This document shows positions 1 to 64,000 of a stretch of DNA of 64,000 bases, in pieces. The stretch's first letter is position 1. Every line of letters starts with the position of its first letter. A model generated the notes under the pieces. It was given only the letters and a program-made list of their open reading frames with translations, had not been told where the DNA came from and made no database searches. A program made the position numbers and the translations under genes. Source of the stretch: Comamonas sp. (GTDB lineage: Bacteria > Pseudomonadota > Gammaproteobacteria > Burkholderiales > Burkholderiaceae_C); NCBI GenBank assembly GCA_021166775.1, contig JAJPEQ010000010.1:124001-188000 (forward strand), given 5' to 3'.

Positions 1-531
1 AATGAGCGGCGCCGTGGCCAGGTCGAGCCCCAGCGTGATGCCCGCGAGCAGCCGGTCGGCCTGCTGCTCCAGCGTCTGGTCGGGCAGGCCGATGACGGCC
101 GACACGCCCGTGCGCGCCGGGCTGTCGGCCGGGAGCTTGCCAAGCACCTGCGCCAGCAGCGCGCGCAGTTCGCCGCGCCAGGCCGGATCGCGCGGCCAGG
201 CCTCGGTGGCCAGCAGGGGCCGCCCTTCGGCCGCGGCCGCGTCGATCTGTTCCTGCGTGGGCAGGGGCACCGGCGCGAACTCGGACAGGCGCGCATGCTG
301 CGCCTCGCAGACCACGGCCATGAACATCAGGTAGTCGCGCATCGGATGGTCCGCGGCTTTCTGGCGCAGACGCAGCGCGCGCTCGGCAAAGAGGCTGGCG
401 CGCTTGGGCAGGAGCAGCAGCGGCACGTCGATCGACGAGCGCAGTGCAATCTCTTCGGGCGTGTGCTGAAACGGTTGGTAGTCGGGCGAGTTCAAGGGCG
501 TATCGGCAAAAAAGAAGCTGCCCCGGCGCAT
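1..531 (-). CDS. fdhE: Formate dehydrogenase accessory protein FdhE (partial, runs off the left edge)
   Basis: Reverse-strand reading gives MRRGSFFFADTPLNSPDYQPFQHTPEEIALRSSIDVPLLLLPKRASLFAERALRLRQKAADHPMRDYLMFMAVVCEAQHARL..., FdhE-like, immediately downstream of the gamma subunit. Absent from the ORF track because it has no stop inside the window. Confidence 0.8.
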   Translation of the reverse strand, partial: MRRGSFFFADTPLNSPDYQPFQHTPEEIALRSSIDVPLLLLPKRASLFAERALRLRQKAADHPMRDYLMFMAVVCEAQHARLSEFAPVPLPTQEQIDAAAAEGRPLLATEAWPRDPAWRGELRALLAQVLGKLPADSPARTGVSAVIGLPDQTLEQQADRLLAGITLGLDLATAPLI

Positions 532-573
532 CAGGCGCCCGCAGGCAGCTCGTGTTTCAACAAAAGGGCTTCT

Positions 574-1206
574 TCATTTCTTGGAGGCCTTCATCTGGTC
601 GCGATACCACAGCGGATGGTGATGTCTGGCCCAGGCGCTGCTGACGCTGCCGCGCACCATCGCGCCCAGCGTGCCTTTGACCCAGATGGCCGCATAGGCA
701 TGCACGATCACCCCGAGCACGAGCACGAAGGCCGCGAGCGCATGCAGCAGAACGGCCACGCGCTGCAGCGGAATCGGCACGCTGGCGGCGAACCAGGCTT
801 GCCAGAACATGACCCCCGTCACCAGCAGCACGACAAGGCACAGCGTGAACAGCCAGAAGACGACCTTCTGCCCCCCGTTGTACTTGCCCACGGCGGGCAT
901 TTTCACGGCGTTGCCCTTGGAGATCATCGCACCGGCCTTGCCCAGCCACTCGGAGTCTTCCTTGCGCCAGACGTTGGCCCCCACGAACATGAAGAACATG
1001 CCCAGGAACAGCACGAACATCGCGATGCCGAGGTAAGGATGCAGGATGCGCGTCCACTGCGGGCCGCCCAGCAGGTTGCTGAGCCAGAACAGCGCCGGGT
1101 GAAAGAGCGCGAAGCCCGAGGCGGCCGCGAGCACGAAGCACGTGACCACCGCCCAGTGGTTGGAGCGCTGGCCCGCGTCGTAACGTTGCACTTGGGGGGT
1201 TTTCAT
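574..1206 (-). CDS. fdnI: Formate dehydrogenase gamma subunit (membrane cytochrome b)
   Basis: 210 aa multi-TM protein with conserved His, in operon with alpha/beta subunits and fdhE. Confidence 0.9.
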
Positions 1207-2096
1207 GACCGGTCTCCTTGCGTGCTGTTCTCGGTTTCATCTTCCGGCGCCTCCAGCGGCCCCTTGCGCAGGTAGTGGAACCACCCGGCAAACGCCGCGC
1301 CCACCATGACCGCCAGGCCGATGGGCTTGGCCAGCCCCTTCCAGAGCGAGACCATGGGGCTGATGCTCGGATCGCGCGGCAGGCCCGTGAGCTCGGGCCG
1401 GTCGGCGTGCTTGAGCACGTACATGACGTGCGTGCCCCCCACGCCCGCCGGGTTGTAGACCCCGGCGTTCTTGTAGCCGCGCTCCTTGAGCTCGGCGGTG
1501 CGCTGCACCGCGTGCTCGAGCATGTCTTCCTTGGGCCCGAAGGTGATCGAGCCCGTGGGGCAGGCCTTGACGCAGGCGGGCTCGATCCCCTCGCTCACCC
1601 GGTCGGAGCACAAGGAGCATTTGTACGCCTTGTTGTCCTTGGGGCTGATGCGCGGGATGTCGAACGGGCAGCCCTTGATGCAGTAGCCGCAGCCGATGCA
1701 GTGCTCGCTGATGAAGTCCACGATGCCGTTGGCGTACTTGACGATGGCCCCGGGCGAAGGGCAGGCCTTCAGGCACCCGGGGTCTTCGCAGTGCATGCAG
1801 CCGTCCTTGCGGATCAGCCATTCGAGATGATCCTGCTCGGGCTCCACCTCGAAGTAACGCATCAGCGTCCAGGTCTGGCCGGACAGGTCGGCCGGGTTGT
1901 CGTAGACACCGATGTTGGTGCCCACCTCGTCGCGCAGGTCGTTCCACTCCGAGCACGCCACCTGGCAGGCCTTGCAGCCGATGCACTTGGAGACGTCGAT
2001 CAGCTTGGCGACCTCCGTCACGTGGGTGCGCGCCTGGGGCGGGGGTGTCGTCGTGGCCGAGCGGGCGACCACATCCAGTGATTGCAGACTCGACAT
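1203..2096 (-). CDS. fdnH: Formate dehydrogenase beta subunit (4x[4Fe-4S])
   Basis: [46 protein letters not shown] and a C-terminal TM anchor. Confidence 0.93.
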
Positions 2097-2098
2097 GG

Positions 2099-5000
2099 CT
2101 ACACCTTTTCAATGTTGACGAGGAAGGCCTTGAACTCCGGCGTCTGCGAGTTGGCGTCGCCCACGAACGGCGTCAACGCATTGGCCAGGTAACCATTCTT
2201 CGTCTGTCCCTTGAAGCCCCAGTGGAACGGTATGCCCACCAGGTGCACCTGCTTGCCATCCACGTTGAACGGCTTGATGCGCTTGGTGACCACGGCCTTG
2301 GTGATGATGCTCGCACGGATGCTGCTGATCTTCACCTTGTCACCCTTCTTGATGCCCTTCTCCTTCGCCAACTCTTCGCTGATCTCGACGAAGGCCTCGG
2401 GCTGCATGATGGCGTTGAGCCGCGCGTGCTTGGTCCAGGTGTGGAAGTGCTCGGTCAGGCGGTAGGTGGTCGCGGTGTAGGGGAACTCCTCCTTCTTGCC
2501 AAAGGCATCCATGTCGCTCTTGAACACCCGGGCGGCCGGATTGCTGATCGCCTTGGGGTTGTCCGGGTGCAGCGGATTCACGCCGATCGGCGTCTCGAAC
2601 GGTTCGTAGTGCTCGGGGAAGGGGCCGTCCGCCATGCCGATCGAGTGCAGCCGCGCCACGCCCTCGGGGTTCATGATGAACGAGCCCATGCCGATCTCCG
2701 GCTTGGCCGAGGGCAGCATGTCGGGCACGTCCGCGCCGGTCCAGGCCGTGCCGTTCCAGTACTCGTACTTCTTGTTGGGCGCCCAGGGCTTGCCGTCCTT
2801 GTCCGCGCTCGCGCGGTTGTAGAGGATGCGCCGGTTGGCCGGCCAGGAGAAGCCGAAGTTCTGGTACACGCCCCAGCCCGTGGGGTCCTCCAGGCTGCGG
2901 CGCGCCGTCAGGTTGCCGGCCTCGGACCAGGCCCCGGCGTACAGCCAGTTGCCGCAGGCGGTGGAGCCGTCGTCGCGCAGCATGGCGAAGCCCGGCACCT
3001 GCTGGCCCGCCTTCACGAGCACCGCGGGCGGTGCGGAAGGATTGGCCGGGTCGGGTGGCGCATGCACGTCGCTGATCGCCTTGCCGCTGATCTCCTTGAG
3101 CAGTTCGCTGGACGTGGGCTCATGCGGGATGACGTAGGGCCAGTCCAGGTTGAGGATGGGATCGGGGAAGGCACCGCCGTCCTTGGCGTACATCTCACGC
3201 AGCTTCACGAAGAGCTGAGCCATGATCTCCGAATCGACCTTGGCCTCGCCGGGCGGCTCGACGGCGGCTTCCTTCCAGATCGCGACGCGGCTGGAATTGG
3301 TGAAGCTGCCCTGCTCCTCGGCGAAGCACGCGGTCGGCAGACGGAAGACCTCGGTCTGGATGGACTCGGGCTTGACGTCGTTGAACTCGCCGAAGTTCTG
3401 CCAGAACTCGCCGGTTTCCGACTCGAGCGGATCGATCATCACGAGGTATTTCAACTTCATGAGCGCCGCCGACAGCTTGTTCTTGTTGGACACCGTGGCC
3501 AGCGGGTTGAAGCCCTGCGAGATGAAGCCGCCCACCTTGCCCTGGTGCATCAGCTCGAAGATGTGCATCACGTCAAAGCCACCGGGGAACTTGGGCACCC
3601 AGTCGTAGCAGAAGTCGTTTTCCTTGGTCGCGGCCTTGCCGTAGTAAGACTTCATCAGGCTCACGTAAAAGCGCGAGAAGTTGCTCCAGTAGTTGAACTG
3701 GTTGGGCCGCATGGCCTTGGGCGTGAGCCGCTTGATGTAGCCCTCGAACGTGGTGTCGGTATCCATGGGCGCACCCAGGTAGCCCGAGAGCACCTCGGCG
3801 TAGGCGTTCATGTCGGTCACGCCCTGCACGTTGGAATGCCCGCGCAGCGCGTTCACGCCGCCGCCCGGCCGTCCCATGTTCCCGAGCAGCAGCTGGATCA
3901 TCGCCATGGTGCGGATGTTCTGGCTGCCCACGGTGTGCTGCGTCCAGCCCAGCGCATACAGGATGGTGCTGGTCTTGTCGGGCGCGGACATCTCGCCCAG
4001 CATCTCGCAGATCTTCAGGAACTTGTCCTGCGGCGTACCGCAGATGCGCGAGACCATCTCGGGCGTGTAGCGGCTGTAGTGCTTCTTGAGCTGCTGGTAG
4101 ACGCACAGCGGATCCTGCATCGTCTCATCGACCTTGACAAAGCCGTCCTCGCCCAGCTGATAGCCCCAGGTGGACTTGTCGTACTTGCGCGTGGCCTCGT
4201 CGTAGCCGCTGAAGATGCCGTTTTCCAGCTTGAAGCCGGGCTTGAGCAGGAAGGTGGCGTCGGTGTTGAACTTGACGTAGTCGTGGTGGATCTTGTCGTT
4301 CGTGAGCAGCCAGTTGATGACGCCGCCCAGGAAGGCGATGTCGGTGCCGTTGCGAATCGGTGCATAGAAGTCCGCGACCGCGGACGTGCGGTTGAAGCGC
4401 GGGTCCACCGAAATCAGCCGGGCCTTGCGTTTCTGCATGGCCTCCACCACCCATTTGAAACCAACCGGGTGGGCTTCGGCGGCATTGCCGCCCATCACAA
4501 GAATCAGATCGGCATTTTTAATGTCGGTCCATGAATTGGTCATCGCTCCGCGACCGAATGTCGGGCCCAGACTGGTCACCGTCGGTGCGTGTCAGACGCG
4601 TGCTTGTGTATCGATTCCCACCATGCCAAGGGCGCGCGCGACCTTGACGGACAGATAGCTTGATTCGTTGCTCGAGGAACTGCAGATCAGAAACCCGGTG
4701 GAGAGCCAGCGGTTGACCGTGACGCCCGCATCGTTCTTCGTCTGGAAGTTCGCATCGCGGTCCGCCTTCATGTGCTTGGCGATGCGCGTGAGCGCCTCAT
4801 CCCAGGAAATGCGCTTCCATTCCTTGGTGCCGGGCTCGCGCACCTCGGGGAACTTGACGCGGGCCGGGGAGTTGATCATGTCCATCACGCCCGCGCCCTT
4901 GGGGCACAGCGAGCCGCGGCTCACCGGGTTGCTCGGGTCGCCCTCGACGTGGATGACCTTGCGCGTGGCGTTTTTCGCCTTGTCGCCCAAGGTGTAGATC

Positions 5001-5179
5001 AGCATGCCGCAACTCACCGAGCAGTACGGGCAGGTACTGCGGGTGACCGTGGCGGCCGTGAGTTTGTAAGCGCGTGTCTCGGCCAGCGCGGCGGTGGGCG
5101 AAAAACCCAGGGCCACCATGCTGGAGCCGATCAGCCCCGCCGCGCTGACGCGGAAGAACTGTCTTCGGTGCATGTCCAT
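2099..5179 (-). CDS. fdnG: Formate dehydrogenase-N alpha subunit, selenoprotein; in-frame TGA read as Sec at 4594..4592
   Basis: The two track ORFs (4592..5212 and 2099..4579) are in one frame separated only by TGA: ...DTQARV-[TGA][21 protein letters not shown]..., matching the FdnG Sec site. Tat signal [19 protein letters not shown] upstream of the ATG at 5179. Confidence 0.95.
4552..4594 (-). promoter_or_regulatory. Putative bacterial SECIS element after the Sec TGA
   Basis: Minus strand TGACACGCACCGACGGTGACCAGTCTGGGCCCGACATTCGGTCG can form a hairpin with an AGTCT apical loop (CC-AGTCT-GG), as in E. coli fdnG. Confidence 0.75.
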
Positions 5180-5342
5180 CGGAACTCTCCTTTCGGGTGT
5201 GGAGAAAATCATGCTCCGACGGACGCCAGAAACCCTTCCATCGGAAGATGCAAGGCCAGTCTAGGGTCTAAAAAAATACTGTCACCTAAGGTAAACCCTA
5301 GGGAAAGTCGCCGGTGCGCCTCACGCGCTCCCGGGCCGAATC

Positions 5343-6110
5343 TCAGTCGCGCAGGCGCTGCCCATCGACGAAAACATGCAAACTGCGCTCGGGCATCCGT
5401 ATCCATGGCTCGTTGCGCGTGAGCGGCGCCGTGGCGATCACGGCCACGCGGTCCGTCGGCGTGGTGCAGGTGGAAAAGTCCAGGCTCAGGTCTTCGTCGC
5501 TCAACTGCGCCACGGCGAATGGGTGCTGGCGCTCGATGCAGTGCAGCTGCGTGCTCGCATGCGCCCACAGCGCACGGCCGTTGGAGAGCAGGAAGTTGAA
5601 GCTGCCGTGCGGTGCGATGCGCGCCGCCAGTTCGCGCAGCGTGAGCGTGAGCTCGCGCACGCTGGGCGCGCCCGCGTGCGACTTGGCCAGCTCCTGCATG
5701 ATCCAGCAGAAGACGTGTTCGCTGTCGGTGCTGCCCACGGGGTGAAAGCTCGCGTGCAGGCGCGGGCGGAAGTCCTTCAGATCGCCGTTGTGCGCGAACA
5801 CCCAGTACTGCCCCCAGAGCTCGCGCACGAAGGGGTGGCAGTTCTCCAGCCGCACCTCACCCTGCGTGGCCTTGCGGATGTGGGCGATGACGTTGCGGCT
5901 CTTGATCGGGTAGCGGCGAATCAGCTCGGCGACGGGCGAATCCACCGCGCGTTCGTGATCGACGAAATGCCGCAAGCCCTTGCCCTCGAAGAAGGCGATG
6001 CCCCAGCCATCGACGTGATCGGCCGTGTGGCCCGCGCGCTCGGCAAAGCCAGTGAAGCTGAAGGTCACGTCGGTGGGGGTGTTGGCATTCATGCCCAGGA
6101 GCTGACACAT
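5343..6110 (-). CDS. yafJ: Class II glutamine amidotransferase, YafJ-like
   Basis: MCQLLGMNANTPTDVTFSFTGFAERAGHTADHVDGWGIAFFEGKG...; catalytic Cys2. The 854 aa track ORF is an over-extension antisense to pntA. Confidence 0.85.
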   Translation of the reverse strand: MCQLLGMNANTPTDVTFSFTGFAERAGHTADHVDGWGIAFFEGKGLRHFVDHERAVDSPVAELIRRYPIKSRNVIAHIRKATQGEVRLENCHPFVRELWGQYWVFAHNGDLKDFRPRLHASFHPVGSTDSEHVFCWIMQELAKSHAGAPSVRELTLTLRELAARIAPHGSFNFLLSNGRALWAHASTQLHCIERQHPFAVAQLSDEDLSLDFSTCTTPTDRVAVIATAPLTRNEPWIRMPERSLHVFVDGQRLRD

Positions 6111-6284
6111 GGGCAAATTATCGGGGTTGCCGACAGGGTCAAGCCTCGCCTTGAGGGCCCGCATTGAAAATCCCCAGCCATGCCCGGGACGTGCTCGGCA
6201 AAAAGCAGAGCGCTCATCGTGTAAGCTTCGAGTAAGACGTCTTACCAATTGCGCGCCAGGCAGGCGCGCGCAGGAGTCATCCAC

Positions 6285-7859
6285 ATGCAGATAGGGGTAC
6301 CCGCCGAGACACTGGCCGAAGAGAAACGCGTGGCCACCGTGCCTGACGTCGTCGAGAAAATCATCAAGCTCGGCTTCCGTGTCGCCATCGAATCGGGCGC
6401 GGGCGACGCAGCCCATTTCAGCGATGACGCCTATCGCTGCGCCGGGGCCGAGGTGCTGCCCGACGCGGCCACGCTCTGGGCCCGGTCGGACATCGTGCTC
6501 AAGGTGCGCCCACCGACCAGCGAGGAGGTGGCGCTGATGCGCGACGGCGGCACGCTGATCGGCTTCGTCTGGCCGGCGCAGCACCCCGAGCTGATGCAGC
6601 AGCTCGCCGCCAAAAAAACCACGGTGCTGGCGATCGACTGCCTGCCGCGCACGCTGAGCCGGGCGCAGAAGATGGATGCGCTCACGTCCACGGCGGGCGT
6701 CTCGGGCTACCGTGCCGTGATCGAGGCGGCCAACGCCTTCGGGCGTTTTTTCAACGGCCAGATCACGGCGGCGGGCAAGGTGCCCCCGGCCAAGGTGTTC
6801 ATTGCCGGTGCGGGCGTGGCGGGTCTCGCGGCCATCGGCACGGCGGCCAACCTGGGCGCCATCGTGCGCGCCAACGACACGCGCGCCGAGGTGGCCGACC
6901 AGGTCAAGTCGCTGGGCGGCGAGTTCGTCAAGGTCGATTACGAGGAAGAGGGATCGGGCGGCGGCGGCTACGCCAAGGTCATGAGCGAGGGTTTCCAGGC
7001 CGCGCAGCGCAAGATGTACGCTGAGCAGGCCAGGGATGCGGACATCATCATCACCACCGCGCTGATTCCCGGCAAACCCGCGCCCAAGCTCATCACCGCC
7101 GAAATGGTGCAGAGCATGAAGCCCGGCAGCGTGATCGTGGACATGGCGGGCGAGCAGGGCGGCAACTGCGAGCTCACCGTGCCGGGCGAGGCCGTGGTGC
7201 GCCACGGCGTGACCATCATCGGGTACACCGACCTCGCCTCGCGCCTGGCCCGGCAGTCGTCCACCCTGTACGCCACCAACCTGCTGCGCCTGCTCGAAGA
7301 GCTGTGCAAGGCCAAGGACGGCGTGGCGCTGGTCAACATGGACGATGACGCGATCCGGGGCCTGACCGTGATCAAGGAAGGCGAAATCACCTGGCCCGCG
7401 CCGCCGCTGCAGCAGGCACCCAAGCCCGCACCCAAAGCCGCGGCCGCGCCGGTGGCGGAGAAGAAGTCCGCGCACGGCGCGGGCGCGCCGATGTCGGGCA
7501 GGGCGCTCGGCATCGTCTTCGCCGTGCTCGCCGTGTTGTTCTGGGCCATCGGCGCCTACGCGCCCGCCGCCTTCCTGGGCCACTTCACGGTGTTCGTGCT
7601 GGCCTGCTTCATCGGCTACATGGTGGTGTGGAACGTTACGCCCGCGCTGCACACGCCGCTGATGAGCGTGACCAACGCCATCTCCAGCATCATCGCCATC
7701 GGCGCGCTGATCCAGATCGCACCACCCGGCGCGGGCACCGACGGACGGCCCGACACGCTCATCCTCTGGCTCGCGTTCGCGGCGCTGGTGCTCACGGGCG
7801 TCAACATGTTCGGCGGCTTCGCCGTCACACGCCGCATGCTGGCGATGTTCCGCAAGTAG
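6285..7859 (+). CDS. pntA: NAD(P) transhydrogenase subunit alpha
   Basis: [26 protein letters not shown]..., [39 protein letters not shown]-terminal TM segment; followed by pntB. Confidence 0.95.
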
Positions 7860-7905
7860 GCCCCGCCGCCCCAACCAGAACCCGAACCCGAGGAAGAGAA
7901 CAATC

Positions 7906-9321
7906 ATGTCCGCAAGTCTCGTGACGGTGGCCTACCTGGGCGCCGCCATCCTGTTCGTCCTGAGCCTGGGAGGGCTCTCCAACCCCGAAACGTCCCGCCG
8001 CGGCAATCTGCTGGGCATGATCGGCATGGCGATCGCCGTGCTGGCCACGGTGTTCGGCCCACGCGTGCACGTCTCGGGCCTGGGCTGGATCGTGCTCGCG
8101 CTGGTGATCGGTGGCGGCGTCGGGCTGTGGGCCGCGCGCATCGTCAAGATGACGCAGATGCCCGAGCTGATCGCACTCATGCACAGCCTGGTGGGCCTGG
8201 CCGCCTGCGTGGTGGGTTTCGCCAGCTACGTGGATACGTCCATCCGGTTCGAAGGCTCGGAGAAGATCATCCACGAGGTGGAGATCTACCTCGGCATCCT
8301 GATCGGCGCCTACACCTTCTCGGGCTCGCTCATCGCCTTCGGCAAGCTCTCGGGCAAGATCGGCGGCAAGCCGCTGCTGCTGCCGGCACGCCACTGGATC
8401 AACCTGGTGGCGCTGCTGGTGGTGCTGTGGCTGGGCAGCCGCTTCCTTGCCGCGCCCGATGTGCAAGGCGGCATGACGCCGCTGCTCGTCATGACGGTGC
8501 TCGCCGTGCTGCTGGGCGTGCACATGATCATGGCCATCGGCGGCGCGGACATGCCCGTGGTCATTTCCATGCTCAACAGCTACTCGGGCTGGGCGGCAGC
8601 GGCCACGGGCTTCATGCTCAGCAACGACCTGCTGATCGTCACCGGCGCGCTGGTGGGCTCCAGCGGCGCCATCCTCTCCTACATCATGTGCAACGCGATG
8701 AACCGCAACTTCATCAGCGTGATTGCGGGCGGTTTCGGCTCCGGCGGCGGCGCGGCGGCGGCCAGGCAAGGCGACGCGGCCGAACCGCAGGGCGAGGTCA
8801 CGCCCATTGGCGCCGGCGAAACAGCCGAGCTGCTGCGCGAAGCCAAACAGGTGATCATCGTGCCGGGCTACGGCATGGCGGTGGCGCAGGCCCAGCACAC
8901 GGTGTACGAGATCACGCAGACGCTGCGCGAAAAAGGCGTGCAGGTGCGCTTTGCCATCCACCCCGTCGCCGGCCGCATGCCCGGCCACATGAACGTGCTG
9001 CTGGCCGAGGCCAAGGTGCCCTACGACATCGTGATGGAGATGGACGAGGTCAACGACGACTTCCCGGACACCGACGTGGCCATCGTCATCGGCGCCAACG
9101 ACATCGTCAACCCCAGCGCGGCCGAGGATCCAGGCAGCCCGATCGCCGGCATGCCGGTGCTCGAGGTCTGGAAGGCCAGGACCTCCATCGTGATGAAGCG
9201 CTCCATGGCTTCGGGTTATGCCGGCGTGGACAACCCGCTGTTCTACAAGGAGAACAACCGCATGCTGTTCGGCGACGCCAAGAAGATGCTGGAGGAAGTG
9301 CTGGCCGCGCTCAAGGCATGA
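7906..9321 (+). CDS. pntB: NAD(P) transhydrogenase subunit beta
   Basis: Multi-TM N-terminus plus [59 protein letters not shown]. Confidence 0.96.
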
Positions 9322-9387
9322 AACCCTTGTCCAGGGGGCACCTCCCGTGTTTCAGTTCCCTGGCGAGCGCGCATAATTTAAAAAAGC

Positions 9388-9399
9388 ACGACCGTTCGT
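9388..9399. promoter_or_regulatory. Candidate TetR-type operator upstream of fadD
   Basis: ACGACCGTTCGT imperfect palindrome (5 of 6 pairs) in the short AT-rich pntB-fadD gap. Confidence 0.35.
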
Positions 9400-9470
9400 T
9401 TTATAAACCTCGCCGTCCCACTCCGATTTCGTAGCAGATTACCCAACCAGCATTGCAGGAGACTTTGATA

Positions 9471-11153
9471 ATGACCGACCGCCCATGGCTTGCCGCCTAT
9501 CCGCAAGGCGTCCCCGCGGACATCGACCCATCGCAATACCAGTCCCTGGTACAGCTGATGGAAGAGGCATTCACCAAATACGCCAACCGCACCGCCTACA
9601 CCTTCATGGGCAAGGACACCACCTTCGCCCAGGCCGACGCGCAAAGCCGCCAGATGGCCGCCTATCTGCAGAGCCTGGGGCTGGCGCGCGGTGCGCGCGT
9701 GGCGCTGATGATGCCCAACATCCCGCAATACCCGGTGGCCATGGCCGCCGTGCTGCGCGCGGGCTACGTGGTGGTGAACGTCAACCCGCTCTACACCCCG
9801 CGTGAACTCGAGCACCAGCTCAAGGACTCGGGCGCGCAGGCCATCGTCATCCTGGAGAACTTCGCCACCACGCTGCAGGCGTGCCTGGCGAGCACGCCCA
9901 TCAAGCACATCGTGCTGTGCGCCATGGGCGACCGGCTGGGCTTTCTCAAGGGCACGATCGTCAATTACGCGGTGCGCAACGTCAAGAAGATGGTGCCGCA
10001 CTTCGAGCTGCCCGGCGCCGTGCGCTTCAACGACGCGCTGGACAAGGGCGCGGGCATGCCGCTTTCCAAGCCCGACCTCAAGCCCGACGACATCGCGCTG
10101 CTGCAGTACACCGGCGGCACCACGGGCGTCTCCAAGGGCGCGGTGCTGCTGCACCGCAACGTGATCGCCAACGTGCTGCAGTCCGAGGCCTGGAACGAGC
10201 CCGTGATGAGCCAGGTGCCCCAAGGCGAGCAACAGACCTCGGTGTGCGCGCTGCCGCTCTACCACATCTTCGCGTTCACGGTGAACATGATGCTGTCGAT
10301 GCGCACGGGCGGCAAGACCATCCTGATCCCGAACCCGCGCGATCTGGCGGCCACGCTCAAGGAGCTCTCCAAGCACACCTTCCACAGCTTTCCGGCCGTG
10401 AACACGTTGTTCAACGGCCTCGCGCACCACCCCGACTTCAACACCGTCAACTGGAAGAACCTCAAGGTGTCCGTGGGCGGGGGCATGGCGGTGCAGGCCG
10501 CCGTGGCCCAGCTCTGGCTGGAGAAGACCGGCTGCCCGATCTGCGAGGGCTACGGCCTGTCGGAGACCAGCCCGTCGGCCACCTGCAACCCGGTCACGGT
10601 CAAGGAGTTTTCCGGCACCATCGGCGTGCCGATCCCGAGCACCTGGCTGCGCATCCTGGACAACGACGGCAACGACATTTCCGCCAGCGGCGAGCCCGGC
10701 GAAATCGCGATCAAGGGTCCGCAGGTCATGGCCGGCTACTGGCAGCGCCCGGACGAAACCGCCAAAGTCATGACGGCCGATGGCTACTTCAAGACCGGCG
10801 ACATCGGCACCATGGACGAGCGCGGCTACTTCAAGATCGTGGACCGCAAGAAAGACATGATCCTGGTGAGCGGCTTCAACGTCTATCCCAACGAGGTGGA
10901 GGGCGTGGTCGCGCAGATGCCGGGCGTGCTCGAATGCGCCGTGGTGGGCGTGCCCGACGAGAAGACCGGCGAGGCGGTCAAGCTCGTGATCGTGCGCAGC
11001 GACCCCAGCCTCACCGAGGAGAAGGTGCGCGAGTATTGCCACCAGTACCTCACGGGCTACAAGCGCCCCAAGTACGTGGAATTCAGCACCGCCGACCTGC
11101 CCAAGTCCGCCGTGGGCAAGATCCTGCGGCGCGAACTGCGCGAAACGGCCTGA
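9471..11153 (+). CDS. fadD: Long-chain fatty acid-CoA ligase
   Basis: YTGGTTGVSKGAVLLHRN, GYGLSETSP, DRKKDMILVSGFNVYPNEVE; GGAGA upstream of the ATG. Confidence 0.92.
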   Translation: MTDRPWLAAYPQGVPADIDPSQYQSLVQLMEEAFTKYANRTAYTFMGKDTTFAQADAQSRQMAAYLQSLGLARGARVALMMPNIPQYPVAMAAVLRAGYVVVNVNPLYTPRELEHQLKDSGAQAIVILENFATTLQACLASTPIKHIVLCAMGDRLGFLKGTIVNYAVRNVKKMVPHFELPGAVRFNDALDKGAGMPLSKPDLKPDDIALLQYTGGTTGVSKGAVLLHRNVIANVLQSEAWNEPVMSQVPQGEQQTSVCALPLYHIFAFTVNMMLSMRTGGKTILIPNPRDLAATLKELSKHTFHSFPAVNTLFNGLAHHPDFNTVNWKNLKVSVGGGMAVQAAVAQLWLEKTGCPICEGYGLSETSPSATCNPVTVKEFSGTIGVPIPSTWLRILDNDGNDISASGEPGEIAIKGPQVMAGYWQRPDETAKVMTADGYFKTGDIGTMDERGYFKIVDRKKDMILVSGFNVYPNEVEGVVAQMPGVLECAVVGVPDEKTGEAVKLVIVRSDPSLTEEKVREYCHQYLTGYKRPKYVEFSTADLPKSAVGKILRRELRETA

Positions 11154-11161
11154 GCGCGGGG

Positions 11162-11914
11162 GTGGTCACGGCCATCCTCAGCGCCCTGCCCGAGGAGCAG
11201 GGCGGCTTGGCCGCCGCGCTCCAGGAGCACGCCACCAGCGACTGCGCGGGGCGCACGTTTCACACCGGCACGCTGCACGGGCAGCGCGTGGTGCTGGCGC
11301 TCTCGGGCATAGGCAAGGTGGCGGCGGCCATCACCGCCACGCTGCTCATCGAACGCTTTGGCGCGCGGCGCCTGATCTTCACCGGCGTGGCCGGTGGCCT
11401 GGGCAAGGGCGTGCGCGTGGGCGACGTGGTGGTGGCCCGCCACACGCTGCAGCACGACATGGACGCCTCGCCCATCTTCCCGCGCTGGGAACTGCCGCTG
11501 CGCGGCACGGCGCTGCTGGCGTGCGATACATCGCTCAGCGCTTTGCTTTTGAGAGCTGCCAACGCAAGTGTGGCGGGCGCAAGCACTCGATTTTCTCTAG
11601 AAAATCACGCACCCGCCCGCATCCACCACGGCCTGATCGTGAGCGGCGACCGCTTCGTGAGCACGGCCCGGGAATCGGCCCTGCTGCGCAGCGGGCTGCT
11701 GGCGGCCGGCCACGACGCGCTGGCGGTGGAAATGGAAGGCGCGGCCGTCGCCCAGGCGTGCAGCGACTACGGCGTGCCCTGCGCCATCCTGCGCACCATT
11801 TCAGACCGCGCCGACGACAGCGCGCATGTGGATTTCAGCCGCTTCGTGCGCGACGTGGCCAGCGGCTACGCCGAGCGCATCGTGCAGGCGCTGCTGCCCA
11901 GCCTTCCCCGTTGA
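11162..11914 (+). CDS. mtnN: 5'-methylthioadenosine/S-adenosylhomocysteine nucleosidase
   Basis: GTG start: VVTAILSALPEEQGGL..., LSGIGKVAAAITATLLIERF, FTGVAGGL, DALAVEMEGAAVAQACSDYGVPCAILRTISD. Carries a repeat-derived insertion near 11547-11595. Confidence 0.88.
   Translation: MVTAILSALPEEQGGLAAALQEHATSDCAGRTFHTGTLHGQRVVLALSGIGKVAAAITATLLIERFGARRLIFTGVAGGLGKGVRVGDVVVARHTLQHDMDASPIFPRWELPLRGTALLACDTSLSALLLRAANASVAGASTRFSLENHAPARIHHGLIVSGDRFVSTARESALLRSGLLAAGHDALAVEMEGAAVAQACSDYGVPCAILRTISDRADDSAHVDFSRFVRDVASGYAERIVQALLPSLPR
11547..11595 (+). repeat. Degenerate copy A of the ATAGCTGCYNGCGCTTG repeat, inside mtnN
   Basis: TTTTGAGAGCTGCCAACGCAAGTGTGGCGGGCGCAAGCACTCGATTTTCT aligns with the other copies. 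Confidence 0.55.
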
Positions 11915-11917
11915 GCT

Positions 11918-12904
11918 TCAGGCCAGCCAGCCGCGCTTGCGAAAGTAGAACATCGGCACCAGCGCGCTGGCGATCATCAGAACGATGGCGTACAGATAGC
12001 CGTGCTGCCACTCCAGCTCGGGCATGGCCTTGAAATTCATGCCGTAGACACTGGCGATCAGGGTGGGCGGCAGCAGCGCGACGCTAGCCACCGAGAAGAT
12101 CTTGATGATCTTGTTCTGGTTGATGTTCAAGAAGCCGACCGTGGCGTCCATCAGGAAGTTGATCTTGTCGAAGAGAAACTGGGTGTGGCTGTCCAGCGAT
12201 TCGATGTCGCGCAGGATCTGGCGCGCGTCCTCGAATTGCTCGGCGTTGAGCATGCGGCTGCGCATCATGAAGCTTACGGCGCGGCGCGTATCGAGCATGT
12301 TGCGCCGGATGCGCCCGTTCAGGTCTTCCTCCCAGGCGATGTCGGCCAGCACCTGCTGCGCATGCGTGTCCGTCATCTGCCCTTCAAGCACCTGCGTGCT
12401 GACCTTCTTGAGCTCGTCGTAGATGCCTTCGAGCGTGTCGGCCGAATACTCGACGTCGGTGTCGAAGAGGTTGAGCAGCGCCTCCTTCGCATCCTGGATC
12501 AGCCCCGGCGCACGGCGCGCGCGCATACGCACGAGGCGAAACACCGGCACGTCTTCCTCGTGGATGGAAAACAGCACGCCGCAGCTCTTGAGCTCGGTGT
12601 TGTGCTGATTCAGGATGAAGGCCACGCGCACCGAACGCGGGTCGTCGTCATCGTCGATCAGAAAGTCACTGCGAATGTGCAGCTCGCCGTTGTCTTCCTC
12701 GTAAAAACGCGCGGACTCCTCGATGTCGTCATCCATCGCGTCCTCGGGAATCGAGAGGCCGTAGTACTGCGAGACCGCGCGCTTTTCCTCGCGCGTGGGT
12801 GACTCCAGATCGACCCAGACCGGATTGAAGCGGGCCAGCTCATCCAGCGACTCGATTTCTTCCTGAACCAGCCGGCCGTTGACCAGCGAAAAAATGTTGA
12901 GCAT
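11918..12904 (-). CDS. corA: Magnesium/cobalt transporter CorA
   Basis: C-terminal YGMNFKAMPELEWQHGYLYAIVLMIASALVPMFYFRKRGWL; GMN motif. Confidence 0.93.
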   Translation of the reverse strand: MLNIFSLVNGRLVQEEIESLDELARFNPVWVDLESPTREEKRAVSQYYGLSIPEDAMDDDIEESARFYEEDNGELHIRSDFLIDDDDDPRSVRVAFILNQHNTELKSCGVLFSIHEEDVPVFRLVRMRARRAPGLIQDAKEALLNLFDTDVEYSADTLEGIYDELKKVSTQVLEGQMTDTHAQQVLADIAWEEDLNGRIRRNMLDTRRAVSFMMRSRMLNAEQFEDARQILRDIESLDSHTQFLFDKINFLMDATVGFLNINQNKIIKIFSVASVALLPPTLIASVYGMNFKAMPELEWQHGYLYAIVLMIASALVPMFYFRKRGWLA

Positions 12905-13052
12905 GGCTCCTGCTCTCCCTGAAGATGGTTGTTCTGCGGCGGCAAGGGGGGTGCTTTCAGCGCCCCCGGATCGCCTAGGCAGATCGGGAGGCTGAAAGCC
13001 GACGACTGGGACTGGCTTCCATGGAGGGCTCTCCGTTGTGAGTCACCTGAAA

Positions 13053-13778
13053 TTATGGCATCGGGGCCGAACCTGCCGCCAGCGCCATCGCGCGCTGCAG
13101 ATCGGCCCAGGCCTCGCGCTTGGCCTTGGGCGCGCGCACCAGGTAGCTGGGCGCATAACTCACGACCACCGGCGTGCCGTCCGCCAGGCGGTGCCCGCGC
13201 GTGCGCAACAGCTCCAGTGGCTCGCTGCCACCGAGCACGCAGCGGGCCGCGCTCAAGCCCAGGACCAGCACGATGGCCGGCCGCAGATCGTCCAGCATCC
13301 GCTGCAAGGCCCGCGGGCCCTCGGGCGCGCCCTGCACCGCACGGCGCACCGTGCTGACGAAGACCGACGGCTCCCCTTTGAGCCCCATGGCCTGCAGCAT
13401 GTTGTGCAGCAGATCACCGGCCTCGCCGCGGCCCGGATCATCCGGGGTGGGGCTGTCGAGCGCGATGAGCCAGCGGGGCACCGACGCGCCTGCGCCTGCC
13501 GCGCCGCCCGCTGCGGCATACAGAGGTCGCGGCGCCTCCAGGCGCCACGCGCTCCGAGGGGTGTGCGACGCGGGCGGTGCCGCGGCCGGGACGGGCGCAG
13601 CGGGCGGGGCCACCGGCGCCTGGCGCGCCACAACCGAGGTGGCGGCCGGGACCGGCCCGCGCGGCGCAGGCGCAGGCACCGTCATGGCGGGCGCCGGGGC
13701 CGGGGCCCACACGCGCACCCCCATTTCGGCCAGCATGGCCCGCCGACGCGCGTCGAGGGGATTCACAACGTCAGGCAC
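13053..13778 (-). CDS. Uracil-DNA glycosylase family protein with Ala/Pro-rich N-terminal linker
   Basis: GEAGDLLHNMLQAMGL...PAIVLVLGLSAARCVLG...VVVSYAPSYLVRAPKAKREAWADLQ; next to rimI and tsaB. Confidence 0.8.
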   Translation of the reverse strand: MPDVVNPLDARRRAMLAEMGVRVWAPAPAPAMTVPAPAPRGPVPAATSVVARQAPVAPPAAPVPAAAPPASHTPRSAWRLEAPRPLYAAAGGAAGAGASVPRWLIALDSPTPDDPGRGEAGDLLHNMLQAMGLKGEPSVFVSTVRRAVQGAPEGPRALQRMLDDLRPAIVLVLGLSAARCVLGGSEPLELLRTRGHRLADGTPVVVSYAPSYLVRAPKAKREAWADLQRAMALAAGSAPMP

Positions 13779-14227
13779 ATCACCACCGCATCCTCGCGCT
13801 GCCCCTGCGCGGCCGGGTAATAGTTGCGGCGCACCCCCGTGCCGTGAAAACCGCAGGCCGCATAGACCGCGCGGGCGCGTTCGTTGCTCACGCGCACTTC
13901 AAGCCAGAGCGTGCGCGCGCCCCGGCCCCGTGCCCACAGGGCCATGGCTTCGAGCATCAACCGCGCCCAGCCCTGGCGCTGGTGCTTCGGCGCCACGGTG
14001 ATGTTGAGCAGATGGGCCTCCTGCACGCCCATCATGACCACGAAATAGCCGAGCATCTCTTCGCCCGCCATCAGCGCCTGGCACTCGTAGCCGACGTTGA
14101 TCGAATCGAGAAAATTCCCCCGGCTCCAGGGCTGCACATAGGCCGCCTGCTCGATCGCCATGAGCGCATCCAGATGCGCGAGCGTGAGCGGCACGAACGT
14201 CGCCTGCGGGGCCAGCACCGCGCTCAT
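13763..14227 (-). CDS. rimI: Ribosomal protein S18 alanine N-acetyltransferase
   Basis: GNAT fold: HLLNITVAPKHQRQGWARLMLEAM...WLEVRVSNERARAVYAACGF; adjacent to tsaB. Confidence 0.88.
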   Translation of the reverse strand: MSAVLAPQATFVPLTLAHLDALMAIEQAAYVQPWSRGNFLDSINVGYECQALMAGEEMLGYFVVMMGVQEAHLLNITVAPKHQRQGWARLMLEAMALWARGRGARTLWLEVRVSNERARAVYAACGFHGTGVRRNYYPAAQGQREDAVVMCLTL

Positions 14228-14925
14228 GCGTGCTCCACGCGCGCCGCCTCGCGCTCCGCCGTGGTCTGCGCCACCTTGTCGCGCACATACAGGGGCAGGG
14301 CCTGATCGGCGGTGACCGCGCCGCCCCGGGCGATCAGCGCCGGCGCCAGGCGCAGCAGGGCGCGGGCGGTCGGCAGTGCCGCCACATGCGGGGCGGTGGG
14401 CGCCAGCCGCTGCCCGTAGGCCGGATCGGCATTGCCCGCCAGCGTCCAGCCCGGGGGAACGCACACCGCCTCGGGCGCGAGCAGCCGCGCCTCGCCCGGC
14501 AGGTGCCACAGCTGCTCACGGTCATCCCAGACGCAGTCGGCCGCATAGACCTCGCCCATGCGCGCATCGAGCGTCGCCAGCACCCGGGTGCAGCCGCAGG
14601 CCTGCCGCGCTTCTTCCGCCACGGCCATCAGGGTAGGCACGGGCAGGACGGGCACGCCCGCGCCAGAGCGCACGCCCAGGGCCAGGCCCTGCGCCACGGC
14701 GCACGCGGTGCGCAGCCCGGTGAACGAGCCCGGCCCCTGGCCGAACACGATGGCGTCGAGCCGATCCAGCGAGGTACCGGCCCGCGCCAGCAGATCCAGG
14801 AGAGCCGGGATCAGCGTGTGCGAGGCCTGCGCCCCGCCCGCGCCCTCGTGCGTCAGCACACGCTCGTGCGCCCGCACGGCGACGGACAGCCGTTCGGTAC
14901 TGGTGTCAAAGGCAAGGAGATCCAT
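14224..14925 (-). CDS. tsaB: tRNA t6A biosynthesis protein TsaB
   Basis: MDLLAFDTSTERLSVAVRAHERV..., DAIVFGQGPGSFTGLRTACAVAQGLALG. Confidence 0.93.
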   Translation of the reverse strand: MDLLAFDTSTERLSVAVRAHERVLTHEGAGGAQASHTLIPALLDLLARAGTSLDRLDAIVFGQGPGSFTGLRTACAVAQGLALGVRSGAGVPVLPVPTLMAVAEEARQACGCTRVLATLDARMGEVYAADCVWDDREQLWHLPGEARLLAPEAVCVPPGWTLAGNADPAYGQRLAPTAPHVAALPTARALLRLAPALIARGGAVTADQALPLYVRDKVAQTTAEREAARVEHA

Positions 14926-14962
14926 GTCGGCTCGATTATCCGGTTTTAGACTCTCGCGCATC

Positions 14963-16405
14963 ATGCGTTTGCTTAGACCCTTGACACTGACCTGCCTGCT
15001 GCTGTGGGGCGCGCTGGCGGGCCATCCGGGCCACGCCGCACCGGCTCGGCAAGCCGGGTCCGGCGGCCTGCCCACCGCCGTTGCCGCGGCGCTGCAGCGC
15101 GCCAAGGTGCCACAGGACGCCCTCTCCGCCGTCGTGCTGCCGGTGCAGGGCGCCGACGCGCGCCTGGCCTGGCATGGCGAGGTGATGCGCAACCCCGCCT
15201 CGGTGATGAAGCTCGTGACCACCTACGCGGCGCTGGAGCTGCTGGGCCCGGCCTACACGTGGCAGACGCCGGTCTACGTGCAGGGCACGCTGCACGACGG
15301 CACGCTCAAGGGCCAGGTCTACATCCGGGGCCAGGGCGATCCGAAACTCGTGGTCGAGCGCCTGTGGCTGATGCTCAGGCGCCTGCAGGGCCAGGGCGTG
15401 AGGCATATCGAGGGTGACATCGTGCTCGACCGCAGCGCGTTTTCCATCGCTGCGCGTGATCCCGGCGATTTTGACGACGAACCCTGGCGGCCCTACAACG
15501 TCGCGCCCGATGCGTTGCTCGTGAATTTCAACGCCCTCACGCTGAACTTCATCCCGGACGTGGCGGCGGGTATCGCGCGCATTGCCTTCGAGCCGCCACT
15601 GGTTCACCTGCAGATCCCGGGCAGCGTGCCTCTGGCGCCGGAACAGGCGGCCTGCGGCGACTGGCGCGCCGGTTTGCAGGCCGATTTTTCGCAAACCGGC
15701 CGCATCGTGCTGGCGGGCAGCTACCCGAGCGCCTGCGGCGAACGCCGGTGGTCCGCCGCACCCGCCGATCCCCAGGGCTTTGCCGCGCGAGCGATCGAAG
15801 GCATGTGGCGGGCGCTGGGCGGCACGCTCACGGGCGTGGTGCGTGACGGGCAGGTGCCCGATCAACTGCAACCGGTGTTCTCCAGCACCTCGCCCACGCT
15901 GGCTGAAGTGATACGCGACATCAACAAATACAGCAACAACGTGATGGCGCAGCAGGTTCTGCTCACGCTGGGCCGGGAGCAGACGGGCACGGGCACGCTG
16001 CAGAGCGCGCGCACCGTGCTCGACGACTGGTGGCGCGCGCATGGCGGCGCGTCCGCGGAGCTGGTGATGGACAACGGCGCCGGCCTGAGCCGCGAGGGGC
16101 GCGTGGGCGCGTGGGCGCTGGCGCGGCTGCTGCAGCAGGCCTGGGCCTCGCCCGTGATGCCGGAGCTGCTCGCCTCGCTGCCCATCATCGGCGTGGATGG
16201 CACGCTCAAACGGAGCCAGGGGCGGGCCCACGGAGCGGCGCACCTGAAGACGGGCTCACTGCGCGATGCGGCTGCGCTCGCCGGCTACGTGCAGGGCGCC
16301 AGCGGACGACGCTACGTGCTCGTGGCGCTGGTCAACTCCCCCAACGCGGTGGCGGCGCGTCCGGCGCTCGATGCCCTGGTCGATTGGGTCTGGGCAGATC
16401 GATGA
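14963..16405 (+). CDS. dacB: D-alanyl-D-alanine carboxypeptidase/endopeptidase (PBP4)
   Basis: Signal peptide; RNPASVMKLVTTYAALELLGP (SxxK), YSNNVMAQQ, KTGSLRDAAALAGYV. Confidence 0.92.
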   Translation: MRLLRPLTLTCLLLWGALAGHPGHAAPARQAGSGGLPTAVAAALQRAKVPQDALSAVVLPVQGADARLAWHGEVMRNPASVMKLVTTYAALELLGPAYTWQTPVYVQGTLHDGTLKGQVYIRGQGDPKLVVERLWLMLRRLQGQGVRHIEGDIVLDRSAFSIAARDPGDFDDEPWRPYNVAPDALLVNFNALTLNFIPDVAAGIARIAFEPPLVHLQIPGSVPLAPEQAACGDWRAGLQADFSQTGRIVLAGSYPSACGERRWSAAPADPQGFAARAIEGMWRALGGTLTGVVRDGQVPDQLQPVFSSTSPTLAEVIRDINKYSNNVMAQQVLLTLGREQTGTGTLQSARTVLDDWWRAHGGASAELVMDNGAGLSREGRVGAWALARLLQQAWASPVMPELLASLPIIGVDGTLKRSQGRAHGAAHLKTGSLRDAAALAGYVQGASGRRYVLVALVNSPNAVAARPALDALVDWVWADR

Positions 16406-16546
16406 GCGACCGGCCGCGTGCATGGAAACAAACCGTATCAGGACGTAAGGCACAATCGACACGGAGAATCAGTAGAACGTCTCTGGACGCAGCCGCGCCG
16501 CCGCCGCCGCTGCGCTGGCACACCGCATGACGGAGAGCACGGACCG

Positions 16547-17539
16547 ATGCAACCCCTGCTGCAAAACCTCGCTGAAATGACCACCCACCGCGATCATCTG
16601 CGGCTGGAGGTCTCGGTCCTCTCCACCATCCTCGCGCTGGGCAGCAACCTGCGGGTGCGCTCGCTCGAGTTGTTCACCTTCGCCGACGAAATCCGCGTGC
16701 GGGCACGCTGCTGGAGCGAAAACGGCCATGTCGCCTGCACGCCGCACGAGGCGCTGCAAGACCCGAACAGCCACGATCTGGAGGACCTGCCGGAGCTCGC
16801 GCGCTGCATCCGCGAGCACGAGGCGAGCGCGCAGCAGAGCCGGCGCGGGCGCCATGTGCTGTGGCTGCCGGTGTGGCTGGGAGACCATGTCACCACTTGC
16901 CTGGAGGTGACCCGCTCGCACCCCCTCACACAGCATCAGCGCGAAGTGATCACCGGCGTGTTCATGGTTTACCAGAATTACCAGAGCCTGCTGGACTACA
17001 GCGAGCGCGATGCGCTCACCGGCCTGCTCAACCGCAAGACCTTCGACGAGCAGTTTGCGCGCTACACCGAGCTCAACGGCACGACCGAGGAGCACGGCCA
17101 ATGGCTGGCGGTGCTGGACATCGACCACTTCAAGCTGGTCAACGATCGCTATGGGCACCTGTACGGCGACGAAGTCCTGATCCTGCTGGCCAACCGGCTG
17201 CGCGCGCAGTTTCGCAGCCAGGACCGCATCTTTCGCTTCGGCGGCGAAGAGTTCGTGGTGCTGCTGCGCTCGATCAGCCTGGAGAACGCCCGCGCGGCCC
17301 TGGAGCGCCTGCGCGCCGCCGTTCAGGCCCACGAATTCCCGCAGATCGGCCATATCACCATCAGCATCGGCTTTGCCGCCGCCACGTCGGACACGCCGGT
17401 CGAAATCATCGGCTGCGCCGACCAGGCGCTGTACTACGCCAAGGAGCACGGGCGCAACCAGGTGCGCTACTACGACGACCTCGTCAGGAGCGGCGAGCTG
17501 CGCGGCAGGGTAGCGCACGGGGACGTCGAGCTGTTCTGA
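16547..17539 (+). CDS. GGDEF-domain diguanylate cyclase
   Basis: YSERDALTGLLNRKTFDEQF...FRFGGEEFVVLLRSI; intact GGEEF. Confidence 0.92.
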   Translation: MQPLLQNLAEMTTHRDHLRLEVSVLSTILALGSNLRVRSLELFTFADEIRVRARCWSENGHVACTPHEALQDPNSHDLEDLPELARCIREHEASAQQSRRGRHVLWLPVWLGDHVTTCLEVTRSHPLTQHQREVITGVFMVYQNYQSLLDYSERDALTGLLNRKTFDEQFARYTELNGTTEEHGQWLAVLDIDHFKLVNDRYGHLYGDEVLILLANRLRAQFRSQDRIFRFGGEEFVVLLRSISLENARAALERLRAAVQAHEFPQIGHITISIGFAAATSDTPVEIIGCADQALYYAKEHGRNQVRYYDDLVRSGELRGRVAHGDVELF

Positions 17540-17684
17540 AGAACGCGCGCCTGCCGCGGCCGGGGCGCACTGAAATTCCGTGAATCGGGTCGGGCTCGTG
17601 CGCTTGTTGTGCGGCGTTTTCGGCTGCGGATTCGATGGAAAACGCCCACCGTCATTCCCGCAGGGGCCAGGCGCCGAAAACGGC

Positions 17685-17706
17685 AACGGCACCCGAAGGT
17701 GCCGTT
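17685..17706 (-). terminator. Hairpin between the diguanylate cyclase and glcB, probable glcB terminator
   Basis: AACGGCACC-CGAA-GGTGCCGTT; on the minus strand this is a CACC-TTCG-GGTG tetraloop stem. Convergent gap. Confidence 0.6.
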
Positions 17707-17711
17707 TCAAG

Positions 17712-17757
17712 AAAAATCTGGCTTAAACGCTGACCCAGCAAGCGGGAGCAGCTATGA
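17712..17757 (-). repeat. Degenerate copy F of the ATAGCTGCYNGCGCTTG repeat
   Basis: Reverse complement GTCATAGCTGCTCCCGCTTGCTGGGTCAGCGTTTAAGCCAGATTTTT. Confidence 0.65.
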
Positions 17758-17769
17758 CCCTAATAGCGA

Positions 17770-19977
17770 TCACTTCCCCGCCTGCTTTGCCTTGACCTTC
17801 TGGCGCCAGGCGTGCAGCAGCGGCTCGGTGTAGCCGCTGGGCTGCGTGAGGCCCTTGAAGACCAGATCGCACGCGGCCTGGTAGGCCATGGATTCGGAAT
17901 AACGGCCGTGCATCTTCTCGTACAGCGGATCACCCGCGTTCTGCTGGTCCACCTTGGCGGACATGCGCTCGAAGGTGGCGCGCACCTGGCCTTCGCTCAC
18001 GATGCCGTGCAACAGCCAGTTGGCCACGTGCTGGCTGGAGATGCGCAGCGTGGCGCGGTCTTCCATCAGGCCGATGTCGTGGATGTCGGGCACCTTCGAG
18101 CAGCCCACGCCCTGATCGACCCAGCGCACCACGTAGCCGAGGATGCCCTGGATGTTGTTGTCCAGCTCCTGCTGCTTTTCCTCGTTGCTCCAGTTCGGGT
18201 TGCTGGAGACGGGCACGGTGAGCAGGCCGGTGAGCAGGTTGTCGCGCTCGGCGTCGGCATGGGTCTTTTCGAGTTCCTGCTGAATCGCGGCGACGTTGAC
18301 CTGGTGGTAATGCAGCGCGTGCAGCGTGGCGGCCGTGGGGCTGGGCACCCAGGCGGTGTTGGCGCCCGCCTTGGGGTGGCCGATCTTCTGCTCGATCATG
18401 GCCTTCATCAGGTCGGGCATGGCCCACATGCCCTTGCCGATCTGCGCCTTGCCACGCAGGCCCATGGACAGGCCCACGAGCACGTTGTTCTTCTCGTACG
18501 CCTGAATCCAGGCGCTGGTCTTCATGTCGCCCTTGCGGATCATGGGGCCGGCGTGCATCGAGGTGTGCATCTCGTCGCCCGTGCGGTCCAGGAAGCCGGT
18601 GTTGATGAAGGCGATGCGGCTCGGCGCGGCGGCGATGCAGGCCTTGAGGTTCACGCTGGTGCGCCTCTCCTCGTCCATGATGCCGAGCTTGACGGTGTTC
18701 TCGGGCAACCCCAGCACCTGCTCGACGCGCGCGAAGACTTCGCTGGCGAAGGCCACTTCGGCCGGGCCGTGCATCTTGGGCTTGACGATGTAGACGCTGC
18801 CGGTGCGCGAGTTGCGGATGCCGTTGGCACCCCCCAGGCCCTTGAGGTCGTGGATCGCGATCGCCGTGGTGACCATCGCATCCAGGATGCCTTCGGGAAT
18901 CTCGCGGCCCTCGGCGCCCCAGAGGATGGCCGGGTTGGTCATCAAGTGGCCGACGTTGCGCACGAAAAGCAGCGAGCGCCCGGGCAGCACCACGTCCTGG
19001 CCATGGGCGCCTGTGTAGCGCCGGTCGGGGTTCAGGCCGCGCGTCATCCGCCGGCCGCCCTTGTCGAAGGTTTCGGTGAGCGTGCCGCGCAGGATGCCGA
19101 GCCAGTTGCGATAGCCGAGCACCTTGTCTTCGGCGTCCACGGCGGCGATCGAATCCTCCAGATCGAGGATGGTGGAGAGCGCGGCCTCGACGACCACGTC
19201 GGCCACGCCCGCCGCGTCGCTTTGGCCGATGGGCGTGGCGCGGTCGATGCGGATGTCCACATGGATGCCGTTGTTCACCAGCAGCACGCCCGAGGGGCTG
19301 GCCGCGTCGCCCTGGTGGCCGACGAATTGCGCCGGGTTTTTCAGGCCGGCGGCCGAACCGCCCTTGAGCGTGACCACCAACCGGCCGCCCTGCACGGCGT
19401 AGCCGGCGGCGTCCGCGTGCGAACCGCTCGCCAGCGGCGCCGCCTGATCGAGGAAGGCACGCGCATAGGCGATCACCTTGCTGCCGCGCACCGGGTTGTA
19501 GCCCTTGCCCTTTTCGGCGCCGCCATCCTCGCCGATCACGTCGGTGCCATAGAGCGCGTCGTACAAAGAGCCCCAGCGCGCGTTGGCCGCGTTCAGCGCG
19601 TAGCGGGCGTTCAGGATAGGCACCACGAGTTGCGGACCGGCCTGGATGGCAAGCTCCGCATCCACATGCTCGGTCGTCGCCTGCACGCCTTCGGGCGGGG
19701 GCACGAGGTAGCCGATGGTCTCCAGAAACTTGCGGTAGGCCGCCATGTCGCAGATCGGGCCGGGGTTGGCCTTGTGCCAGGTGTCGATCGCTGCCTGCAG
19801 GCGCTCGCGCTCGGCCAGCAGCGCGGCGTTCTTCGGAGCGAGGTCGGCCACGAGCGCGTCAAAACCCTTCCAGAAGGCATCAGGCGCGACGCCGGTGCCG
19901 GGCAGCACCTCGGCGTTGATGAACTGATAAAGCTCGTCGGCCACCTGAAGGCCGTGGGTACGAGTGCGTGTGGTCAT
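17770..19977 (-). CDS. glcB: Malate synthase G
   Basis: 735 aa; [55 protein letters not shown]. Confidence 0.96.
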
Positions 19978-20034
19978 GGAAAGCCCCTTGAATCAAAACA
20001 AGCAATGACCCGGCATGCGGATCGTGAGATAGAC

Positions 20035-20049
20035 TTTATTGCAAATAAA
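20035..20049. promoter_or_regulatory. Candidate LysR-family operator in the glcB/LysR divergent gap
   Basis: TTTATT-GCA-AATAAA perfect inverted repeat in an AT-rich divergent intergenic region. Confidence 0.45.
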
Positions 20050-20180
20050 CTTCTACATAAATAGGCCAAAACGGCAATTACTTGTGACTTATTAGCAAAA
20101 CTGAATAGGCAATCTGCCTTGCAGAATCGACCGTTTGGTAGCTTTCAGCGCTTGTCCAGCAAGGCTCTCATCTCCTTTTC

Positions 20181-21158
20181 ATGGATAAATTCAAGGCCTA
20201 TTCCTCCTTCGTGTCCGTCGCCACGCGGGGCAGCCTCACGGCGGCGGCGCGGGCCGAGGGGGTGGCCCCGGCCATCATGGGGCGGCGCCTGGATGCACTC
20301 GAAGAGCACCTGGGCGTCAAGCTGCTGGTGCGCACCACACGGCGCCTCACGCTCACGCACGAGGGCAGCGCCTTCCTCGAAGACTGCCAGCGCCTGCTCA
20401 CCGACGCGGCCAACGCCGAGGCCAGCGTCTCTGCCGGCGGGGTACGCGCCACCGGGCATCTGCGCATCACCGCCCCCGCGGGCTTCGGCAGGCGCAAGGT
20501 GGCTCCGCTGGTGCCGACGTTTCACGCGCTGCACCCGGAGGTGACGATCTCGCTGAACCTCTCGGACCGCGTCATCGACCTGGCGGCCGAAGGCTACGAC
20601 TGCGGCGTGCGCGTGGGCGACCTGACCGATTCCTCGCTGGTGAGCGTGCGGCTGGCGGACAACCGGCGCCTGTGCGTGGCCACGCCGCAATACCTTGCGC
20701 GCCGCGGCACGCCGCTGCACCCCTCGGAGCTGACGCATCACGAGTGCCTCACGCTCTCCAGCGACGCCTCGCAGACGCGCGGCTGGGCCTTCAGCCTCCG
20801 GCAGGACAACGGCAGCGTGGAGGTGATGCACGTCAAGCCCGGCGGGCCGCTGGACTGCTCGGACGGACAGGTGCTGCACGACTGGTGCCTCGCGGGCCAT
20901 GGCATTGCCTGGCGCTCGACCTGGGAAGTGCAGGCGGAGGTGACCGCGGGACGCCTCGTGGCCGTGCTGGAAGATTTCGCCGCGCCGCCCAACGGGATTT
21001 TTCTGTTGCTGCCCCAACGCAAGCACCTGCCGCTGCGCGTGCGGCTGTGGATGGATTTCCTGCGCGAGCATTACGCCCAGCCGACCTTCTGGTCGGGGGG
21101 GGCTTTGGCCGCGGACAATACTTCACCCCTTCCCCCGCAAAAGGAAAACCTTCCGTGA
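20181..21158 (+). CDS. LysR family transcriptional regulator
   Basis: MDKFKAYSSFVSVATRGSLTAAARAEGVAPAIMGRRLDALEEHLGVKLLVRTTRRLTLTHEG (wHTH). Confidence 0.92.
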   Translation: MDKFKAYSSFVSVATRGSLTAAARAEGVAPAIMGRRLDALEEHLGVKLLVRTTRRLTLTHEGSAFLEDCQRLLTDAANAEASVSAGGVRATGHLRITAPAGFGRRKVAPLVPTFHALHPEVTISLNLSDRVIDLAAEGYDCGVRVGDLTDSSLVSVRLADNRRLCVATPQYLARRGTPLHPSELTHHECLTLSSDASQTRGWAFSLRQDNGSVEVMHVKPGGPLDCSDGQVLHDWCLAGHGIAWRSTWEVQAEVTAGRLVAVLEDFAAPPNGIFLLLPQRKHLPLRVRLWMDFLREHYAQPTFWSGGALAADNTSPLPPQKENLP

Positions 21159-21610
21159 TTGTCGAAAGCGTCCTGGAGTTTGCGCACATCATGGCCTTCA
21201 TCATGCTGGCCACCTTCATGACCACCGAGACGGCGCTGTGCCGTCCCGACTGGGTCAACCCGAAAGTGGTCGATCGCCTCGTGCGCATGAATGCACTCAG
21301 CCTGGTGTCGGCTGTCATCGTGCTGGCCACGGGGCTGGCGCGCACGATCTGGGGCATGAAAGGCTTGGCCTGGTACTGGTCGCAGCCTCTGCTGCACGGC
21401 AAGTTCGCGCTGCTTGTCGGGATGGCGGTGCTGCTCTTCATGGCGCGCCGTCACTATCTCGTCTGGCAGGCGCGGCTGGCGCAAGGCGGTGCGCTGCCCG
21501 ATACCGCCGAACTCAAGCGCGCACGGATGCTGGTGATGTGGTCGGCGCACCTGATGATCGTTGTCGTGGCGCTCGGTGCGTTGATGGCCCGCAGCGTGCT
21601 GACACGCTGA
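21155..21610 (+). CDS. DUF2214-like integral membrane protein
   Basis: GTG start; VIVESVLEFAHIMAFIMLATFMTTETALCRPDW..., four predicted TM segments; overlaps the LysR stop. Confidence 0.7.
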   Translation: MIVESVLEFAHIMAFIMLATFMTTETALCRPDWVNPKVVDRLVRMNALSLVSAVIVLATGLARTIWGMKGLAWYWSQPLLHGKFALLVGMAVLLFMARRHYLVWQARLAQGGALPDTAELKRARMLVMWSAHLMIVVVALGALMARSVLTR

Positions 21611-21626
21611 GCCGAAGCACCCCAAA

Positions 21627-21662
21627 AAACGGCCCCGGGGCAGCGACGCCTCGGGGCCGTTT
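21627..21662 (+). terminator. Rho-independent terminator, possibly bidirectional
   Basis: AAACGGCCCCG GGGCAGCGACGCCT CGGGGCCGTTT, 11-bp stem between convergent genes. Confidence 0.8.
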
Positions 21663-21710
21663 GCGCTTGCGCGGTGCAAGCGGTTGAAGTGCAAAAAGGC
21701 GGGCAGCCGA

Positions 21711-22028
21711 TCAGGCCGCCTTGGCCAGGCACTCCTTCATGAAGGCCTTGCGCTGATCGCCCGCCAGCTTCTTGGTGTTGGCGTCGGCGTTGCAGGTCTT
21801 CATCCTGTCCTGCTGCGTGGCGGGGGCAGCCTTCTTGGCGCTCAGGCACTCCTTCATGAAGGCCTTGCGCTCATCGCCCTTGAGGGCCTTGGTCTTGGCT
21901 TCGGCGTTGCACGTGGTCATCTTCTGCTGCTGGGCCGTGGGCGCCTTGGCGGCGGGCGCATCGGCCGCCAGCGCGGCAAAGGAAAGGGTGCAACTGGCTG
22001 CAGCCAGCATGGCAAGCCATTTTTTCAT
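21711..22028 (-). CDS. psiF: PsiF-repeat secreted protein
   Basis: Signal peptide plus two repeats CNAEAKTKALKGDERKAFMKECLS / CNADANTKKLAGDQRKAFMKECLA. Confidence 0.85.
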   Translation of the reverse strand: MKKWLAMLAAASCTLSFAALAADAPAAKAPTAQQQKMTTCNAEAKTKALKGDERKAFMKECLSAKKAAPATQQDRMKTCNADANTKKLAGDQRKAFMKECLAKAA

Positions 22029-22202
22029 GCCAATCTCCTAAAGGATGATGTCTCTGGTTCCCTGTCGTCAACGCGATGGCAAGGTGCACGCAGCATAGCG
22101 TGGCGCGCGCGATTTGTGCCATCGGGCAGACCCGCGAGACGCGCCCGGCGCACGGGTGCACGGTGACGGCGGCGCGACGGGACACCCTAAAATCCGCCCC
22201 TT

Positions 22203-23882
22203 ATGCTCAGCGTCAAACAAGAACTGCTCGCGGCGCTGGCCGCGGAACTCGACAAGCTCTCATCCGGCGCGGGCGCGCGCGCGGCGTTCGAATCGCCCAA
22301 GGTGGCGGCCCACGGCGACTGGGCCTGCACCGCCGCCATGCAACTGGCCAGGACGCTGAAAACCAACCCTCGTCAACTTGGTGAACAATTGCAAAACGCG
22401 TTGCTCGCCACCAACGCGTACCAACGATGGGTCGATGCCATCGACATCGCCGGGCCAGGATTCCTGAACATCCGCCTCAAGCCTGCGGCCAAGCAACAGG
22501 TGGTGCGCGAGGTGCTCGGCGAACGCGAACGCTTTGGCTGGCAGCCGGATCGCGGCGAAAAAATCCTCGTCGAATTCGTCTCGGCCAACCCCACGGGGCC
22601 GCTGCACGTGGGCCACGGGCGCCAGGCAGCGCTCGGCGACGCGATCTGCAAGCTCTATGCCACGCAGGGCTGGCGGGTGCACCGCGAGTTCTATTACAAC
22701 GACGCGGGCGTGCAGATCGACACACTCACCCGCAGCACGCAGCTGCGCGCGCAGGGGGCGAAGCCCGGCGACGCCGCCTGGCCCGAGGCCGCGTACAACG
22801 GCGACTACATCCAGGACATCGCCGACGCCTTCCTCGCCCGGGCCACGGTGCAGGCCGACGACCGCGCCTTCACCGCCAGCGGCGACGTGGGCGATTACGA
22901 CAACGTGCGCCAGTTCGCCGTGGCGTATCTGCGCAACGAACAGGACAAGGACCTGCAGGCCTTCGCCCTGAAGTTCGACGAGTACTACCTCGAGTCCAGC
23001 CTGTACACGAACGGGCACGTCGAGGCCACGGTGCAGCGCCTCGTCGCCAACGGCAAGACCTACGAGAAGGACGGCGCGCTCTGGCTCAGGACGACCGACT
23101 ACGGCGACGACAAGGACCGCGTGATGCGAAAGAGCGACGGGCACTACACCTACTTCGTGCCCGACGTCGCCTACCACATCCAGAAATGGCGCCGCGGCTA
23201 CACCAAGGCGGTGAACATCCAGGGCACGGACCACCACGGCACCATCGCGCGCGTGCGCGCCGGGCTGCAGGCGGCGGATGTGGGCATCCCCCAGGGCTAC
23301 CCCGACTACGTGCTGCACACCATGGTGCGCGTGGTGCGCGGCGGCGAGGAGGTCAAGATCAGCAAGCGCGCGGGTTCGTACGTGACGCTGCGCGACCTGA
23401 TCGAGTGGACGAGCAAGGACGCGGTGCGCTTCTTTCTTCTGAGCCGCAAGCCCGACACCGAATACACCTTCGACGTGGATCTGGCGATCGCGCAGAACAA
23501 CGACAACCCGGTGTACTACGTGCAGTACGCGCATGCGCGCATCTGCTCGGTGCTGCGCGGCTGGCGTGACGATGGCGATGAGGCGCAGCTGGCCAGCGTC
23601 GATCTGTCGCCGCTCACCAGCGAGCCGGCGCAGGCGCTGATGCTGCAGCTGGCCAAATACCCGGACATGCTCACGGCCGCCGCCACGGGCAACGCACCGC
23701 ACGACGTGACCTTCTATCTGCGCGAGCTCGCCGCCAGCTACCATAGCTACTATGACGCCGAGCGCATTCTGGTCGACGACGAACCCGTGAAGCTCGCGCG
23801 CCTGGCGCTGGTGGCGGCCACGCGCCAGGTGCTGGAAAACGGTCTGGCCCTGCTTGGCGTTTCGGCACCACAACGAATGTGA
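22203..23882 (+). CDS. argS: Arginyl-tRNA synthetase
   Basis: [22 protein letters not shown] (HIGH motif), [17 protein letters not shown]. Confidence 0.96.
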
Positions 23883-23884
23883 AC

Positions 23885-24553
23885 ATGACAGTTAGCAAAC
23901 AACGAGGGGGCACGCTGGCGGGCTTGATCCTGGGCGTGGTGATCGGGCTGGGCATCGCGCTGGCGCTGGCGGCCTACGTCAACAAGGTCCCCGTACCCTT
24001 CCTGAGCAGCGGCTCGCGCCTGGCGGACCAGGACGCCAAGGAAGCGGCGCGCAACAAGGACTGGAACCCGAACGCCGGGCTGGTGGGCGGTGGCACAAGC
24101 GGCTCGGGCACGAAGCCGCAGGCACCCGCGAGCACGGCCACCGACCTGCCGACACCCGCGGTGACGGGGCAGACGCCCGCACCCGGCGCCGACGCCAGCA
24201 ACGACCCCCTGGGCGACCTCGCGCGCTCCAGGGCGCAGGGCGGCACCGCGCCAGCGCCAGCAGCGGCGGGCGCGGCGCCCGGCAGCGCCAGCAGCTACAA
24301 CTACTTCATCCAGGCCGGGGCCTTTCGCGCCCCGGACGAGGCCGACGCGCAGCGCGCGCAGCTGGCCATGCTGGGCTGGGACGCGCGCGTGAGCGAAGGG
24401 CAGCAGAACGGGCGCTCGGTGTACCGCGTGCGCATCGGGCCATTCGCGCGGCGCGACGACGCCGAGCAACTCAAGGGCAAGCTCGACGGCGCCGGCATTT
24501 CATCCATTCTGGTGCGCGTGGGCACGGGCGCCGCCGCAAATGCCAGCCGCTGA
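23885..24553 (+). CDS. SPOR-domain cell division protein
   Basis: N-terminal TM, low-complexity linker, C-terminal YFIQAGAFRAPDEADAQRAQLAMLG...VYRVRIGPFARRDDAEQLKGKL. Confidence 0.85.
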   Translation: MTVSKQRGGTLAGLILGVVIGLGIALALAAYVNKVPVPFLSSGSRLADQDAKEAARNKDWNPNAGLVGGGTSGSGTKPQAPASTATDLPTPAVTGQTPAPGADASNDPLGDLARSRAQGGTAPAPAAAGAAPGSASSYNYFIQAGAFRAPDEADAQRAQLAMLGWDARVSEGQQNGRSVYRVRIGPFARRDDAEQLKGKLDGAGISSILVRVGTGAAANASR

Positions 24554-24628
24554 CAGGTCTCGCCGTTGAACCTTTGCCGATCAATTCCGCTCACACTTAC
24601 CCGTTGCCATTTCGGAGCATGCACGCAT

Positions 24629-25276
24629 ATGAATCGTCGTGAATTTTCCCTTTCGGCCGGCACGGCCCTCGCCGCGGCCGCCGGCCTGCCGCTGGCCGCG
24701 CACGCCAAGGATGGCAAGTTCCAGGAGGGCATCGACTACCTGGAACTGAAAAAGCTGGCGCTGACCGAGGCTCCGAAGGGGCAGATCGAGGTGGTGGAGT
24801 TCTTCTGGTACAGCTGCCCGCACTGCAACGCCTTCGAGCCCACGCTGTCGGCCTGGATCAAGGCGCTGCCCCAGGACGTGTTCTTCCGCCGCGTGCCCGT
24901 GGCCTTCAACGCCAGCTTCGTGCCGCAGCAAAAGCTCTACTACGCGCTCGAGAGCATGGACAAGGTGGCCGAGATGCACGCCAAGGTGTTTCGCGCCATC
25001 CACGTCGAGCGGCTGCCGCTGAACAAGGACGATCTGATCTTCGACTGGATCGCCAAGCAGGGGCTCGATGCCGCCAAGTTCAAGGAGGCCTACACCTCGT
25101 TCACCGTGGCCAACGGCGTGCGCAAGGCGACGCAGCTGCAGGGCGCCTACAACGTCGAGGGCGTTCCCTCCATGGGCGTGGCGGGACGCTACTACACCGA
25201 CGGCACGCTCACGGGCAGCATGAGCACGGTGCTGCAGGTGGTTGATCACCTGGTGCAGCTGCAGCGCAAGGCCTGA
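24629..25276 (+). CDS. dsbA: Thiol:disulfide interchange protein DsbA
   Basis: VVEFFWYSCPHCNAFEP (CPHC active site), GVPSMGVAGRYYTDG. Confidence 0.92.
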   Translation: MNRREFSLSAGTALAAAAGLPLAAHAKDGKFQEGIDYLELKKLALTEAPKGQIEVVEFFWYSCPHCNAFEPTLSAWIKALPQDVFFRRVPVAFNASFVPQQKLYYALESMDKVAEMHAKVFRAIHVERLPLNKDDLIFDWIAKQGLDAAKFKEAYTSFTVANGVRKATQLQGAYNVEGVPSMGVAGRYYTDGTLTGSMSTVLQVVDHLVQLQRKA

Positions 25277-25299
25277 AGGCCGCGCCGGCTCTTCCTGCA

Positions 25300-25323
25300 A
25301 GCGCGTCGGGGACGCGCTTTTTT
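25300..25323 (+). terminator. Rho-independent terminator after dsbA
   Basis: AGCGCGTC-GGG-GACGCGCT followed by TTTTT. Confidence 0.88.
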
Positions 25324-25410
25324 CATGTCATCCGCCCGGCACGGCGCCCGCGCTTTCCTTCGGAAGCGACCGCTACAATCATTTGCAAGAACCGTGCCCC
25401 GCCTCGTCCC

Positions 25411-26037
25411 ATGAAACACTCTCCCGCCCTGCTGCTCGTCGGCGCGCTGCTGCTCGCCGCGGTCGGCGGCGTGCGGGCCGAACGAGCGGACCGCGACCAG
25501 CCCATGCACATCGAGGCCGACAGCCTGCTGCACGACGAGGCCGCGCAGACCAGCGTCTTCACGGGCAACGTCGTGATCACCAAGGGCACCATCGTGCTGC
25601 GCGGCGGCCGGGTGGAGGTGCGCCAGGACCCGCAGGGCTACCAGAGCGGCGTGGTGACGGCGGCGGCGGGCAAGCGCGCGTTCTTCCGCCAGAGACGCGA
25701 CACCGCCAGGGGCGCCCCCGAGGAATACATCGAAGGCGAGGCCGCGGAAATCGTCTGGGATGGACGCGCCGACACGGTCAGGCTCAAGCGCCGCGCCGAG
25801 CTGCGGCGCCTGCGCGCGGGCGTGCTCACCGATGACGTGAGCGGCGACCTGATCACCTACAACAACGCCACCGACGTCTTCACCGTCGACGGCTTGCCGC
25901 GCCAGGCGGGGAACAAGACCGATGGGCGCGTGCGCGCCACGCTCGCGCCCAAGGAGACGCCGGCACCCGCCGCCGCGGGACAGGCGGGCGCCCCGGCTCT
26001 GCGCGCGAGCCCCGAACTCGAGCCGCCCCCGCAGTGA
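25411..26037 (+). CDS. lptA: LPS export protein LptA
   Basis: [40 protein letters not shown]; directly before lptB. Confidence 0.88.
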
Positions 26038-26042
26038 GCGCC

Positions 26043-26816
26043 ATGACCCGCGCCGATGCCACCGCACCGATTGCCACCAGCCAGCTGCAGGTCGAACACC
26101 TGAAGAAAAGCTATGGCGGGCGCACCGTGGTGCACGACGTCTCGCTCAAGGTGTCCAAGGGCGAGGTGGTCGGGCTGCTCGGCCCCAATGGCGCGGGCAA
26201 GACCACGTCGTTCTACATGATCGTGGGTCTGGTGCGCTGCGACGGCGGCGCCATCGCCATCGACGGGCACGACGTCACGCGCATGCCGATCCACCGGCGC
26301 TCGCACCTGGGCCTGTCCTACCTGCCGCAGGAGGCCTCGATCTTTCGCAAGCTCGACGTACAGGAGAATGTGCGCGCGGTGCTCGAACTGCAGCGCGGCG
26401 AGGACGGCAGGCCGCTTGCGTCGGCCGAGATCGAGCGGCGCCTGACCCAGCTGCTGCAGGACCTGCACGTGGAGCATCTGCGCGAGACGCGCGCGCTGGC
26501 GCTCTCGGGCGGCGAACGCCGCCGTGTGGAAATCGCGCGGGCACTGGCCACGCAGCCGCGCTTCATCCTGCTCGACGAGCCCTTTGCCGGCATCGACCCG
26601 ATCGCGGTGATCGAGATCCAGCGCATCATCGGCTTTCTCAAGGAGCGCGGCATCGGCGTGCTCATCACCGACCACAACGTGCGCGAGACGCTGGGCATCT
26701 GCGATCACGCCTACATCATCAGCGAAGGGCGGGTGCTCGCGCGCGGCGTGCCGTCCGAGATCGTGGACAACGCCGAGGTGCGCCGCGTCTACCTCGGCGA
26801 GCACTTCCGGATGTAG
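26043..26816 (+). CDS. lptB: LPS export ABC transporter ATP-binding protein LptB
   Basis: [55 protein letters not shown]. Confidence 0.95.
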
Positions 26817-26825
26817 GGCCGCGCC

Positions 26826-28364
26826 ATGAAGGTCGGCCTCTCGCTGGGCGTCTCCCAGCACTTGGCACTCACGCCGCAGCTGCAGCAGTCCATCCGGCTG
26901 TTGCAGCTGTCGACGCTGGAGCTGGCGCAGGAGGTGGAGGCCATGCTCGTGGACAACCCCTTCCTGGAGCGGATCGGCGACGACCCGGTGGCAGAAGCCG
27001 CAGACGCGCGCCTGTCCGAGCGCGCCGTGCAGCGCGACCAGGTGGCTCCGATTTCAGAAGCATTCGACGCCGACCCGGCCGGCGCCCAGACCGGGGGCCA
27101 ATCCGAGGGCGCGAGCGATTGGGAAGGTGACAGCGACGTCGACCCCAGCGGCAGCGACAGCCCCTGGAGTGCCGATGCCCCGATCCGGGCGCCGCGTGCC
27201 GACGATGACGAGGAAAACGCCGGCGAACGCGAGAGCGCGCACGAAACCCTGGCCGATCATCTGCACCGCCAGGCGCTCGCGCTGCGTCTGTCGCGCGGCG
27301 AACGCGCGGCGCTGTCCTACCTGATCGACTCGCTCAACGAGGACGGTTACCTGGAAGACGCCATCGAAGCGCTGGTGGAGTCGCTCGTGGGGGCGGACAA
27401 CACCGAATACCTGCTCGAGATGAGCGAGCACTTCGCCGTGGCGCTCAAGCTGCTGCAGAACCTGGACCCCGTGGGCGTGGGCGCACGCGATCTGGCCGAA
27501 TGTCTGCGGCTGCAGATCCGGGCGCTGCAGCGCGCCGGCGCGCACCGACCCGAGGTGCTGCGCGCCGCCACGGCCATCTGTGGTCAGCCACTGCAGTGGC
27601 TCGCACGCCGCGACATCAAGCGCCTGTCGCTGGCCTGCGGTACCAGCGAAGACGACACGCGCGCCGCGATGGCCCTGATCGCGCAGCTCGAGCCCCGACC
27701 CGGACGGCGTTTTGCGCAGGTGGACCGCAACGTGGTCACGCCCGACGTGATCGTGCGCAAACGCGTGCAGGCCGGGGAGACGCGCCTGGATGTGCAGCTC
27801 AACCCGGAGGTGATGCCCCGGCTGCACGTGCACGACGCCTACGCGCAGGCGCTGCGCCATCACCGCAAGGACGAAAACCACCAGGCGCTGCAGACCCGGC
27901 TGCAGGAAGCGCGCTGGTTCATCAAGAACATCGAACAGCGCTTCGACACCATCCTGCGTACCTCGCGCGCCATCGTCGAAAAGCAGAAATCCTTCTTCAT
28001 GCACGGCGACCTCGCCATGCGCCCGCTGGTGATGCGCGAAATCGCCCAGGAGCTGGGCCTGCACGAATCGACCATCTCGCGCGTGACCAGCGGCAAGTAC
28101 ATGGCCACGCCCCAGGGCACCTACGAGCTCAAGCATTTCTTCGGCTCGGGCCTGGGCACCGAGACCGGCGGCAGCGCCTCCAGCACCGCCGTGCGTGCGC
28201 TGCTGCGCCAGTTCATCGCCGCCGAGAACCCGGCCCGGCCGCTGTCGGACAGCCAGCTCGCCGAAATGCTCAAGGAGCAGGGCATCGCCTGCGCGCGGCG
28301 CACCGTCGCCAAGTACCGCGAGCAGCTCAAGATCGCGCCAGCCAACCTGCGCAAGCAGCTATGA
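26826..28364 (+). CDS. rpoN: RNA polymerase sigma-54 factor
   Basis: LTPQLQQSIRLLQLSTLELAQEV, ARRTVAKYREQLKIAPANLRKQL (RpoN box). Confidence 0.97.
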   Translation: MKVGLSLGVSQHLALTPQLQQSIRLLQLSTLELAQEVEAMLVDNPFLERIGDDPVAEAADARLSERAVQRDQVAPISEAFDADPAGAQTGGQSEGASDWEGDSDVDPSGSDSPWSADAPIRAPRADDDEENAGERESAHETLADHLHRQALALRLSRGERAALSYLIDSLNEDGYLEDAIEALVESLVGADNTEYLLEMSEHFAVALKLLQNLDPVGVGARDLAECLRLQIRALQRAGAHRPEVLRAATAICGQPLQWLARRDIKRLSLACGTSEDDTRAAMALIAQLEPRPGRRFAQVDRNVVTPDVIVRKRVQAGETRLDVQLNPEVMPRLHVHDAYAQALRHHRKDENHQALQTRLQEARWFIKNIEQRFDTILRTSRAIVEKQKSFFMHGDLAMRPLVMREIAQELGLHESTISRVTSGKYMATPQGTYELKHFFGSGLGTETGGSASSTAVRALLRQFIAAENPARPLSDSQLAEMLKEQGIACARRTVAKYREQLKIAPANLRKQL

Positions 28365-29605
28365 AATCCACCATGACCGATCCTGATCTGTTTCTGCCCT
28401 GCGCCGCCGGCGTCGAGGCTTTCCTCGCCAACGAGGTGCGCGCGATCACCGGCCTGCAGGCCCGCAGCCATCGCGCGGGCGTGGCCCTGAAGGCCCCCTG
28501 GGCAGCCGTGATGCGCCTGAACCTGCACAGCCGCCTCGCGCAGCGCGTGCTGGTGCAGCTGGCCGAGCAATCCTATCGCGGCGAAGACGATCTCTACCAG
28601 ATGGCCCACGCGCTCGCCTGGGAAGACTGGTTCACCGCGCGCCAGACCTTCAAGGTGGAGGTGAGCGCCCGGCAGAGCCCGCTCAAGAGCCTGAATTTTG
28701 CCGCGCTGCGCGTGAAGGACGCGGTGGCCGACCGCTTTCGCGCGCACGGCGGCACGCGCCCCAGCGTGGACACGCACTGGCCCGACGTGCGCATCCACCT
28801 GCACCTGGGGGACACGCAGGCCACCGTGTCCATCGACACCTCGGGCGAGCCGCTGTTCAAGCGCGGCTGGCGCGAGGACAAGGGCGACGCACCGCTCAAG
28901 GAAACGCTGGCGGCCGCGATGATCGCCGCCAGCGGCTGGACGCCCGCGTCCGGCCTGCCGCTGTACGACCCATGCTGCGGCAGCGGCACCGTGGTGATCG
29001 AGGCGGCGCAGATCGCCTGCCGCATCGCGCCGGGCCTACGACGCCGTTTCGCCTTCGAGCACCTGCTGGCGCACGACCCCAAGACCTGGGAAACTATCAA
29101 AAGCGAAGCTGCCAGCGCAATACAGACAAGCCCCGTAGCCATTTTTGGCAGTGATATTTCGCACCGCATGGTCGATTTCGCCCGGCGCAATGCCGAGCGT
29201 GCGGGCGTGGCCGCGAGCGTGCAGCTGCGCGGCGGCGACGCGCTCGAGCGCATGCCGCCGTGCGAGCAGCCCGGCGTGATGCTGCTGAACCCGCCCTACG
29301 GCGAGCGCATCAGCGCGGCCGGCAGCGCCGGGCAGAACCAGCGCGTACGTACCGGCCGCGAAACGGCGCAGACGGGCAACGGCGAGGAGTTCTTCCGCCA
29401 GCTGGCCAATCACTGGAAGCGCCACTACGCGGGCTGGCAGGCCTGGGTGCTCTCGCCCGACCGCACCCTGCCGGGCACCATGCGCCTGAAGGCCACGCGC
29501 CGCGTGCCGCTGTTCAACGGCCCCATCGAATGCCGGCTGCTGCGCTTCGACATGGTGGCGGGCAGCGCGCGCGAGCCGCGCCAAGCGGGCGATGCCCACG
29601 CATAG
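28361..29605 (+). CDS. THUMP-domain class I SAM-dependent RNA methyltransferase (RlmL N-terminal-domain family)
   Basis: LPLYDPCCGSGTVVIEAAQIA, VMLLNPPYGERI; overlaps the rpoN stop. Confidence 0.9.
   Translation: MKSTMTDPDLFLPCAAGVEAFLANEVRAITGLQARSHRAGVALKAPWAAVMRLNLHSRLAQRVLVQLAEQSYRGEDDLYQMAHALAWEDWFTARQTFKVEVSARQSPLKSLNFAALRVKDAVADRFRAHGGTRPSVDTHWPDVRIHLHLGDTQATVSIDTSGEPLFKRGWREDKGDAPLKETLAAAMIAASGWTPASGLPLYDPCCGSGTVVIEAAQIACRIAPGLRRRFAFEHLLAHDPKTWETIKSEAASAIQTSPVAIFGSDISHRMVDFARRNAERAGVAASVQLRGGDALERMPPCEQPGVMLLNPPYGERISAAGSAGQNQRVRTGRETAQTGNGEEFFRQLANHWKRHYAGWQAWVLSPDRTLPGTMRLKATRRVPLFNGPIECRLLRFDMVAGSAREPRQAGDAHA
29092..29150 (+). repeat. Degenerate copy B of the ATAGCTGCYNGCGCTTG repeat, inside the methyltransferase gene
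   Basis: AACTATCAAAAGCGAAGCTGCCAGCGCAATACAGACAAGCCCCGTAGCCATTTTTGG. Confidence 0.6.
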
Positions 29606-30026
29606 CCCGGTGCTGGTGATCGACACCAACATCGTGCTCGATCTCTTCGTCTTCGACGACCCGCACTGCGCCGCGCTGCGCCGCGCGCTGGCCGGGCCGG
29701 GCGCACGCTGGCTCGCCACCGAGGCGATGCGCGAGGAGCTGGCGCGCGTGCTCGACTACCCCGCCATCCGCGCCTGGCGCGAGCGCGGCTGCCGCGAGGC
29801 CGGGGCCATCCTGCACGCGTTCGACGCACGCACCGAACGCGTGCCCGAGGCGCCCACGGCGCCCTGGCGCTGCAGCGACGCGGACGACCAGAAATTCATC
29901 GATCTGGCGCTGGCTTGGCGCGCCACGCTGCTGAGCAAGGACCGCGCCGTGCTCCGGCTCGCCAGGCGTCTGGCGCTGCGGGGCGCGCGCATTCAATCGA
30001 GCTTCGAAGAGCCTCAACAACCATAG
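29592..30026 (+). CDS. PIN-domain protein (putative VapC-like ribonuclease, orphan)
   Basis: VLVIDTNIVLDLFVFDDPHC, ...SDADDQKFIDLALAWRATLLSKDRAVLRLARR; acidic PIN residues. No antitoxin gene adjacent. Confidence 0.8.
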   Translation: MPTHSPVLVIDTNIVLDLFVFDDPHCAALRRALAGPGARWLATEAMREELARVLDYPAIRAWRERGCREAGAILHAFDARTERVPEAPTAPWRCSDADDQKFIDLALAWRATLLSKDRAVLRLARRLALRGARIQSSFEEPQQP

Positions 30027-30066
30027 CTGCTCGCGCTTTATCCATAGGCGTCAGAGCCTTATTTGA
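30018..30066 (+). repeat. Degenerate copy C of the ATAGCTGCYNGCGCTTG repeat
   Basis: AACCATAGCTGCTCGCGCTTTATCCATAGGCGTCAGAGCCTTATTTGACC; supplies the TAG stop of the PIN gene. Confidence 0.75.
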
Positions 30067-30133
30067 CCAATATTCCCCACAAACGCGTCAAACCTTCTAC
30101 CATCGCGCCACCCTGACACACAAGGAGACAACA

Positions 30134-31429
30134 ATGGGGCTTTTCAGCTGGAGACAGATACCGACAGAGGTGCTCGCAAGCGGTGGCGTGATTGCACCCG
30201 ACGAGCGCCTGCCGTGGAAGGAAACCGGCCTCATGGGCATCCAGCACGTGATCGCCATGTTCGGCTCCACGGTGCTCGCGCCCATCCTGATGGGGTTCGA
30301 CCCCAACCTCGCAGTCTTCATGAGCGGCATCGGCACGCTGATCTTCTTTCTCGTCACCGGCGGCAAGGTGCCCAGCTATCTCGGCTCGTCGTTCGCTTTC
30401 ATCGGCGTGGTGATCGCCGCCACCGCCTACGCGGGCAAGGGGCTCAACGCCAACATCGGCGTGGCGCTGGGCGGCATCATCGCCTGCGGCGCGGTGTATG
30501 TGGCCATCGGCCTCGTCGTGCACGCGATCGGCACCGGCTGGATCGAGCGCTTCATGCCCCCCGTGGTCACCGGCGCGGTGGTGGCGGTGATCGGTCTGAA
30601 CCTGGCGGGCATTCCGGTCAAGAACATGGCAGCCAACAACTTCGAGAGCTGGATGCAGGCGCTCACGTTTGTGTGCGTCGCGGGCGTGGCGGTGTTCACC
30701 AAGGGCATGGTGCAGCGTCTCCTGATCGTCGTCGGCCTCCTGATCGCCACCGCGCTCTACGCGCTGCTCACCAACGGCATGGGCCTGGGCAAGCCGTTCG
30801 ATCTGTCGGGCGTGGCGGCGGCGGCGTGGCTGGGCGTGCCGCAGTTTCACACGCCCGTGTTCAGCGGCGCGGCCATGGTGCTGATCGTGCCGGTGGTCAT
30901 CATCCTCGTGGCCGAAAACCTCGGACACCTGAAGGCCGTCACGGCCATGACCGGCAAGGATCTGGATCCCTACCTGGGCCGCGCCTTCATCGGCGACGGC
31001 CTGGCCACCATGGTGAGCGGCGCGGGCGGCGGCACCGGCGTGACCACCTACGCCGAAAACATCGGCGTGATGGCCGCCACGCGCATCTATTCGACCGCCG
31101 TGTTCCTCGTGGCGGCCTTCGTGGCGCTGCTGCTGGGCTTCTCTCCGAAGTTCGGCGCGCTGATCCAGGCCATTCCGCTGCCGGTGATGGGGGGCGTGTC
31201 CATCGTCGTCTTCGGATTGATCGCGATCACCGGCGCCAAGATCTGGGTGGACAACAAGGTCGATTTCTCGCAGCCGCACAACCTGATCGTCGCCGCGATT
31301 CCGCTGGTGCTGGGCACGGGCGAGTTCACGCTCAAGTTCGGCGATTTCGCGCTCGGCGGCATCGGCACCGCGACCTTCGGCGCGATCTTGCTCAACGCGC
31401 TGCTGCAGCCCGGCAAACAAAGCCGCTGA
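30134..31429 (+). CDS. uraA: Uracil/xanthine permease (NCS2 family)
   Basis: GIQHVIAMFGSTVLAPILMGFDPN, multi-TM, ENLGHLKAVTAMTGKDLDPYLGRAFIGDGLATMVSG. Confidence 0.9.
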   Translation: MGLFSWRQIPTEVLASGGVIAPDERLPWKETGLMGIQHVIAMFGSTVLAPILMGFDPNLAVFMSGIGTLIFFLVTGGKVPSYLGSSFAFIGVVIAATAYAGKGLNANIGVALGGIIACGAVYVAIGLVVHAIGTGWIERFMPPVVTGAVVAVIGLNLAGIPVKNMAANNFESWMQALTFVCVAGVAVFTKGMVQRLLIVVGLLIATALYALLTNGMGLGKPFDLSGVAAAAWLGVPQFHTPVFSGAAMVLIVPVVIILVAENLGHLKAVTAMTGKDLDPYLGRAFIGDGLATMVSGAGGGTGVTTYAENIGVMAATRIYSTAVFLVAAFVALLLGFSPKFGALIQAIPLPVMGGVSIVVFGLIAITGAKIWVDNKVDFSQPHNLIVAAIPLVLGTGEFTLKFGDFALGGIGTATFGAILLNALLQPGKQSR

Positions 31430-31537
31430 GGAGTCCCTGGCCGGGATGCGCGAGCGGCGGGCTGCGCCTGTGACACACCAAGGTGACAGCCGACCACCCG
31501 CGCCGCGCCTACCATGCGGGCTTTTTCACCCAAGCCC

Positions 31538-31969
31538 ATGCCAAAAATGCCGATCTGGAAGAAGCCGATCTCGCTCGAAGAAATCACCGCCTCGCATGCG
31601 GGCACCGCCACCGCCCACCTGGGCATCGAATTTCTTGAGATTGGTGACGACTTCCTGCGCGCCCGCGTGCCCGTGGACGAGCGCACGCGCCAGCCTTTCG
31701 GTCTGCTGCACGGCGGCGTGAGCGTGACGCTGGCCGAAACACTGGGCTCCACGGGGGCGTACTACGGTTCTCCCGAAGGTCACCGCGCCGTGGGGCTGGA
31801 AATCAACGCCAACCACCTGCGATCGGCCACCAGCGGGTGGGTGACGGGCACGGCACGGCCCCTGCACATCGGCCGGCGCACGCAGGTCTGGCAGATCGAC
31901 ATGGTCAACGACGCGGGCGAGACGACCTGCACCTCGCGCATCACGATGGCGATGCTCGAGCCTCGCTGA
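31538..31969 (+). CDS. Hotdog-fold thioesterase (PaaI/YdiI-like)
   Basis: RQPFGLLHGGVSVTLAETLGSTGAYYG...VGLEINANHLRSATSGWVTGTARPLHIGRRTQVWQI. Confidence 0.88.
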   Translation: MPKMPIWKKPISLEEITASHAGTATAHLGIEFLEIGDDFLRARVPVDERTRQPFGLLHGGVSVTLAETLGSTGAYYGSPEGHRAVGLEINANHLRSATSGWVTGTARPLHIGRRTQVWQIDMVNDAGETTCTSRITMAMLEPR

Positions 31970-31977
31970 AACGCCTC

Positions 31978-32556
31978 CTACGTGCTCGCGTCGTCCCGAT
32001 GCGAGCGCGCCAGCTTCTCGCTCTTCCAGTACACCTCGGCGCCCTCGTTCATCCGGTTGAGCACGCGCGAGAGCACGAAGAGCAGGTCCGAGAGGCGATT
32101 GAGGTACTGGCGCGGCGCGGCGCGCATCTCCTCCGTCTCCTGCAGTGACACCACGGCGCGCTCCGCGCGGCGCGCGACGGTGCGCGCCACGTGCGCCAGG
32201 CAGGCCGCGCGCGTGCCCGCGGGCAGGATGAATTCTTCCAGACGCGGCAACGTCTTGTTGTAGTGCGCCAGCGCCTGGTCGAGCTGCGCCAGTGCTTCGT
32301 CCTTGAGCAGCGCAAAGCCGGGAATCGACAGCTCGCCACCGAGGTTGAACAGCTGATCCTGGATGTCGGTGAGAAGCTGGCGCACCTCGTCGGGCATGGG
32401 CTCACACAGCAGCAGGCCGATCTGGCTGTTGAGCTCGTCCACGTCGCCCATGGCATGCGGGCGAGCGCTCGCCTTGGAGACGCGGGTGTTGTTGCCCAGC
32501 CCCGTCGTGCCATCGTCGCCGGTGCGGGTGGCCACCGCCGTCACACGTTTGCCCAT
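31978..32556 (-). CDS. Cob(I)yrinic acid a,c-diamide adenosyltransferase (PduO type)
   Basis: TRTGDDGTTGLGNNTRVSKASARPHAMGDVDELNSQIG...RQYLNRLSDLLFVLSRVLN. Confidence 0.92.
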   Translation of the reverse strand: MGKRVTAVATRTGDDGTTGLGNNTRVSKASARPHAMGDVDELNSQIGLLLCEPMPDEVRQLLTDIQDQLFNLGGELSIPGFALLKDEALAQLDQALAHYNKTLPRLEEFILPAGTRAACLAHVARTVARRAERAVVSLQETEEMRAAPRQYLNRLSDLLFVLSRVLNRMNEGAEVYWKSEKLARSHRDDAST

Positions 32557-32623
32557 GAAAATCCTCCGGGTTTGCAATGTTGCGATTGTGCGGCGGCGGC
32601 CGACAGCTCACCGAAACGCCCAC

Positions 32624-33442
32624 TCAGCGCGCAGGCTTGTCGCCGCGCGCCAGGCGCAGGCGCTCGCCACGCAGCTGATGCCGGGCGCTGAACAGGGCGC
32701 CAAACGCGAGCATCACGGCACCGAACGCGCCCAGCGCGGTGGCGGCGGCAATCATGAACATGATCACGATCTGATAGCGCACGGCCGAGGCAGGGTCGGC
32801 GCCAGCGAGCAACTGGCCGGTCATCATCCCGGGCAGGCTCACGACGCCCATCACCATCATGGCGTTGATGGTAGGCACCATCCCGGTGTGCAGGCTTGCG
32901 GTGATCAGCGGATGCGCCGCCTCCCAGCGGGTGGCGCCCAGCGCCAGCGCACTCTCGATCAGATCGCGGTCGCGCACCACGCCATCCATGAAGCGGCCCA
33001 GCGCCAGCGACACGCCGTTGAGCAAATTGCCCAGCACCATGCCCAGCAGCGGAATAGCGTACTGCGCGCGATACCAGGGCTCGACGTTGACGATTCCCAG
33101 CAAGGCCGCGCCCGTGACGACATACGAGGCCGCGAACACGCACAGCACGCTGTCCAGGTAGATGCCGGGAAAACGCCGCGTCGTGCGGTTGACGGCGGCC
33201 ACGCCGGCAAGGCCCGCCATCACCAGGCCGATCAGCACCACCGGCAGCGGGTGCTCGAGCGCGAAGATGTAGTCGAGGATGAAACCGACCAGCAGCAACT
33301 GCGCCACCATGCGCACGCTGGCGACGAGCAGGCTGCGCGCGAGGCCCAGGCGCAGCCATGCCGACAGCGCGAGGTTGACGACGATCAGCGCGGCCGCGAA
33401 GCCCAGCTGCCAGTTGCCGATCTCCATGTAGCGCGGATTCAT
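32624..33442 (-). CDS. fetB: ABC transporter permease, FetB/YbbM-like
   Basis: Multi-TM; GVVSLPGMMTGQLLAGADPASAVRYQIVIMFMIAA; pairs with the ATPase gene. Confidence 0.85.
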   Translation of the reverse strand: MNPRYMEIGNWQLGFAAALIVVNLALSAWLRLGLARSLLVASVRMVAQLLLVGFILDYIFALEHPLPVVLIGLVMAGLAGVAAVNRTTRRFPGIYLDSVLCVFAASYVVTGAALLGIVNVEPWYRAQYAIPLLGMVLGNLLNGVSLALGRFMDGVVRDRDLIESALALGATRWEAAHPLITASLHTGMVPTINAMMVMGVVSLPGMMTGQLLAGADPASAVRYQIVIMFMIAAATALGAFGAVMLAFGALFSARHQLRGERLRLARGDKPAR

Positions 33443-34089
33443 GCGGCGGCTCCCAGCGTCAGCTCATGATCGCCCACGCGCGCGCGCTGAGTCGCATCGT
33501 GGCTGACCCAGAGGCAGGCACGTTCGCCCGTCTCGCGCAGCCAGGCCTGCACCAGCGCCTCGACGCACGCGGTGCGCGCAGGGTCGAGCGCGGCCGTGGG
33601 TTCGTCGAGCAGCAGGACCCGCGGGGCGATCAGGAGCGCACGCAGCAGGTTCACGATCTGCGCCTCGCCACCCGACAGGCGGCCGGTGCCCTGCTCCAGA
33701 AAGGCCGCATCGATGCCGACGGCCGCCAGGTAGCCGCGTGCCGCCTCATCCGAGTAGGGCTTGTCACGGTGCACACGCAGCGCAAACGGCGCCACCAGCG
33801 CTTCCTTCACGCGCCCCTCGGGCAGCGCCGGGCGCTGCATCACATAGGCCACGCGTGCGCGGTACTCGGGCATGTGCCAGGCCGTGAGCGGCCGACCTTC
33901 AAACCCTATCTCCCCCGCCTGGGGCGTCACCAGGCCGGCGAGCGTGCGCAGCAGCAGCGACTTGCCGCTGCCCGATGGGCCGGCGATCGCCCAGCGCTCC
34001 CCGGCACGCACGCTCAAGTCCAGCCCATGCCACAGCATGCGTCCCCCCACGGTACAGCGCAGCGCCTGCGCGCTCAGGATCACGTCCAT
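33439..34089 (-). CDS. fetA: ABC transporter ATP-binding protein, FetA/YbbL-like
   Basis: AIAGPSGSGKSLLLRTLAGL, RLSGGEAQIVNLLRALLIAPRVLLLDEPTAALD. Confidence 0.85.
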   Translation of the reverse strand: MDVILSAQALRCTVGGRMLWHGLDLSVRAGERWAIAGPSGSGKSLLLRTLAGLVTPQAGEIGFEGRPLTAWHMPEYRARVAYVMQRPALPEGRVKEALVAPFALRVHRDKPYSDEAARGYLAAVGIDAAFLEQGTGRLSGGEAQIVNLLRALLIAPRVLLLDEPTAALDPARTACVEALVQAWLRETGERACLWVSHDATQRARVGDHELTLGAAA

Positions 34090-34268
34090 GGCACGCAGCC
34101 TAGCGTGCCGGCGCCGGCCACGCCCCGGACATGCGCACGTCGTTGAACGCACGGGCGGCGACTGCGGTGACCCGATGGTCCATAAGGATCCTCCTGATTT
34201 CGAGGGAGAAATTGTGCGACGGTCTGCGCGCCTTCTTAGAATGAATCCACCGAACCCCGGAGATCCAG

Positions 34269-35702
34269 ATGAACGCCCCCCGCGAGACCGCCCAGTTGCT
34301 GCCTCACATCGCCCCTCGTCCCATCGCGCAGGAACTGCTGCAGCAGCTGGGCCAGCGCTTTGGCGCGCAATGCTCGACCGCGATGGCTGTGCGCGAGCAG
34401 CACGGGCGCGACGAATCCGCGTTCACCACCGTCCCGCCCCCGGCCGCCGTCGTCTTTGCCGAGAGCACGCAGGACGTGGCCGATGCAGTGCGCCTGGCCA
34501 GTGAGCACGCCACGCCCGTCATCGCCTGGGGCGTGGGCTCCTCGCTCGAAGGCCATGTGCTGGCGGTACAGGGCGGCATCTGCATCGACGTGAGCCGCAT
34601 GAACCGCGTGCTGGCCATCCATGCCGAGGACCTCACCGTCACCGTGCAGCCGGGCATCACGCGCAAGGCGCTCAACGACGCCGTGAAGGACACGGGCCTG
34701 TTCTTCCCCATCGACCCCGGCGCCGACGCAAGCATCGGCGGCATGACCGCCACACGCGCCTCGGGCACCAATGCGGTGCGCTACGGCACCATGCGCGAGA
34801 ACGTGCTGGCCCTCGAAGTCGTCACCGCCCGCGGCGAGGTAATCCGCACCGGCACCCAGGCGCGCAAGAGCAGCGCGGGCTACGATCTGACGCGGTTGAT
34901 GGTGGGCAGCGAAGGCACGCTCGGGCTCTTCACCGAAATCACCGTGCGCCTGTACCCGCTGCCCGAAGCCGTGAGCGCGGCGATCTGCTCGTTCCCGAGC
35001 ATCGAAGCGGCGGTGCACACCGTCATCCAGACCATCCAGCTGGGCGTGCCGATCGCGCGCGTCGAGCTGATCGATGCCAACAGCGTGCGTGCCGTCAACC
35101 GCCACAGCAAGCTCACGCTGCGTGAAGCACCGCTGTTGTTGATGGAATTCCACGGCTCGCCCGCGAGCGTGAAGGAGCAGGCCGAAACCGTGCAGGCCAT
35201 CGCCAGCGAGCACAGCGGCGCCGACTTCGAATGGGCCGACACCCCCGAGGAGCGCACGCGGCTGTGGACCGCGCGGCACAACGCCTATTTCGCCGCCGTG
35301 CAAAGCCGCCCGGGCTGCCGCTGCATCACCACCGACACCTGCGTGCCGATCTCGCGCCTGGCCGACGCGCTGCTGGACAGCGTGGCCGAGGCCGACGCCA
35401 GCGGCATCCCCTACTTTCTCGTCGGCCACGTCGGGGACGGCAACTTCCACATGGGCTACTTGATCGACCCCGACGATCCGCACGAGCGCGAGCGTGCCGA
35501 ACAACTCAACCAGCAGCTCGTGCGCCGCGCGCTCGCGCTCGGCGGCACCTGCACCGGCGAGCACGGCGTGGGCATCCACAAGATGGGATTTCTGGCCGAG
35601 GAAGCGGGCAACGGCGCGATCGAGATGATGCGCGCGATCAAGCAGGCGCTCGATCCCGGCAACATCCTCAACCCCGGCAAGATTTTCACGATGCAGGGGT
35701 GA
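34269..35702 (+). CDS. FAD-binding oxidase/linked dehydrogenase (GlcD/D-lactate dehydrogenase family)
   Basis: PVIAWGVGSSLEGHVLAVQGGICIDVSRM...GTCTGEHGVGIHKMGFLAEE...ALDPGNILNPGKIF. Confidence 0.9.
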   Translation: MNAPRETAQLLPHIAPRPIAQELLQQLGQRFGAQCSTAMAVREQHGRDESAFTTVPPPAAVVFAESTQDVADAVRLASEHATPVIAWGVGSSLEGHVLAVQGGICIDVSRMNRVLAIHAEDLTVTVQPGITRKALNDAVKDTGLFFPIDPGADASIGGMTATRASGTNAVRYGTMRENVLALEVVTARGEVIRTGTQARKSSAGYDLTRLMVGSEGTLGLFTEITVRLYPLPEAVSAAICSFPSIEAAVHTVIQTIQLGVPIARVELIDANSVRAVNRHSKLTLREAPLLLMEFHGSPASVKEQAETVQAIASEHSGADFEWADTPEERTRLWTARHNAYFAAVQSRPGCRCITTDTCVPISRLADALLDSVAEADASGIPYFLVGHVGDGNFHMGYLIDPDDPHERERAEQLNQQLVRRALALGGTCTGEHGVGIHKMGFLAEEAGNGAIEMMRAIKQALDPGNILNPGKIFTMQG

Positions 35703-35714
35703 GTGCCCAAAGGC

Positions 35715-36122
35715 TCAGGAAGCCTCGATGCGCGGATAGAACTCGCGGTTTTCCTGCTGCATGCGATCCCATACGGGCTTGAGCGTCAGGTTCGCGGCAC
35801 GCCGGAAGCCGTCGAAATCGGCGGCGATCTTGGCCCCGAGGTTCCAGTTGCGCGCAAACATCATGAAACGGCTGGCGATGTCGGCCATTTCGCTCTCGAA
35901 GCGGCGGCTCAGCGCCACGACCTGCGGGTCCTGCGATTTTTCGAGCGAGGGATAGAGGAACTTGTCCTCGGCCGCCAGATGCAGCCGGATCGTGGTGGAA
36001 AACTTCACCAGCGCGGTCGCGATATCGTCGCTCGCCGCGACCCCCAGTCGCGTGAGGTCACGCAGGCGCTGGATGCCGCTCAGGATGGCAACGTGGTCGG
36101 TCTTGAATTTGTCGATGTTCAT
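35715..36122 (-). CDS. Hemerythrin-like domain protein
   Basis: FKTDHVAILSGIQRL...TIRLHLAAEDKFLYPSLEKS...REFYPRIEAS; spaced His/Glu ligands. Confidence 0.8.
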   Translation of the reverse strand: MNIDKFKTDHVAILSGIQRLRDLTRLGVAASDDIATALVKFSTTIRLHLAAEDKFLYPSLEKSQDPQVVALSRRFESEMADIASRFMMFARNWNLGAKIAADFDGFRRAANLTLKPVWDRMQQENREFYPRIEAS

Positions 36123-36214
36123 GCAATGATCCCTGGGTGGAAGCGGCGAGGACGGGCACCGCGGTCTGTTACATCCAATCACAGGATCGTACGTTCGCAA
36201 ACGATATTTGTCAC

Positions 36215-36231
36215 AAGAATGATTCTCATCC
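36215..36231. promoter_or_regulatory. Candidate Fur box upstream of the hemerythrin-like gene
   Basis: AAGAATGATTCTCATCC, close to the GAGAATGATTCTCATT-type Fur site; palindromic GAAT-G-ATTC core. Confidence 0.5.
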
Positions 36232-36350
36232 ACTATTTCAGCAGGGGGACTCGGGGCGGGTGGTGAGTGGTGACCTCCCTCCTCTTTCAGGTGTGACGCG
36301 TCTCTCCCCCCGAGGGACCGACAGCTGTTGGCGGGAACCGGTATTTTTCT

Positions 36351-37154
36351 TCACCTGCCGAAAAATCCGCGCACCATGCGAGCAAAACCTGTCTCAGGCC
36401 AAGGAACCGTGGGCGCGGCGGCCGTCTCCAGGCAAGGCACTCGGTAAATCCACAGGGAGCGGCCTCCCGGCGTGAGCCGTCGCGCATGCGCTGCCACATC
36501 GGGCAACGCGAATTCCAGGCTCACCAGCCAGCTGCCCGGCGCCATTTCGCCGCTCTTGATCAACGCTCGGCTCATGCTCTCCGGACGCTGGAACAGGTAG
36601 ACCATCTGGTAGCCGCTCCAGTCGGCGCCCCAGATGTCGCCGCGCCGCACGCGCGCCCAGGGGCAGCGCAGGGCGCAGATCCAACGCAGCGGCCAGCTCC
36701 ACTCCAGGCCTTCGAGCCGCACCCGCGGGTAGGCCCGGCGCAGCGCCCGCAAGCCGTCGCCGACGCCGCAACCGGCATCGAGCACGCGCGCACCATCGGG
36801 CAGGGGCGCGCTTTGCGCCAAGGCGTCGAGCGCCCCTTCAGGGGTGGGAAAGAGCGGCGCGTCACGCCAAGCATGCAAGGGATAGAGCAGCAGCAACATG
36901 GCCACGGGCAGCAACCAGGCCCACGGGGGCAGCAATGCACTGCCCGTGAGCGCTAGCGACAGCGGGAACCCCAGCGCCACCAACGCACGGCGCCACCAGC
37001 GCACGGCCACGAGGCTGGCCAGCACGCCCACGACCGATGCCAGCAGCATCGCGGCCAGGGGCGTCAGCGCGTGCAGCGCCGTCAGATACACCAGCCAGCA
37101 CAGCGCCCACGCCAGCACCGCAGGCAGCGGCCAGGGGGGGCGCAGCCGCGTCAA
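36351..37154 (-). CDS. Membrane-anchored class I SAM-dependent methyltransferase
   Basis: Four N-terminal TM segments, then GARVLDAGCGVGDGLRALRRAYPRVRLEGLEWSWPLRW. Confidence 0.8.
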   Translation of the reverse strand: MTRLRPPWPLPAVLAWALCWLVYLTALHALTPLAAMLLASVVGVLASLVAVRWWRRALVALGFPLSLALTGSALLPPWAWLLPVAMLLLLYPLHAWRDAPLFPTPEGALDALAQSAPLPDGARVLDAGCGVGDGLRALRRAYPRVRLEGLEWSWPLRWICALRCPWARVRRGDIWGADWSGYQMVYLFQRPESMSRALIKSGEMAPGSWLVSLEFALPDVAAHARRLTPGGRSLWIYRVPCLETAAAPTVPWPETGFARMVRGFFGR

Positions 37155-37157
37155 GGG

Positions 37158-38075
37158 CTATCCACGCAGGCGTTCGATCAGGCCGCCCAGCGCATCGAGC
37201 GACCCGAACTGGATGGCGATCTCGCCCATCTCGTCGGTGCGGCTGCCACGCTTGACGCGTTTTTTCACGCGCACCTCGACCTCGGCGGTGAGCAGATCGG
37301 AGAGCTCCTCCTCGACGCGCCGGATGTCGCGCGACTTCTCTTTCTTGGGCTTTTGCGGCACCAGCGTGAACTCGGCACCCAGCTTTTTGACAAGCCGCTC
37401 GGCCTCGCGCACCGAAAGCTTCTTCGCCACGATCTGGTTGCCCGCGGTGATCTGCGCTGCCCGCTCCAGCGCCAGCAGCGCCCGGGCGTGGCCCATATCG
37501 ATATCGCCGGCCATCAGCATGGTCTGCACCGGTTCGGCGAGGTTGAGCAGGCGCAGCAGATTGCTGGTGGCGCTGCGCGAGCGCCCCACCGCCTGCGCCA
37601 CCTGCTCGTGCGTGTAGCCGAACTCGCGGATCAGCCGCTGCAGACCCTGCGCCTCTTCCAGCGGATTGAGGTCTTCGCGCTGGATGTTCTCGATCAGCGC
37701 CATGGTGGCCGCCGCTTCATCGGCCACCTCGCGCACCAGCACCGGCACTTCGGCCAAACCAGCCAGGCGCGCCGCGCGAAAGCGGCGCTCGCCCGCGATG
37801 ATTTCGTACTTGCCCGCGTGCTCTCCCTGCGCGAGCTTGCGCACCAGAATGGGCTGCATGATGCCCTGCGTCTTGATGCTTTCGGCGAGCTCGTACAGCG
37901 CCCCCTCGTCCATGCGCGTGCGGGGTTGATAGACGCCGGGCACGATGGCATCGAGAGGCAGGCTGCCTGGTCCATCCGCCGCGCCGGCCAGAGGCGAGTC
38001 GGTGCGTTCAGGAACCTTGGGGCCGAGCAGCGCTTCCAGCCCACGACCCAGGCCCCTGGGTTTCTTCGTTGCCAT
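37158..38075 (-). CDS. parB: Chromosome partitioning protein ParB
   Basis: MATKKPRGLGRGLEALLG..., YEIIAGERRFRAARLAGL, REDLNPLEEAQGLQRLI. Confidence 0.96.
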   Translation of the reverse strand: MATKKPRGLGRGLEALLGPKVPERTDSPLAGAADGPGSLPLDAIVPGVYQPRTRMDEGALYELAESIKTQGIMQPILVRKLAQGEHAGKYEIIAGERRFRAARLAGLAEVPVLVREVADEAAATMALIENIQREDLNPLEEAQGLQRLIREFGYTHEQVAQAVGRSRSATSNLLRLLNLAEPVQTMLMAGDIDMGHARALLALERAAQITAGNQIVAKKLSVREAERLVKKLGAEFTLVPQKPKKEKSRDIRRVEEELSDLLTAEVEVRVKKRVKRGSRTDEMGEIAIQFGSLDALGGLIERLRG

Positions 38076-38083
38076 GTGCGTCC

Positions 38084-38857
38084 TTAACGATTGAGTTTGG
38101 TGCGAGCGACCAGCTCGCGGGCAAATTCCACAAAAGCCTGGCTCCCCTTGGCGCCGGGATCGAACACCACACCGGGCAGGCCGTAGCTCGGCGCCTCCGC
38201 AAGGCGCACGTTGCGCGGGATCACGGTGTCAAAGACCTTGTCGCCGAAATGCGCCTTGAGCTGCTCGCCCACCTGCTGCTGCAAGGTGATGCGCGGATCG
38301 AACATCACGCGCAGCAGACCGATGAGCTCGAGATCCGGATTGAGATTGGCATGAACCTGCTTGATGGTGTTGACAAGGTCGGTCAGCCCCTCGAGCGCGA
38401 AATACTCACACTGCATCGGCACGATCACGCCGTGCGCGCTGCACAGGCCGTTGAGGGTGAGCAGGCTCAGGCTGGGCGGGCAGTCGATGAGAACGAAGTC
38501 GTACTCCCCGTCGACCGCGGCAAGCGCCGCCTTCAGGCGGCCTTCGCGTTGATCCAGATCGACAAGCTCGACTTCCGCGCCCGAAAGCTCTCGATTGGCA
38601 CCCAGCACATGGTAGCCACACGCCTGGGTACGCGTCGCGGCCTCCCGCACCGTGGCGGACCCAAGAAGCACGTCGTACACCGACTGCCGCAGGGCCCGCT
38701 TGTCCACGCCCGAGCCCATGGTGGCGTTGCCCTGAGGGTCGAGGTCAACCATGAGCACGCGCTGGCCGATGCGGGCCAGACCCGCCGCCAGATTGACGGT
38801 GGTGGTGGTTTTGCCGACGCCGCCCTTCTGGTTGGCGATGCAGAAAATCTTGGCCAT
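38084..38857 (-). CDS. parA: Chromosome partitioning ATPase ParA
   Basis: MAKIFCIANQKGGVGKTTTTVNLAAGLA. Confidence 0.96.
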   Translation of the reverse strand: MAKIFCIANQKGGVGKTTTTVNLAAGLARIGQRVLMVDLDPQGNATMGSGVDKRALRQSVYDVLLGSATVREAATRTQACGYHVLGANRELSGAEVELVDLDQREGRLKAALAAVDGEYDFVLIDCPPSLSLLTLNGLCSAHGVIVPMQCEYFALEGLTDLVNTIKQVHANLNPDLELIGLLRVMFDPRITLQQQVGEQLKAHFGDKVFDTVIPRNVRLAEAPSYGLPGVVFDPGAKGSQAFVEFARELVARTKLNR

Positions 38858-38914
38858 GCTGCAGCAGTGAAAAACGGGAATGCGGCCACAAGAAACGCGG
38901 GCCAAGGAGTGCGG

Positions 38915-39580
38915 CTAGTGTAGTGCCATGCGGGGCCGCATCCACACGATGCACCGCTGGGCATCCAGTTGCGGCACCCGCAATGGTTCCACGTGAAACA
39001 CCGTCACATCGGATGGCAAGGCGGCCATTTCCTCAGTGGGCACCTTCCCCTTCATGGCAAGCCACACGCCCCGGGGCGCCAGCAGATGCCGCGAGCCGAT
39101 CGCGAAATCCCCAAGAGAAGCAAACGCGCGACTGCTCACCACATCGAATTCCCCAACCAGCTTCTCCACCCGGGCATGCACGCCGCGCAGGTTGCGCAAC
39201 TGCAAGGCGCCTGCCGCCTGCTGAATGAACGCGGCCTTCTTGGCCACGGCATCGACACAGCTCACCGCCAGTTCCGGCAGGCAGATGGCAAACACCACAC
39301 CTGGCAGGCCGCCACCCGAGCCCACATCCAGCAGGTGCGCAGACGCCGCAGCGTCCGGCCCTTGCAACCACCGGCGCAGCGAAACGACCGCGGCCAGACT
39401 GTCCAGCAGATGGTGCGTGAGCATCTCCGCCGGGTCACGCACGGACGTGAGGTTGTACACGCGGTTCCATTGCTGCAGCAACGAGAGGAACGCGAGCAAG
39501 CTCTCCTGTTGCGCCTCATGCAGCGCCAAGCCCAAGTCGCTCAAGCCCGCCAAGAGCGGTTCGCGCAAGGTCGCATTCAT
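38915..39580 (-). CDS. rsmG: 16S rRNA (guanine527-N7)-methyltransferase
   Basis: [42 protein letters not shown]; overlaps the mnmG stop. Confidence 0.94.
38985..39000. promoter_or_regulatory. parS: parS-like site in rsmG
   Basis: GGTTCCACGTGAAACA, 2 mismatches to TGTTTCACGTGAAACA. Confidence 0.75.
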
Positions 39581-41532
39581 GCAGCCTCACGCCTTTGCAT
39601 CTCCTTGAAGTGCCCCTTCTTCAGATGCACCAGCAGCAAGGACACGGCCGCCGGCGTGACACCCGAAATGCGCGAGGCCTGTCCCAGCGTCTGTGGCCGG
39701 TGCTTCTGCAGCTTCTGCCGCACCTCGAAGGACAGCGCGCTCACCTGCATGTAGTCCAGGTCCGCCGGGAGCGCCAGATTTTCGTAATGCGCGGCGCGCT
39801 CGACCTCTTCCTTCTGCCGGTCGATATAGCCCGCATACTTGGCGGCGATCTCCACCTGCTCTATCACCGGGCCATGCAGCTCACCCAGGGTTTCACGTGA
39901 AACATCGGCACTGGCGAAGCGCCCGTCACCCAAACCCATCAAGGCCTCGTAATCGACGCCTGGGCGGCGCAGGAGATCGAACAGGCTGTATTCATGCTCC
40001 AGCGCCTTGCCCAGCAGGCGCTCGCTTTCCTGCCCATCGACGATCCGGGGATTGACCCAGCATGACTTGAGCCGTTCGGTTTCACGTGAAACAGCATCGC
40101 GTTTGCGGCAGAACACATCCCAGCGCGCATCATCCACCAGGCCCATGCGCCGGCCGATCTCCGTCAGGCGCATATCGGCATTGTCCTCACGCAGCTGCAG
40201 ACGGAATTCCGCGCGGCTCGTGAACATCCGGTAGGGTTCGGTCACACCTTTCGTGATCAGGTCATCGACCAGCACGCCCAGATAGGCCTCATCGCGCCGG
40301 GGCAGCCAGGGCGCGTCGCCACGGCATTGCAACGCCGCGTTGAGTCCGGCGAACAGCCCTTGAGCCGCCGCCTCCTCATAACCGGTGGTGCCGTTGATCT
40401 GGCCCGCGAAATACAGACCGTGAATCTGCTGCGTCTCGAAACTGCTCTTGAGCGCGCGCGGATCGAAATAGTCGTATTCGATGGCGTAACCGGGGCGCAA
40501 GATGTGCGCGCGCTCCAGCCCTGCGATGCTGTGCACGAGCTGGTACTGAATGTCGAACGGCAGGCTGGTGGAGATGCCGTTGGGGTAGAACTCGTGGGTG
40601 GTGAGGCCCTCGGGTTCGAGAAAAATCTGGTGGCTTTCCTTGTCGGCAAAACGATGGATCTTGTCTTCCACGCTCGGACAATAGCGCGGGCCCGTTCCTT
40701 CGATCACCCCCGTGAACATCGGGCTGCGGTCCAGCCCCGAGCGGATGATTTCGTGCGTGCGCGCATTGGTGTTGGTGATCCAGCACGGCATCTGGCGCGG
40801 GTGCATCTGCGCCCGGCCCATGGTGCTGAACACCGGCAGGATGCCCTCATTCACCCCACCGGGCATGCCATCTCCCGGCTGCTCGGTGCAGCGCGAAAAG
40901 TCGATGGTGCGGCCGTCCAGGCGTGGCGGCGTGCCGGTTTTCAGGCGCCCTTGCGGCAGTTGCAGCTCCTTCAGGCGGCTGGCCAGGCTCAGTGCCGGAG
41001 GGTCTCCCGCCCGTCCGCCCTGGTAGTGGTTGAGTCCCACGTGAATCTTGCCGTTGAGGAAGGTGCCGGCCGTGAGCACCACGGCGCGCGCGCGAAAGCG
41101 CACCCCCACTTGCGTGACCGCGCCCACTACACGGTCGCCTTCGAGCATCAGGTCGTCAACGGCCTGCTGAAACAGCCAGAGGTTGGGCTGGTTTTCCAGA
41201 CGGGAACGAATCGCCCCCTTGTACAGCAGCCGGTCGGCCTGTGCCCGGGTGGCACGCACCGCCGGGCCCTTGCTGCTGTTGAGAATGCGAAACTGGATCC
41301 CCGCCTCGTCGGTGGCAAGCGCCATCGCGCCGCCCAGTGCATCCACTTCCTTGACCAAGTGCCCCTTGCCGATGCCGCCTATGCTGGGGTTGCAGCTCAT
41401 CTGCCCCAGCGTTTCGATGTTGTGCGTGAGCAGCAGCGTTCTGCAGCCCATGCGCGCGCTCGCCAGCGCCGCTTCGGAGCCGGCGTGACCGCCGCCCACG
41501 ACAATGACATCAAATTCCTCGGGGTACAACAT
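39577..41532 (-). CDS. mnmG: tRNA uridine-5-carboxymethylaminomethyl modification enzyme MnmG (GidA)
   Basis: [62 protein letters not shown]. Confidence 0.97.
39889..39904. promoter_or_regulatory. parS: parS-like site in mnmG
   Basis: GGTTTCACGTGAAACA, 1 mismatch to consensus. Confidence 0.85.
40078..40093. promoter_or_regulatory. parS: parS-like site in mnmG
   Basis: GGTTTCACGTGAAACA, 1 mismatch to consensus. Confidence 0.85.
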
Positions 41533-41588
41533 GTGAGCGCACATCAAAAGGCAGGGGGCGTTATTGTCCCACCGCACCGCTTCCGGTG

Positions 41589-41604
41589 TGTTTCACGTGA
41601 AACA
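41589..41604. promoter_or_regulatory. parS: parS site, perfect match, in the mnmG/OYE divergent gap
   Basis: TGTTTCACGTGAAACA, 16/16. Confidence 0.95.
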
Positions 41605-41623
41605 GAACCTCCGAACCATCGAC

Positions 41624-42739
41624 ATGACCTCTCTTTTCGATCCCCTGCAGGCCGGTGATCTGCATCTGGCCAACCGCATCGCCATGGCGCCATGCACCCG
41701 CAACCGCTCGCCCGGCGGCATCCCGGTGGCGATGAATGCCGAGTACTACGCGCAGCGCGCGGGCAACGGCCTCATCATCACCGAAGGCACGGCCATCAGC
41801 CACCAGGGTCAGGGCTATGCCGACGTGCCCGGCCTATATGCGCCCGAGCAGCTTGCGGGCTGGAAAAGGGTCACCGACGCCGTGCATGCCCGAGGCGGAT
41901 GCATCGTCACGCAGCTCTGGCATGTGGGCCGGGTTTCGCATGTCTCCCTGCAGCCCGGCGGCCAGGCGCCGGTGGCTCCATCGGCCATCACGGCGCAGGC
42001 GCGCACCTATATCCTCGACGAAACCACCGGCGCCGGACACTTCGCGCCCACATCCGAGCCGCGTGCATTGGCACTTCAGGAGCTGCCCGCCATCATCGCA
42101 AGCTACGCCCGGGCGGCGCACGACGCGGTGCACATCGCCGGCTTTGACGGCGTGGAGCTGCATGGCGCCAACGGCTACCTGATCGACCAATTCCTCAAGG
42201 ACGGCAGCAATCACCGCACGGACGCGTACGGCGGCAGCATCCACCACCGCATCCGCTTTGCCGTCGAGGCCGTGCGCGCCGTCGTCGAGGCCGTGGGCGG
42301 TGGGCGCGTCGGTATCCGCCTCTCCCCCGTCACACCCTCCAACGACGCACGCGACAGTCATCCGCAAGCCCTGTTCGAGCAACTCGTGCAGGCCCTGGCC
42401 CCGCTTGGTCTGGCCTACATCCACGTGATCGAGGGCGCGACAGGCGGGCCGCGCGTGATCGAGGATCGCCCCTTCGATGACGCCGCGTTCAAAGCGGCTT
42501 ATCGCAACGCAGGCGGCACAGGCGCCTGGATGGTGAACAACGGCTACACGCGGGAGATGGCTCTGCAGGCCGTGGCGAGCGGCGCTGCGGACGTGGTGGC
42601 TTTCGGCCGCGACGCGATTGCCAACCCCGATCTGGCCGAGCGCCTGAAGCGCGGCGCGCCGCTCAACGCCTGGGACAAGACCACCTTCTATGGCGGCACG
42701 AGCAAGGGCTATACCGATTACCCGGCACTCACGGCCTGA
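41624..42739 (+). CDS. Old Yellow Enzyme family alkene reductase (NemA-like)
   Basis: LFDPLQAGDLHLANRIAMAPCTRNRSPGGIP, GFDGVELHGANGYLIDQFLKDGSNHRTDAYGGS. Confidence 0.93.
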   Translation: MTSLFDPLQAGDLHLANRIAMAPCTRNRSPGGIPVAMNAEYYAQRAGNGLIITEGTAISHQGQGYADVPGLYAPEQLAGWKRVTDAVHARGGCIVTQLWHVGRVSHVSLQPGGQAPVAPSAITAQARTYILDETTGAGHFAPTSEPRALALQELPAIIASYARAAHDAVHIAGFDGVELHGANGYLIDQFLKDGSNHRTDAYGGSIHHRIRFAVEAVRAVVEAVGGGRVGIRLSPVTPSNDARDSHPQALFEQLVQALAPLGLAYIHVIEGATGGPRVIEDRPFDDAAFKAAYRNAGGTGAWMVNNGYTREMALQAVASGAADVVAFGRDAIANPDLAERLKRGAPLNAWDKTTFYGGTSKGYTDYPALTA

Positions 42740-42751
42740 GTTCGCGCCCCG

Positions 42752-43168
42752 TCAGGACGCCAGCTCGTCCAGGATGGGGCATTCGGGCCGGTCATCACCA
42801 TGGCAGCAACTCACCAGGGCCTGCAGACTGCGCTGCATGTCCTGCATTGCGGCGATGCGCTGCTCCAGCTTCTCGATATGCTTGAGCGCGATCTGCTTGA
42901 CCTGGCTGCTGGCGCGGCTGCGGTCCTGCCACAGGCCGAGCAAAGCCGAGATCTCTTCGATGGAAAAGCCCAGGTCGCGCGCGCGGCGGATGAAACGCAG
43001 CGTGTGCACATCCGCCTCGGTGTACTGGCGATAGCCGCTGTCCGTGCGAGCCACCCTGGGTAGAAGCCCGAGCGATTCATAGTGGCGAATCATGCGCGCC
43101 GAGACAAGCGAGCGCGCAGCCGCCTCGCCTATGGCCACCGGCCCGTGCCCGGCACCGCCCGGGTTCAT
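42752..43168 (-). CDS. cueR: MerR family Cu(I)-responsive regulator (CueR-like)
   Basis: MerR HTH (IGEAAARSLVSARMIRHYESLGLLP) and C-terminal CHGDDRPEC metal-binding loop (CX7C). Confidence 0.87.
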   Translation of the reverse strand: MNPGGAGHGPVAIGEAAARSLVSARMIRHYESLGLLPRVARTDSGYRQYTEADVHTLRFIRRARDLGFSIEEISALLGLWQDRSRASSQVKQIALKHIEKLEQRIAAMQDMQRSLQALVSCCHGDDRPECPILDELAS

Positions 43169-43362
43169 GCGGCGACCTCGTAGCCCTCCTCGCGGATGGC
43201 ATTGGCGATCGCGTCGCGCGACTTCTCGCTGTCCACATCCACCCGACCCGTGGACAGGTCCACCTTGACCACGGCCTCGGTGTCCACCTTGCGCACGGCA
43301 TGCACGATGGCCCGCTCGCAGTGGCCACAGGTCATGCCCTTGACATCGAACTGGTATTGCAT
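43165..43362 (-). CDS. copZ: Heavy-metal-associated copper chaperone CopZ
   Basis: 66 aa; MQYQFDVKGMTCGHCERAIVHAVRK. Confidence 0.9.
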   Translation of the reverse strand: MQYQFDVKGMTCGHCERAIVHAVRKVDTEAVVKVDLSTGRVDVDSEKSRDAIANAIREEGYEVAA

Positions 43363-43403
43363 GGTGCGCGCCTCCTTCAGGCTTGAATCAATGACGGGTG
43401 ACG

Positions 43404-43434
43404 ATTCTGTGGTCTGACATGGTGACAAGGTCAA
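43404..43434 (-). promoter_or_regulatory. Candidate MerR/CueR-type promoter of copZ-cueR
   Basis: -35 TTGACC, 19-bp spacer TTGTCACCATGTCAGACCA, -10 CAGAAT. Confidence 0.6.
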
Positions 43435-43448
43435 GGTTCCAGCGCACG

Positions 43449-45524
43449 TCAGGGATAAATCAGGATCTTGTTGAGCGCCGGGAAATGCTTTTCGAGCTTG
43501 AGCGGCAACTGGTCCAGGTAGGGTGTGTGGGCCGATTCTCCCTCGCGCGCCGAGACCAGGATCAGCAGATCGGTGTCGGACATCTTGCGAAACACGATGA
43601 AGAATTCATCCCAATCGCTGAACTCCCTGTACTCCACCTTCAACGCGAGCTTTTGCTTCTTCAGACTTTCACGAACCGCCTGGTGCGTCGCCCTGCCGCA
43701 GTTCAACTGCACGGGCACCGAATGCTCGGCAGCGAGCTTGGCGATCTTGCGCCAGTACAGATCGAAATGCTCCGCCGTCTCGGCCAGTGGCGGAAGGATG
43801 ACGAAGATACCGGTGTACTTGCTCGACGGCGCATCCAGATGGCAGACAAACACGGTCTTGCGGGTCTGGTAGAGGACGCTGCCGAATTTGTTGCCGACAA
43901 AACCGCCGATGAAACCGGTTTTCTGCGGCCAGCCCATGACGATCAGGTCCGCGCCGATCTCGCGCGCCGTGCGGCTGATGCCGACGCCGGGGTGGTGATC
44001 TATCGTGGCCATGACGTTGAGCTCCACGTCCGCCCCGCTCGCCTCGGCGCGCACGTCCTCCAGCGCCTGCTTGGCCCGTGCCACGTTGTCCTCGGCTTCT
44101 TCGGTATTCGGCACCACGGTCACCACCGCCAGAGGATGGCTGGATTTCTTCTCGCGCACCAGCACCGCCAGGCGAACCAGATTTTCAGATTCCGTGGTGT
44201 CCGACAACGAGATGAGGATCTGCTCATCGTTGTGGTTGCCATTGCGCGCCATGTCCTGTGCGTGCTCGGTCGTGCTTTCGAGCTGACGCGCGGCCTTCTC
44301 GGTGATGATGGAGGCGACCACGCACGAGACGAGGATGATCACGATGATGGCGTTGATGACGCGGTCGTCGACGATACCGGCGCGGTAACCCACGATCACC
44401 ACCGCCAGCGTGGCCGCCGCGTGCGACGAACTCAGGCCGAAGATCAGGTCGCGCTGCTCTGCCCTGAGGCGAAAGAGCCGCGCCGTCAGGTCCGCGGCCA
44501 GGTACTTCCCGGCAAACGCCACGATCGCCAGCGCCACGGCCGTCAAGAGCACGGTGAAGCCGTCGAACACCACGCGCACGTTGACGATCATGCCCACGCT
44601 GATGAGGAAGAAGGGGATGAACAGCGAATTGCCGAGGTATTCGATGCGGTTCATCAGCGCCGAGGAATTGGGAATCTGGCGGTTGAGCGCCAGGCCCGCG
44701 GCGAACGCGCCGATGATGGGTTCCAGACTCGCCACCTCGGAGAGAAAGGCCGAAAGGAACACGATGGCCAGCACGAAGACGTAGTGCGAGTGTTTCTGGT
44801 GCGCCTGCCTTTCGAAGAAACGCCTGGCGATCCACGGCACCACCAGGGCCATGAAGGCGACAAAAACCACGAGCGAGATCACGAGGCGCGTCCAGAATTG
44901 CGACGTGAGATCGCCGTTGTGCGCGCCCAGAATCACGGCCAGCACCACCAGCACCCCGGTGTCGGTCAAGATGGTGCCGCCCACGGTGATGGGCACGCTC
45001 GGGTCCTTGGTCACGCCGTACTTGCTGGCGATCGGGTAGGTCACGAGCGTGTGCGTGGCAAAAATGCTGGAAACGAGCAAACTCGCCGAAACATCCATGC
45101 CCAGCAGATAGTGGCAGACGGGATAACCGAGGGCAAACGGAATCGTGAAGGTGGCGATGCCGAAGACGATGCTGCGATTGGCGTTGGCCCTGAACTCGAT
45201 CAGATTGAGCTCCAGCCCCGCGAGAAACATGATGTAGAGCAGGCCGATGGTCGAGAACACATCGACGAACAGGCTCTTCTCCAGGAGATTGAAGCCGTGC
45301 GGGCCGATCAATATGCCGGCCAGAATGAGCCCGATGATGTCCGGCGTGCGCACCTTCTCCAGCAGAATGGGTGCCAGCAGGATGATGAAAAGGATGAGCG
45401 AAAAAATCAGAACCGGGCTGTTCAGCGGCAACTGAAATTGCTCTGTCAGCTTTGCGATGATGGGTTCCATGAGCTGCAATGGGCCGATCAAGGCCATCCT
45501 GGGACAAGCGCGCGATTGTGGCAT
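43449..45524 (-). CDS. CPA2-type cation/proton antiporter with C-terminal UspA-like domain; start may be 45494 or 45470
   Basis: LLAPILLEKVRTPDIIGLILAGILIGPHG, IVGGTILTDTG-type core, multi-TM; C-terminal universal-stress-like region. Confidence 0.85.
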   Translation of the reverse strand: MPQSRACPRMALIGPLQLMEPIIAKLTEQFQLPLNSPVLIFSLILFIILLAPILLEKVRTPDIIGLILAGILIGPHGFNLLEKSLFVDVFSTIGLLYIMFLAGLELNLIEFRANANRSIVFGIATFTIPFALGYPVCHYLLGMDVSASLLVSSIFATHTLVTYPIASKYGVTKDPSVPITVGGTILTDTGVLVVLAVILGAHNGDLTSQFWTRLVISLVVFVAFMALVVPWIARRFFERQAHQKHSHYVFVLAIVFLSAFLSEVASLEPIIGAFAAGLALNRQIPNSSALMNRIEYLGNSLFIPFFLISVGMIVNVRVVFDGFTVLLTAVALAIVAFAGKYLAADLTARLFRLRAEQRDLIFGLSSSHAAATLAVVIVGYRAGIVDDRVINAIIVIILVSCVVASIITEKAARQLESTTEHAQDMARNGNHNDEQILISLSDTTESENLVRLAVLVREKKSSHPLAVVTVVPNTEEAEDNVARAKQALEDVRAEASGADVELNVMATIDHHPGVGISRTAREIGADLIVMGWPQKTGFIGGFVGNKFGSVLYQTRKTVFVCHLDAPSSKYTGIFVILPPLAETAEHFDLYWRKIAKLAAEHSVPVQLNCGRATHQAVRESLKKQKLALKVEYREFSDWDEFFIVFRKMSDTDLLILVSAREGESAHTPYLDQLPLKLEKHFPALNKILIYP

Positions 45525-45543
45525 GCAGCTGCTCGCGCAGGAC

Positions 45544-45574
45544 TTGACTCTCTCATGATGTCAAAGTTTACGCT
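45544..45574 (+). promoter_or_regulatory. Candidate MerR/CueR-type promoter of copA
   Basis: -35 TTGACT, 19-bp spacer CTCTCATGATGTCAAAGTT, -10 TACGCT; ACTCTCTCATGATGTCAAAGT is an imperfect dyad (7/10 pairs). Confidence 0.6.
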
Positions 45575-45606
45575 GCCGACCGTTCGTTCACCCTTGTGGA
45601 GCCACC

Positions 45607-47856
45607 ATGACGACGACCGCTGATCCCTCCGCCACCGACACGCTCGACCTGGGCGTGGGCGGCATGACCTGCGCCAGTTGCGTCTCGCGCGTGGAACGCG
45701 CGCTGCGCAAGGTCCCGGGCGTCGCCGATGCCGCGGTCAATCTGGCCACGGAGTCCGCGCACCTGAAGCTGGCTGCGCCCTCCCCCGACATCGACCGGCT
45801 CGCGCGCCGCGCCATCCGCGACGCCGGGTACGAGCCGCGCTCGCTCGCCGAACAGCAGGCACAGCTCGATCGCGAAGGCCCATGGACCGGCTTCGCACCC
45901 GTGGGTCTGGGGCTGCTGCTGTCCGCCCCGCTGGTGCTGCCCATGTTCGGCGACCTGTTGGGCCGGCACTGGATGCTCCCGGCCTGGCTGCAGTTTCTTC
46001 TCACCACGCCCGTGCAATTCATCCTCGGGGCGCGCTTTTACAAGGCCGGGTGGCATGCGGCCCGCGCGCTCACGGGCAACATGGATCTGCTCGTGGCGCT
46101 GGGCACGAGCGCAGGGTATGGCCTCTCGCTCTGGCTGTGGCTCACCGCGCCCGCGGGACACACGCCACACCTGTACTTCGAAGCATCCGCCGTCGTGATC
46201 ACCCTGGTGCTGCTGGGCAAATGGCTGGAGGCCCGCGCCAAGCACCAGACCACGGCCGCGATACGCGCCCTGCATGCCCTGCGCCCGGAAACCGTCCATC
46301 TGCTCGGGCGCGATGGCGAAGTCGACGTGCCGGTCGCCGAAATCATGGTGGGCGATCATCTCGTGGTGCGCCCCGGCGAGCGCATCCCGGTCGATGGACG
46401 AGTGATCGAGGGCGAAACCCAGGTGGACGAATCCATGCTCACGGGCGAACCGCTGCCGGTGGCGCGCGGCGCGGGCGGCCCTCTCACCGGCGGCTCGATC
46501 AACGGTGACGGCCGCATCGTGCTCAGCGTCACCGCCACGGGCAGCGAAACGGTGCTGGCGCGCATCATTCGCCTCGTGCAGGACGCGCAGGCGGCCAAGG
46601 CGCCGATTCAGCGCCTCGTCGATCAGGTCTCTGCCGTGTTCGTGCCGGCCGTCCTCCTGATCGCCTGTCTCACGCTGCTCGGCTGGCTGTGGTTCGGCTC
46701 GGGGCTGGAGACGGCGCTGATCCGCGCCGTGGCCGTGCTCGTCATCGCCTGCCCCTGCGCGCTCGGTCTGGCCACGCCCGCGGCCATCATGGCGGGCACG
46801 GGGGCCGCTGCGCGCCACGGCATCCTGATCAAGGACGCGCAGGCGCTGGAGATCGCGCACAAGGTGGCGACCGTCGCCTTCGACAAGACCGGCACGCTCA
46901 CGGTGGGCCAGCCCAGGCTGACGGACTTCGTCGCCGCCGCCGGTGAAGACGAAGCGGCGTTGCTGTCGGCCATCGCCAGCGTGCAAAGCGGCAGCGAGCA
47001 CCCGCTTGCCCGCGCGGTTCAGAGCGCGGCGCGCGAACGCGGGCTCTCATTCGTGCCACCCGATGCCGTGCGCGCCGTGCCTGGCCGCGGCACCGAGGGC
47101 GAGGTGCAGGGCCAGAGCTACCTCATCGGCAGCCTGCGCTGGATGCGGGAGCTGGACGCCCATTTTGACGGTCTGGAGGCGAAGGCCGCCTCCCTGCAGG
47201 CGCAGGGCGCCACACTTTCCGCCGTGGCCGAGCGCTCTGCCCAGGGCCTGCGCATCCGCGCGCTGCTCGCCTTCGGCGACGAGCCCAAACCCGGCGCCCG
47301 GCAAGCCCTCGCCGCGCTGCGCGCGCGCGGCCTGCGCAGCGTGATGATTTCGGGCGACAACCGCGGCGCGGCCGAGGCCATGGCCAGGCGCCTGGGGCTG
47401 CAGCCGGAACAGGGGGAAGTTCTCGCCGAAGTGCTCCCCGCCGACAAGGCTGCCGTCGTGCGACGGCTGCAGGCTGGCGGCACGGTGGTGGCCATGGTGG
47501 GTGACGGCGTGAACGACGCGCCGGCGCTGGCCGCTGCCGATGTCGGCATCGCCATGGGCAACGGCACGGATGTGGCCATGCACGCGGCCGGCATCACGCT
47601 GATGCGCGGAGACCCCGCCCTCGTGGCCGCGGCGCTGGACATCTCGCACCGCACCGTGATGAAAATCCGCCAGAACCTGTTCTGGGCCTTCATCTACAAC
47701 GTCGCCGGCATTCCGCTCGCGGCGCTGGGTTACCTGAACCCGGTCATTGCCGGTGCCGCGATGGCCATGAGCTCGGTGAGCGTGATGGGCAATGCGCTGC
47801 TGCTGCGCCGCTGGCATCCGCGAGGGGACAATGCCGGGGCAACCGAGCCCCGTTGA
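45607..47856 (+). CDS. copA: Copper-translocating P1B-type ATPase
   Basis: [51 protein letters not shown]. Confidence 0.95.
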
Positions 47857-47860
47857 AACC

Positions 47861-48562
47861 ATGCCCGACCAGATTCTGGGAACCATCCACGCCGTCCTGC
47901 ACGGTCGCGCCCAGCCGTATCGGCATACGGATGGCCGCCCGGGTGGCCTCAGCGCCATCGCCAAGCAAGCGGTGTCCGGGCCCGTCGCGGCGACCGCGCT
48001 GGGTCTTGAAGGCGACGAACAAGGCGATCCGCGCGTACACGGCGGCCCGGACAAGGCCATTCACCACTACGCCCGCGAGCATTACCAGGCCTGGCGCGCC
48101 GAGCTCGGCGAGTTGCCGGTGCTGGCCGCGCCTCCTGCGTTTGGCGAGAACTTCTCCAGCACCGGCGTGACGGAATCGGACATCTGCCTGGGTGATCAGG
48201 TGCGCGCGGGCACCTGCCTGCTCGAGGTCTCGCAAAGCCGCCAGCCCTGCTGGAAGCTCAACGTGCGCTTCGGCGTGGCCGACATGGCGCTGCGCGTGCA
48301 GCGCAGCGGGCGCACCGGGTGGTATTACCGCGTGCTCGAGCCGGGGACCGTTCAAGCCGGCGATGAGCTGCAACTGATGGCCCGCCCCCACCCCGAATGG
48401 CCGTTGTCACGCGTGATCCATCTGCTCTACACCGACGTGCTCAACCTGGCGGACCTGCGCGCGCTGTCCAAACTGCAACTGCCCGCCTCATGGGAAAAGC
48501 TGGTGGGCCGGCGGCTTGATAGCCACAGACTGGAAAACTGGGACAGGCGCACGCTTGGATAA
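47861..48562 (+). CDS. MOSC-domain protein (YiiM-like)
   Basis: GLEGDEQGDPRVHGGPDKAIHHYAREHY, FGENFSSTGVTESDICLGDQVRAG, SQSRQPCWKL. Confidence 0.9.
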   Translation: MPDQILGTIHAVLHGRAQPYRHTDGRPGGLSAIAKQAVSGPVAATALGLEGDEQGDPRVHGGPDKAIHHYAREHYQAWRAELGELPVLAAPPAFGENFSSTGVTESDICLGDQVRAGTCLLEVSQSRQPCWKLNVRFGVADMALRVQRSGRTGWYYRVLEPGTVQAGDELQLMARPHPEWPLSRVIHLLYTDVLNLADLRALSKLQLPASWEKLVGRRLDSHRLENWDRRTLG

Positions 48563-48589
48563 GGCGGTGCATGCTGCTACCCTAGTGGC

Positions 48590-49090
48590 ATGCTCACACG
48601 CGCGCTTCTGCCCTTTGCAGCCGCATGGCTTCTGGTGGCCTGTGGCTCCGCTCCTCCGGTTTCTTCGTATGAGCCCTACGATCTGAGCACGACGGCACCC
48701 ACGCCCTCCAGCGTGCTCTCGGACGGGCAGGCGAGCGACATCGCCATCAACGCGCTCGGCCTGGTCGGCACGCCCTATCGCTACGGTGGCAACACGCCCG
48801 AGGGGGGGTTTGATTGCAGCGGGCTGATCGGCTACGTCTACCGCAACCAGACCGACATGAGACCGCCGCGCACGGTGGCGCAGCTCAACGACTACGGACA
48901 GCCGCTTTCGCGCACCCAGCTGCGCAGCGGCGACCTGGTGCTGTTCGGCCGCGGCCAGCCAACGCACGCGGGTATCTACGTGGGCCAGGGACGTTTCGTG
49001 CATGCGCCATCCACAGGCGGCACGGTACGGCTGGATCGGCTCGACGGCCCCTACTGGTCGCGTCAGATGGCGAGCTTTCGCAGGCCGTGA
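48590..49090 (+). CDS. NlpC/P60 family lipoprotein endopeptidase
   Basis: Lipobox LLVACGS; GGNTPEGGFDCSGLIGYVYR, GDLVLFGRGQPTHAGIYVGQGRFVHA. Confidence 0.92.
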   Translation: MLTRALLPFAAAWLLVACGSAPPVSSYEPYDLSTTAPTPSSVLSDGQASDIAINALGLVGTPYRYGGNTPEGGFDCSGLIGYVYRNQTDMRPPRTVAQLNDYGQPLSRTQLRSGDLVLFGRGQPTHAGIYVGQGRFVHAPSTGGTVRLDRLDGPYWSRQMASFRRP

Positions 49091-49099
49091 CGCACACCG

Positions 49100-49648
49100 C
49101 TACCAGTGGTAGCCGTAGCGCATTTGCACGTAATTGATACCAGGATTGGGGGACTTGATGCTGGCATTGGAGAGGTGCTGCACGCGCAGCACCACTTCCT
49201 GCCGCCGCGCCTGACCGAACCTCAGACCCACCCCCAGGTGGCTTGCAAAATTGAAGGCGGTGCTGAACTGCTCGTCCGCGCTGCGATAGAGATGATCGCT
49301 CAGGGTGACGCCGATGCCTGCCTGGAAAAACCACGGCGAACGTCCCTCGCCAGGCGTCCAGCGCAGCGTGGGGGTGAGCCCCAGCAGCCACAGGTGATCA
49401 CGCCCCCCCGAGCCGCCATAACTCCAGCGGCTGACGTAGGTATCCCAGAAGCCCGACAGCACGCCAGGCCCCAGCGGTTTCTGCCACGCTCCCCAAGGCA
49501 GGGTAGCGCCCAGCGTGAGCGCATCCGTGCCCCGCGATGCCACGTCCCTCTGGAGGTACACCGAAGGCGTTTGCGCGGGCAATTGCGCCATGGCGACACC
49601 GGCCACGGAACACAAGCCAAGAAATACCAGAGATCTCGTTTCAGGCAT
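49100..49648 (-). CDS. pagL: Acyloxyacyl hydrolase / lipid A 3-O-deacylase (PagL-like)
   Basis: Signal peptide; C-terminal VVLRVQHLSNASIKSPNPGINYVQMRYGYHW (HLSNA..NPG..). Confidence 0.85.
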   Translation of the reverse strand: MPETRSLVFLGLCSVAGVAMAQLPAQTPSVYLQRDVASRGTDALTLGATLPWGAWQKPLGPGVLSGFWDTYVSRWSYGGSGGRDHLWLLGLTPTLRWTPGEGRSPWFFQAGIGVTLSDHLYRSADEQFSTAFNFASHLGVGLRFGQARRQEVVLRVQHLSNASIKSPNPGINYVQMRYGYHW

Positions 49649-49723
49649 GAGGCAATGGGGACTTCAGCTATCAATTAGTAACAGTCTAAAGTATTCTCCC
49701 GTCGCCTCATGCCGCTCACTGAA

Positions 49724-50251
49724 TCAGGAAGCGGCTGCTCCCGACTGGCTCGCGCCACCGTGATGGCGAGCGCCGTGACGCCCACCGTGGCCCGCGCGCG
49801 GGCCGTGCATGGCCTGGGCATCAAACACCTTTTGCTGCTCGGGTGTGAGCTGGGCATAGAAGGTCTTGATTGCCTCTCCGCGCCGATCGGCCTCGGCGGC
49901 GCGCTGCTGATGCAGGGCGCGCATGCGGTCTATGCGCTCGGGCGTGGTGAGCTTGCGCATGTCGTCGCGGTTGATCCGTGCATGGGTCGGCGGCTGCATC
50001 GCCTTCTGCAAGGCATCCCAGGCCGGCTGCTGCGCGTCAGTGAGCTGCAGCTTGGCCTTGAGCGCCTGTGCGCGCTCGGCCCGTCGTTGCTGCCACTTCT
50101 GCGGGTTCATCTGCCCGCGCTGCATGGGCGCCGTTGCCACGGACGAGGTTTCGGGCGCTTGCGTGTCGGAAGCCGCGATGGCGGAGCTTGCGCCCCAGAC
50201 CAGCAGCGCTGCCGCCACGGCGGCGATGACGGGCTTGCGTGCGTTCATCAT
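49724..50251 (-). CDS. Spy/CpxP family (LTxxQ motif) periplasmic protein
   Basis: Signal peptide; LQLTDAQQPAWDAL, AQLTPEQQKVFDAQ; His/Gly-rich tail. Confidence 0.82.
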   Translation of the reverse strand: MMNARKPVIAAVAAALLVWGASSAIAASDTQAPETSSVATAPMQRGQMNPQKWQQRRAERAQALKAKLQLTDAQQPAWDALQKAMQPPTHARINRDDMRKLTTPERIDRMRALHQQRAAEADRRGEAIKTFYAQLTPEQQKVFDAQAMHGPRAGHGGRHGARHHGGASQSGAAAS

Positions 50252-50448
50252 GATCGGGTCCTTTCCCGGTGGTGGTTGATGGCGTCAGTGTGCGAGCCCC
50301 ATGTAAGGCCTGCGTGAGCGGGTGCTGCAACTGTGTAAAGTTGCGGAAATATTTCCAGCATCCGTTCAGGGTATTGACATTTATTCAAGTCAAATACCAT
50401 TCAAACACTGACCCACATTGCGCGATCAGCTCCCATTTTCATATCAAC

Positions 50449-51354
50449 GTGTTCAAGAATCTCATCGTTTATCGCATCGCCCCCTCATCGCAGCTCGAAC
50501 TTCAACGGCTGCAGGCGGCCCTGGCGGCCGCACCCTTCGCGCCCTGTGGCGCCACGCAGGAGCAATCGGGCGGCTGGTGCCCGCCCCGCGCGCAAGAGCA
50601 TGGGGCGCTCGTCGAATCCATTGCCGGGCACTGGATTGCCTGCTGGCAGACGGAAACCCGCATGCTGCCCGCCGCCGTGGTGGCACAGCGCGTGGACGAA
50701 AAAGTGCAGCGCATCACCCAGGAAAGCGGGCGCACCCCCGGGCGCAAGGAGCGGCGTGACCTCAAGGACGAAGCGCGCCTCGATCTGCTGCCGCTGGCCT
50801 TCACGCAGCGGCGCAGCATCATGGTCTGGATCGCCCCCCGCCAGCGCCTGCTGGCGCTTGACACCAGCAACCAGACCCGGGCCGACGCCGTGGTGACCGC
50901 TTTGGTCAAATCCGTTGACGGCCTGGCGCTGGCGCTGCTCGATACCCGGCAAAGTCCGCAGGCCGCCATGAGCACCTGGCTGCTGGAGCAACAGGCGCCA
51001 GCGGGCTTTTCCATCGACAACGAGTGTGAGCTCAAGTCCACCGCCGCGGACAAGGCCGTGGTGCGCTATGCCCGCCACCCGCTCGACATTGCCGAGGTGC
51101 CCGAGCACATCCGCGCAGGCAAGCTGCCCACGCGCCTGGCGATGACCTGGCAGGGCCGCGTGAGCTTCGTGCTGACCGAGGGACTGCAACTGCGCCGCGT
51201 GGCGCTGCTGGAAACCGAGCAGCAGGAAAGCCAGCGCAGCGACGACAATTTCGACGCCGACGCGATGCTGAGCACCGGCGAGCTCAGCCAGATGCTGCCG
51301 GATCTCCTCGCCGCTCTCGGTGGAGAACAAGTCGGCGGGCAGACCGGCGCGTGA
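50449..51354 (+). CDS. rdgC: Recombination-associated protein RdgC
   Basis: GTG start, (M)FKNLIVYRIA...; length and RKERRDLKDEARLDLLPLAF typical of RdgC. Confidence 0.92.
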   Translation: MFKNLIVYRIAPSSQLELQRLQAALAAAPFAPCGATQEQSGGWCPPRAQEHGALVESIAGHWIACWQTETRMLPAAVVAQRVDEKVQRITQESGRTPGRKERRDLKDEARLDLLPLAFTQRRSIMVWIAPRQRLLALDTSNQTRADAVVTALVKSVDGLALALLDTRQSPQAAMSTWLLEQQAPAGFSIDNECELKSTAADKAVVRYARHPLDIAEVPEHIRAGKLPTRLAMTWQGRVSFVLTEGLQLRRVALLETEQQESQRSDDNFDADAMLSTGELSQMLPDLLAALGGEQVGGQTGA

Positions 51355-51358
51355 CACC

Positions 51359-52612
51359 ATGGCATTGAACGCGGTCTGGATCGGCTTTTTCCTCATCGCG
51401 TTCCTCACCGCCTGCGTGCGCTGGGCGCTGGGCGATACCGGCATCTTCCAGCAGCTGCTCACCGCCATGTTCGACGGCGCGCGCTCGGGCTTCGAAATCT
51501 CGCTGGGTCTGGCGGGCATCATGGCGCTGTGGCTGGGCCTGATGAACATCGGCGAAAAGGCGGGCATGGTGCAGCTGCTCGCCCGCCTGGCCCAGCCGCT
51601 GCTGCAACGGCTCTTTCCCGAAGTGCCCGCCGGCCACCCCGCGCAGGGCGCGATGACGCTCAACATCTCGGCCAATCTGCTGGGCCTGGACAACGCCGCC
51701 ACGCCGCTGGGCCTGACGGCGATGAAAGAGCTGCAGACGCTCAATCGCGAGCCCCCGGGCACGGCAAGCCACGCGCAGATCATGTTCGTGGTGATGAACA
51801 CGGCCGGGCTCACGCTCATCCCCACCTCGGTGATCGCCATCCGCCAGAGCGTGGCGCTGCAGCAGCACGTGGGCGCGGGCTTCAACGCCGCCGACATCTT
51901 TCTGCCCACGCTCATCGTCACCTTCATCGGGCTGCTCACCGGCGTGCTCGCGGTGGCCGTGGCGCAGCGCCTGCCACTGTGGCGCCCCCGCCTGCTGCTG
52001 CCGGTGCTGGCCGTCGCGGGCGTGCTGCTGGGCAGCGTGGCCCTGCTCGCGCGCCTGCCGGCCGAGCAGGCCGCACGCATCGCAGGCACGACGGGTGCGG
52101 CCGTCATCCTGGCCATCGTCGCGCTGTTCCTGCTGGCTGGCGTGTGGCGGCGCATCAACGTCTACGACGCCTTCATCGACGGCGCGCGCCAGGGTTTTGA
52201 CGTGGCCGTGCAGATCGTGCCCTACCTCATCGCCATCCTGGTCGCCATCGGCGTGTTCCGGGCCTCAGGCGGCATGGATGCCCTCCTTGCCGTACTGGGC
52301 CATGGCATCGCCGCGCTGGGCCTGAACACCGATTTCCTGCCCGCGTTGCCCGTGGGTCTCATGAAAGTGCTCTCGGGCGCCGGTGCGCGCGGCCTGATGA
52401 TCGATGTGCTGCAGACCTACGGCGTCGATTCCTTCGTCGGGCGGCTGGCCAGCATCATCCAAGGCTCGACCGAGACGACGTTCTACGTGCTGGCGGTGTA
52501 CTTCGGCAGCGTGGGCGTCAGGCACACGCGCCACGCGCTGGTGTGCGCGCTGCTCGCCGACGCCGTCGGGCTGGTGGCCGCCATCGTCGTGGGGTACGCC
52601 ATGCTGCGCTGA
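51359..52612 (+). CDS. Nucleoside recognition domain membrane protein (SpmA/SpmB-like fusion)
   Basis: Two Gate domains: MTLNISANLLGLDNAATPLGLTAMKELQ and FDVAVQIVPYLIAILVAIGVFRASGGMD. Confidence 0.85.
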   Translation: MALNAVWIGFFLIAFLTACVRWALGDTGIFQQLLTAMFDGARSGFEISLGLAGIMALWLGLMNIGEKAGMVQLLARLAQPLLQRLFPEVPAGHPAQGAMTLNISANLLGLDNAATPLGLTAMKELQTLNREPPGTASHAQIMFVVMNTAGLTLIPTSVIAIRQSVALQQHVGAGFNAADIFLPTLIVTFIGLLTGVLAVAVAQRLPLWRPRLLLPVLAVAGVLLGSVALLARLPAEQAARIAGTTGAAVILAIVALFLLAGVWRRINVYDAFIDGARQGFDVAVQIVPYLIAILVAIGVFRASGGMDALLAVLGHGIAALGLNTDFLPALPVGLMKVLSGAGARGLMIDVLQTYGVDSFVGRLASIIQGSTETTFYVLAVYFGSVGVRHTRHALVCALLADAVGLVAAIVVGYAMLR

Positions 52613-52620
52613 GGCATGCG

Positions 52621-52870
52621 GTTTGTCCCCGGACCTACCATCACCATTAGATTGCAGTAGAGGTATTTAAAAGATAGTTGTAGTAGTAGGTTCTTGCGAC
52701 CCGATGGGACAAGTCCATTTTTCGTTTGAATTTCAACGAGCTGCGCGCTGTGATAACTGTGCTTCGAAGACGCGTGGGTACGGGATGCACATGGGGACAA
52801 GTCGCCATGGTGCATCCAGCCTGTGGATAACGATCCGTTTGTCCCGCCTTGCTGCCCAGCTTATCCACAG
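52621..52870. other. Putative replication origin-like region (oriC candidate)
   Basis: Two perfect DnaA boxes, TGTGGATAA (52822-52830) and TTATCCACA (52861-52869), in inverted orientation; AT-rich TATTTAAAAGA next to TAGTTGTAGTAGTAG (DnaA-trio-like, 52675-52689); four GGGACAA/TTGTCCC motifs. Confidence 0.6.
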
Positions 52871-52880
52871 CGTGGCCGGT

Positions 52881-53300
52881 TCAGCGCAGCAGGATCAGTT
52901 GGGGCGCCGCATCCGCGCCGCTCCAGACAATGGCGTTCTGATCCCAGCGCTCGCCCAGCCGCCGGGCGGTTTCCAGATCGAGCCCGAGCACGAGCAGGCT
53001 GGCCTCTGCCGGCCAGCCGTTGCTCGGGTGCTGGCCCACGCCATCGATGCAAGGCAGGCCCAGCGCGTTTACGTGCGCCCTCAGCCGCTGCAGACGATCG
53101 GCATTGGTGGTTGCGTCGCTGGCCTGGCTGCGTGGGTTGACGGCGGTGATGAAGGCGCTGCAGGCCACGCCATGGCGCCGGTGCAGTGCCAGAAGGGCGG
53201 CGCTGGCCACCCCGATGCGCAAGGTGAAAGGTGCGGCGGCGTCCACGCGGTAGTGCGTCTGCGCGTAGGCCTGCAGCAGATGGCGGGGCAGCGTGCTCAT
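52881..53300 (-). CDS. DUF3293-like protein
   Basis: 139 aa; LLQAYAQTHYRV...AFITAVNPRSQ...NADRLQRLRAHVNALG...EASLLVLGLDLETARRLGERWDQNAIVW. Confidence 0.7.
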   Translation of the reverse strand: MSTLPRHLLQAYAQTHYRVDAAAPFTLRIGVASAALLALHRRHGVACSAFITAVNPRSQASDATTNADRLQRLRAHVNALGLPCIDGVGQHPSNGWPAEASLLVLGLDLETARRLGERWDQNAIVWSGADAAPQLILLR

Positions 53301-53379
53301 GCCGATTTGTGGATGGACCCGTTGGACGATACGCTTTGTCCTCCTGCCCCTCGATTCGGAGCGTTCAAGACGGACCGCG

Positions 53380-54420
53380 TCAATGTCTGCGCTGCATGAG
53401 TTCGCGCAGCGGCGCGGGCAGCCAGGCGCGCAGGCGCGACGAGAGGCTGCGTTCGTGCCGTTGCCAAAGGATGCCCAGGCCGACGACGCCCAGGCCGATG
53501 GCGGTCAGGGCGAAGGGAAACACCATGCTGTCCCTGAAGACCGCGTAGGCCAGATGCCCGACATAGCCGGCCGCGCCGAGCCCACCGAACACGGCAAATA
53601 CCCGGCGCGCCAGCACCGCGCCGACCGTGATCATCAGCAGGTTGATGCACAGGTAGATGAACCTGCCCCACTCGCTGTCCGAGCGCATCAGCGACAGCCC
53701 GCACCAGAACGCCAGCACCCCGAACAGATAGAGCCAGAAGGGGTAATCCTTTGCATGGTGGGTGCGCACATCGACCCAGAACGCCAGCAGCACCATCAGC
53801 AGGCCGAACCACAGGGAAACGGCCTTTCGCAGTTCCCAGCCGGCATCGGCCTGGCCGAACAGGAAGGGCGTGAGATCCATGCTCATGTACCAGAGCGTGA
53901 CGGCGACCGGCATGACCAGGAAGGGCAGGCGATAACGCCACAGCATGACGGCCCCTGTCGCGAGCGTGGCCAGTTCCATCAGTACCCATCGCCAATCGAC
54001 CTGGGTGTGATAGTCGCGGTAGACCCGGCCGTCGGCCCACCAGCCCAGGGCGGCCTGCAGGCCGTAGACCGCCAGCGCAGTGAGCGCCACGACGAACGCG
54101 GCGGTGATCCCGGCGGGGATGGGCAGCCTGAGGCGCCCGAGGAGCCACTCGGTCAGCCACAGGCCCGCCGCCGCGTAAGCGATCGCTATGAAGAACAGCC
54201 CCCAGCCGCCAAACCGCTCCCAGCCCAGCGTCATGAACAGCGTCATCGCGGCGATGGCGATCAGCCCTCCGAGGTAGTAGAGGATGTGCGTCAGGCGAAA
54301 CGACGGCGTGTCTGCCGTGCCTTCGGACAGGAAGGCCCAGAGCGCCTGAACCTGGTTGGGTGCGATCACGCCGTGACGGGCCGCATCTTCCAGGTGGGAG
54401 CGGGAGAGTTCCATGAACAC
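53380..54420 (-). CDS. Conserved multi-TM membrane protein of unknown function
   Basis: 346 aa, about 10 hydrophobic segments; N-terminal ~65 aa soluble segment; single ORF with strong hydrophobic periodicity. Confidence 0.7.
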   Translation of the reverse strand: MFMELSRSHLEDAARHGVIAPNQVQALWAFLSEGTADTPSFRLTHILYYLGGLIAIAAMTLFMTLGWERFGGWGLFFIAIAYAAAGLWLTEWLLGRLRLPIPAGITAAFVVALTALAVYGLQAALGWWADGRVYRDYHTQVDWRWVLMELATLATGAVMLWRYRLPFLVMPVAVTLWYMSMDLTPFLFGQADAGWELRKAVSLWFGLLMVLLAFWVDVRTHHAKDYPFWLYLFGVLAFWCGLSLMRSDSEWGRFIYLCINLLMITVGAVLARRVFAVFGGLGAAGYVGHLAYAVFRDSMVFPFALTAIGLGVVGLGILWQRHERSLSSRLRAWLPAPLRELMQRRH

Positions 54421-54478
54421 CTCGGCGTCTGGCGTTCAGGCGCGCACGGGTCGTTGCGCCCGCATGCCCCGGTCTCCG

Positions 54479-55666
54479 CTACACCCGCTCGAAGATCGCG
54501 GCGATGCCCTGCCCGCCGCCGATGCACATGGTCACGAGCGCGTAGCGCCCTTTCGCGCGGTGCAGCTCGGCAATCGCCTTGGTGGTGATGATGGCGCCCG
54601 TGGCGCCCACGGGGTGGCCGAGCGAGATGCCCGAGCCGTTGGGGTTGACCTTGGCTGGGTCCATGCCCAGCTCCTGCGTGACGGCGCAGGCCTGCGCGGC
54701 GAAGGCTTCATTGGCCTCGATCACGTCGATGTCCGCGAGCCGGATGCCTGTGCGCTTCAAGACCATCTGCGTGGCCGGCACCGGGCCGATGCCCATGTAG
54801 TTGGGGTCCACGCCCGCGTGCGCGTAACCGACCAGGCGCGCCAGGGGCTTGACGCCCAGCGCCTGCACGCGGTCGCCGCCCACCAGCACCACGGCGCCCG
54901 CTCCGTCGTTGATGCCCGAGGCGTTGCCCGCCGTCACCGTGCCGCCTTCCTTCTTGAACACCGGCTTCATGCCCGAGAGCGCCTGCACCGTGGTGTCGGC
55001 GCGCGGGTGTTCGTCGGTGTCGAAGACCACCAGGCCCTTGCGCGTCTTGATCTCGATCGGCACGATCTGCTCCTTGAAGCGTCCGGCGGCAATCGCCGCC
55101 ACGGCGCGGCGGTGGCTTTCGGCGGCCAGCTCGTCCTGCATTTCGCGGCTGATGTGGTAGCGCTCGGCCACGTTCTCGGCCGTCACACCCATGTGCAGCT
55201 TCTGCCACGGGTCGTGCAGGATGCCGATCATGTAGTCGACGAGCTTGGCGTCGCCCATGCGCGTGCCCCAGCGCGCGGCGGTGTCGAAGAACGGCCCGCG
55301 GCTCATCGATTCGGAGCCGCCGCCCACGGCGACGTCGCAGTCGCCCAGTTGAATGGCCTGCGCCGCCGAGACGATGGCCTGCAGGCCCGAGCCGCACAGG
55401 CGGTTGACGTTGAACGCGGGCGTCTCGATGGGGCAGCCCGCGTCGATCGCCGCCACGCGCGAGAGGTAGGCGTCGCGCACGTCGGTGGGGATGACGTTGC
55501 CGATCACCACATGGCCCACGACCTTGGGATCGACGCCCGCGCGCTGCATCGCGGCCCGCACCACGGTGGTGGCGAGTTCGGTATTGGGAACATCCTTCAG
55601 GGCACCGCCAAAGCTGCCGACCGCGGTGCGCGCGGTGCCGACGACGAAAACTTCACGTGGGGACAT
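54479..55666 (-). CDS. Acetyl-CoA C-acyltransferase / thiolase
   Basis: [63 protein letters not shown]. Confidence 0.95.
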
Positions 55667-55688
55667 GGAAACCTCCTGGGTTCAAGAA

Positions 55689-56468
55689 TCAGTGGCCGTG
55701 AAACTGCGGCGCGCGCCGCTCGAAGAAGGCCGCCAGCCCCTCGCGCAGATCGGCGCCCCGCGCGCAGTCTTCAAAGCATTGTGCTTCAGCCTGCAGCGCG
55801 CCGGCCAGGTCGCGCTCGAAGCTGCCGCGCATCAGGCGGCGCATGTGGCCGTAGGCCCGGGTGGGGCCGCTGGCGAGCCGCTGCGCGAAGGCGTGCGTGG
55901 CCGCTTCCAGCTCGGCGGCGGGCAGCACGCGGTTGACCAGGCCCAGGCGCAGCGCGTCCTCGCAGCTCAGGTTCTCGCCCAGCAGCGCGATCTCCAGCGC
56001 CTGGCGCAGGCCCACCAGGCGCGGCAGCGCCCACGAGCCGCCCACATCGCAGTTGGTGCCGAGGTTGATGTAGGCGAGGTTGAACTTCGTGCCCTCGGCC
56101 GCGAGGACGAAGTCGCACATCAGCATCAGCGACAGCCCGCCGCCGGCCGAGGCGCCGTGCACCTGCGCAATCACGGGCGCGTCGATCCGGTGCATCAGCA
56201 AGACCGCTTCGTTCAGCGGCGTGAGCAGATCGTGCACGCCCTGCACCGGATCGGCGCGCAGCGTGGCGAGGTCGCCGCCCGCGATGAAGGCACGCCCCGC
56301 GCCCTTGAGCACCACGGCGCGCACGCTCGCATCGGCTGCGATCTCTCGCATCGCCGCCAGGAAGGCGCGCGCCATCGGCACGTCGAGCGCGTTGAGTGCC
56401 TCGGGACGGTTGAACTGCAGCGTGACGGTGGCGCCGTCGCGCGAGACGAGCAAGCTGTCGTCGGCCAT
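55689..56468 (-). CDS. Enoyl-CoA hydratase/isomerase
   Basis: MADDSLLVSRDGATVTLQFNRPEALNALD..., VHGASAGGGLSLMLMCDFVLAAEGTKF. Confidence 0.93.
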   Translation of the reverse strand: MADDSLLVSRDGATVTLQFNRPEALNALDVPMARAFLAAMREIAADASVRAVVLKGAGRAFIAGGDLATLRADPVQGVHDLLTPLNEAVLLMHRIDAPVIAQVHGASAGGGLSLMLMCDFVLAAEGTKFNLAYINLGTNCDVGGSWALPRLVGLRQALEIALLGENLSCEDALRLGLVNRVLPAAELEAATHAFAQRLASGPTRAYGHMRRLMRGSFERDLAGALQAEAQCFEDCARGADLREGLAAFFERRAPQFHGH

Positions 56469-56481
56469 GATCACTCCTTCA

Positions 56482-56534
56482 TCAATAGCTGTTCGCGCTT
56501 GAATGGCGGGCGTTTGAGGCATATTCCGTTTGAA
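56482..56534 (+). repeat. Degenerate copy D of the ATAGCTGCYNGCGCTTG repeat
   Basis: TCAATAGCTGTTCGCGCTTGAATGGCGGGCGTTTGAGGCATATTCCGTTTGAA. Confidence 0.7.
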
Positions 56535-56569
56535 TTTCCCTGCACTGCGCGGACCCCATTCATTGCGCT

Positions 56570-58378
56570 TCAACGATACATCGCCTCGATCTCCGGCGCA
56601 TACGCCTGGTAGATGCTGGCGCGGCGCACCTTCATGGTGGCGGTGACTTCGCCATCGTCGTGGTCGAGCTCTTTGGTCAGCAGGTGGAACTTGCGGATCT
56701 GCGCCACCTGCGCGAGCCTGGCGTTGCCGCGGCCGATCTCTTCGTCGATGAGCTGGCGCACCTCGGGCGTCTGCACCAGCGAGCGAAAGTGCGTGAACGC
56801 CAGACGCCGCGCCTCGGCCCACTTGCCCACGGTCTCGAAGTCGATCATCACCAGCGCGCCGACGAACTTGCGCGCCTCGGCCACGATGATGCACTCCTTG
56901 ATGTAGGGGCTGGCCTTCATGGTGTTCTCGATCTCGGACGGCGTGATGTTCTTGCCGCCCGCGGTGATCATGATGTCCTTGAGGCGGTCCACGATGCGCA
57001 GTTGTCCTCCCTCCTCGCGCACCACGTCGCCGGTGTGCAGCCAGCCGTCGACGATGGACTGCGTCGTCGCCTCGGGGTTCTTGTAGTAGCCGGCGAAGAC
57101 CATGTCGCCGCGGATCTGCAGTTCGCCGTTGTCGGCGATGCGGTAGCGCACGCCCTCGGTCACCGGGCCGACGGTGCCGATCGTCACCTCGTCCAGCCGG
57201 TGGCCGGTGACCATGCCGCTCGATTCGGTCAGGCCGTAGACCTCGATCAGCGGCACGCCCAGCGTGCGGAAGAACCGCACCACGTCGGGCGCGATGGGCG
57301 CGGCGCCGGTGAGCGCCACGCTCGCTTTGCGCAGGCCGATGAAGTTTTGCAGCGCGCGCAGGATCAGCCAGTAATACAGGCCAAAGCGCAGCTTCTGCGC
57401 CAGCGACCAGCTTTTGCGCGGCTGGTCGGCCAGCGGCGCGCAGGCGGCCATGGCGCGCGCAAAGAGCGCCCGGCGCAGCGCGCCCGTCTCCTGCATCTTG
57501 ATGCTGATGGCCGCGTGCAGCTTCTCCCAGATGCGCGGCACGCCCAGGAACATGCTGGGCGCGACTTCGCGCAGGTCTTCCTGCACGGTGCGGATGGATT
57601 CGCCGAAGTTCACCGTGGAGCCGAGGTAGATCGGCGTGAAGGTGGTCAGCATCTGCTCGGCCACGTGGCACAGCGGCAGGTACGACAGGTGCGAGGCGCC
57701 CGCATCCAGGCGCAGGCGCTCCACGATGCCGGGCACCACGCCGCGGATGTTGCGCCACGAGATCATTGCGCCCTTGGGCTTGCCGGTGGACCCCGACGTG
57801 TAGATCATCAGGCCGATGTCGTCCATCGTCTGGCGCGCCAGCGCCTCGTCGATGAGGTGCGCTTGGGCGCTCTCGCGCCCCAGCCGCTGCACCTCGTCAA
57901 AGGTGGCGATGAGCGCGCGCTGCTCGGGCGTGAAGCTGCGCAGGCCCTTGGTTTCGATGACGATGATTTTCCTGAGGCGCGGCAGTTCGGAGAGCGCATC
58001 AAGCACCTTGTCCGTCTGCTCCTGGTCTTCGCAGACCACCATGTCCACGTCGGCGTGGCCGATCACATAGGACACCTCGGGCGAGGGGCTGGTCGGGTAC
58101 ACGCCCACGGTGATGGCGCCCAGCAGCCCCGCGCCCATCTGCGCCAGCACCCATTCGATGCGGTTCTCGGAAATCACGCCCAGGCGAGCGCCCGGCTCCA
58201 GCCCCAGTGCCGCCAGGCCGAGTGCGAACTGGCACGCGCGTTCGTGGTACTGCGCCCAGGTGACGGGCTTCCAGATGCCGAAATCCTTTTGCCGGATGGC
58301 CACACGCGTGGCGTCGCTGCGGGCGCGCTCGCGCAGCATCTGCGGCAGGGTCAGTTGGGGCAGCGTCATGACAGCCAC
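56570..58378 (-). CDS. AMP-dependent long-chain acyl-CoA synthetase (FadD15-like)
   Basis: GLMIYTSGSTGKPKGAMISWRN, VYGLTESSGMVTG, DRLKDIMITAGGKNITPSEIEN. Confidence 0.93.
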   Translation of the reverse strand: MAVMTLPQLTLPQMLRERARSDATRVAIRQKDFGIWKPVTWAQYHERACQFALGLAALGLEPGARLGVISENRIEWVLAQMGAGLLGAITVGVYPTSPSPEVSYVIGHADVDMVVCEDQEQTDKVLDALSELPRLRKIIVIETKGLRSFTPEQRALIATFDEVQRLGRESAQAHLIDEALARQTMDDIGLMIYTSGSTGKPKGAMISWRNIRGVVPGIVERLRLDAGASHLSYLPLCHVAEQMLTTFTPIYLGSTVNFGESIRTVQEDLREVAPSMFLGVPRIWEKLHAAISIKMQETGALRRALFARAMAACAPLADQPRKSWSLAQKLRFGLYYWLILRALQNFIGLRKASVALTGAAPIAPDVVRFFRTLGVPLIEVYGLTESSGMVTGHRLDEVTIGTVGPVTEGVRYRIADNGELQIRGDMVFAGYYKNPEATTQSIVDGWLHTGDVVREEGGQLRIVDRLKDIMITAGGKNITPSEIENTMKASPYIKECIIVAEARKFVGALVMIDFETVGKWAEARRLAFTHFRSLVQTPEVRQLIDEEIGRGNARLAQVAQIRKFHLLTKELDHDDGEVTATMKVRRASIYQAYAPEIEAMYR

Positions 58379-59187
58379 CTCTTGCGGCGCTTGTAGTGCT
58401 TGATGTCCTTGAAGCTCCTGGCCTCTCCGCCGCCGCCCATGCCCAGATAGAACTCGCGCACGTCGGCATCGCCCGCCAGGCGCTCGGCCGTGCCGTCGAT
58501 CACGATCTTGCCGCCTTCCATGATGTAGCCGCGGTGCGCCACCGCCAGCGCCAAGGTGGCGTTCTGTTCCACCAGCAGCATGGAGGTAGCCCGTTCGGCG
58601 TTGATGCGCGCGATGATGGTGAAGATGTCTTCGGTGAGCTTGGGCGAGATGCCGAGCGAGGGCTCGTCGAGCAGCATCAGCGTGGGCCGGGCGATCAGCG
58701 CGCGCCCGATCGCCAGCATCTGCTGCTCACCGCCCGACAGATAGCCCGCCAGGCCCTTGCGCCGCTCGAACAGGCGCGGAAAGTATTGATAGACGAGATC
58801 GAAATCGGGCTTTTCGCTGCCCTCGCGGCCGCTGAGCGCATAGGTCGAGGCGACGAGGTTCTCCTCCACCGTGAGGTCCTCGAACACGTGGCGCCCCTCC
58901 ATCACGTGCGAGACGCCCCGGCGCACGAGCTGCTGCGGCGCCAGGCGCGCCGTGTCCTGCCCGCAAAAGCGGATGCTGCCCGAGGCCAGCAGCCCGTCCT
59001 CCAGCGGCAGCAGGTTGGAGATGGCCTTGAGCGTGGTGCTCTTGCCCGCACCGTTGCTGCCCAGCAGCGCCACGATCTCGCCGCGCGGCACGGCCAGCGA
59101 CAGGCCGCGCAGGGCCTGCACCACTTTGTTGTAGACCACCTCGATGTTGTTGACTTCGAGGACCAGGTCCGGGACCGGGGCTGTCAT
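58366..59187 (-). CDS. livF: Branched-chain amino acid-type ABC transporter ATP-binding protein LivF
   Basis: LLGSNGAGKSTTLKAISNLL, LSGGEQQMLAIGRALIARPTLMLLDEPSLGISP. Confidence 0.92.
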   Translation of the reverse strand: MTAPVPDLVLEVNNIEVVYNKVVQALRGLSLAVPRGEIVALLGSNGAGKSTTLKAISNLLPLEDGLLASGSIRFCGQDTARLAPQQLVRRGVSHVMEGRHVFEDLTVEENLVASTYALSGREGSEKPDFDLVYQYFPRLFERRKGLAGYLSGGEQQMLAIGRALIARPTLMLLDEPSLGISPKLTEDIFTIIARINAERATSMLLVEQNATLALAVAHRGYIMEGGKIVIDGTAERLAGDADVREFYLGMGGGGEARSFKDIKHYKRRKRWLS

Positions 59188-59202
59188 CGGATCAGATATT
59201 CA

Positions 59203-59245
59203 ATAAATTGATAGCTGTCTGCGCTTGTTGGCAAAAGATTTGTAG
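59203..59245 (+). repeat. Degenerate copy E of the ATAGCTGCYNGCGCTTG repeat
   Basis: AATTGATAGCTGTCTGCGCTTGTTGGCAAAAGATTTGTAG in the livF-livK gap. Confidence 0.6.
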
Positions 59246-59306
59246 ATCATTCATATCTGAAACAATTGCAGGACAAGCGAGAACAGCCATCAAAAAAGAA
59301 GCGCGA

Positions 59307-60494
59307 TCAGAGCTTGATCCAGTCGGAGGCCGCGATCATCTTCTGCGCCTTCATGTCGGCCTTGTACACGCGCCCCACCGGAATGGAGTTGCCGGCGATG
59401 GTGATCGGCACGCCGATCAGGCCGCCGGTGTCGAAGTCCTTGATGGAGTTGAGCGCCGCCTTCATGGCGTCGCCCGTGAGCGGCTTGCCCGCATCCAGGC
59501 AGCGCTTCACCGATTCGAGGAACAGCATCGCCGCGAGCATGCCCTGCGTGTACGCGGTGCTCTGGTACTGCGGGCGCATCGCGCGGATCTTCTCCAGCAT
59601 GGGCGCGGGCTCGGTGTCGTAGTAGTAGCGGTAGGGCATCACGCCCATGAAGCCGTCGCCGTCGGGGCCCATCTTCATCACGGTGGAGCTGTCCATGGTC
59701 CAGAACGTGCCCATCCACTTGGTCGTCATGCCCTGCTGCTTGCCCTGGGTGATGAACTCGGGAATGGGCGCGAGGATGTAGCCGTGAAAGATGGTGTAGT
59801 CGGGCGCGGCGCGGCGCAGCTTGATCACCTCGCCCGAGACGTCCACGCTGCCCGCGGCCGTCATGATCTTGATAGCCACCGTCAGGCCGAGCTGCTTGGC
59901 CGCGGCCTCGCTCTTTTCGATCGGGTCGCGCCCGAATTCGGAATCGGAATAGACGAAGGCCACCTTGGCGCCGGGTTTTTCCTTGGCGATGTGCTTGAGC
60001 AGGATGCCGAACATTTCGGTGTAGTCCGGGCCGACGAGGAACTGGTGCGGGTACTTCTTCGGGTCGTTGAGCTCGCTGGCGAACGAGGCGCCGGCCATCA
60101 GAATGTTGCCGTTGCGGTCGAGCTCGGGGTTGATGGTTTTGGCAAAGCCCGTGGAATCGCCGTAGTAGACATTGACCTTGTTCTGGCTCGTGATCTTCTT
60201 GAAGGCCGCGACCGACACGTCCACCTTGTAGGCCGTGTCCTCGGGCACGTACCTGACCTTGCGGCCCTTGATGCCGCCTGCGTCGTTGATGATCTTGACG
60301 TAATCCTGGATGCCGTCGTTGATGCCCACGCCGGCGAAGGCGAACACCCCGGTCATGGGAATCGAGCCGCCGATCACGATCTCTTCGGCGCCCTGCGCCA
60401 GCACCGCGAGCGGCTGCGTGAGCGCGGCGATGCCGCAGGCGCCCGCGCCCAGCATCAGGCTGCGGCGGCGGGGGAAAAGTGCTTGCTGGTTCAT
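59307..60494 (-). CDS. LivK-like ABC transporter substrate-binding protein
   Basis: Signal peptide; EEIVIGGSIPMTGVFAFAGVGINDGIQDYVKIINDAGGIKGRKVRYVPEDTAYK. Confidence 0.92.
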   Translation of the reverse strand: MNQQALFPRRRSLMLGAGACGIAALTQPLAVLAQGAEEIVIGGSIPMTGVFAFAGVGINDGIQDYVKIINDAGGIKGRKVRYVPEDTAYKVDVSVAAFKKITSQNKVNVYYGDSTGFAKTINPELDRNGNILMAGASFASELNDPKKYPHQFLVGPDYTEMFGILLKHIAKEKPGAKVAFVYSDSEFGRDPIEKSEAAAKQLGLTVAIKIMTAAGSVDVSGEVIKLRRAAPDYTIFHGYILAPIPEFITQGKQQGMTTKWMGTFWTMDSSTVMKMGPDGDGFMGVMPYRYYYDTEPAPMLEKIRAMRPQYQSTAYTQGMLAAMLFLESVKRCLDAGKPLTGDAMKAALNSIKDFDTGGLIGVPITIAGNSIPVGRVYKADMKAQKMIAASDWIKL

Positions 60495-60524
60495 GTCAGT
60501 CTCCTTGCCATTGATGAAGCGTGG

Positions 60525-61562
60525 CTAGTTTTTGAAGGGCCACAGGTGAAAGAACCGGCGCGTGCGCCGCCACATTTCCGCGAGCCCCAGCGGCTCGAAG
60601 ACCAGAAAAACGATGATGAGCAGCCCGAAGATCACCAGGCGCACCGGCGCGAGAAACACGGTGAGATCGGCGCCGCCCGGCAGCAGGTCGAACACCAGCT
60701 TGAGCAGCTCGGGCACCATGGTCATGAAGGCCGCTCCCAGGATGGAGCCGAGCGTCGAACCCATGCCGCCGACGATGATCGCCGCGAGGAAGAAGATCGA
60801 CATCGACAGTGGAAAACTCTCGGGCGTGATCACGCGAAAGAAGTAGGCGAAGAGGCCCCCCGCCACACCCGCGTAGAACGACGACAGGCCAAACGACAGC
60901 AGCTTGTACCTGAGCAGCGCGATGCCCAGCACCTCGGCCGAGATGTCGCGGTCGCGGATGGCGATGAAGGCGCGGCCGATGCGCGTGCGAAACAGGTTGG
61001 CCGCGCCCAGCAGCATCAGCACGGTGATGGGCACGATCAGCCAGTACAGGCGGAACGACGTGTCCAGATCGGTGCCGAACACGCGCGCCGGGCGCATCGA
61101 CAGACCCGTGGTGCCGCCGGTGAAATCGAAGTTGGCGAACAGGAAATGCGCGATGAAGGTGGCAGCGATCGTCACGATCGCCAGGTACAGGCCCTTGACG
61201 CGCAGCGAGGGCACGCCGACGATGATGCCGCCCAGCATCGCCACCACCCCGGCCATCACCAGGTTGAACGCCAGCGGCGTGCCCCAGCGCAGTTGCAGGA
61301 TGGCCACCGTGTAGGCGCCCAGCCCCATGAAGGCCGCCTGCCCCAGACTCACGAGGCCGGTGTAGCCGGTGAGGATGTTCAGCCCCGCGCTGCTCGCGAC
61401 GTTGATGGCGACGAGGCAGGCCATGTAGAGCCAGTAGTCGTTGGCTACGAAGGGAAACAGCACCAGCGCCGCCGCCGCGATGGCGAGCCACGCGTGCTGC
61501 GTGCGCGAGTCGAACAGCGCGGCATCGGCGACGTAGCTTTCCTTGAAGGTTCCTATGCGCAT
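60525..61562 (-). CDS. livM: Branched-chain amino acid-type ABC transporter permease LivM
   Basis: LNILTGYTGLVSLGQAAFMGLGAY, IRDRDISAEVLGIALLRYKLLSF. Confidence 0.92.
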   Translation of the reverse strand: MRIGTFKESYVADAALFDSRTQHAWLAIAAAALVLFPFVANDYWLYMACLVAINVASSAGLNILTGYTGLVSLGQAAFMGLGAYTVAILQLRWGTPLAFNLVMAGVVAMLGGIIVGVPSLRVKGLYLAIVTIAATFIAHFLFANFDFTGGTTGLSMRPARVFGTDLDTSFRLYWLIVPITVLMLLGAANLFRTRIGRAFIAIRDRDISAEVLGIALLRYKLLSFGLSSFYAGVAGGLFAYFFRVITPESFPLSMSIFFLAAIIVGGMGSTLGSILGAAFMTMVPELLKLVFDLLPGGADLTVFLAPVRLVIFGLLIIVFLVFEPLGLAEMWRRTRRFFHLWPFKN

Positions 61563-61571
61563 GGCTCTGGC

Positions 61572-62450
61572 CTACAGCCTTTCGATCTCGTGCGTGCCGA
61601 ACAGCCCGTAGGGCCGCACCATCAGGATGGTGACGAGCACGATGAAGGTGGCAAGCAGCTTGTATTCGCCGCCCAGGTAGCCCCCCGCGAGCCCCTCCAC
61701 GAGCCCGACGAGCAGGCCCGCCACGAGTGCGCCGAGCACGCTGTCCAGCCCGCCGACGATCACCACCACCAGCACCGTGAGGCCGAACACGCCCATGGAC
61801 GAGGAGATGCCGCCGATCGAGCCGACGATGATCCCCGAGACCGCCGCGAGCATGCTCGACACCACCCACGACAGCGAGAACACGCGCGGCACGTTGATGC
61901 CCACCGCATAGGCCGCGGCCTGATCGCTCGCGGTGGCGCGCAGGGCCACGCCGCCGCGCCAGAAGCGAAACACCAGCAGCACCGCCGCGATGAAGACCGC
62001 CGCGATGACCGCGCCCCAGAACACCTTGGGCGCGAGGAAGGCGTCGCCGATCATGATCGCCTGGGTCGGCATGAAATCCGGCAGGCGGCGTTGATCGGCC
62101 GACCAGATCATCTCCACCAGACCCACGAGCACCGATCCCAGGCCGATCGTGACCATGAAGGCCGAGATTGGCGGCTCGCCCAGCAGCGGGCGGATCATGC
62201 TGCGCTCGATCACCGCGCCGAGCACGCCGCTGGCGAGCACCGCCGCGGGAATCGCCAGCCACAGCGGCAGCGCCCACATCGCGGCGAAGGTGAAGAACAG
62301 GTAGCCGCCGGCCATCAGCATCTCGCCGATGGCCAGATTCACCACGCGCGTGGCCTTGTAGACCATGACGAAGGCCAGGCCCGCCAGCGCATACAGGCCG
62401 CCGCTGGCGATGCCCGTGAGGCCGATCTCGAACAGGTAGCCCCAGTCCAT
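61572..62450 (-). CDS. livH: Branched-chain amino acid-type ABC transporter permease LivH
   Basis: GLTGIASGGLYALAGLAFVMVYKATRVVNLAIGEMLMAGGY. Confidence 0.92.
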   Translation of the reverse strand: MDWGYLFEIGLTGIASGGLYALAGLAFVMVYKATRVVNLAIGEMLMAGGYLFFTFAAMWALPLWLAIPAAVLASGVLGAVIERSMIRPLLGEPPISAFMVTIGLGSVLVGLVEMIWSADQRRLPDFMPTQAIMIGDAFLAPKVFWGAVIAAVFIAAVLLVFRFWRGGVALRATASDQAAAYAVGINVPRVFSLSWVVSSMLAAVSGIIVGSIGGISSSMGVFGLTVLVVVIVGGLDSVLGALVAGLLVGLVEGLAGGYLGGEYKLLATFIVLVTILMVRPYGLFGTHEIERL

Positions 62451-63304
62451 CAGGCGGCCTCCGCGCGGGCGCTACCTGCCGCGCGCAGCTTGCGCCGCAG
62501 CGCATCCACGTCGCCCGAACCGAGGTAGGCGCGCGCCACCTCGGGGTCGGCCTGCACCTCACCGGGCGTGCCGCGCGCGATCACCTGGCCGAAGTTGAGC
62601 ACCACCACGTGGTCGGACAGGTCCATCACCATGCCCATGTCGTGCTCCACCATCAGCACCGTCACGCCCCACTCGGCGCGCACGTCGAGGATGAAGCGCG
62701 CCATGTCTTCGGTCTCCTCGCGGTTCATGCCGGCCACGGGCTCGTCGAGCATCAGGATTTCGGGCTGCATGGCGAGCGCCCGCGCCATCTCCACGCGCTT
62801 TTGCAGGCCGTAGGACAGGGCCGAGACCGGCGCATGACGGATGTGGTCGATCTCGAGGAAATCGATGATGCGTTCCTCCACGTCGCGGCGCAGCTGCGCC
62901 TCTTCGCGGCGCGCGCGGCCCAGGTACAGCAGCGCGTCCAGCACGTTGGTCTTCAGGTGCGCGTGGCGGCCGAGCTTGATGTTGTCCAGCACCGTCATGC
63001 CGCGAAAGAGGGCAATGTTCTGAAAGCTGCGCGCCAGCCCGAGCTTTGCGCGCCGGGGCGCGGGAATGCGCGTGATGTCCTGGCCGCGAAAGCGGATGCG
63101 GCCGGCGGTGGGCCGGTAAAAGCCCGAGATGGTGTTGAACAGCGACGTCTTGCCCGCGCCGTTGGGTCCGATGACGGCGGTGATCGAGCCTGGCTGCACC
63201 GCGAAGCTCACGTCCGAGAGCGCGCGCACGCCGCCGAACGCCAGCGTCACGCCTTGCGCTTCAAGCAGGGGGGCGGGGCTGTCAGGGGCGGCGCTCGCGT
63301 GCAT
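62450..63304 (-). CDS. livG: Branched-chain amino acid-type ABC transporter ATP-binding protein LivG
   Basis: [66 protein letters not shown]. Confidence 0.93.
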   Translation of the reverse strand: MHASAAPDSPAPLLEAQGVTLAFGGVRALSDVSFAVQPGSITAVIGPNGAGKTSLFNTISGFYRPTAGRIRFRGQDITRIPAPRRAKLGLARSFQNIALFRGMTVLDNIKLGRHAHLKTNVLDALLYLGRARREEAQLRRDVEERIIDFLEIDHIRHAPVSALSYGLQKRVEMARALAMQPEILMLDEPVAGMNREETEDMARFILDVRAEWGVTVLMVEHDMGMVMDLSDHVVVLNFGQVIARGTPGEVQADPEVARAYLGSGDVDALRRKLRAAGSARAEAA

Positions 63305-63352
63305 CTCAGGGTTTGTTCGCGTGTTGAAGTTGGCTACTCGTGCGTAAACTAG

Positions 63353-63366
63353 TTACTTGAAAGTAA
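63353..63366. promoter_or_regulatory. Candidate TetR operator in the livG/TetR divergent gap
   Basis: TTACTT-GA-AAGTAA perfect inverted repeat. Confidence 0.55.
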
Positions 63367-63440
63367 ATTCTGGACAAAATCTCCCCCGTGGGCATCAGGA
63401 CTTACCCGAATGAAGGCAAGGCCGACGTCAGGAAAGCGAC

Positions 63441-64000
63441 ATGACTGCTGAACACAAGGCGGGCGCGCAGCCCGGCAAGGCGCGCGGCGCGCAGCGCGCG
63501 CGCGCCGTGGTCTCTCCGTGGGGCGCGCCTTCCGCGCGCGAGCAGCAGCGCGAGGCCAAGCGCAACGCGGTGCTGACCACGGCCGCGCGCATGTTCAACG
63601 AACGGGGCTTCCATGCGACGTCGCTGGACGACATCGCCGCCAGCCTGAACGTGACCAAGCCCACGCTGTACTACTACGTGAAGAACAAGGACGAGATCCT
63701 GCTGGCCTGCGTGAACAAGGGCCTGCGCATGACGCTGGACGGCATCGAGGCCTCGCGCCAGGCGGGCGGCAACGCGCTCGATCAGCTGCGCGCGTGCATG
63801 CAGGTCTATGCCGAGATTGTCGTGCAGCCCTTCGGCATGTGCCTGATCCGCGTGGGCGACGAGGAGGTGCCCGAGCCCAGCCGCACCGAGCTCAGGCGCA
63901 TGAAGTCCGAGATCGACCTGGCGTTTCGCCGCCTCGTGGCGCGCGGCGTGGAGGAAGGCTCGATCGCGCCGTGCGACCCCAAGATCATGGCCTTTGTCAT
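63441..64000 (+). CDS. TetR family transcriptional regulator (partial, runs off the right edge)
   Basis: REAKRNAVLTTAARMFNERGFHATSLDDIAASLNVTKPTLYYYVKNKDEILLACV. Confidence 0.92.
   Translation, partial: MTAEHKAGAQPGKARGAQRARAVVSPWGAPSAREQQREAKRNAVLTTAARMFNERGFHATSLDDIAASLNVTKPTLYYYVKNKDEILLACVNKGLRMTLDGIEASRQAGGNALDQLRACMQVYAEIVVQPFGMCLIRVGDEEVPEPSRTELRRMKSEIDLAFRRLVARGVEEGSIAPCDPKIMAFV

Follow-up and report, generated by a model that had tools for sequence, protein, structure and literature searches.

Introduction

The oriC of Escherichia coli combines DnaA boxes, an IHF site and an AT-rich element, with mnmG in its region. This origin is separate from dnaA (PMC8287927), and in Cupriavidus metallidurans CH34 a skew switch of chromosome 1, accompanied by three perfect DnaA boxes, has been reported at a distance of about 90 kb from dnaA (PMC2864759). 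A few bacteria have been listed as having putative double origins (PMC4403523), and the exact position of the chromosome 1 origin of Burkholderia cenocepacia has been reported as unclear (PMC4948915). The criteria for a basal unwinding system (BUS) are trios with a central A and a nearby DnaA box (PMC8287927).

In this report we focus on a gap at positions 52613-52880 of a 64,000-nucleotide stretch of a Comamonas sp. genome (hereafter the window), which very probably serves that genome as its only chromosomal replication origin (oriC), to judge from its anatomy, its relatives and strand asymmetry. Origins uncoupled from dnaA being already known from E. coli and Cupriavidus CH34, this oriC is another such case.

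Results

The gap stands out by its composition, 52.6% GC against 66.7% for the whole window, which bears out the original prediction of an AT-richer non-coding gap of ~270 bp. It is bordered by the gene for a Gate-domain (nucleoside recognition, PF07670) protein (51320-52612, + strand), which adjoins the element in many Comamonadaceae, and by a convergent gene for a DUF3293 protein (52881-53300, - strand). A caution that the neighbouring genes show no co-directional polarity away from the gap also held, the flanking genes converging on it. All the motifs that had been listed from the letters are present, namely CTGTGGATAA at 52821, TTATCCACAG at 52861, the AT-rich and trio motifs TATTTAAAAGA at 52664 and TAGTTGTAGTAGTAG at 52675, and the third shared motif GGGACAAGT at 52706 and 52794. 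The perfect DnaA box TTATCCACA occurs only twice in the window, in agreement with the claim that there is no other.

The whole element, of ~230 bp (52655-52874, + strand, as delimited by the R1 model described below), is composed of an AT-rich segment, TAG trios, five DnaA-box positions and a weak IHF-like site, an order of boxes, trios and AT-rich part that is that of a DnaA-dependent origin. The AT-rich unwinding segment gaggtatttaaaagatagttg (52660-52680), conserved as a column across 37 aligned elements, lies beside the boxes, and the 30 bp directly preceding the trios are 70% AT. The trio run that follows, TAG-TTG-TAG-TAG-TAG (52675-52689, + strand; 3'-GAT-5' trios), occupies near-invariant columns of the same alignment, and its last three units provide the three or more trios with a central A that a BUS calls for. 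The rule further asks for a DnaA box with no more than two mismatches within 16 bp of the trios. The best 9-mer there, ATGGGACAA (52704-52712, - strand), lies 14 bp from the trios and has four mismatches; this trio-proximal box is degraded in the window genome and good in most relatives, its position and 14-bp spacing being kept, and most of the 37 elements do carry a box of the required quality with a spacer of 14. The window element therefore appears to resemble a working BUS by its parts and yet fails the published strict rule.

Beyond this position lie a weak IHF-like site, WATCAANNNNTTR (52731-52743, + strand; 11/13 positions matching in the window genome, which has three HU/IHF-family genes), a weak DnaA-box-like sequence, TGTGATAAC (52749-52757, - strand), which aligns near the second box of relatives, and another with two mismatches in near-invariant columns, TGGGGACAA (52792-52800, - strand). 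Two exact DnaA boxes in inverted orientation (52822-52830, - strand; 52861-52869, + strand), their arms separated by 30 nt, complete the element, so that two perfect boxes and one box with two mismatches fall within 80 bp. The 2.9-Mb genome has ten perfect boxes, two of them in the gap, and the next-closest pair lies 347 bp apart; the chance of a pair within 50 bp is of the order of 0.002, a rough figure for ten such sites in a genome of 2.9 Mb. The next-closest pair (G000:C11:163269-163624, at 163269 and 163616) was considered as an origin and rejected, R1 having no match there. This pair adjoins an ORF that, by eye, resembles a Mor-type phage activator.

Alignment of the gap across relatives, one of the checks proposed with the original prediction, revealed conservation. 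Relatives were gathered via the gene adjoining the gap (80 named loci), and the same ~230-bp element is present at many Comamonadaceae loci. The alignment of 37 elements shows a constant order (AT-rich stretch, ATAGTnGTAGTAGTAG, spacer, DnaA box, IHF-like position, GGGGACAA box, perfect-type box and inverted box) with fixed spacing of the parts, the spacer between trios and box being exactly 14 bp in most rows. A sequence-only model made from this alignment, R1, gave a single match in the whole genome at E<=10 (52655..52874, 104.8 bits, E 4.6e-30), which is not independent because the window is among the R1 training sequences. Within the GTDB family of the window genome, R1 matched 196 of the 201 genomes and 125 of the 126 genera; in other families of the order it matched 11 of 58 genomes, mostly weakly. 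A blastn search of 60 family genomes with the gap as query had returned no match, the sequence being too diverged, although the profile later found the element. The adjoining genes vary among relatives while the element stays. One locus 97-99% identical to that of the window, L012 (JAIOJA010000054.1), is labelled Planctomycetota MAG_44 and is probably a mis-binned Comamonadaceae contig.

The identity of the element is best illuminated by relatives in which it occupies the canonical origin site. In 11 family genomes it fills the dnaA-dnaN gap, with the boxes on the dnaA side and the trios and AT-rich part on the dnaN side, which is the order of Bacillus subtilis. An independent profile, for which these 11 gaps between dnaA and dnaN in other genomes of the family were the only training set, has one significant match in the window, at 52666-52873 (35.8 bits, E 6.3e-10), and also matches the corresponding site in Comamonas sp. 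SCN 67-35; everything else in the searched contigs, and the reversed controls, scored at most 5.8 bits. The window element is a homologue of the element found between dnaA and dnaN in other family genera, and so of its relatives' origin at the canonical site.

The predicted uncoupling from the rpmH/dnaA neighbourhood is likewise borne out. In the window genome dnaA-dnaN-gyrB lies on a separate contig, C5, which aligns with the dnaA surroundings of SCN 67-35; its dnaA-dnaN gap measures 80 bp and contains no R1 element, and upstream of dnaA, toward rpmH, there is one perfect box (C5:7476) and no comparable element. The element is 104 kb from dnaA on one contig in SCN 67-35 and 112 kb from it in C. 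badia, so the separation of ~100 kb is a measurement from two same-genus genomes, the two contigs of the window genome being unjoined. The parAB genes and four parS-like sites that had been noticed near the gap are indeed there, about 11-15 kb to its left: the cluster of parB, parA, rsmG and mnmG spans 37158-41577 (- strand), and the four 16-bp parS sites start at 38985, 39889, 40078 and 41589 (span 38985-41604). Between mnmG and the origin (41564-49087) are genes for a cation exchanger with a universal-stress domain, a heavy-metal P-type ATPase and NlpC/P60 proteins. Elsewhere in the window, a SECIS_3 element (RF01989, 72 bits; 4539-4597, - strand) where ORFs 2099-4579 and 4592-5212 meet suggests a putative selenocysteine-containing formate dehydrogenase split by TGA.

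The GC-skew minimum coincides with the element in three relatives. The cumulative minimum is at 354.0 kb in C. badia (over 380 kb; element start 354.6 kb, dnaA 466 kb), at 129.0 kb in SCN 67-35 (element 126.4 kb, dnaA 230 kb) and at 389.5 kb in the complete family genome G093 (elements 394.6 and 398.8 kb, dnaA 134.9 kb). The distance from minimum to element is 0.6-5 kb, and in all three genomes dnaA sits inside one skew arm, 104 and 112 kb (same genus) or 260 kb (G093) from the element. Sampled skew in G093 stays mainly above zero between about 0.4 and 2.05 Mb and mainly below zero after that, its sign reverting near 2.1 Mb, about half a chromosome from the minimum. A skew minimum at dnaA together with an unconserved gap had been named as the outcome that would speak against an origin here, and the opposite was found. 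Acidovorax sp. 210-6, where a steep fall ends at the elements and gives way to a plateau up to about 4.10 Mb, and G016, which has no clear pattern, are uninformative. On the window's own contig, C8, the skew is -0.022 over 92 kb left of the gap and +0.002 over 51 kb right of it, with the cumulative minimum at C8:196.5 kb, 20 kb off the gap, and a flat right side; this is consistent with an origin at the gap but not sharp. The skew of C5 is predominantly negative to the left and right of dnaA, apart from a single small positive bin at the gene, and KOPS are too sparse on the genome's own contigs for a reading of polarity.

Gene order next to the element differs in SCN 67-35. To the right of the origin, a segment at about 145-186 kb of G113:C8 runs in the opposite direction to its counterpart in the window genome and C. 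badia, and on the window genome's side one break falls no more than about 1.6 kb from the element. We considered and rejected an inversion in the window genome; it more likely occurred in SCN 67-35, because C. badia has the window genome's order.

In many relatives the element is present in two or three complete copies separated by 0.3-20 kb. Twin elements with the same orientation, both of which contain trios and boxes, are found in L023 (7136-7362 and 11334-11564), L050 (6164-6386 and 6715-6946) and L053 (6816-7041 and 7142-7373), and three copies in G004, G005 and G135. The window genome has a single copy, so the twin, or bipartite, arrangement of many relatives is not found here. We scored 26 genomes for the element and dnaA (24 single-contig family genomes, Diaphorobacter aerolatus and Acidovorax sp. 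210-6): the element is beside dnaA in 10 and 14-260 kb away in 16. Among the 16 unlinked genomes, 11 have more than one full-length copy, and among the 10 linked ones a single genome does (one-sided Fisher P about 0.005, uncorrected for relatedness). In a tree of 76 elements, in which deep branches are weak, bootstrap values unsettled and only the grouping by copy reliable, the upstream and downstream copies of Acidovorax, Alicycliphilus, Diaphorobacter and others, as well as the two tandem Paracidovorax copies, mostly group by copy and not by genome. Recent copies would group by genome, and the pattern suggests that twin origins may have been maintained for a long time in separate lineages across genera.

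Discussion

The original prediction had left two options, a chromosomal origin on the one hand and a relict or secondary origin on the other. The first is supported by the only copy in the genome, the homology to the dnaA-dnaN element and the skew minima in three relatives. The second finds no support in an element that is the sole copy, near-universal and a dnaA-dnaN homologue.

The alternative that survives best, a very unlikely one, is that the true origin is still at rpmH-dnaA and that the gap is a datA/DARS-like titration or reactivation site or a relict origin. The perfect box upstream of dnaA (C5:7476) and the decay of the trio-proximal box in the Comamonas group speak for it; however, there is no change of skew sign at dnaA in the same-genus genomes, in G093 or on C5, the dnaA-dnaN gap is empty, and the AT-rich/trio half is conserved as much as the boxes, although a titration site could do without it. 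Even less probable is a secondary or horizontally acquired origin, such as an integrated plasmid or chromid, beside another main origin: single copy, near-universality in the family and homology to the family's dnaA-dnaN element all argue against it, despite the precedent of a parB-adjacent origin in Dehalobacter among the putative double origins listed in bacteria (PMC4403523). Least credible of all is that the conservation reflects a regulatory region (a promoter, a terminator or an RNA leader) and that the DnaA boxes are incidental, since the gap, while directly abutting two genes, is 3' of both, their convergence excluding a promoter role, has no Rfam match and keeps its element when the neighbours differ among relatives.

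If the gap is oriC, its anatomy and work on the BUS (PMC8287927) allow a mechanism to be proposed. DnaA would load on the two perfect boxes (52822, 52861) and extend over the weaker boxes, with IHF-type bending at the IHF-like position. A DnaA-ATP filament would then form on the TAG trios of the top strand and melt the TATTTAAAAGATAG segment, leading to helicase loading and the departure of two forks, and ParB at the four parS sites, 11-14 kb off, would segregate the copied origin. DnaA may still load at the degraded trio-proximal box (four mismatches). In this lineage the element would have parted from dnaA-dnaN and now lie about 100 kb away, near parAB. Taking the relatives together, we tentatively propose, with less than even confidence, that oriC was often duplicated on leaving dnaA-dnaN, that two complete modules 0.3-20 kb apart persisted as separate, divergent lineages across genera and both work as parts of one composite or doubly firing origin, and that the Comamonas group reverted to, or kept, one.

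These findings have several implications. First, the family now has an alignable oriC signature that allows origins to be placed in draft genomes; family genome records are often numbered from dnaA, and several complete genomes used here start at dnaA. The signature may also help to place the origin of B. cenocepacia chromosome 1 (PMC4948915). Second, dnaA-linked and dnaA-unlinked versions of one homologous origin within a family offer a natural comparison for the role of linkage. Third, the twin copies make it directly testable whether a bacterial chromosome can keep two complete origin modules side by side. In the open-access literature we found no description of the family-wide element or of Comamonadaceae twin origins.

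Comparison with known systems highlights both similarities and differences. Like the dnaA-dnaN oriC of family genera (Aquabacterium soli, L212) and of B. subtilis, the window element has DnaA boxes, spacer, TAG/GAT trios and AT-rich segment in order, with clear sequence homology within the family, whereas here it lies about 100 kb or more from dnaA and has a decayed trio-proximal box. The CH34 origin region, as far as the accessible part of its account goes, shares the skew switch and perfect DnaA boxes distant from dnaA; that part mentions neither trios nor homology to the dnaA-dnaN element (PMC2864759). CH34 belongs to another genus and similarity is much lower, R1 having only weak matches of 35-43 bits in C. 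pauculus UM1 (G231:C1:6731-6949 and 151802-152007), about 245 and 100 kb from dnaA. These two matches resemble the two DnaA-box clusters reported for CH34 (PMC2864759). As in the bipartite origins of B. subtilis and Helicobacter pylori, relatives bear at least two box clusters close together, but each of their copies has its own trios and AT-rich part, and the window genome has one copy. With E. coli oriC the window origin shares uncoupling from dnaA, boxes, an IHF-like site, an AT-rich part and mnmG in the region. The difference is that the unwinding module of E. coli scores weakly (PMC8287927), whereas the TAG trios in the window are clear.
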